From Methanosphaera sp. (GTDB lineage: Archaea; Methanobacteriota; Methanobacteria; Methanobacteriales; Methanobacteriaceae): DNA of 33,754 bases. Below, piece after piece: positions 1-33,754 of this stretch. The stretch lies in NCBI RefSeq assembly GCF_022768985.1, contig NZ_JALEKL010000012.1:59479-93232 (forward strand), in the 5' to 3' direction. The stretch's first letter is position 1. Each line of letters opens with the position of its first letter. The translations under genes and the position numbers were made by a program. A model generated the notes under the pieces. The model was not told the origin of the DNA and searched no databases. It saw only the letters and a list, made by a program, of their open reading frames with translations.

Positions 1-359
1 TTTATATCTGGTTTTTCATCATCACTACTTTCTTCATCATCATCTGTATTTGTTGTTTCATCTGTTGTTTCATCAGGTTGTGTTTGTATTTCATCTATAT
101 TTTCATCTTCATCTTCTTTTTTATTAAGATCTAATGAATATATGTGAATTTTCTTTGATCTTATTTTAAGTTCTATATTTAGTATTTTTTCTTTGATGTT
201 AAATTCAAGTTCCAGTAGTAGATAGTTAATTTTTATATTTCCATCATATTCTAAATTCTGATTTTTAAATGAGACATACATATGCATATTTGAAAATATT
301 AACAAAAATAGAGCTACTATTAGAATAAATAAAAATACAACTAATAATTTAAATAACAT
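1..359 (-). CDS. DUF2953-like membrane-anchored protein, partial (C-terminus beyond window)
   Basis: An open minus-strand frame begins at ATG 357-359 and runs without a stop to the window edge, giving about 119 residues. Residues 1-23 form one hydrophobic segment (MLFKLLVVFLFILIVALFLL), probably a membrane anchor or uncleaved signal. A beta-rich, lysine-rich stretch follows, then from about residue 82 a very acidic low-complexity region of Asp, Glu and Thr. The likely ribosome-binding site is TAGGGA, 11 nt upstream. The gene lies just downstream of a GerW/YtfJ-family gene on the same strand. In Bacillus, ytfI (DUF2953) neighbours ytfJ, and this neighbourhood plus the N-terminal layout is why I suggest DUF2953. 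The acidic stretch may be a linker before a C-terminal domain lying outside the window. Family assignment is an inference; that it is coding is well supported by frame and start. Confidence 0.6.
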   Translation of the reverse strand, partial: MLFKLLVVFLFILIVALFLLIFSNMHMYVSFKNQNLEYDGNIKINYLLLELEFNIKEKILNIELKIRSKKIHIYSLDLNKKEDEDENIDEIQTQPDETTDETTNTDDDEESSDDEKPDI

Positions 360-465
360 ACATATCAAAGTCCCTAAAATATTATAATTATTTCATAATT
401 CATGCATGAAATAATTTAAAAAAAAAGTTACTATTTAAATAAAAAATAAAAAAAAAGAGTTAAAT

Positions 466-906
466 TTACTCTTCTTTAATTTTAGTTTTTATATCATCAA
501 TGTCAACATCAACATCATCTTCATCATCATCTGAAGATTTTCCTTTACAACATTTTGATGATTTAACTGATGCAAGTTTATCTCCCACTGTTTTTCCAAC
601 ATTATATATTACATCATCAAGTGCATTTTTACCAACAACAGGTAATATTTCAACACCACCAGGTCCTTCTACATCTTTATGAATTACAACAAAAGCTATA
701 GGATCAATACTTGCTCCTCCACCAGCTCCAGCTTTTTCATCGTTATCTTCACTACTTCCAACACCTACTGCAAATGCAAGAGCAGTTTTTGAAATAGGAA
801 TTAATACTTTTGTTTCAGTTTCAATAGCCTCACCAATAATACAATTTGCACTCATCACATTATTTATCTGAGATATTGTTTTTTCAATTGATTCATTAAA
901 ATCCAT
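466..906 (-). CDS. GerW/YtfJ family protein
   Basis: A protein of 146 residues. The central motif AGAGGGASIDPIAFVVIH is the glycine-rich signature of the GerW (YtfJ, COG3874) family. In Bacillus YtfJ is linked to spores; the family also occurs in non-sporulating bacteria and in methanogens, where its role is unknown. The N-terminal half (about residues 1-50) is predicted helix then strand. The C-terminus is unusual: a Cys-Cys pair in a basic patch (KSSKCCKGK) followed by a run of Asp/Glu residues. The start ATG 904-906 is preceded by GGGTGAAA at good spacing. The downstream gene on the same strand is DUF2953-like, a pairing also known from Bacilli, so the two probably act together at the membrane. 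The 3' side is an A/T-rich tract that could terminate transcription. Function is not known and none is claimed. Confidence 0.85.
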   Translation of the reverse strand: MDFNESIEKTISQINNVMSANCIIGEAIETETKVLIPISKTALAFAVGVGSSEDNDEKAGAGGGASIDPIAFVVIHKDVEGPGGVEILPVVGKNALDDVIYNVGKTVGDKLASVKSSKCCKGKSSDDDEDDVDVDIDDIKTKIKEE

Positions 907-1167
907 TTAATTTCACCCATGTAATTTTAGTTATTTTTAATTTAATTTATTAAAATTAATATCTAGATAATATTTTTTAATTAGTTTCTATTTATTATTT
1001 TATATAATATTTTAATAAAAAAAAAGAGAATTAGAAGTAATTATATTATTAATTTTTTCATGTATCTTATCTTAAAAAAATATGATTATCTAAATATTTA
1101 ATCATAAAATATAAATATTATTAATAAAATATAGAATAATAGCTTTTAGAAGAAAATATATATTTCT
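907..1167. other. AT-rich intergenic region, divergent promoters
   Basis: No coding frame is supported. The region separates the minus-strand GerW gene from the plus-strand tRNA pair and must hold promoters for both. Several TATA-like stretches occur, for example AAATATAAATATT near 1106-1118 and AATAAAATATAG near 1124-1136, upstream of tRNA-Val. In such AT-rich DNA I cannot choose one with confidence. Confidence 0.4.
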
Positions 1168-1239
1168 GGGCCGGTGGTCTAGGGGTATGATACCTCCTTG
1201 ACATGGAGGTGATCACGAGTTCGAATCTCGTTCGGCCCA
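1168..1239 (+). tRNA. tRNA-Val(GAC)
   Basis: A full cloverleaf can be folded by eye. Acceptor stem 1168-1174 (GGGCCGG) pairs with 1232-1238 (TCGGCCC), with one G-U pair. The anticodon stem CCTCC/GGAGG encloses the loop TTGACAT, giving anticodon GAC at 1200-1202 (valine). The T-arm ACGAG-TTCGAAT-CTCGT is at 1215-1231. The discriminator is A1239 and CCA is not encoded. No intron. It lies 36 nt before tRNA-Phe and is probably co-transcribed with it. Confidence 0.97.
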
Positions 1240-1273
1240 TTAGAATAAAATTCTAAAAAATATCTTTTTTTAA

Positions 1274-1348
<75 letters not shown>

Positions 1349-1475
1349 TTAAACCCAAATTTAATTACTAATTTTTCAAAAAAATAATAATTTTACTAAT
1401 TTTAATTTAATAATAAATTTAATCTACCTAATTTTTCAAGAAGATAATATATTTTAAAAAAAAGAATTCTATATT

Positions 1476-1500
1476 AAAAAAAAAATATTTAAGGTGGTGA
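1476..1500 (-). terminator. C-tract plus T-run behind the zinc-ribbon membrane gene
   Basis: Reading the minus strand after the stop codon at 1520, one finds TTCACCACCTTAAATA and then nine T. No strong hairpin is visible. Archaeal termination commonly uses T-runs; the preceding CACCACC recurs behind elp3. Functional assignment is inferred. Confidence 0.45.
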
Positions 1501-1519
1501 ATTATTTTTTTCATATCTT

Positions 1520-2287
1520 TTAGAAGTTTAGAAGTTTATTTAGTTTATGTACTATAAATTCTCCTATAACTCCACCGATTCCTGTTAGCACTGCACAAAG
1601 TAACATGGATATAAATCCATAGAGAATATTTCCTGACATAAACATTATTGCAAGTCCTATTAATAGTCCTATTGCAACTGCTAGTTTAAATGAACTTTTA
1701 TAGCTCATTGATGGTAGAACAAACACTGCAAATATTCCAGATAAAAGCAGTGATGCTACAACTACTATTGATAGTGATGTCATATTCTGTGTTGCAAATG
1801 CCATTATTGCCTCAGTTGTTTCTGGCATTGGTGTATTTCCAAGTACCATACTTACACCTATCATTGAGAAAAATAGGAAATCAATAAATCCTATAAATAA
1901 TGATATTATGTAAAAGATTATTCTACCAGGACCTGATAGGCTTGCCTGTGCATTTTGTCCTGGTGTTATTATTTTTATGTTCTGTGCATTTTGCATACTT
2001 TGATTGTATCTTTTTACACTATCTTCATCAAGTTTTAATGCAAAATCTGTTGATCCACAATATAGACATGCACCTGTTTGTCGTGGATTTTCTGATTTAC
2101 AGGATTTACATACTTTTTCATATGAAACTTCTGGCATTTCAATTCCACTTAGTAGAAATTTTAGTTCTGTTTCATCTTTTGCAAATTTTAACATATGTCC
2201 ACAATTTTGACATTTATCAAAGTTTAATGGTGCATATGCATTTACTTTGATGAAATGTTTACAATTTTGACATACTACATAACTCAT
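1520..2287 (-). CDS. Zinc-ribbon membrane protein of unknown function
   Basis: A protein of 255 residues from ATG 2285-2287; a TTG three codons upstream is possible but neither start has a convincing ribosome-binding site. The N-terminus holds two zinc-ribbon-like modules: C6/C9 with C26/C29, and C60/C63 with C74/C77, all CxxC pairs. A short hydrophilic linker follows. The second half has about four membrane segments, near residues 122-150, 170-195, 200-222 and 224-250, rich in Gly, Met and Ile. It resembles the many archaeal proteins that join cytoplasmic zinc ribbons to a membrane bundle, for which no reaction is known. It is the last minus-strand gene after the MiaB-like gene (gap about 90 bp), so it may be separately transcribed. 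I do not recognise a named family. Confidence 0.8.
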   Translation of the reverse strand: MSYVVCQNCKHFIKVNAYAPLNFDKCQNCGHMLKFAKDETELKFLLSGIEMPEVSYEKVCKSCKSENPRQTGACLYCGSTDFALKLDEDSVKRYNQSMQNAQNIKIITPGQNAQASLSGPGRIIFYIISLFIGFIDFLFFSMIGVSMVLGNTPMPETTEAIMAFATQNMTSLSIVVVASLLLSGIFAVFVLPSMSYKSSFKLAVAIGLLIGLAIMFMSGNILYGFISMLLCAVLTGIGGVIGEFIVHKLNKLLNF

Positions 2288-2376
2288 TTTAATCAAATCT
2301 TTTCATTTTTTTATATTTTTTTTTATTATATTTTTAGTTTCAGTATTATTTATATTAACATATTTATATAAATACT

Positions 2377-3663
2377 TTATTCTATTAATCTTGCAAGAAG
2401 ATATGTTCTATTTGCTTCAATTATTTCTACATCCACAAATGTTCCAAGCTCTACTTCTTCTTTAATAATTACATTCTTATATGAATCAGTATATCCAACA
2501 TATCCACCTGATGATCCTTCATCAATAACTAAAACCCTACATTTTAATCCAACATAGCTTTTATTATCCTCAAGCATTACTTTATCTTTTAAGTCATTTA
2601 CCCTGTGGGATCTATCCTTCATTGTTTTATGATCAATTTCTTTAAGTTTTGTTGACTCAGCACCAGGTCTGTGCATATACTTAGAAATATGAATAATATC
2701 AGGCTTAATATCATCAATTAAATCAAGAGTTTGAATGAAATCTTCCTCTGTTTCTGTAGGATATCCAACAATAATATCAGTTGCAAAAGATAAACTTGGA
2801 ATTTCACTTTTAAATTTATTTAAAATATCATAATACTCATCAAGTGTATGAAGACGATTCATCTCAGTAAGTACCTTATCACTACCTGTTTGAATTGGAA
2901 GATGAATAAAGTTATAAATCTTTTCATTGTTTTTAAAAGCATCAATTACTCCATCAAGATTATTTTTAAGACTCTTTGGATGCATCATACCAACACGAAT
3001 ACGGAAATCACCATCAATTGCTGCAACACGATTTAATAAATCAGCAAATGATTCACCACTATCAAGACCAAAACATGCAGTATCTTGTGCTGTTATTTGA
3101 AGTTCACGAGCACCATTTTCAACTGCTTCTTTTGCTTCTTCAACAATTGCATCAATAGGATAACTTACAAGAGCACCACGTGCAACTCTTGTACAACAGA
3201 ACCTACATGAACCATTACATCCTTCACAAATCTGGAGAATATGAATAAATTCATTGTTAGATTTAATATTTGCACCCGCTTTTATAATATTAGTCTTACC
3301 ATATTCATGTACAACTTCATCATTTAATGCTTTTTTAACAACATAGTCGATCTTATCAACCTTATGAGGACCAATCCAGCAGTTATCACCAGCAAATTTA
3401 TTTAGTCTTTGGCTGTCAACTTCAACCATACATCCACCAACAATAAGCTTCTTATCAGGATAATTCTTTTTAATCTTATCAATCTTTGTAATCATCTTCT
3501 GTTCTGTTGGAAGCTTTACATAACATGTATTTAATATAATAACATCACAATCTTCAAGATTATCAACAATTTCATAGCCCTGCTCTTGTAATATTTTTGT
3601 CATTATATTTGTATCTGCCTTATTGAATGTACATCCATGTGTTTCTAAATAAATTTTTTTCAT
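2377..3663 (-). CDS. tRNA (N6-threonylcarbamoyladenosine-C2)-methylthiotransferase, MiaB-like radical SAM enzyme
   Basis: A protein of 428 residues with the complete methylthiotransferase layout. The N-terminal UPF0004 domain carries cluster cysteines C11, C47 and C78 (THGC, LNTC, VGGC). The radical SAM domain carries CxxxCxxC at C149, C153 and C156. A C-terminal TRAM domain occupies about residues 365-428. The family of archaeal and eukaryotic CDKAL1-like enzymes (e-MtaB) converts t6A to ms2t6A at position 37 of tRNAs reading ANN codons, using two 4Fe-4S clusters and SAM. The archaeal context and lack of a bacterial RimO C-terminus favour this over MiaB or RimO. The ATG at 3663 follows GGGAT. 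The gene is 28 bp downstream of the COG1326 gene and is probably part of the mptG-hacB operon, without an obvious pathway link. Confidence 0.92.
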   Translation of the reverse strand: MKKIYLETHGCTFNKADTNIMTKILQEQGYEIVDNLEDCDVIILNTCYVKLPTEQKMITKIDKIKKNYPDKKLIVGGCMVEVDSQRLNKFAGDNCWIGPHKVDKIDYVVKKALNDEVVHEYGKTNIIKAGANIKSNNEFIHILQICEGCNGSCRFCCTRVARGALVSYPIDAIVEEAKEAVENGARELQITAQDTACFGLDSGESFADLLNRVAAIDGDFRIRVGMMHPKSLKNNLDGVIDAFKNNEKIYNFIHLPIQTGSDKVLTEMNRLHTLDEYYDILNKFKSEIPSLSFATDIIVGYPTETEEDFIQTLDLIDDIKPDIIHISKYMHRPGAESTKLKEIDHKTMKDRSHRVNDLKDKVMLEDNKSYVGLKCRVLVIDEGSSGGYVGYTDSYKNVIIKEEVELGTFVDVEIIEANRTYLLARLIE

Positions 3664-3691
3664 TTTAATCCCAAGTTAAATTATTAAATAA

Positions 3692-4330
3692 TTATTTTCT
3701 ATCTTTATCTTTTATTGTTGTTTTAATAACATACTCTGATAAATCATATTTAACTTTTGATTTATCTTTAGCTGGAAGAAGTCTTCCATAAACTCTTTTA
3801 ATAACCTTAGCATATGCATATCCTTTTCTCATATTACGTTCAAGTGTTTTAAATGCATATACCTGGAACTTAAGACCATTAACTTCTCCAATATCACCTA
3901 TTGAAAAGATAAAGTCACGTTCAACTTCAATTTTATGTGAAAGTACTGTTCCATGATTGTCAATACTAAGTCCAATACGTGCAAGAGTATCAAGTGATTT
4001 TACCCATATTGTTTTTATATCAACAACAGGACATTCAAATACACGTTTTTCTTCATTGTTTTCAATAGATGTAACTTCAACATCTTTATTGTCAATATAG
4101 AGAAGTGTTCCAACTTCAAGATATTCATCAGAATATAATTCTACTTCACTTTTCCATGATCTTTCAAATTCACTGATAATTACACGTACATTAATAGGAT
4201 GTACTTCTTCTTCTGCTGTTGTATTGTAGATGTGATCACAATTATCACATTTTACAAGTAATTGTCTTGTTTTTTTACCTTTTGATTTTATTATCTCATA
4301 TTCATCATAGCCACATACAGGACATGTCAT
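3692..4330 (-). CDS. Archaeal zinc-finger protein, COG1326/HVO_0476 family
   Basis: A protein of 212 residues. The N-terminal zinc ribbon is C3-x2-C6 (TCPVCGYDEY) with a second CDNC pair at about residues 28-31. The rest is beta-rich and basic toward the C-terminus. This matches the uncharacterised archaeal Zn-finger family COG1326 (HVO_0476). Its start codon lies one base after the stop of the upstream hacB-like gene (TAAGATG), and its ribosome-binding site GGAGG sits inside the end of that gene, so the two are translationally coupled. Function is unknown; a nucleic-acid-binding role is only suggested by the ribbon. Confidence 0.85.
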   Translation of the reverse strand: MTCPVCGYDEYEIIKSKGKKTRQLLVKCDNCDHIYNTTAEEEVHPINVRVIISEFERSWKSEVELYSDEYLEVGTLLYIDNKDVEVTSIENNEEKRVFECPVVDIKTIWVKSLDTLARIGLSIDNHGTVLSHKIEVERDFIFSIGDIGEVNGLKFQVYAFKTLERNMRKGYAYAKVIKRVYGRLLPAKDKSKVKYDLSEYVIKTTIKDKDRK

Positions 4331-4331
4331 C

Positions 4332-4835
4332 TTATTTTTCCTCCTTATTTTTAAGGTATTGATTTACAACTCCACCACATTCTAAAATATCCATCATCAT
4401 ATCATCAAGTGGTTGTATTTCAAATGTTTCAGATGTTGTTTTATTTGTTATAATTCCTTCATCAAATTTAATTTCAAGAACATCTCCAGCATCAGCCTTA
4501 ATATCTGCAACTATTACTGGAAGTCCAATATTTACTGCATTTCTATAAAAGATTCTTGCAAATGATTTTGCAATTACAGCAGATACTCCAGCAGCTTTTA
4601 TTGCAACAGGTGCTTGTTCACGTGATGATCCACATCCAAAGTTCCAACCTGCAACAATAATATCACCTTCTGATACATTAGATGAAAAATCAGGATCTTC
4701 AGCTTCCATTACATGGTCTGCAAGATCTTGAGCATCAAATGTTCTAAGATATCTTCCTGCTATAATTACATCTGTATCTATACAATCACGAAATGTCCAT
4801 ACTTTTGCATCATCTATATTATCCATAAGCTTCAT
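4332..4835 (-). CDS. hacB: Homoaconitase / 3-isopropylmalate dehydratase small subunit
   Basis: A protein of 167 residues, the swivel domain of an aconitase-family hydro-lyase. The motif [11 protein letters not shown] (about 67-77) is the conserved substrate-binding loop of the small subunit. The specificity loop reads YLRT (Y29-T32). In Methanocaldococcus jannaschii the YLRT loop with its arginine is found in the homoaconitase small subunit, while isopropylmalate isomerase has YLVY or similar. So the likely role is the cis-homoaconitate steps of 2-oxosuberate formation for coenzyme B, possibly with leucine biosynthesis as well. The large subunit is not in the window. ATG 4835 has GAGAGGT at ideal spacing. 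It lies 19 bp after mptG and couples to the COG1326 gene. Confidence 0.88.
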
Positions 4836-4854
4836 ACCTCTCTATTAAATTCTT

Positions 4855-5832
4855 TTATTTTTTTATTTTTGATCCATAATTTTTTGCTTTTGTAATTGTT
4901 ACTTCTGCCTTATTATCCATTAAATCTAGAATTTCATGCTTTAATGATTTTGCATTACTATCAACAATTCCAAAACATGTAGGTCCAAATGAACTCATAC
5001 CTGCTGCATTAATTCCATTATCATGCATATAGTTGATAATACTGTGTATTTCACTAGATTGAAGATCTTTTTCTATCTTTTTAAATCCTCTATTTTGTAT
5101 CTGACTTATTGCCTCACCTAACATGTCTAGGTCATGTTCAACAATTGATGGCATAAGCTTCATTAGTGTAATGTGTGAAATTGACTCAACATCACTCTTT
5201 GCAATTGGCGTATATTGTTTAAATATATTAACTTCACTACTTCCACTACTTCCCTGTGAAATATTAGGTGTTATAAGAAGTATATCCCAATCTTCTGGAA
5301 AATCATACCTGGCAATTAATGGTGGTGGTGCAACTTTTGATGCTGATGATGGAAGAAATTCAGATTTCATATCACTTTTATGACCACCATCAATTATAAA
5401 TCCACCTTTATCAAATGCATATACTCCAACACCACTTGTTCCTCCACGACCTACAACTGATGCTTGTGTGTATGTATCAAGATCAATATCATTTATCTCA
5501 GATACAAGTTTTGCTGTTGAAAGTGCAAGTTGTGTTCCAAGTCCAAGTCCATGATGTATTGGATATATCTTTTTAATATTAAATGTATATGTATTATCTA
5601 TACCAAGATAGTTTTTCATCTTCTCATATGCATCTATTATTTTCTTTTCATATTCATCTTCCATGACATATTTATCACTGCATACTACATTTGTCTGTGT
5701 ATTATTTTCAATACATTCAATTATAAGTGATGGATCCTTTAGTGTTAATCCTATTCCACCATCTATACGTCCTTCTGATCCATTAAGATCAATTAATGAT
5801 AAATGTAATCTTGCAGAAGTTTCTATTTCCAT
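4855..5832 (-). CDS. mptG: Beta-ribofuranosylaminobenzene 5'-phosphate synthase
   Basis: A protein of 325 residues of the GHMP-kinase superfamily. It begins METSARLHLSLIDLNG-like (seen as EIETSARLHLSLIDLN) and carries the loop HHGLGLGTQLALSTA and the segment GRGGTSGVGVYAF, both typical of archaeal RFAP synthase. This enzyme condenses p-hydroxybenzoate or p-aminobenzoate with PRPP, releasing CO2 and pyrophosphate. It is the committed step of the arene part of methanopterin, the C1 carrier of methanogenesis. It acts in the cytosol. Length is normal. It heads a tightly spaced minus-strand group with hacB and COG1326, so two methanogen coenzyme genes (methanopterin and probably coenzyme B) share a transcript. 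The upstream gap to elp3 is about 200 bp and holds its promoter. Confidence 0.95.
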   Translation of the reverse strand: MEIETSARLHLSLIDLNGSEGRIDGGIGLTLKDPSLIIECIENNTQTNVVCSDKYVMEDEYEKKIIDAYEKMKNYLGIDNTYTFNIKKIYPIHHGLGLGTQLALSTAKLVSEINDIDLDTYTQASVVGRGGTSGVGVYAFDKGGFIIDGGHKSDMKSEFLPSSASKVAPPPLIARYDFPEDWDILLITPNISQGSSGSSEVNIFKQYTPIAKSDVESISHITLMKLMPSIVEHDLDMLGEAISQIQNRGFKKIEKDLQSSEIHSIINYMHDNGINAAGMSSFGPTCFGIVDSNAKSLKHEILDLMDNKAEVTITKAKNYGSKIKK

Positions 5833-5988
5833 AATAAATTCAACCTAAAATTATAATTTGGTATAAAATGAGAAAAACTATCCTTAATTTTTTTATACTA
5901 TTTTTAATATCTATAAATAATACTATTTATTTTTTTTATATAAAAAATAATTAAAAAAGAATAAATAACTACTCACTAAAAGAAGTGT

Positions 5989-6010
5989 AAAAAAAAGTTA
6001 TGGGGTGGTG
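5989..6010 (-). terminator. C-tract plus T-run behind elp3
   Basis: On the minus strand 18 nt after the elp3 stop one reads CACCACCCCATAACTTTTTTTT. It has the same CACCACC core as the element at 1493-1500. No clear hairpin. Likely transcript 3' end, by inference. Confidence 0.5.
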
Positions 6011-6028
6011 AAAAAAATAATATCTTCA

Positions 6029-7675
6029 TTAGATATTTTTAGACATGTAAGGTCCATCTTTTTCATATCCAAACTTACGGTAGTAGTTACGTACACCAAT
6101 ACCACTTATTATTGACATTTTATCTTTTCCAAATTCATCTTTTGCAATCATTTCTGCTTCAGCTAGTAGTTTTGCACCATATCCCTGGTGTTGCCAGAGT
6201 TTATCATCATTTTGTCCAATTTTTTGCATCTGTCCATAAACATGAAGTTCACGTATAAGTGATGTTGTTGGCGTAATTTCAGGACGGAATGCATTTTTTG
6301 ATGGTATTCTTAGTCTTGTAAATCCTATAAGAATATCATTTGATGTATCTTCAACTGATAGGAATATTTCACGTCCTCCCACTGCCTTGTAATCTTCACG
6401 CAGTAGTTCAATACTATCAAAGTCTACATCAATTCCCTGTGATTTTTTATGTCCTACTTCACGACATCGTATACACTGACAGTGAATATCTTCCTCATCA
6501 AGTCTGTTATATACAAGTTCTCCAAGATTTGATTTTTTAACACCAGCATTAATTAGTGTTGCTGGAATATCTCTTTGAATTCTCATTGTACGTACCCATT
6601 TTGGAAGTATTTTTTTAACCTCTACAATTAAATCAACAGCTTCCTCTGATGTGTATGGTTCATATTCACCACGCTGCCACATATCATAGAATTCAGACCC
6701 TTCCGTAATTAGACATGGATATATTTTAAGCATGTCAGGTGAAAATGCTTCCTCATTAAAGAGTCTTTTAAACATGCGTATATCACTGCTTTTTGATGAT
6801 GATAGTCCTGGCATCATATGCATTGCAACTTTTATTGCACTATCACGTAGTGCTTGGTTTGCTTCAATTACATCACTAATTTTATGTCCACGATCTACAC
6901 GTTTATAGATGTGATTGTATAGTGTTTGTACTCCAAGTTCTACACGTGTTACACCAAAGTTAAGCATACGATTTACATCTTCAACTTTTGAAAAATCAGG
7001 TCTTGTTTCAAATGTTAATCCTACACAACGTACCTTACTTGACTCATTCATCTTTTGTACATCATCTATGTATTTAAAATCAGTAGGTGGTATTATTTCA
7101 ATTTCACGCTGATTTTTAGGTATGGATGCTGCAACTGCTTCAAAGTCATTCATTGCACGTAGTGCCTGTGTTACAAACCATTCCTGGTAGTCAAGACATC
7201 TTGATGCAAATGTTCCTCCCATAATAATAAGTTCTACTTTATCTATTGAATGTCCAATATTACGTAACTGGTAGAGTCTGTTAAATGTCTGAATATATGG
7301 GTGGAAGTTAAACATACGTGCACGCAATGCTGCAGGTTCCTCTCCTGTATAGCTTGGTGGTGCTATACTACTTTCAGGACAGTATTTACATCGTCCATGT
7401 GGACATTTATGAGGATGACACATTATAGCAACAATTGCAACTCCTGATATTGTACGTGTTGGTTTTTTCATTAGTAGTGGTCTTACAATTTCAAGTTCAT
7501 CATCGTTTGCATACTGTAGTATTTTTGAATTACTCATAAAACCTGCAAGTTTCATATCACGACATGTTTGTATTTTTAGTTTTTCTAGTTGTTTTTTTGT
7601 TGTTATATTATTTGCTATAGCTTCATCTATAATATGACGACAAGCTTCTTTTGTTTTTATATCATCTTGTTGCAT
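6029..7675 (-). CDS. elp3: Elp3 tRNA uridine-34 carboxymethylation enzyme (radical SAM + GNAT)
   Basis: A protein of 548 residues. The radical SAM domain has the Elp3-type cluster motif C86-x9-C96-x2-C99 ([14 protein letters not shown]). The C-terminal part, about 390-548, is a GNAT acetyltransferase domain, with the glycine-rich stretch [13 protein letters not shown] and an ending [17 protein letters not shown]-like (seen as [18 protein letters not shown]). A zinc-site CIRCREVG lies between the domains. Elp3 makes the cm5 group on wobble uridine of tRNAs from acetyl-CoA and SAM; archaea carry Elp3 without the other Elongator subunits. The start ATG 7675 follows GGGAGGAT. Upstream and downstream gaps suggest a single-gene transcript with its own terminator at 5989-6010. 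Length is normal and no key residue is missing. Confidence 0.96.
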
Positions 7676-7786
7676 TGTATGCTAATCCTCCCATAAAACT
7701 ATGTTAATTTAAATAAAACTATTAAATATGTAGTAGTTTTTCTATGTAAAATAATTATTAAAAAATTTGTTAAATAAAAAAATTAT

Positions 7787-7826
7787 AAAAAAGGGGGTTA
7801 AAAAATTGTTGAATGTTACCTCATTC
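7787..7826 (-). terminator. Small hairpin, C5 tract and T-runs behind the aminotransferase gene
   Basis: After the stop at 7835 the minus strand has a 5-bp stem GAATG/CATTC (7811-7815 with 7822-7826), then TTTTTTAACCCCCTTTTTT. The CCCCC tract is at 7793-7797 followed by six T at 7787-7792. This is a good archaeal terminator candidate. Confidence 0.55.
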
Positions 7827-7834
7827 CCTTCTCT

Positions 7835-9007
7835 TTATTGTTGTACTTTAATACCTTTTTGTTTTTGTACTGCTTCTATGGAGTTTTTAAATTCTTTTCT
7901 AAATTCCATAACTTCTTCTGTTGGAATTGAATAACTTATACGTACATATCTATCTCCATATAATTTACTTGTATAGTTTCCTTCACGTATGAAGATATTT
8001 TTCTCTTTAAGCATATAATTTGAAAGATCTACAGGATCAACACCAGTTCCTGAAATATCAATAATTGTCATGTTTGCCTCTGATGGATATACAGGCATAA
8101 ATGCTCCTGGTGTTTCATCAACAGCTTCCTTGATAAGTTCCTGATTTCTGAAACATGTCTGTTTTATTTCATCAATCCATTGATCTTTACTTTTAAGTCC
8201 TGCAATAGCTGCATCTTGAGCAAGTATGTTTGTACCAAGATCATTTATTACACTTGATCTCATATCTTCAATTCTTTCTGGTGTACTAATTACAGCACCA
8301 ATTCTTAGTCCTGCCATACCAAATATTTTTGAGAAACTGAAAACTGTTATTGTATTTTCTGGTGCATATTTTGCAACAAGTGTATGTGATTTTGCAAAGT
8401 CACGATATGTAATATCATGAAGTACAATAAGATCGTTTTCTATTGCAATTTCTGCAATTTCCTTAATTTCTTCTTCTGAATATCCTGCACCTGTTGGATT
8501 TAATGGGTCAATGAGAATTACAAGTTTTGAGTTTTCATCGATATTTTCACGTATAAGTTGACCTGTTAGTTTATATCCATGTTCATCTGAATATATTGGT
8601 ACTTCTTTTACATGATCTCCAAAACGGTTACAGAAATTGTTAATTATCAGATAGCCTGGATCTGATGCAATTGTATTTTCATTACATTTAAGAGTTGTAC
8701 TTATTGCAAGATATAATGATTCTGTAGCACTTGCTGTTATTTGAATATCATAAATATCACTTGATAAATCAAGATCTTTAAGTACTAACTCTTTAAGTTC
8801 TGGAAATCCTTCAGGTGGTGGATATTTACAATAATTTCTTTTACGTGCACCTTCAACTAGTGCATCTTCTATATCTTTTACATGTTGTAGATGGTTTGTA
8901 TTTTGTCCCATCCATATTAAATCATCACGTCTATATAAGTAATTAAAATATTCATTTACTGAGTCAAATCCTTCAGGAACTCTTTTTTCCTTCTTTTTAT
9001 ATACCAT
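7835..9007 (-). CDS. PLP-dependent class I/II aminotransferase
   Basis: A protein of 390 residues, fold type I. PLP contacts can be seen: N170 in DPLNPTG, D198-x2-Y201 in HDITYRD, and the Schiff-base lysine K227 in SFSKIFGMAGLRIGA, with R235 for phosphate. The C-terminal RISYSIP gives the usual arginine for the substrate carboxylate. Relatives in Methanobacteriales are annotated as aspartate or aromatic aminotransferases; the substrate cannot be read from the sequence. ATG 9007 follows AGGAGTGA at good spacing. It is flanked by elp3 and radB with no functional link evident and is probably transcribed alone, ending at the C-tract terminator at 7787-7826. Confidence 0.88.
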   Translation of the reverse strand: MVYKKKEKRVPEGFDSVNEYFNYLYRRDDLIWMGQNTNHLQHVKDIEDALVEGARKRNYCKYPPPEGFPELKELVLKDLDLSSDIYDIQITASATESLYLAISTTLKCNENTIASDPGYLIINNFCNRFGDHVKEVPIYSDEHGYKLTGQLIRENIDENSKLVILIDPLNPTGAGYSEEEIKEIAEIAIENDLIVLHDITYRDFAKSHTLVAKYAPENTITVFSFSKIFGMAGLRIGAVISTPERIEDMRSSVINDLGTNILAQDAAIAGLKSKDQWIDEIKQTCFRNQELIKEAVDETPGAFMPVYPSEANMTIIDISGTGVDPVDLSNYMLKEKNIFIREGNYTSKLYGDRYVRISYSIPTEEVMEFRKEFKNSIEAVQKQKGIKVQQ

Positions 9008-9090
9008 ATTATCTTCACTCCTATAATTAATTTAGAATACAACTATTTAATTGTTTTTGTTTGTATTTATTAAAACATTCATTACATCTA

Positions 9091-9789
9091 TTATGTAATT
9101 CCTTCATCTACTATTTCAAAGCTAACCTGTTTTCCTTCTGGTTGAATTTTATGTCTTTTAAGTGTGGCTATTCTCTTATCTGAAACAATATCTTTTTCAA
9201 TTGATACTATTGTTTTACTCCAATATTTTAGTACAGTACCACCTATAGGTTCAACTATTAAATCATCACTATCAAATGGTGAATATATTTGATTAGTGAT
9301 AACTACCGCTATATCATATTCACGGCTTAATATTAAAAGTTCTGCCATTAGCTTACCAAGCTTCTTATTTATCTCATTAGGATCTCCATCTTCTATACGA
9401 TATAATGATACAACCGAATCAATAATTAAAATATCAATATCATCTTTTTCATTTAGAAGTCCTTTTATCTGATTAATCTGTAAAAACTGTTCATCAAATG
9501 ATCTTGGCTCTAGTAGAAATACATTATCTAAGATAGCATTAAGGTCATTTCCGGCTATCTGCTCAATTCTTTCAAGTGATATTCCACCTTCAGTATCCAT
9601 AAATATGGCTTTGGCTCCATCTTTTGTAGATTCATACAAAATTTTTAAAGCTATATTTGTCTTTCCACAGCCTGGCGGACCATAAAACTGTGTGATACAA
9701 CCTTTTTCAATACCTCCGCCAAGAAGTTCATCAAGAGATGAATTTGTGGCTATAAAAGTTGTCTTTTTTAGATCTGAAAGTGTTCTCAA
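9091..9789 (-). CDS. radB: DNA repair and recombination protein RadB
   Basis: A RecA-family ATPase of the archaeal RadB group, consisting of the core domain alone without the N-terminal HhH domain of RadA. Walker A is GPPGCGKT and Walker B is DILIIDSVVSLYR. The ILSREYDIAVVITNQ segment and the C-terminal TLKRHKIQPEGKQVSFEI are typical. RadB is a RadA paralogue that modulates recombination. I chose the TTG at 9787-9789 (232 residues), because GGAGA at 9797-9801 lies 7 nt before it. The longer frame from ATG 9816 (241 residues) has no ribosome-binding site, and that putative site would fall inside its codons. The longer start is the alternative. Upstream there is a TATA-like ATTTATATGAT near 9850-9860 on the minus strand. 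Confidence 0.93.
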   Translation of the reverse strand: MRTLSDLKKTTFIATNSSLDELLGGGIEKGCITQFYGPPGCGKTNIALKILYESTKDGAKAIFMDTEGGISLERIEQIAGNDLNAILDNVFLLEPRSFDEQFLQINQIKGLLNEKDDIDILIIDSVVSLYRIEDGDPNEINKKLGKLMAELLILSREYDIAVVITNQIYSPFDSDDLIVEPIGGTVLKYWSKTIVSIEKDIVSDKRIATLKRHKIQPEGKQVSFEIVDEGIT

Positions 9790-9907
9790 TTCTATGTCTC
9801 CTTTAATAAAATTCATAATATGTATAATTGATTAATAGTTTTATTACTTATCATATAAATAATTGAAAGATTTAAGAAAAAAATTAATTATACTAAAATA
9901 AGTTTAA

Positions 9908-9939
9908 AAAAAATCTAAAAAAATAAAAAAATTAGGGGG
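9908..9939 (-). terminator. C5 tract plus T-rich tail behind aglB
   Basis: Minus strand after the stop at 9955: AACCCCCTAATTTTTTTATTTTTT. The CCCCC tract (9935-9939) followed by T-runs matches the elements at 7793-7797 and 31949-31973. No hairpin. Confidence 0.45.
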
Positions 9940-9954
9940 TTATATTATAACTAT

Positions 9955-12522
9955 CTATGTTGTTTTATTGGTTTGATTTTCTGTAGCCTGTGGTGCATTT
10001 GAAGTTGCTGCTGTTGGATATTCAAATACATTCCATACACTTATTCCAGGCTCTGAATGTGTCATGTTAAATCTTGTAGTGTTCATTCCACTTTCAAGAT
10101 ATAGTTTTGTAAATACAGAATCTTCAAGGTGTGAGTCATATAATACTGCAAAGTATGATCCTCCACCATTGTTATATACAATCATTGACATGTTACTGTT
10201 GTTGTTAACCATTTTTTCATATAATCTGTTTCCATCAATATATGTTAATTTATGTGGTTTAATTAACTCATTTCCAGTACCGTCTGTAAGTTCTTTACAC
10301 ATTCTCTGTTTATCTTCTGCTGTAGTCATATTTAATGTTTTATTAAGTTTTGACTGATCAACATATGCAAAGAGCATTGGCATTCCTTCAGATTCATTTG
10401 TTGTTGATGCTACACCAACAATACCATTGTCTTGACCAAATATGAAGGTTTTACCATTTACTTGTTCTGCTGCTATGTTTGCAGGATAGTATGAATAGTG
10501 TGTTGAAGTCTGATTTTGGAAGTCCCATGTTCCAAAGTATGACCACCAGGATGCTTTTGAAAGCATATCTGAACTTAATATAAGATTTACAGGTTTTGTA
10601 TTTGCTGGATGTGTTTTATCAAGAACTGAATTTGCTTGTTGTTCATTTAATCCTAATGAGCCTGTAAGTTCTGCATTTGCCTGATTTCTATCCATTGGTA
10701 ATATTTTATTCAATGTTTGAACTGTTTTTGTTGTATTGTTTGTATATAAATCTAGTGTATTTGATGCATCTTCTCCACTATTTGCAAGCATTCTTAAAAT
10801 ACCTGCAGAAAGATTCTCATCACTTGTTTGCAGTGCATTACCAATCCAGTAAGCACGCATGTTGTTCTGTGAACCTCCATCAAATACTACTTGACGATCT
10901 GCTACCTCTGTGAAGAGGTGACCAAAGTCCCACCAGGATGCAAGTACTGTATCTTCTGCTGTATTTGCTTTTATCCATTTAAGTGTGTTGTACATATCAT
11001 CGTTTGTACTTCCAACAGACTGTGATGATGCTGCATGGTCACTCATAAGTGGTGGTACTACTGCAAGAAGCACCATTACAATAGCAATTAATGCTACATA
11101 TGGGTATTGTTCTGTTTTAAGATCAACATATTTAACTACAAATCCTACAAATAATCCTGCAAGTAATGCTAGTGGTATTGCAAACTGTTCTATGAACCTT
11201 GTACCTTGTGTTAGCATTACTGCTATTCCAACTATCCATAAAAGTGTTACTACAAATAGGAATAGGTTATTGTGTTTTTCATCATCTGTAAAGTCAAGTT
11301 TTCCAGGGATAAAGGTATGTCCAAGTTCTTTAACTTCATCTTCTGCTTTTTTAACTTTAGGTGTGTAGTTTTTTGTTTTTGGTGCTGTTGTTTCTATTTT
11401 TATTTTTTTGTAATGTTTATCTTGTGCTTTAGCAACAGGTTTTTTCATAAGTAATGCTGCCATTACAACAAGACCTAATACTGCATAAATTAATCCAAAT
11501 GTTCCACCTGATTGACTTGCAATGTCAATAAATTGTGGTATTTGCATCTCACCTACAGATACATATACGTTAGGATATGCACTTCCAGCTGTTGCACTCT
11601 GGAGTGATGTTGAAAGTCCTACAACATTTGATATTGATTCAAACATTGAACCTCCAACTGTTATTGCAAGAAGTATTACTGTTAGTATTATAAATACTAC
11701 TGCAGGTATTGTTGCCGGATTTTCTTTAAGCCATTGTTTCTTATTTGATACGTCTTTTCCATCCTTCCTATCCATTATATAGGATGCTGGGATGTATAGT
11801 ATTAATGCACCAATAGTTAAAAGTACCATGTATGTGTACCCACTCCATGCAAGTGAATACAGTGCCAGTGTTGCTGCAGATAATCCTGCAAGTCCGGCTT
11901 TATATACAGGTTTTTTGGCATATACTGCTTCTGTTAAGAACAGTACAATCATCAGTGGTATTAATACGTTGAACATATCTGTATCAAAGAAACCACCATA
12001 TGTGTGTATAAAGTATGCTGGTGCTGCTGCTGCAATTACACCCGCTACAATTGCACCCCACTCATTTTTGGTAGCTCGTCTTACAATAAAGTATGCTGGT
12101 ATTAATGCCAGTGTTCCAACAAATGATCCTATCCAGTATGCTACTTGCATAAGTGATACTGATGAAAACATATTTAGGAACTTGTAAACTGTTGCTGTTA
12201 ATACTACAATTACAGGTTGATAGTCAGCTTCACGCCCATTAGGGGATGTTGAAAGTGAATCCCAATCTGTTCCATTTATCTGTGTATCTCCAAGATGTCC
12301 TGTTTTTAAATAATTCTCAGTTAATCGATAATTATAATATGAATCTATCTCTGTGAAATATGGTAAACCGCTGTCATCTCGGTATAATTCCTTTACACTT
12401 TCGTTTTGAACTCCACCAATATTTACTGTTTCAGCCCTTATTGCAAAGATTGAAACAAATAGTAGAAGAACAATAACAAAAGGTGCTACTTTTTTTAGTA
12501 GATTTTTATTTTTACTGTTCAT
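9955..12522 (-). CDS. aglB: Oligosaccharyltransferase AglB (STT3 family)
   Basis: A protein of 855 residues. It transfers the lipid-linked glycan to Asn of N-x-S/T sequons of exported proteins on the outer face of the membrane. Catalytic features are visible: the first acidic motif at D60 (TEIDSYYNYR), DxD at D180-D182 (GGFFDTDMF), SVGE at 322-325 (the SVSE/TIxE glutamate loop), and WWDFG at 530-534 binding the acceptor sequon. About 13 hydrophobic segments precede the soluble C-terminal domain, interrupted by a Lys-rich loop near 360-400. The C-terminus ends in Thr/Asn-rich sequence with its own NKT sequons. ATG 12522 follows GGAGA. No other agl gene is adjacent, so the glycan genes lie elsewhere. 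In Methanosphaera-like cells, targets would be adhesin-like surface proteins (inference). Confidence 0.95.
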   Translation of the reverse strand: MNSKNKNLLKKVAPFVIVLLLFVSIFAIRAETVNIGGVQNESVKELYRDDSGLPYFTEIDSYYNYRLTENYLKTGHLGDTQINGTDWDSLSTSPNGREADYQPVIVVLTATVYKFLNMFSSVSLMQVAYWIGSFVGTLALIPAYFIVRRATKNEWGAIVAGVIAAAAPAYFIHTYGGFFDTDMFNVLIPLMIVLFLTEAVYAKKPVYKAGLAGLSAATLALYSLAWSGYTYMVLLTIGALILYIPASYIMDRKDGKDVSNKKQWLKENPATIPAVVFIILTVILLAITVGGSMFESISNVVGLSTSLQSATAGSAYPNVYVSVGEMQIPQFIDIASQSGGTFGLIYAVLGLVVMAALLMKKPVAKAQDKHYKKIKIETTAPKTKNYTPKVKKAEDEVKELGHTFIPGKLDFTDDEKHNNLFLFVVTLLWIVGIAVMLTQGTRFIEQFAIPLALLAGLFVGFVVKYVDLKTEQYPYVALIAIVMVLLAVVPPLMSDHAASSQSVGSTNDDMYNTLKWIKANTAEDTVLASWWDFGHLFTEVADRQVVFDGGSQNNMRAYWIGNALQTSDENLSAGILRMLANSGEDASNTLDLYTNNTTKTVQTLNKILPMDRNQANAELTGSLGLNEQQANSVLDKTHPANTKPVNLILSSDMLSKASWWSYFGTWDFQNQTSTHYSYYPANIAAEQVNGKTFIFGQDNGIVGVASTTNESEGMPMLFAYVDQSKLNKTLNMTTAEDKQRMCKELTDGTGNELIKPHKLTYIDGNRLYEKMVNNNSNMSMIVYNNGGGSYFAVLYDSHLEDSVFTKLYLESGMNTTRFNMTHSEPGISVWNVFEYPTAATSNAPQATENQTNKTT

Positions 12523-12835
12523 ATGTAAGTTCTCCTTATTTTACCTCCAATATAGATAGAATATAGGATAAGATATCATCTAGGTAATATCTTGAATTAA
12601 TTGATTTTAGTTATAATTTACATATAACGAGAATATATTAGTTTATCTGTTATCTTAATCAAAAAATTATCCTTATATATGTTTATAAATAAAGATATAT
12701 TTAAATTTATTAAAATTTTAAAAAAATTAAAGTATTTATTAAATTAATATCATTGAAATCTAAATTATAATTAAAGATAATACACAAAAAGAAAAGATAT
12801 AAATTAATTAATTCACCAAATAGGGTAGTAAATAA
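12523..12835. promoter_or_regulatory. Divergent promoter region between aglB and the helicase gene
   Basis: 313 bp without a gene. A perfect 7-bp inverted repeat AAGATAT/ATATCTT with a 10-nt loop is at 12570-12576 and 12587-12593, upstream of aglB. TATA-like candidates are TTTATAAATA near 12680-12690 and AGATATAAATTA near 12795-12806, about 35 nt before the helicase start. GGGT at 12823-12826 could be its ribosome-binding site. Which elements are used cannot be decided by eye. Confidence 0.4.
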
Positions 12836-15178
12836 ATGACACATGAAATGATAACATATTTTCAAAACAAGAAATGGTTCAGAGATAGAATTGAACATAT
12901 TGAGGAAATTCCACCAAAACCACCAAGATATACAACAGCTGATGTTAACCTACCACCTGTAATTTCAGATTACCTGGATAGTAAAGGTATAAAACTCTAC
13001 ACACACCAGTATAAGACTCTTGAATATCTAAGAGAAGGTTATAATGTTACACTAACAACACCAACATCAAGTGGAAAAACATTATCATTTACACTACCTG
13101 TTATGGAAAATCTAGCAGAAAATCCTGACAACACTGCCCTTTACATCTATCCTACAAAGGCTCTTGCAAACGACCAGTTTAAGGCAGTTGAGGAGTTTGA
13201 CCGTGAATGTGATCTTGAAATATATCCTGCTAAATTTGATGGAGATACACCAAAATCTGAAAGACGTAAAATTAAACAGACCTCACGTCTTGTTCTTACA
13301 AATCCATATGAGCTTCACATGATTCTTCCATGGCACAAACAGTGGAGTAGATTTTTTAAAAATTTAAAGTATGTTGTTATTGATGAAGCACACCAGTATC
13401 GTGGAGTATTTGGGTCAAATGTAGCACTTCTTATACGTAGATTTAAACGTATATGCCGATATTATGGCTCTGATCCACAGTTTATTGTATCAACAGCAAC
13501 ACTTGCTAATGCTGAGGAATTTGGTGAAAAACTAACAGGACTTGATTTTAAGATTGTTGATGAAAATGGTGCTCCATCTGCACGTAAACATTTCATATTT
13601 TTCAATCCTTATGCTATTGAATCTAAAAATCCATCAATTCATACAGATACACAGAAACTATTTACAACATATCTTAGACATGGACTTCAGACGATATGCT
13701 TTGAAGTATCACGTAAGATGGCAGAAGTTGTAGCTCTTAGATCTAAACGTGAACTTGAAAGTAAGGATATTCAACTTGCAAATAAAATTACAGCATATCG
13801 TGCAGGTTATACTGCAGATGAAAGAAAAGAGATTGAAGATGACCTGAAAGATGGAAAGATTAAAGGTGTTGTTACAACAAATGCACTTGAACTTGGAATA
13901 AATATTGGATCACTTGATAGTGTAATAATATCAGGATATCCTGGAACTCTTATATCTACATGGCAACAGGCAGGTCGTGCTGGTCGTCGTAATCAGGAAG
14001 CATTAATTACAATGGTTGCATTTCAAAATCCTCTTGATCAATACTTCATGAAGCATCCAGAGTTATTTTTCAATAAAAGTCATGAACATGCAATTATTGA
14101 CTTAAATAATAGACACATACTACGAGGACATCTTAAATGTGCAGCACATGAGTTACCAATACGATTTAATGAAATTGAAGACTTTGGATTTGATGATGAG
14201 GGTGTTGTATTTGATGAAATAAGTGATCTTGAAATGGAGAATATTCTTAATTATTCACATGATGTTTGGAGTTATTCAAATGAAGAACTTATGAAAAATG
14301 ACACACCAAATCTCGGAGTTAATCTTAGTGATGTACGATCTGAGGAATATAAGGTATTTGTTGGATCACAATTCCTTGAAAGTATGAGTGAAAAACAGGC
14401 ATTTCGTGAAGCACATGAGGATGCTGTTCTCATACACAATGGTGAGGAATATCTTGTTGAAAGTATGGACATCCAGGAACGACGTATCTATGTTAAAAAG
14501 AAGAATCTTAACTACTACACACAGCCTCTAAAGGATATTGATGTTAAAATTATAAAAGAAGAAAAAAATAAGAGTATCTCAGATATTAAGATTTCATATG
14601 GAAAATTAAATGTTACAGAGGAATATAATAGATTTAATATTATTAAATATAGTAAAGTTGCATCATCAAAGAAACTTAATCTTCCACCACTAAACTTTAA
14701 AACAAAAGGTTTATGGTTTACAATTCCACATGATATTAAACAACACCTGCAGAGTGAAATAATATCTGATGTTAAGTTTTCTGACATGTTTATGGGTGCA
14801 ATGCAGGGTGTTGTAAATATTATGCTTGCTGTATGTCCATTCCATGTAATGTGTGATTCATATGATCTTGGTGGTGTTACAGAAAATATGCACCAGTCAA
14901 CACTAAATTCTACAATCTTCATATATGATGCATTTGAAGATGGAGTGGGACTTACTGCTAAGGCATATAACTTATTTGAGGATATTATTAAAATGGCACA
15001 TGATCTTATATGTGAATGTGACTGTAGTGATGGATGTCCTGGATGTATTTATTCATCACAAAACCAGTCAGATAATAAGTATCTTAATAAGAAAGCTACT
15101 AAGATTATTCTTGAAGATCTCTATGAAATAATAGTAGATAATAATAATTTAAATTTTTCTAAAAAAAATAGGTGTTGA
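12836..15178 (+). CDS. DEAD/DEAH-box helicase of the YprA/MrfA (Hrq1-like, COG1205) family
   Basis: A protein of 780 residues. An SF2 core is complete: Q-motif-like THQY at 56-59, Walker A TPTSSGKT (75-82), TKALANDQ motif Ia, DEAH in VVIDEAHQYRG, SAT motif as VSTATLAN, motif V TTNALELGINIG and motif VI QQAGRAGRRNQ. The long C-terminal region ends with a cysteine cluster C726, C728, C730, C734, C737, as in the DUF1998 domain of this family. Bacillus MrfA repairs mitomycin adducts together with the exonuclease MrfB; fungal Hrq1 is related. No MrfB-like gene lies nearby. Likely role: DNA-damage repair helicase in the cytosol, by family. It is convergent with topA, with only about 40 bp between stops. 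Confidence 0.9.
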   Translation: MTHEMITYFQNKKWFRDRIEHIEEIPPKPPRYTTADVNLPPVISDYLDSKGIKLYTHQYKTLEYLREGYNVTLTTPTSSGKTLSFTLPVMENLAENPDNTALYIYPTKALANDQFKAVEEFDRECDLEIYPAKFDGDTPKSERRKIKQTSRLVLTNPYELHMILPWHKQWSRFFKNLKYVVIDEAHQYRGVFGSNVALLIRRFKRICRYYGSDPQFIVSTATLANAEEFGEKLTGLDFKIVDENGAPSARKHFIFFNPYAIESKNPSIHTDTQKLFTTYLRHGLQTICFEVSRKMAEVVALRSKRELESKDIQLANKITAYRAGYTADERKEIEDDLKDGKIKGVVTTNALELGINIGSLDSVIISGYPGTLISTWQQAGRAGRRNQEALITMVAFQNPLDQYFMKHPELFFNKSHEHAIIDLNNRHILRGHLKCAAHELPIRFNEIEDFGFDDEGVVFDEISDLEMENILNYSHDVWSYSNEELMKNDTPNLGVNLSDVRSEEYKVFVGSQFLESMSEKQAFREAHEDAVLIHNGEEYLVESMDIQERRIYVKKKNLNYYTQPLKDIDVKIIKEEKNKSISDIKISYGKLNVTEEYNRFNIIKYSKVASSKKLNLPPLNFKTKGLWFTIPHDIKQHLQSEIISDVKFSDMFMGAMQGVVNIMLAVCPFHVMCDSYDLGGVTENMHQSTLNSTIFIYDAFEDGVGLTAKAYNLFEDIIKMAHDLICECDCSDGCPGCIYSSQNQSDNKYLNKKATKIILEDLYEIIVDNNNLNFSKKNRC

Positions 15179-15186
15179 ATTTTATA

Positions 15187-15210
15187 TAAAAAAAAGAAGG
15201 GATGAGTGAT
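15187..15210 (-). terminator. Pyrimidine-rich 3' element of topA
   Basis: Minus strand after the topA stop at 15219 reads ATCACTCATCCCTTCTTTTTTTTT: C-containing pyrimidine tract then T-run. It sits between convergent topA and helicase genes. Weaker C-tract than its counterparts. Confidence 0.4.
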
Positions 15211-15218
15211 AAATAATT

Positions 15219-17405
15219 TTATTCTTCTTTTTTATCTTCTTGTTTTTCTTTATTTTCTTTCTGTGCTGCTTCAAAGTCTGCAATTGATGAGGTGAAGCGA
15301 CATTTTGGAAATCCACTACATCCTATAAATTCACCATATCGTCCCATACGTTTTATAAGATCACTTGAACATTCAGGACATTTTCCTACAACATCATTTG
15401 TTGACTTTTTACCACCATTTGCACATTCAAAGTTTAAACATGCACGTTGTCTTGGATTTCCATATGATATAAGTGGAAGACCACATTTTTCACATTTTGC
15501 TTTTAATACATTTGCTCCATTTGGTAGTGAATATGTTTTTTTACAGTCAGGATATTTTGAACATCCAACAAATTTACCTCCACCACGTGGTGATGATACA
15601 ATTATCAGATTTCCTCCACATTCACATTCACCTACAATACGACTATTTTCATATGCACTGAAAAGTTCAGATCCTATATCATCTTTATTATCATCTATTG
15701 CATCAAGAATCTGGTTAAGTTCTCCTTTTGCATCGTCTATTACCTGTGTTTGTGTTGTTTTTTCATCTTTAATTAATGCAATATCTTCTTCAAATTGACG
15801 TGTCATTTCCTCACTTGTAATTTTTTCTGAATATTTACTTAGTGTGTCAATGATACGTTCACCAAGCTGGTTTACTTCTATCTTATTTCCCTGAATATAT
15901 TTTCGTGTATAGAGTATTGCTACAATATTTGCACGTGTTGCTTTTGTTCCAAGACCACGTTTTTCTAGTTCTCGTATTATTGATGCTTGGTTGTATCGTG
16001 CTGGTGGTTTGGTTTTCTTCTCTTCACTTTTAACTTTTGCTTTGATGATGTCTCCTTCATTTATTTCTGGGAAGTCTTCATCTTTTACTTTTTTTGCCTG
16101 ATATGGGTCAAGTGCTAGCCATCCTGGCTTTGTTACTTTTTGTCGTCCAAATGCAAATGGTTCTCCTGCAATGTCAACATCTACTTTTATTGATGTTAGC
16201 TCTGCTTCTTCTCCAAAGATACTTATGAATCTGTGAACAATGAGATCATATAGTTTTTGTTCATCATCACTTAGATTTTCTGGCATTATTCCTGTTGGAT
16301 GTATTGCAGGGTGTGCTTCATCTGTCTTTTTACCTTCATTTGGCTTGAATGGTTCTTTAAGTTGTGCTACTTTAAGTGAATATCTTGGATTTTGTGAAAG
16401 TTGTACTAGTATTTCTTTTAGTCCTAGTGATTCTGGTAGTTTTTGTGATGATGTTCTTGGATATGATGTGTATCCTTCAATGTAGAGATCTTGTGCTATT
16501 TTTTGTGTCTTTTTAGGTGTGAATTTAAATTGTGCATATGCTTCTGATTGTAGTGTTCCTAGTTCAAATGGTACAGGTAGTGATTTTTTTGATGTTCTTT
16601 TTGCTATTTTTTTAACTTCTGCATCTTCTGATTTTGTTTTTTCAAGAATTTCTGCAACTTTTGTTTTATCTTTAAATTTACCATTTTTATGATCTGCTAC
16701 TATGTCACCTTTAAGGTGTGCTTTTATTAGCCAGTATGGTTCTGGCTTAAATTTCTTTATTTCTTTTTCACGTTTTGTTAGAAGTGCTAGTGTTGGTGTT
16801 TGTACACGTCCTGCTGAAAGTTGCACATATCGTCCTGCTGCCTTATTTATTGAGTCTGTCATTGCTTTTGATATGTTAACACCAAATAGGTAGTCAAGTA
16901 CATGTCTTGCTTCTCCACTTTCAATCCAGCTTTTATCTTCTTTTAGTGGATATGCTTCTGAGTATGCTTTAATAAGATCTTTTTTTGTTAATGCTGAAAA
17001 TTTCATTCTAAATGCTTTATCTATACTTTCAGGTCCACATATTTCATTTAATGCATTGAATCCTATTAGTGTTCCTTCTGTATCGTAGTCGCATGCATGT
17101 ATAAATCTGTCTGCATCTTTTGAAAGCTTTTTAATTAGGTCAATATAGCTTTTTACATACTTTTTTGATTTGTCTGTTTCATATAATGGTACCCATTCTA
17201 CATCAAATAATCGTTTCTGTTTTTTATTTGATGATTTTAATGAATATAGATGACCTACAGCTGATAGTACTATGATTTGTTTTCCATTTTCATTAATTTC
17301 ATAGTATGGTACTCTTTTATATGAATTTTTTATAGGTGAAGAAGACAGTGCACTTGCTACTTTCTGTGCTACTTTTGGCTTTTCACATATTATTAACTCA
17401 CTCAT
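15219..17405 (-). CDS. topA: DNA topoisomerase I (type IA)
   Basis: A protein of 728 residues relaxing negative supercoils. The Toprim domain occupies residues 1-140, with E8 in CEKP and the metal motif DYDTEG at 106-111. The active-site tyrosine is Y315 in [19 protein letters not shown] of the central domain is present. The C-terminus has three zinc fingers with CxC/CxxC pairs: CECGG...CSKYPDC, CEKCG...C and CPECS...CSGFPKC, followed by a Lys/Glu-rich tail. Archaeal TopA of this form is normal in size. ATG 17405 follows GGAGAT. A TATA-rich run at 17481-17498 lies about 80 bp upstream. It is convergent with the helicase gene and divergent from the phosphoesterase. Confidence 0.96.
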
Positions 17406-17708
17406 CTTTTTTAATCTCCAAATAATGATTCTTTATAATCTTTTATTAAAAATAAAAAAAATATTGCTCCTTTTTTTGGTTATATATATTATATATATGA
17501 CATTTTTTCATGTTTCTAATAAATATTAATAATTTAATATGTTGTTATATTAATAGTTGTTAGTAAATGTATTGAGGGTGGGAATGTAATTTTATTATAA
17601 AATATTTTCTATTATTGAATATATAATATAATAATATATAATAAAAATAATTTTTTTAAAAGAAAATAATTAGAATAATTGGAAAAGTAAATATTTAATT
17701 TAAAGGAT
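17406..17708. promoter_or_regulatory. Divergent promoter region topA / phosphoesterase
   Basis: 303 bp without a gene, extremely AT-rich. TATATATATTATATATAT at 17481-17498 is a candidate TATA region for topA. AT-rich TATA-like runs at 17617-17642 may serve the phosphoesterase. The only G-rich stretch is GAGGGTGGGAATG at 17573-17585, whose role is unclear. No hairpin or RNA is convincing. Confidence 0.35.
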
Positions 17709-18254
17709 GTGATTTATATTTTAATAGGCGTAATTTCAGATACACATATTCCAACACGTAGTGTTAAAATTCCAGAGAAAGTTTTTGAAGTATTTGAAGG
17801 TGTTGATATGATACTTCATGCAGGTGATCTTGAATGTGATAGTGTAATTGAAGAACTTGAAACTATTGCACCTGTTGTGTGTGTTCGTGGAAATTGTGAT
17901 ACAAATAGTAATTTAAATGAAGCTGAAGTTATTAATATTGAAGATGTAAAAGTTGGTCTTACACATGGTGTTGTTTATCCTCGTGGTGATACACAACAGT
18001 TGTATTATATTGCAAAAGAGCTTGGTGTAGATGTTCTAATTAGTGGTCATACTCATCAGCCTATGGTTGAAAAAATTGATGATGTAATACTTCTTAATCC
18101 TGGTAGTCCTACACAGCCTCGTCTTACTGATGCAACTGTTATGGTTGTTGAAATTAATGGTAGTGATATTCAGGCTGATATTATTAAAATTGCAAATGCA
18201 ATGTGTCGTTCTATGGATGTATCACAACTTGGACTTAATTATAAGAAAGATTAG
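17709..18254 (+). CDS. YfcE/MJ0936-type metallophosphoesterase
   Basis: A protein of up to 181 residues from GTG 17709. All motifs of the calcineurin-like fold are present: SDTHIP, HAGDLECD, RGNCD, THG (LTHGVVYP) and SGHTHQP, which bind two metal ions. Family members such as MJ0936 hydrolyse phosphodiesters; the physiological substrate is unknown. The start is unclear: GGATGTGAT (17705-17713) is a near-perfect Shine-Dalgarno sequence that overlaps the GTG. Initiation at ATT 17718, giving MLIGVISDTH as in relatives, would suit the spacing but is a rare codon. It lies 77 bp before rlmE and may share its transcript. Confidence 0.88.
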   Translation: MIYILIGVISDTHIPTRSVKIPEKVFEVFEGVDMILHAGDLECDSVIEELETIAPVVCVRGNCDTNSNLNEAEVINIEDVKVGLTHGVVYPRGDTQQLYYIAKELGVDVLISGHTHQPMVEKIDDVILLNPGSPTQPRLTDATVMVVEINGSDIQADIIKIANAMCRSMDVSQLGLNYKKD

Positions 18255-18331
18255 ATATGTTAAATTTGGAAAAGAATTTTATTTTTAGATATAATGAAAA
18301 ATATGAAAAAAAATAAGGGGATTTATTAGTT

Positions 18332-18973
18332 ATGAGTCGTTGGAAAGCAAAGCATGATAAAGAACATTACTATAAACTTGCAAAAAAACAGAATTATCGT
18401 TCACGTGCATCATATAAACTTAAACAATTAGATAAGAAGTATGGTCTTCTTAAGCCTGACTATAATGTTGTTGATCTTGGTGCTGCACCTGGTGGATGGA
18501 GTCAGGTTGTATGTGAAACTATAGGTGAGGAAGGTAAAGGTCAAATTATTGGTGTTGATCTTGAATATATTAAGCCTATTGATCATGAAGCATTTACTGC
18601 AATAAAGGGTGATTTTACAACTGAGGAAATTCAAAATACTATTATGGAACTTATTGATGGTAAGGCAGATGTTATATTATCTGATGCTGCAGCAAAACTT
18701 ACAGGTATTAAGGATGTTGATAACTTTAATGCTTATGATTTAGCTACTGCTGTTATTAGTATTACTGATAATATTCTTAAGAAAAATGGTGATCTTATAA
18801 TGAAGTCATTCCAGGGTGGATCTTATGATGAAATTAATAAGACATTAAAAAAGAAATTCAGATCTGTTAAAACTACAAAGCCTAATTCATCAAGAAAACG
18901 TAGTTCTGAGATGTATGTTATTGCTCGTGGATTTAAAGGTCCTAAGAAAAATAAGAAAAATAATGATAATTAA
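18332..18973 (+). CDS. rlmE: 23S rRNA (uridine-2'-O)-methyltransferase, RlmE/FtsJ family
   Basis: A protein of 213 residues, Rossmann-fold SAM methyltransferase. The catalytic tetrad is intact: K29 (RASYKL), D118 (LSDAA), K158 (IMKSF) and E193 (SSEMYV). The SAM loop is DLGAAPGGW at 48-56. RlmE methylates U2552 in the A-loop of 23S rRNA on the large subunit; the archaeal homologue presumably does the same. The C-terminus is a short basic tail (KKNKKNNDN). GGGG lies about 11 nt before ATG 18332. Codons end mostly in T, unlike the A-ending codons of the mcm group downstream. Confidence 0.93.
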   Translation: MSRWKAKHDKEHYYKLAKKQNYRSRASYKLKQLDKKYGLLKPDYNVVDLGAAPGGWSQVVCETIGEEGKGQIIGVDLEYIKPIDHEAFTAIKGDFTTEEIQNTIMELIDGKADVILSDAAAKLTGIKDVDNFNAYDLATAVISITDNILKKNGDLIMKSFQGGSYDEINKTLKKKFRSVKTTKPNSSRKRSSEMYVIARGFKGPKKNKKNNDN

Positions 18974-19110
18974 TTAAAAAATAATTTAAAAATTTATTTT
19001 TATAGAAATAGTGGTTATGTTAATTTTTTTTTGAGGGTAATAAATTTTATTAGTTTTATTTAAAAAAAATAGGAATAAAAAAATTTTTGAAAGTGGATAA
19101 AATTTATTAT

Positions 19111-19557
19111 TTAATAACTACTTTTACCACTTTGTGTTAGTTGAGAATATGTTTCTCTTGCACTTTTTAATTCTTCTTTTGCTTGATCTAATTGTTTGTT
19201 GATGTTTTCTTCACTTTCACCCTTGGATATGTCACCTTCAATTTCAGTTATTGACTGATTAACTTCTGAAAGTTTTATTTTTCCAGTGTTAAATTGTGAT
19301 TTTACTTCAATATCTGGTTTTGTTCCAAGTTGTTTGTCAAGTTCATCATACTGTTTTGATAAGTTACCATAATCTGCTTTTATTTGATTTAAGCTTTCAT
19401 ATGCTGATCCACTATTTACTGTGTGTGTTACAGAGCTGCTTAAATCTGTTACTCCGATGTATGCTACGACTCCTATACTTACCACAATTAAAATTATTGC
19501 AATTAAAGAAATTGTAAGAGATGTTGTTTTAAATAGTTTTAAACGTGATCTTTTCAT
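19111..19557 (-). CDS. Small membrane-anchored coiled-coil protein, unrecognised
   Basis: A protein of 148 residues. Residues 1-11 are basic, 12-36 form one strong membrane segment (ISLIAIILIVVSIGVVAYIG), and the rest is predicted outside the cell by the positive-inside rule. From about residue 53 the sequence is heptad-like with many Leu, Glu and Gln (SLNQIKADYG...LDQAKEELKSARETYSQL), suggesting a coiled coil. No cysteine or catalytic motif. ATG 19557 follows GAGGT. It faces the divergent mcm promoter, and its 3' end carries a T-rich tract. I do not recognise a family; a cell-surface or division-associated scaffold is only a guess. Confidence 0.75.
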   Translation of the reverse strand: MKRSRLKLFKTTSLTISLIAIILIVVSIGVVAYIGVTDLSSSVTHTVNSGSAYESLNQIKADYGNLSKQYDELDKQLGTKPDIEVKSQFNTGKIKLSEVNQSITEIEGDISKGESEENINKQLDQAKEELKSARETYSQLTQSGKSSY

Positions 19558-19728
19558 AGAAAACCTCTTAATTTAATTGCTTTAAATTAATGTTATTTTT
19601 ATATTATAATATAAATTTCTATTTTTTAAAATATTAAATATTTGTTTTATAAATTTTATTGTTTGAAAATAAAATCTATGTATGTACAACTTAAATTGAA
19701 AATATTGCATAACATTTACCGTAATATT

Positions 19729-19745
19729 TATTATAATTATAAATA
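19729..19745 (+). promoter_or_regulatory. TATA region of mcm; transcript possibly leaderless
   Basis: ATTATAATTATAAATA lies about 15-31 nt upstream of the mcm ATG at 19760. No Shine-Dalgarno sequence occurs between it and the ATG. With the archaeal TATA centred about 27 nt before the start of transcription, the RNA would begin at or next to the AUG. Confidence 0.4.
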
Positions 19746-19759
19746 AAAAAATATTATAC

Positions 19760-21769
19760 ATGGAAAGCAGGGTTGATAATAAAAAAATAAACACAGTACA
19801 GATTACAAATCTGGAAGAATTCTTTAGTACAAGCTGTAAAGATGAGATATTTGCAGCACTTGACTTATTTCCAGATGAAAAATCAGTAATCATTGACTAT
19901 AACGATCTTGAAATGTTCAATCCAGACATTGCAGATGCTCTTCTTGCAAAACCTAATGAAACATTAGAAGTTGCAACAGATGCTATCATAAATATAGACC
20001 CTCAACGTAGAGATATAGGACTTAATGTACGATTTAAAAATGTTCGTAACGTTGTACATCTAAGAAATCTTAAAAGTGAATATATAGGAAAATTCATAGC
20101 TGTAGATGGAATTATCAGAAAAACAGATACAATCCATCCACGTATACAAACAGCTGTATTTAAATGTAGAAGCTGTGGAAGAATACATGAGGTAAAACAG
20201 AAGACAAACCTCATATTTGAACCTGCAGCATGTAGTGAATGTGGAAGTAGATCATTTGAAATAATAGAAGATGAATCAACATTTATGGATACACAAACTG
20301 TAAAACTACAAGAACCACTAGAAAATCTATCAGGTGGAGATCAGCCAAGACAAATAAATGTAGTTCTTGAAGATGACATGGTAGATACACTCACACCAGG
20401 AGATAAGGTTCGAATTACAGGAATTCTAAAAACACAACGTGATGATAAAACAAAACGTTACAATAACTACATATATGGAAACTACATAGAACACCTAGAA
20501 CAGGAATTTGAAGAGTTACACATCAGTGAAGAGGATGAAAAAGAAATTATTGCTCTTTCAAAACAGCCTGATATCTATGAACAAATCATAGCATCCACAG
20601 CCCCATCAATTCAGGGATATGATGAGGTAAAAGAAGCAATAGCATTCCAACTCTTTGGAGGAACAGCAAAAGTACTTGAAGATAAAACACATATACGTGG
20701 AGATATGCATGTTTTAATAGTTGGAGATCCTGGTATTGGTAAATCCCAGATTCTTAAGTATGTATCAAAACTTGCACCACGTGGAATCTATACAAGTGGT
20801 AAAGGTACAAGTGGAGTAGGACTAACTGCTGCAGCTGTACGTGATGATCTTGGAGGATGGAGTCTTGAAGCAGGAGCATTAGTACTTGGTGATAAAGGTA
20901 ATGTATGTGTTGATGAGCTTGATAAGATGCGTGAAGAGGACAGATCTGCAATTCACGAAGCATTAGAACAACAAACAATATCAATTGCAAAGGCAGGAAT
21001 TATGGCAACACTTAATAGTCGTTGTAGTGTACTTGCTGCTGCAAACCCAAAATTTGGTAGATTTGACAGATATAAGTCAATTCCTGAACAAATTGAACTA
21101 CCACCACCAATTCTATCACGTTTTGATTTAATATTTATTGTTGAAGATAAACCTAATGCAGAACGTGACCATAAACTTGCAGGACACATCCTTAAAATAC
21201 ACCAGGAAAACACAGTACCATATAAAATTGATCCTGAACTTCTTCGTAAATACATTGCATATGCAAGAAAAAGTGTACAGCCAACACTTACAGATGAAGC
21301 AGCAAAAGTACTGCAAGACTTCTATGTTACAATGAGAAGTGGTGCAATAGATGATGAATCACCAGTACCAATTACAGCACGTCAACTTGAAGCACTTGTA
21401 AGACTAGCTGAAGCTAGTGCACGTATACGTCTTAGTAATGATGTACTAAAAGAAGATGCAGAACGTGCAATAAGACTTCAGGAAAACTGTATGAAACAGG
21501 TAGGATATGATCCTGACACTGGAAAAGTAGACATTGATAAGGTTGAAGGAAGAACACCAAAATCTGAAAGAGATAAATTTAACATTGTAACAAAGGTAAT
21601 TAAGGAACTTGAAGATGAATATGATGGATTTGCACCAAGAAACGTATTATATCTAAAACTTAGTGATGATCATAACATTGAAGAGCCTGATGCTGAGAAA
21701 TTTATCAACATTCTTAAAAGTAAGGGTGTGATCTTTGAACCTACACCTGATAAATTTAAAACAACATAA
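19760..21769 (+). CDS. mcm: Replicative DNA helicase MCM
   Basis: A protein of 669 residues forming the hexameric 3'-5' replicative helicase. The N-terminal domain contains a zinc site C136/C139 and C158/C161. The AAA+ core has Walker A GDPGIGKS (322-329), sensor and pre-sensor hairpins around 360-400 and 410-430, Walker [10 protein letters not shown] (382-390) and arginine finger SRFD (453-456). A C-terminal winged-helix segment follows residue 590. No intein or insertion is seen. The order mcm, aIF2-beta, nmd3, tyrS resembles the order I recall from Methanothermobacter, so this is a conserved information-processing cluster. The start ATG has no ribosome-binding site, unlike the following genes. 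Confidence 0.97.
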
Positions 21770-21776
21770 AAGAAAT

Positions 21777-21830
21777 TATGAGTTTAGATAAAATTAACTA
21801 AACTTCATATAAATTTCCCCTCTTTTTTTT
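21777..21830 (+). terminator. Hairpin, C4 tract and T8 run behind mcm
   Basis: GTTTAG/CTAAAC forms a stem (with extra A-T and G-U pairs) around 21782-21803. TTTCCCCTC and eight T (21823-21830) follow. This is the plus-strand form of the C-tract/T-run signature and separates mcm from the aIF2-beta gene 205 bp further on. Confidence 0.55.
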
Positions 21831-22035
21831 GAAAAATAAAATTTAATTAAAAATATTACATAAAAGTAGAAATTAATATAAAATTATATAGTAGTAAAAA
21901 CATAATTATATAAATACTATAAAAATAATTTATTCAAAAAATAAGATTATGGGAATAAATAATATATTATAATTTTTTTATACAAATTATACCAAGGATT
22001 TAGAAAAGTTAATTAGATGGAGGTTTATACATACT

Positions 22036-22461
22036 ATGTCAAAAGATGCAGACTTTGAAGCTTATGAAAAACTATTAGATAAAGCATATGAACAACTACC
22101 AGATAAAATCTTTGAAGCAAAAAGATTTAAAGTACCAAAAGGATACTCAGTTATTCAGGGTAGTCGTACAATCATCAAAAACTTTGGTGATATAGCAGGA
22201 ACTCTAAATCGTGACCCACAACATGTACTTAAATATCTACTAAGAGAACTTGGTACATCAGGAAATGTGGAAGGAAATCGTGCAATACTTCAGGGTAAAT
22301 TTACACACTACGTTATAAATGAACGTATTGAAGAATATGTTGATAACTTTGTAATGTGTCATGAATGTAACAGACCAGATACAGTTATTATCCGTGAAGA
22401 CCGTATTGACATGTTAAAATGTAGTGCTTGCGGAGCAAGAGCACCACTTAAATCATTATAA
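22036..22461 (+). CDS. Translation initiation factor aIF2 subunit beta
   Basis: A protein of 141 residues. It is the beta subunit of the archaeal aIF2 heterotrimer that brings Met-tRNAi to the small ribosomal subunit with GTP. The N-terminal helix that contacts the gamma subunit ([13 protein letters not shown]) is followed by the alpha-beta domain (about 30-95, with [13 protein letters not shown]). The C-terminal zinc ribbon has CHEC and CSAC pairs. The length is usual for archaeal aIF2-beta, which lacks the eukaryotic Lys-rich N-terminus. GGAGGT lies upstream of ATG 22036. It is followed by its own hairpin terminator, so nmd3 is separately promoted. Confidence 0.96.
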
Positions 22462-22480
22462 AGAAATTTAAGAATTATAT

Positions 22481-22521
22481 GATGATATAGAACTTCATAT
22501 CATCTATAGCTTACTTTTTTT
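22481..22521 (+). terminator. Hairpin and T-run behind the aIF2-beta gene
   Basis: A perfect 8-bp stem GATGATAT/ATATCATC (22481-22488 with 22497-22504) has an 8-nt loop. It is followed 10 nt later by seven T (22515-22521). It looks like a classical intrinsic terminator, 20 nt after the stop. Confidence 0.65.
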
Positions 22522-22687
22522 ATAAAATCTTTTTTCAAAAACCACATTACACTCTTTTTTAAAATTATATCATTATTATATTTAATAGAAAAAAAACTCA
22601 TTTTTTAGAATTAAAAAACTACTAAATAAAAATTACATATAATAAAAGAAATTGAAATGTGGAAATATATTGAGGTGAATTAGAGAA

Positions 22688-23722
22688 ATGTTTTGTTTAT
22701 TATGTAGCAGTGAAGAAAAACTCTATGATGGACTATGTAAAAGCTGTTTTCTTAAGGAATTTGAATTAGTAGAAGTTCCAGAATATGCAACATTTAAGGC
22801 ATGTTCACACTGTGGTGCCATACAAAAACATGAAAAATGGGTACAATCTGGCTACTATGATGATGAAATTATCAATGATGCAATAAGAAAAGAAATTAAA
22901 ATAAATGATAAACTATCAAATGCACAGATAACAACAGAAATTCTAAATAATCGTGGACGAGTATATGAATGTGTTCTTCATGTTACAGGTGATGTGATAG
23001 GTGAACCAATAGAAAAAGACTATCCAATCGATGTAAAAGTTGAAAAAAGTGTATGTCCAGACTGTAGTAAGTTCTTCTCAGGATACTATGAAGCAGTAAT
23101 ACAGCTAAGAGCAGATGATCGTAAACTTGAAGATGAAGAAATTAATGAAGCAGATATTTTCATTGCAAATGAAATTCAAAGAATATCAAAAACAAACAAG
23201 CTTGCATATGTAACAGAAAGAACTGTGCTAAAAGAGGGTGTTGACTACCAGGTAGGATCATATAATGCAGCACATAAGATTGCAGTTAATCTTCAGAAAA
23301 ACTTTGGTGGAACAATAAAAGAATCAAGAAAAATTGTGGGACGTGACAAGTCAAAAAGTCGTGATCTTTATCGTACCTGGCTTTCTGTACGTCTTCCATC
23401 GTTTCATAAAAATGACTTTATTGAATATGAAGATGAAATATATCAGATTAAAAAAATTGGAAGTCATAAATTTATGGGTATGAATCTTAAAGATCATAGT
23501 GAGGAATCTATAAGTTGGAAGCAATACGATAAAATTAATAAAATTGCAACTATGGATGATGTCTGTGAAACTACAATTACAAACATTACACCAACTGAAA
23601 TTCAGGTTCTTGACCCTGACACTTACATGACTGTTGATCTTAAATATAATGATGATCACAACCATAATATTGGTAGTCAAATAAATGTCATAAAAATAAA
23701 AGAAAGAATATATATATTATAA
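22688..23722 (+). CDS. nmd3: NMD3-family ribosome biogenesis protein
   Basis: A protein of 344 residues. The N-terminal zinc-binding part has repeated CxxC pairs: CLLC (3-6), CKSC (17-20), CSHCG near 39-42 and VCPDC near 120, as in archaeal and eukaryotic NMD3. In eukaryotes NMD3 exports 60S subunits; the archaeal protein lacks the C-terminal export signals and probably acts in late large-subunit maturation. Alpha-beta domains follow, ending in the OB-like stretch IGSQINVIKIKERIYIL. GAGGTGA lies before ATG 22688. It is 56 bp from tyrS, probably in one transcript. Confidence 0.93.
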   Translation: MFCLLCSSEEKLYDGLCKSCFLKEFELVEVPEYATFKACSHCGAIQKHEKWVQSGYYDDEIINDAIRKEIKINDKLSNAQITTEILNNRGRVYECVLHVTGDVIGEPIEKDYPIDVKVEKSVCPDCSKFFSGYYEAVIQLRADDRKLEDEEINEADIFIANEIQRISKTNKLAYVTERTVLKEGVDYQVGSYNAAHKIAVNLQKNFGGTIKESRKIVGRDKSKSRDLYRTWLSVRLPSFHKNDFIEYEDEIYQIKKIGSHKFMGMNLKDHSEESISWKQYDKINKIATMDDVCETTITNITPTEIQVLDPDTYMTVDLKYNDDHNHNIGSQINVIKIKERIYIL

Positions 23723-23778
23723 TATTATAAGAAAAAAAAATAACTAGATATACAACATTTTTTTGGGAGAAATAAATA

Positions 23779-24738
23779 ATGAATATTGATGAAGCTATAG
23801 CTAAAATTACAAAAGATACAACAGAAGTTATAGAAGTTGAAGAATTAAAGGAAATTCTAAAAAAGGATGAAAAAGTAGCATATGTTGGATTTGAACCATC
23901 AGGAAAAGTTCATCTTGGACATGCACTTACTGTAAAACGTATGATAGCACTTCGTGATGCTGGATTTAAAATTAAAATCTTTGTTGCAAACTTACATGGA
24001 TTCCTTAATGGTAAAGGTACACTTAAAGAACTTAATGAAATTGCAGATTATAACATTAAATGTTTCAAAGCATTAGGTCTTGATGAAAATACAGAATATA
24101 TCCTTGGATCTGATAGAATTACATTTGAATACATGTCAGATGTATTTAAAGCTGCACAATTTACAACAATATCAAGAGCACAAAGAAGTATGGCTCAAGT
24201 TTCAAGAGATAGTGAAAACCATAACGTTGCAGAAGCATTATATCCAATAATGCAGGCTATGGATATTCATGATTTAGGTGTAGATGTAGCAGTTGGTGGA
24301 ATGGAACAGAGAAAAATCCACATGCTTGCACGTGAAATTCTTCCAAAAATGGGATATGATGCACCTGTTGTTATACACATACCACTTATTCATGGAACAG
24401 ATGGATCAGATAAAATGTCTAGTAGTAAAGGTAACTTTATTGGTGTAGATGATTCAGAAAAAGAAATTAAAACTAAAATTAATAAAAGCTTCTGTCCTAT
24501 TGGAGAAGTTGAAGGTAACCCTGTTATGGAACTTGCACACTACTACATATTTGATGAAAATGAGAAAATTCACATAGAAAGACCTGAAAAATTCGGTGGA
24601 AATCTTGATCTTACAGAAGATGAGTTATATGATATTTACTCAAAAGAAGAACTTCACCCAATGGATCTTAAAAATACAGTTGCTAAATACTTAGTTGAAA
24701 AACTTGCACCTGTACGTAAATACATGGAAGAAAACTAA
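23779..24738 (+). CDS. tyrS: Tyrosine--tRNA ligase
   Basis: A class I aminoacyl-tRNA synthetase of 319 residues, the short archaeal-type TyrRS without the bacterial S4 domain. The HIGH-like motif is HLGH (45-48) in [13 protein letters not shown], and the KMSKS motif is KMSSS (212-216). Tyrosine-pocket residues around YVGFEPSG and the [24 protein letters not shown] stretch (about 151-174) fit tyrosine rather than tryptophan specificity. It ligates Tyr to tRNA-Tyr in the cytosol. GGGAGA precedes ATG 23779. The next gene starts 21 bp after the stop. Confidence 0.95.
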
Positions 24739-24759
24739 AATATGAAGAGTTGATTTATC

Positions 24760-25092
24760 ATGGCAAAACAGACAATGAAAGTACTCTCTGGTATGAGACC
24801 AAGCCAGGTTGATGAAATGATACGTACATATGATCTTAACATGATTCAAACACGTGAAGGTCTTGTATATTTTGAAGGTGAACTTGAAGATTTAAGAAGT
24901 GCAACAAAACATGTAGTTGATGTTGTACTTCCACCTGGACCTACAGTTACAGAGATAAAAGAAACTGTGGCTAAGTATGAAATAGAACTTAAAAAATCAG
25001 ATGATGGTCCTATGTTTCATGGAACACTCTATGAAATTAATGAGGCAATAAATTACATGGTAGATTTAATGCGTGAAAGACTTGATATGTAA
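24760..25092 (+). CDS. Unrecognised 110-residue protein with an internal duplication
   Basis: I do not recognise a family. The protein is soluble, without cysteine, and consists of two related modules. Residues 15-56 and 64-104 align with one single-residue gap: V17/I66, E19/E68, Y24/Y73, G34/G83, G40/G88, L42/L90, A48/A96, V53/V101 and D54/D102 match. Each module is predicted helix-strand-strand-helix, so a pseudo-symmetric fold of two small alpha-beta units is likely. It starts 21 bp after tyrS with GAAGAGTTGA upstream, so it is probably co-transcribed with it. Codon use matches its neighbours. A small ligand-binding or regulatory role is possible but unsupported. Confidence 0.8.
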   Translation: MAKQTMKVLSGMRPSQVDEMIRTYDLNMIQTREGLVYFEGELEDLRSATKHVVDVVLPPGPTVTEIKETVAKYEIELKKSDDGPMFHGTLYEINEAINYMVDLMRERLDM

Positions 25093-25200
25093 TATTATCA
25101 TGTAATATTTTCTATTAAATATCTTAAAAATACACTTAACTTTATTAAAAGTATAAATTATTAAAAGTATAAATAGTTACACAATAGGAGGAATAATATT

Positions 25201-25683
25201 ATGAACATTCCAGACTTACGTAACAAAAAATTAGAAGTAACAGATATAGATGAAATTAAGAAATTCTTAAATCGTGCAACAACAATAAGAGTATCATTTA
25301 ACTCAGGTGAAGGATACCCAATTACTCTACCATTATCATATGGATATGAATTTACAGATGATGATAAACTCATATTTTACTTCCACGGTGGATTTAATGG
25401 TGTAAGATACAACAAAATATCTGAAGATGGACGTGTATGTATAGAAACAGATGTATTTGAAAAATACCATCAAGCACCACCTAGTGCAACAGCAGATTAT
25501 ACAAGTCTTGTTGCATTTGGAGATGCAGTAGAAGTTAAAGATGAAGAAAAAGAACATGCAATGCGTGAAATCCTTAAACACTGTGGATACGGATACATTG
25601 ACATTGATGAAAAACTCTTCTCTGTAACATCACTTTTCAAAGTTGAAGTTGAAAAATACACATGTAAATGTAAAATTGACTAA
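25201..25683 (+). CDS. NimA-like pyridoxamine 5'-phosphate oxidase-family flavoprotein
   Basis: A protein of 160 residues with the split-barrel flavin fold. The N-terminus (ITDIDEIKKFLNRATTIRVSF-like, seen as EVTDIDEIKKFLNRAT) and LPLSYGYEF, then FHGGFNGVRYNKISEDGRVCIETD, match COG3467 (nitroimidazole-resistance NimA-related) proteins. The motif TSLVAFGDAVEVKDEEKEHAM is also typical. Members bind FMN or F420; the true substrate is unknown. GGAGG precedes ATG 25201 at ideal spacing. A gap of 108 bp separates it from the preceding gene. It is followed by three T-rich runs (25705-25731) that can end transcription. It is convergent with tmk. Confidence 0.87.
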   Translation: MNIPDLRNKKLEVTDIDEIKKFLNRATTIRVSFNSGEGYPITLPLSYGYEFTDDDKLIFYFHGGFNGVRYNKISEDGRVCIETDVFEKYHQAPPSATADYTSLVAFGDAVEVKDEEKEHAMREILKHCGYGYIDIDEKLFSVTSLFKVEVEKYTCKCKID

Positions 25684-25815
25684 GTTCAATTTATAAACAT
25701 TTCATTTTTTTCTTTTTTTTTATTCTTTTTTTAAATTAACCTTAAAAATTCTAAATAAAATATACATATTCTTTTTTTTTATTTGAAATTAATCTTCCAC
25801 AAAATAGCTTATTAT

Positions 25816-25850
25816 AAAAAAAAAGTTAAAAGTTAAAAGGGGGAGGTGAA
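25816..25850 (-). terminator. C-rich element with anti-Shine-Dalgarno-like TCACCTCC, then T9, behind tmk
   Basis: Directly after the tmk stop (25852-25854) the minus strand reads TTCACCTCCCCCTTTTAAC, a second TTTTAAC and nine T. TCACCTCC is the sequence of the archaeal 16S rRNA 3' tail core. The C5 and T-run match the other terminators in this window. The matching plus-strand sequence GGAGGTGA precedes no start codon. Confidence 0.5.
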
Positions 25851-25851
25851 T

Positions 25852-26430
25852 TTATAAATCTAGTTTATCTGATAGTAGTTTTAAAACTTCATATTTAACA
25901 TCATCAATTGAGCCTGTTGAATCTATTTTTATCATTTCACTATTTTCTTCAAGTAGTCTTAGATAGTTTTTTCGTGTTTTTCTTAGAAAGTCTAGTTTTT
26001 CAAATACTTCTGTTTCATCACAACGTTCTATTGCTACATCTTCATCTACATCAAATAGTATTGTAAGATCTGGTTTTGGTGCATATTTATTTATTATTTC
26101 AATCCATTTTGGATCTATACTGTCACTGTTTTGATATGCTATACTTGAATAGTATGATCTGTCACTTAGAATTATCTTATCTGTTGAATTTTGTATTTTA
26201 TGTTTTAGTGTTAGTCTGTCTGCTGCAAATAGTAGTGATAGTTTTTGTTGATTTATGTCTGTTGTTGATGTATCATCTTGGAGTTGTTTTCTTATAAGTT
26301 TTCCTATTTCTGATTGTGTTGGCTCAACTACTATTTCTACATCATATCCCATATTTTTTAGTGATTCACTTAGTAGTTGACATTGTGTTGTTTTTCCTGA
26401 TCCATCTATTCCTTCTAATACTATGTACAT
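25852..26430 (-). CDS. tmk: Thymidylate kinase
   Basis: A protein of 192 residues converting dTMP to dTDP with ATP for dTTP synthesis. The P-loop is GIDGSGKTTQ (about 6-15). The DRSYYSSIAYQ motif (DR[YH/S] type, about 90-100) binds the thymine base and phosphate, and a lid region with arginines follows (FLRKTRKNYL). Length is normal for archaeal Tmk. ATG 26430 is preceded by AGGGA. It stands alone, divergent from the U32 gene with about 110 bp between starts, and convergent with the NimA-like gene. Confidence 0.95.
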   Translation of the reverse strand: MYIVLEGIDGSGKTTQCQLLSESLKNMGYDVEIVVEPTQSEIGKLIRKQLQDDTSTTDINQQKLSLLFAADRLTLKHKIQNSTDKIILSDRSYYSSIAYQNSDSIDPKWIEIINKYAPKPDLTILFDVDEDVAIERCDETEVFEKLDFLRKTRKNYLRLLEENSEMIKIDSTGSIDDVKYEVLKLLSDKLDL

Positions 26431-26540
26431 CTTAATTTTCCCTTTGTTTGTTGTTTTGATATTATTATTATATATCTTTAAATTTAAAAATATTATATAA
26501 TAAAGATTAAAATTTAAGATAATAGGAGTGTTTATTTTTT

Positions 26541-28991
26541 ATGGATGGTAAGTGTAAGGTTTTATCACCTGTTGGAAGTTTTGATATTCTTAAAAGTGCT
26601 GTATTTGCTGGTGCTGATTGTGTTTATATTTCAGCTAAGAAGTATGGTGCTAGAGGTTTTGCTGAAAACTTTTCATATCGTGAAATTAGGGAAGCTGTAG
26701 AGTTTGCTCATGAATATAATGTTGAGGTTTTTGTTACTGTTAATGTTTCTATTCTTGAGTGTGAAATTATTGATGTTATTGAATATGTTTATTATCTCTA
26801 CTGTGTTGGTGTTGATGGTGTAATTGTTGAAGATATTGGTCTTGGATCACTTATTAGTAGTCTTATTCCTGATCTTAATTTACATGCATCTACTCAGATG
26901 ACTATTCATGATTATTCATTTACAAAATGGCTTGCATGTAATGGTTATAGTAGTGTTAATGTTTCTCGTGAAGTTCCAATTGGTCGTATACATATGATTA
27001 AGTCATCTGCTTTAGCTGATAATTTAGATGTGGATGTTGAGGCATTTGTTCATGGTGCTATTTGTTATTGTTATTCTGGTTGCTGTCTTATGTCATCATT
27101 TTTAGGTGGTCGTAGTGGTAATAGGGGTATTTGTGCTCAGCCTTGTCGTCTTAAGTATTCGCTTTTCTCATCTAATGGTAATGAGATTGCAGAAAGTAAT
27201 TATCTTCTAAGTACTCGTGATCTTTGCACATATCATGATGTTGATAAGCTAGTTAATGCTGGTGTTAACACTATTAAAATTGAAGGTCGTATGAAAACTA
27301 GTGAGTATGTTACAGCTACAACTTATGCATATAAAAATGCTGTTAGTGGTAATTTAAGTAGTGATGATGAGTATATGCTTGATGTTGCATTTAATCGTGG
27401 ATTTAGTAGTGGATATATGATGGAAAATGAATGTTATGATGTTGTAAATCGTAAGTATTCTGGTAATCAGGGCTTTATGATTGGTTATATTGACCGTGTT
27501 TATGATGATGAAATTAGAATTCATTTAACTAATCGTAAGTATCCTATTGAAATTGTTAATGGTGATGGTCTTAAGTTTGTTGATGAGAAATCTAGTTGTG
27601 GAATGTATGTTAGTGGTATTGTTTCACAGGGAAAGGATTTTGTTAAATTAAAACTTAATAAGAAACTTAACCTTACAAAGGATAGTTTTGTATATATCAC
27701 TTATTCTAAATTCCTTGAAAATAAGACAAAGGCTATAATTAATGAAGATAATACTAATAAAGTTGCCATTGACTTGTTAATTAATATTAATAATGAAAGG
27801 GAACTTGAAGTAAAATGTAGTATTCCAAGTATGGGTAAATGCTTTAATTATAAGGCAACAGAAAAATTCCAGAAAGCAAAAAATAGACCATTAACATGTG
27901 ATGTTATAGATAAACAACTTAGAAAAACTGGTGATACACAATATAGTATTGAAAATATAGAGTATACTAACTTCTATGATGATCTTTTCATGCCAACATC
28001 TGTTATTAATGCTATTCGTCGTGATCTCATTGAATATGTAGATAGTGAAATTAGAAAATCACAAAATCCAACACACAAAAAACAACAACAAGTACGTCAA
28101 AGTATTGATGAATTTAAAGATGCATATAAAAATAAAACATACAATACAACAGATACTGTTAAATATGGTGCTTATATTACATCTAAAAAGCAGGCTGAAA
28201 TTGTAGCAGGTTATGATTTTATTGATGATGTATACTATGATGGTAGTTTTAATTATGATATAAAAGGTCATTATTATAAAAATATCTTCTATTCACTTCG
28301 TGATATTGCAACTGTTATTGGTGATAAAAATCTTATATGGACTCTTCCTGCACTTTGTGGTGATAGTGAAGTTGGAAAAATTAATTCTATCATTGAACAA
28401 CTTAAAGATGAAGGTATAGCTATTAAGATTCAAACAGATAATATTGGTGTTGCATCAGAAATTAATAGTTGTGATTGTTATGGTGTTAATTTAAATATTT
28501 ATAATAATTACACAGTAGAAAAACTTGCAACTACCCCTGAATTTAAAAGGTTAGCTATATCAACTGAACTTGGATTTGATGATTTAGTAAGCTTTGATGT
28601 AAATAGTGATTGTGAACTTGAATATATGATATTTGGTAAGTTAAGATTAATGATAAGTGAGGATAATTTCAAGGATATTATAGGTGAAAATAAAGATGAA
28701 TTCTACTATCTTAAAGACACAAAAAACAACACCTATCAACTAAGAATAGATGCACATAATCATTCACAAATATATGATGAAAAAACACTTGACCTTACAA
28801 ATCACATAGAAAAACTAGAAAAAACAGCAATAGACAATCTAAGTCTTGATTTAAGACTATATAACACTACACAAACACGTGAAATTATGAAATATATAGA
28901 TTCAAAAGTTAATAAAAAACAAGTATACAAACTACCAGAAGATATGAAAACATACACTGCTAATTTTAAAAAAGGTTTATATAAAAAATAA
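26541..28991 (+). CDS. U32 family protein, RlhA-like with long C-terminal extension
   Basis: A protein of 816 residues. The first 300 form the U32 TIM-barrel-like domain. The family signature is present: EAFVHGAICYCYSGCCLMS at 167-185, with further cysteines C198 and C202 in GRSGNRGICAQPCR. E. coli RlhA, of this group, hydroxylates C2501 of 23S rRNA and carries a similar long C-terminal region (DUF3656-type). Others are called collagenase-like proteases or, like TrhP, act on tRNA. RNA hydroxylation is therefore the best guess, not proven. The N-terminal two-thirds use T-ending codons; the C-terminal part from about 28700 is rich in A and C, so composition shifts inside the gene. GGAG lies about 12 nt before ATG 26541. 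It converges with the TauE gene. Confidence 0.85.
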   Translation: MDGKCKVLSPVGSFDILKSAVFAGADCVYISAKKYGARGFAENFSYREIREAVEFAHEYNVEVFVTVNVSILECEIIDVIEYVYYLYCVGVDGVIVEDIGLGSLISSLIPDLNLHASTQMTIHDYSFTKWLACNGYSSVNVSREVPIGRIHMIKSSALADNLDVDVEAFVHGAICYCYSGCCLMSSFLGGRSGNRGICAQPCRLKYSLFSSNGNEIAESNYLLSTRDLCTYHDVDKLVNAGVNTIKIEGRMKTSEYVTATTYAYKNAVSGNLSSDDEYMLDVAFNRGFSSGYMMENECYDVVNRKYSGNQGFMIGYIDRVYDDEIRIHLTNRKYPIEIVNGDGLKFVDEKSSCGMYVSGIVSQGKDFVKLKLNKKLNLTKDSFVYITYSKFLENKTKAIINEDNTNKVAIDLLININNERELEVKCSIPSMGKCFNYKATEKFQKAKNRPLTCDVIDKQLRKTGDTQYSIENIEYTNFYDDLFMPTSVINAIRRDLIEYVDSEIRKSQNPTHKKQQQVRQSIDEFKDAYKNKTYNTTDTVKYGAYITSKKQAEIVAGYDFIDDVYYDGSFNYDIKGHYYKNIFYSLRDIATVIGDKNLIWTLPALCGDSEVGKINSIIEQLKDEGIAIKIQTDNIGVASEINSCDCYGVNLNIYNNYTVEKLATTPEFKRLAISTELGFDDLVSFDVNSDCELEYMIFGKLRLMISEDNFKDIIGENKDEFYYLKDTKNNTYQLRIDAHNHSQIYDEKTLDLTNHIEKLEKTAIDNLSLDLRLYNTTQTREIMKYIDSKVNKKQVYKLPEDMKTYTANFKKGLYKK

Positions 28992-29030
28992 ACCTTAAAA
29001 TTTATTCTTTTTTTTATTTTAGTTTTATTT
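28992..29030 (+). terminator. T8 run in the U32/TauE convergent gap
   Basis: Thirty-nine bp between convergent stops contain eight T at 29008-29015 and further T-rich runs. No hairpin or C-tract is seen, only CC at 28993-28994. Likely terminates the U32 transcript. Confidence 0.4.
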
Positions 29031-29837
29031 TTAAATTATCCTAAGCATATTAAGTCCAATATATAAAACAAGTACAACTTGTAATGCTTTAAGATATTTA
29101 GTATTAATTTTCTGTGATAATTTTGCAGCATAACCTGAAATAAGAGTACTTGTTATTGCAATAAATACAAACTGAAGTATATTTACATATCCAATAGAAA
29201 AGCTTGGAAGACCAACAACACCCTGTCCTAGTATGATGTATGCAATAATACCACCAAGACTTGTTGCAATAATTGCAGCAGATGATGTACCAATAGCTTT
29301 ACGTGTAGGATATTTAAAAAGAATTGTTAATGCTGGAATCATAATAACTCCACCACCAACACCCATAAGTCCTGAAAGAAGACCTGCTATAAGACCAAGA
29401 AGTCCATGAGCAAGTGAGTTTTTATTGATATTATCATCATTTTCAGGATATTTAAGAACTATCATATTAATTGCAGAAAATATACATACAATTCCAAAAA
29501 ATATTTCAAGATAACGTACATTTACAGTTGTTGATATTAAAGCACCACTTACTGCACCAATAACACCAAAGATCATTAAAAGTCCTAGTCCTGTTTTTTC
29601 AATCATTCCATTTTTATAATGTTTCTGACTACTATTAATCATTGTAACAAATATAACAGCAAGAGATGTTGCAAATGACATAGGAAGTGCAATTGAAGCT
29701 TCAACACCATTCATCAGCATTAAATTATACTGGATAGGTGTGATAATAATTCCACCACCAACACCAAGAAGTCCTGCCATTAGACCACTAAAGCAGCCAC
29801 CACATAAAAGAAGCAATATATATAATAAAAAATCCAT
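29031..29837 (-). CDS. TauE/SafE-family sulfite/anion exporter-like permease
   Basis: A protein of 268 residues from ATG 29837, preceded by GTGGAA at good spacing. A GTG four codons earlier has no ribosome-binding site and is less likely. About eight membrane segments are arranged as two repeats. Each repeat begins with the family signature: GLMAGLLGVGGGIIITP near the N-terminus and GLIAGLLSGLMGVGGGVIMIP in the middle. Members export or import small organosulfur or sulfite-like anions; the substrate here is unknown. The gene stands alone between the convergent U32 gene and the divergent MutS-like gene. Nothing in the neighbourhood indicates a substrate. Confidence 0.9.
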   Translation of the reverse strand: MDFLLYILLLLCGGCFSGLMAGLLGVGGGIIITPIQYNLMLMNGVEASIALPMSFATSLAVIFVTMINSSQKHYKNGMIEKTGLGLLMIFGVIGAVSGALISTTVNVRYLEIFFGIVCIFSAINMIVLKYPENDDNINKNSLAHGLLGLIAGLLSGLMGVGGGVIMIPALTILFKYPTRKAIGTSSAAIIATSLGGIIAYIILGQGVVGLPSFSIGYVNILQFVFIAITSTLISGYAAKLSQKINTKYLKALQVVLVLYIGLNMLRII

Positions 29838-30010
29838 AATAAATTCCACTTTAAATGTTTTCTTAAAAAAAATTATAATTTAGACTAATATTTTTCCAAA
29901 AATTTATTATAATAATTTAGAAATATAATCTAATCTAGATATATATAATAATTTAATATGAAAAATATTTAAAAATATTTACATTAAAAGTACACAGGAG
30001 ACTTAGCTGT

Positions 30011-31942
30011 TTGAAAATATCTGACATTGAAAATATAAAAGGTGTAGGTCCTAAAATTACCCAAAAAATTATTCAAACATATCAAGACTATGACAACTTC
30101 AAAGAAAGCATAGAAAACTATGAAATTGATAAACTAATGAATATACAAGGACTTAGTAATAAAAAAGCACTAGAAATTGCACAATACATTCTAGGATATG
30201 GAGAAAATAACTTCATAAAAACACGACAAGCACAGAAAATCTATGATGAAATAATAGATACAATACTTAAATTTGCAAATACAACATATGCAAAAAATCG
30301 TATCAGACTTATGATGCCAACAAATAATATTGACATGATAAAAGATACAAATAAGTTAATAATTGACACATTAAATGAAACAGAAGACCTTGACTATAAC
30401 TATATCAGCAAACTTTATGCAAATATTAAGCCACTTGATGATGATATAAATCCAAGCTTTGATGATACATATGCAATAATATGTGAAGACTATGATGACT
30501 ACCTTGAATTTATAAAACGTGGATATAACAAATACACAGATATTTATCCAATAGAGGATCATCCAAATATAGATGACTATGAATTTATACTCTATGTATA
30601 TAATGAATTTCTCATAGAACCACCAAGTGGTGCAAATATTATAAGTATAAAAAATACAGCAGAAGAATATGAAATACAACCAAATAGTGTACTTGAATAT
30701 TACATACAAAATCTTAAAATCCTAGAAAATGTCTACACACTAAGAAAATATCTTAAAAAAGACAGTATAATAGGTGATGTAATAAATACAATTAAATCAA
30801 TTAATCCAGATAAGGAAAACATCAAACCAATTGAGACAACAGTTGAAGAAATAAAAGATGAAGCAGATGCAATAATAAATGCCCAGATAAAACAGATAAA
30901 TCTTGTTGGCGATGAAGTATTACAACTATTAAATGCTGATGAAGATATGCCACCAAAGATTATGAAAATCTATAAAGATGTTCTTAATGATGCATGTCAA
31001 AAACTTGCAGATGAAACAGGAATATTATTTGATCCATTCATAATACAATATCCACTAAAAATAGATTATAATGAGATTAAAAGAGTAAATGAAAATATGA
31101 TGGCAACAATTCATCTAAATGAATATGAAAAAAAGATCAATGCATGTTCAATATTATCTGAATGTAAAAAACAGATAATAGATGAAGTAGATGAAATAAT
31201 ACACTATGACTACCAGTTTGCACTTGCTGCATTCTACAAAAAGTATGACCTGTCAATTGCAGAAATTGGTGATAAATATATACTAGATGGAGCATTACAT
31301 CTTAAACTTAAAGAAGATGAAATAGAAAATGATACTTCTATGCAGCCTGTCATGTATAATCTTGATGATGAAAACAATATAATTCTTCTTACAGGAGCAA
31401 ACAGTGGTGGTAAAACAACACTTCTTGAAACACTTGCACAACTAAATATCATGGCACACATGGGAATTGGAGTATGTGCAAAAAGTGCAACAATTGCACA
31501 TACAGATGAAGTATACTACTTTACAAAAAGACAATCATTAAATGCTGGTGCATTTGAAACATTTCTAAAATCATTCATACCCGCAGCAGTAGGAGATATG
31601 CGTAAACTTATACTTATTGATGAGCTTGAATCAATAACAGAACTTGAAGCTGCAATAAAGATCATTACAGGATTTATTCAACTTATAGAAGATAAAGATA
31701 ACTATGCCATAATTGTAACACACATGGCACCTGAGATTCTTAAACAAACAAAAGATCTTAATATCCGTGTTGATGGAATTGAAGCAAAAGGACTTGATGA
31801 AAACTATAATCTTATAGTTGATCGTAATCCAAGAATCAATTATCTTGCAAAAAGTACACCTGAACTTATATTAAAAAGAGTATATGAAAAATCACAACAA
31901 CCACAAAAAGATATCTATAAAAAGATACTGGATAAGTTCTAA
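30011..31942 (+). CDS. MutS-family ATPase with N-terminal helix-hairpin-helix (archaeal MutS2-like)
   Basis: A protein of 643 residues starting at TTG 30011, with AGGAG 10 nt upstream. Residues 1-60 hold two helix-hairpin-helix motifs (NIKGVGPKIT and NIQGLSNKKAL) for DNA binding. The middle is helical and very acidic, presumably the MutS clamp/lever region. The C-terminal ATPase has Walker A TGANSGGKTT (461-470) and Walker B LILIDELES (533-541). The region after DE reads SITELEAA, not the glycine-threonine D-loop usual in MutS/MutS2, and no Smr nuclease domain follows. So it belongs to the MutS2-related archaeal group. Its role may be in recombination or branched-DNA handling rather than mismatch repair; this is inferred. 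Confidence 0.87.
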   Translation: MKISDIENIKGVGPKITQKIIQTYQDYDNFKESIENYEIDKLMNIQGLSNKKALEIAQYILGYGENNFIKTRQAQKIYDEIIDTILKFANTTYAKNRIRLMMPTNNIDMIKDTNKLIIDTLNETEDLDYNYISKLYANIKPLDDDINPSFDDTYAIICEDYDDYLEFIKRGYNKYTDIYPIEDHPNIDDYEFILYVYNEFLIEPPSGANIISIKNTAEEYEIQPNSVLEYYIQNLKILENVYTLRKYLKKDSIIGDVINTIKSINPDKENIKPIETTVEEIKDEADAIINAQIKQINLVGDEVLQLLNADEDMPPKIMKIYKDVLNDACQKLADETGILFDPFIIQYPLKIDYNEIKRVNENMMATIHLNEYEKKINACSILSECKKQIIDEVDEIIHYDYQFALAAFYKKYDLSIAEIGDKYILDGALHLKLKEDEIENDTSMQPVMYNLDDENNIILLTGANSGGKTTLLETLAQLNIMAHMGIGVCAKSATIAHTDEVYYFTKRQSLNAGAFETFLKSFIPAAVGDMRKLILIDELESITELEAAIKIITGFIQLIEDKDNYAIIVTHMAPEILKQTKDLNIRVDGIEAKGLDENYNLIVDRNPRINYLAKSTPELILKRVYEKSQQPQKDIYKKILDKF

Positions 31943-31948
31943 TAATAA

Positions 31949-31973
31949 CCCCCATACTTTAATACCTTTTTTT
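31949..31973 (+). terminator. C5 tract and T7 run behind the MutS-like gene
   Basis: Six bases after the stop: CCCCCATACTTTAATACC then seven T (31967-31973). Same signature as behind aglB and the aminotransferase. No stable hairpin. Confidence 0.5.
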
Positions 31974-32021
31974 GAGATTATTATATTTATAAAAAAATAG
32001 ATTTTAACTAAAAATAAAGTA

Positions 32022-32135
32022 GAGTATTGCCTGTTTACTAACTCTCCAGATCACAGGTAGATTACCAACATTCCTCCCCGAGCAACCCTCGTACCAGGCA
32101 ACCACAAATTAATACTACAAGATCCATTACAGACT
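32022..32135. ncRNA. Candidate structured RNA, orientation probably minus
   Basis: A GC-richer island within about 1.1 kb of very AT-rich DNA. TTGCCTG (32027-32033) pairs with CAGGCAA (32095-32101); on the minus strand the stem extends by a G-U pair, which favours that orientation. Inside lie CGAG/CTCG (32079-32082 with 32087-32090) and GGTA/TACC (32056-32059 with 32063-32066). On the minus strand the stem is followed by a T-rich tail. No open reading frame of note. I find no convincing match to RNase P, SRP, tRNA, C/D or H/ACA RNAs, so the class is unknown. Existence is inferred from composition and pairing only. Confidence 0.4.
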
Positions 32136-32157
32136 AAATAGAAAATAAATTCTATTT
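32136..32157. repeat. Perfect 8-bp inverted repeat
   Basis: AAATAGAA (32136-32143) and TTCTATTT (32150-32157) with a 6-nt loop AATAAA. It abuts the candidate RNA island and could be part of its transcript boundary. Confidence 0.5.
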
Positions 32158-33040
32158 AAAGTATTAACTCCACAGAAATAATTCTGCAGATGTGATAATA
32201 ATACATTTACAAAACATCAATATTATAACTTTACAATTAATAAAATACCAATTTTAAAATAAACAATATTACAAAAAATAATAAAATAACTAGAAAATAT
32301 ACTAAAAAATACATACAAAAAAATAGGAAAACTAAATGAACAAAATAACAATAAAACACAATAAAAAATAGAAAAAATAACAAAATATACAAGTGAAAAT
32401 ATATCATAAAACTAGTATGTAAAATCACCTTATTTTAATAAAATATAAAAAAATAATACTACATCTACATAACATGATACATATTTTATAAAATTTACCA
32501 TATCCTTTAATTATTTAATAGAATTTATTTAATTTAAATTAAGAATTATATATAAACTATTAAAATAATTCAATCTAAATTAAATTAAAAAATAATGAAA
32601 AAATAAGAATTTGTATAATGAAAAAGTAGAAAAAAAGAAATGAAAAACAGGAAAACTATGAAAAGAAAACTATGAAAAAATCACCAGCAGATAAAAAAAA
32701 GATAAATTATCAATGATGAATATTAATGACAACACAGTTTATATTAAAACCATTACACTAAATCAAATAACACATATTACATAATAGATAACATCCACAA
32801 TAAAAGATACCAAAAAATATCAAATAAGAATCAATGATAAAAAAAGATAAATTAATAATGAAAAATAAAATTTAGAAAAAATAGTCTGAAAATTAGTCTG
32901 GAAATAAAACCTTGGAAATTAAAGAAATAGTTCTTACATAGTCTAACTAAAATAATTTAAATAAAAAATATTACCATGAAAAATAATTATTACAAAAAAT
33001 AGTTTAAAAACAAAGTTAAAAATTAAAATAAATTGTTCAA
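32158..33040. other. A-rich intergenic stretch with short repeats
   Basis: About 880 bp with no credible gene on either strand. The plus strand is strongly A-biased against T. Two tandem copies of GAAAACTATGAAAA lie at 32651-32664 and 32665-32678. The degenerate phrase AAAAAGATAAATTA occurs near 32694 and 32839, and AGTCTG occurs near 32883 and 32896. The only long minus-strand frame (32237-32428) would encode a Phe/Leu low-complexity peptide and is rejected. It may be decayed coding DNA or a simple spacer beside the rRNA operon. Confidence 0.4.
32651..32678. repeat. Tandem 14-bp repeat, two copies
   Basis: GAAAACTATGAAAA is repeated exactly at 32651-32664 and 32665-32678 with no gap, in the A-rich spacer. 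Too short to name; probably slippage. Confidence 0.7.
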
Positions 33041-33114
<74 letters not shown>

Positions 33115-33174
33115 CCTAAAAAAATTACAAGTTTAAATGTAATATAAAATTTAGATTTAAAAAGAATATTAAAG

Positions 33175-33295
33175 GCCAGCAACTTTCGAGCCTTCCCATA
33201 AGTTTACCGCTTATAGTACCAACAAGAACGTAGATAGACTTTATTACTGAGATCGAGACGAGATCAGATGTGACCCTATCGCTTTGGTCGCTGTA
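33175..33295 (-). rRNA. 5S ribosomal RNA
   Basis: The minus-strand sequence has the 5S layout. Terminal helix I pairs CAGCGAC (33287-33293) with GTTGCTG (33177-33183). Inside follow the CACATCTGATCTCGT segment of loop B/helix III and AGTAATAAAG after it. GGTACTATAAGC and GGGAAGGCTCG near the 3' end match loop E/helix IV-V. Ends are set from helix I and are accurate to a few bases. It lies between the 23S 3' end and tRNA-Phe. Confidence 0.85.
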
Positions 33296-33304
33296 CCTGT
33301 GCTT

Positions 33305-33340
33305 AATATAATATATATACTAAGTTATATATATACTTTA
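33305..33340 (-). promoter_or_regulatory. Two TATA-like direct repeats upstream of 5S rRNA
   Basis: ATATATATAC occurs at 33311-33320 and again at 33327-33336, a 16-bp period; on the minus strand GTATATATAT is repeated. The second is about 32 nt before the 5S 5' end, close to TATA-box distance. It could drive 5S-tRNA-Phe apart from the main rRNA promoter, or be a processing or spacer repeat. Confidence 0.35.
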
Positions 33341-33564
33341 CGATCGAATATGCATATCCATATTAAAACTAGCATTATCCAAATACTGAATACACCTAAC
33401 TAGAATAAAAATAGCTAATATTTTTATTAATAAAACACTAATTTTCAAGTAATGTTGTATCTATAGTAAAACATAATTTAATGTTACCAAAGACTAAACT
33501 TTCTGTTAATAGTACGAACATAACAAGTATATTCTATTTATTTTAGTGTTCTTTGAAATTGTGA

Positions 33565-33754
33565 AATAAAATCGGACGTTGGAGACTGCGGACTTAACAA
33601 CTCGAATAATAAAACTCTCGAAGCTTACATCCCAATTCCATCAAACAAGTCTTCTACTCGTGTCCTAAAAAAGCTGCTTATTTTTACGGAATACCTCAGG
33701 CTTAGATGCTTTCAGCCTTTATTATCATAGAGCGTAGCTGCCCAGCGATGCCTT
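33565..33754 (-). rRNA. 23S ribosomal RNA, 3' part (gene continues beyond window)
   Basis: The minus strand contains the domain VI hallmark GGCTGAAAGCATCTAAGCC, preceded by AAGGCATCGCTGGGCAGCTACG, and a matching run to the 3' region. The 3' end is estimated at about 33560-33575, after GTCTCCAACGTCCGAT. The 5' part and 16S lie to the right of the window. About 270 nt of AT-rich spacer separates it from 5S. Confidence 0.93.

Follow-up and report, generated by a model that had tools for sequence, protein, structure and literature searches.

The locus and its surroundings

The stretch of DNA analysed here (the window, 33,754 nt in all) carries a MutS-like gene on the plus strand (30011-31942, stop at 31942), followed by an AT-rich spacer and, on the other side of it, a minus-strand tRNA-5S-23S group. 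Inside the spacer lies an island at 32022-32135 whose G+C content is about 40%, against a background of 10-25%. The original prediction had pointed to this GC-richer segment next to an rRNA operon, and the composition and the adjoining genes are as it described. The 7-bp closing stem that it proposed is also found: the inverted repeat TTGCCTG/CAGGCAA is located at 32027-32033 / 32095-32101, and its arms show compensatory changes across homologues. The T-rich tail noted for the minus strand corresponds to a tract after the stem, at 32005..32023. The interval as delimited comprises a conserved hairpin (32025-32101) plus a portion of the 5' region, which is less well conserved and extends to about 32195.

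Rfam matches in the window are those of tRNA, 5S and 23S. Neither the island nor its homologues match an Rfam family (RF00064 included) at gathering or relaxed thresholds, the latter extending to E of 5 for the window and of 10 for the homologous locus L185, with filters relaxed, which agrees with the lack of a class match reported originally. The HgcG/Pab40 covariance model (RF00064) in particular finds no match in the window or in L185 with relaxed filters. A relic of RNase P was considered and rejected: the island does not match RF00373, and the genome has its normal RNase P RNA elsewhere, on C4. A search for phage matches found none. The single-sequence folding energy of the minus strand is no better than chance (z of +0.61 and -1.06 against shuffles). 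The structural argument from one sequence is therefore weak, and it is conservation and covariation that carry the case.

Conservation and distribution

In a minus-strand BLASTN search, 16 of 20 congeneric genomes each give a single strong match, which in one genome is truncated by a contig end. Identity is 92-100% across a core of 75-81 nt and drops outside the core. The island thus is conserved in sister genomes, where the original prediction had proposed to look, and identity of this level rules out an island of chance composition. Within Methanobacteriaceae, blastn detects the RNA in 75 of 120 genomes, and the hairpin covariance model finds exactly one copy each in 80 of 139 genomes, spread over 16 of 17 genera (models R1 and R2 were built with a GAG/CTC core hairpin that was later replaced). 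The model also matches four genomes of a second family in the order, presumably Methanothermobacter, which is a guess on our part. Several complete genomes without the RNA are also without 5S rRNA matches, and runs of N border the rRNA flanks in the collection, so the apparent absence from those genomes is not read as absence.

Scanned for the pattern, 84,980 species return records of Methanobacteriales type only, bar three short MAG contigs. These contigs (L134, L135, and L172) are labelled Bacteroidota (JARKQC01) and Micrarchaeota (JAHKLX01), and are probably mis-binned Methanobacteriales. The copy on L172 adjoins archaeal 5S and 23S.

The full-length RNA and its neighbours

Outside Methanosphaera, about 90 nt more of upstream sequence is conserved, up to a start UGUC.., and homologues in other genera have a TATA-like box (TTAAATA) about 25-30 nt before this conserved start. 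The placement of the box fixes the minus strand as the one that encodes the RNA in the window. At the 3' end, the RNA of other genera has T-rich sequence. Several genomes have the gene 0.15-1.4 kb downstream of 5S; at three second-family loci the distance is 43-45 nt. At L184 and L185 there is a tandem pair of 5S rRNA genes; the guide gene follows the second after 43 nt, with a TATA-like box in the gap. At 20 of 44 loci, the RNA gene and a MutS-like ATPase gene run towards each other, a long-kept neighbourhood. Elsewhere the neighbours of the RNA gene are unrelated and differ in kind and orientation.

The frequent presence of a preceding 5S rRNA gene and the recurrent convergence with the MutS-like gene would suit a cis-acting element (a riboswitch, leader, or terminator) belonging to a neighbouring gene or to the rRNA operon. 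However, the neighbours at other loci are too varied for this, a TATA box of its own is present, and the next gene in Methanosphaera is oriented oppositely, so that we give a cis-acting role hardly any weight. Judged from the sequence, the RNA gene is free-standing, with its own putative promoter, and is no single gene's leader.

RNA structure

Archaeal H/ACA RNAs are defined by ANA boxes, a ruler of 14-16 nt, kink-turns, bipartite guides, and a lower stem of 7-9 bp (PMC4652768; PMC2584109; PMC7991803). The original prediction had set the H/ACA class aside, a judgement that does not hold up, since the ANA boxes, a 14-nt ruler, the kink-turns, and the bipartite guides all fit it. When an H/ACA-type structure with two hairpins is laid on 30 sequences, 97.8% of cells are paired, 15 of 33 pairs show compensatory change, and 73 cells are doubly changed; controls with slid partners give 33-42% paired and 1-4 pairs with compensatory change. 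The features of the window copy are as follows, all on the minus strand.

32020..32195, minus strand: predicted H/ACA guide RNA gene, approximate extent, as judged by conservation and by aligning copies from congeners and other genera (5' end drawn from the homologue alignment, 3' end placed just after the ANA box)
32102..32195, minus strand: 5' region, with a different stem-loop, UUAAUAC/GUAUUAA, and a conserved UCUGUAAUGGA in place of hairpin 1 (A3 alignment of 8 Methanosphaera; hairpin 1 model absent)
32025..32101, minus strand: putative H/ACA hairpin 2, which forms the island's conserved core (scored by covariance model R1 at 82.7 bits, E 6.8e-20, in its own genome)
32095..32100, minus strand: hairpin 2 lower stem, 5' arm UGCCUG (covarying stem)
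32083..32090, minus strand: hairpin 2 predicted 5' guide GAGGGUUG, complement of 23S UAACCCUC in helix 69
32078..32082, minus strand: hairpin 2 upper stem, 5' side CUCGG (GC/AU/UG covariation at the N136-N163 pair)
32073..32076, minus strand: kink-turn, non-bulged strand, GA and C-stem GG (GA invariant in 30/30)
32051..32057, minus strand: kink-turn, bulged strand, C-stem CC, bulge UGU, and GA (UGA invariant in 30/30)
32042..32049, minus strand: hairpin 2 upper stem, 3' side, CU, 3-nt bulge, and GAG
32037..32042, minus strand: hairpin 2 predicted 3' guide GUUAGU (GUUA with UAAC in the U1915 register; UAGU with ACUA in the putative U1917 register)
32028..32033, minus strand: hairpin 2 lower stem, 3' arm CAGGCA (covarying stem)
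32025..32027, minus strand: ANA box, here AUA, with the upper stem 14 nt away (A-N-A in 30/30 others and 13/13 Methanosphaera)
32005..32023, minus strand: T-rich tract past the RNA 3' end, likely a termination region, as its sequence suggests

The closing stem covaries strongly, appearing as GCCUG/CAGGC, GCCAG/CUGGC, GCCCG/CGGGC, and ACCUG/CAGGU, which answers the call for compensatory changes made with the original prediction. In most genera the lower stems of hairpin 1 and hairpin 2 are each 7 bp and show compensatory changes; in the window the lower stem is 6 bp, or 7 only if an A of the ANA box pairs. Box 1, directly 3' of the hairpin 1 lower stem, is AUA or ACA in all 30 sequences, and box 2, directly 3' of the hairpin 2 lower stem, is A-N-A throughout, with all four bases seen at N. 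Each hairpin has 14 nt between its ANA box and the foot of its upper stem (A2 columns 92-106 and 172-185; 32028-32041 in the window).

A kink-turn with GA/GA and a 3-nt bulge is found in hairpin 1 of 29/30 sequences and in hairpin 2 of 30/30, as well as in hairpin 2 of the window, and its bulge ends in U (L3 = U). Next to the kink-turn, the hairpin 2 pair is GC in 15, AU in 10, and UG in 4 sequences, and a C-stem pair of the same hairpin flips from GC to CG in 7. Layers of the GA stem number 9 in hairpin 1 and 8 in hairpin 2, where a bulge of 3-4 nt breaks them (the rule being 8-11). The CUC/GAG pairs of the upper stem, which lie below this bulge, never vary. This invariance and the bulge speak against the H/ACA reading, as does the 6-bp lower stem in the window.

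The two internal 4-bp hairpins of the original prediction are not supported by the comparison. The GAG/CTC core hairpin of our first model is invariant, shows no covariation, and would block the guide; it was replaced for these reasons, and its segments are better read as the 5' guide and the upper stem. Energetically, the predicted fold of the naked hairpin (-21.6 kcal/mol) is other than the H/ACA fold (-5.0), a point that counts against H/ACA, although the energy rules leave out kink-turns and proteins. As to the strand, the same stem closes on the plus strand and is followed there by ACA, so that a plus-strand RNA might be entertained. But the promoter, the kink-turns, the ANA boxes, and the covarying G-U pairs fit the minus strand only, and that the RNA is of the plus strand, or the island one of chance composition, is hardly credible. 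The window copy of hairpin 2 is intact.

Guides and rRNA targets

The guides of hairpin 1, ..YGGUC (5') and AACCCA (3'), require a target UGGGUU-UN-GACC(R), and those of hairpin 2, GAGGGUUR and GUUA, require UAAC-UN-(Y)AACCCUC. Both targets are present in Methanosphaera 23S, as GAGCUGGGUU[U]AGACCGUCG and GGGGGUAAC[U]AUAACCCUC. With every uridine of the Methanosphaera 23S and its flank ranked, U1915 of helix 69 comes first for 30/30 hairpin 2 guides, and U2586 for 27/30 hairpin 1 guides. The numbering of U1915, of U1917 two bases further along, and of U2586 was checked against E. coli K-12 rrlB. When the core is simply compared with 23S as an antisense RNA, only short matches appear; the target was recognised after the H/ACA architecture had been seen. 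Shuffled guides reach the score of hairpin 1 in 0/1000 cases and that of hairpin 2 in 35-43/1000 (3.5-4.3%), so that for hairpin 2 conviction rests on the coincidence with a known modified site. G32042 is common to the upper stem and to the 3' guide in the U1915 register. The hairpin 2 guide probably also serves U1917, via slipped pairing.

We take the pseudouridines Psi1956, Psi1958, and Psi2621 of H. marismortui to be at E. coli 1915, 1917, and 2586. Grosjean et al. assigned these three to two halobacterial hairpins, HP2 accounting for Psi1956 and Psi1958 by alternative pairing and HP1 for Psi2621 (PMC2584109).

The island thus very probably represents the conserved hairpin of a guide RNA of the archaeal box H/ACA type, encoded on the minus strand with its own promoter and aimed at helix 69. 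In this the undescribed non-coding RNA of the original prediction turns out to be a genuine conserved RNA gene without an Rfam match, but one whose class, box H/ACA, is known. We infer transcription, RNP assembly, and modification by the guide. A promoter belonging to the gene itself, downstream of the rRNA operon, would drive minus-strand transcription, and the internal loop of hairpin 2 would pair with both sides of the helix-69 uridine in 23S rRNA. Cbf5, Nop10, and Gar1, with L7Ae on the kink-turn, would then convert U1915 to pseudouridine, and slipped pairing would probably bring U1917 (E. coli numbering) to the same fate. Genes for Cbf5 and Nop10 are present in the genome of the window. 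In most Methanobacteriales an upstream H/ACA hairpin on the same RNA would be aimed at U2586 in the peptidyl-transferase centre.

The RNA might instead be a structured RNA of a new class, bound by L7Ae via its kink-turns and engaged in some other job, its complementarity to rRNA being incidental. The missing Rfam match, the location near rRNA operons, and the conserved, non-guide 5' domain in Methanosphaera would be in line with this. Such a reading is nevertheless improbable, because of the ANA boxes, the 14-nt ruler, and the convergence of both guides on the three sites assigned to a two-hairpin archaeal H/ACA RNA.

Replacement of hairpin 1 in Methanosphaera

The hairpin 1 model (R3) finds nothing at E < 0.1 in 20 Methanosphaera genomes, and the window copy is without it as well: Methanosphaera has lost the U2586-directed hairpin. 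The 5' region there has, in the 8-sequence A3 alignment, a covarying stem UUAAUAY/GRUAUUAA around a local hairpin and the conserved UCUGUAAUGGA; this replacement stem-loop has neither a kink-turn nor a U2586 guide. The UCUGUAAUGGA segment looks invariant in the window (32102-32195), in L065, L068-L072, and L003.

In four other genomes of the family (L075, L079, L081, and L188) the hairpin 1 guide for U2586 is lost or changed, and hairpin 2 is intact. From the guide sequences, this looks like repeated independent loss. In organisms whose guide is gone or changed, some gut methanogens among them, Psi2586 is predicted to be missing, unless another guide took over. The repeated loss would provide a natural set of archaea predicted to have or to lack a pseudouridine next to U2585 of the peptidyl-transferase centre. 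A further, rather doubtful proposal is that the U2586 guide was dropped by Methanosphaera and by four or more of the other genomes sampled, and that in Methanosphaera the 5' half was rebuilt into the UCUGUAAUGGA stem-loop with a new function, making a hybrid of guide and other RNA.

Comparison with known systems

The RNA is new and unannotated in Methanobacteriales, but the kind of RNA is already known. No description of it in this order was found in the open-licence literature, and an earlier prediction may exist. An annotation gap is filled, as the RNA is in no Rfam family and should occur in most gut methanogens.

The use of one H/ACA RNA for two helix-69 pseudouridines is shared with eukaryotic U19 and yeast snR191 (PMC2584109), although eukaryotic H/ACA RNAs, unlike those described here, have no kink-turns (PMC7991803). 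The helix-69 target is also shared with a related Methanocaldococcus jannaschii H/ACA motif directed at L2015, known from its mention in a paper (PMC4652768). Pyrococcus Pab40/Pf7 (HgcG, RF00064) and Archaeoglobus Afu-4 are likewise multi-hairpin H/ACA RNAs, and their third hairpin is aimed at the U1915 equivalent (L2016, L1970; PMC4652768). However, they have three hairpins rather than two, and the RF00064 model does not match the Methanobacteriales RNA.

The likeness to HP1/HP2 (Hvo1/Hvo2) of Haloferax volcanii is one of sites and architecture: two hairpins serve the peptidyl-transferase site and both helix-69 sites (PMC2584109; PMC4652768), with kink-turns and ANA boxes, and the hairpin order is the same if HP1-then-HP2 is assumed from the names. 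The halobacterial hairpins are separated by a long spacer, whereas those of Methanobacteriales are adjacent, and in Methanosphaera the HP1 equivalent is missing. Methanobacteriales would thereby join Haloferax in having a two-hairpin guide for the pseudouridines of helix 69 and of the peptidyl-transferase centre.
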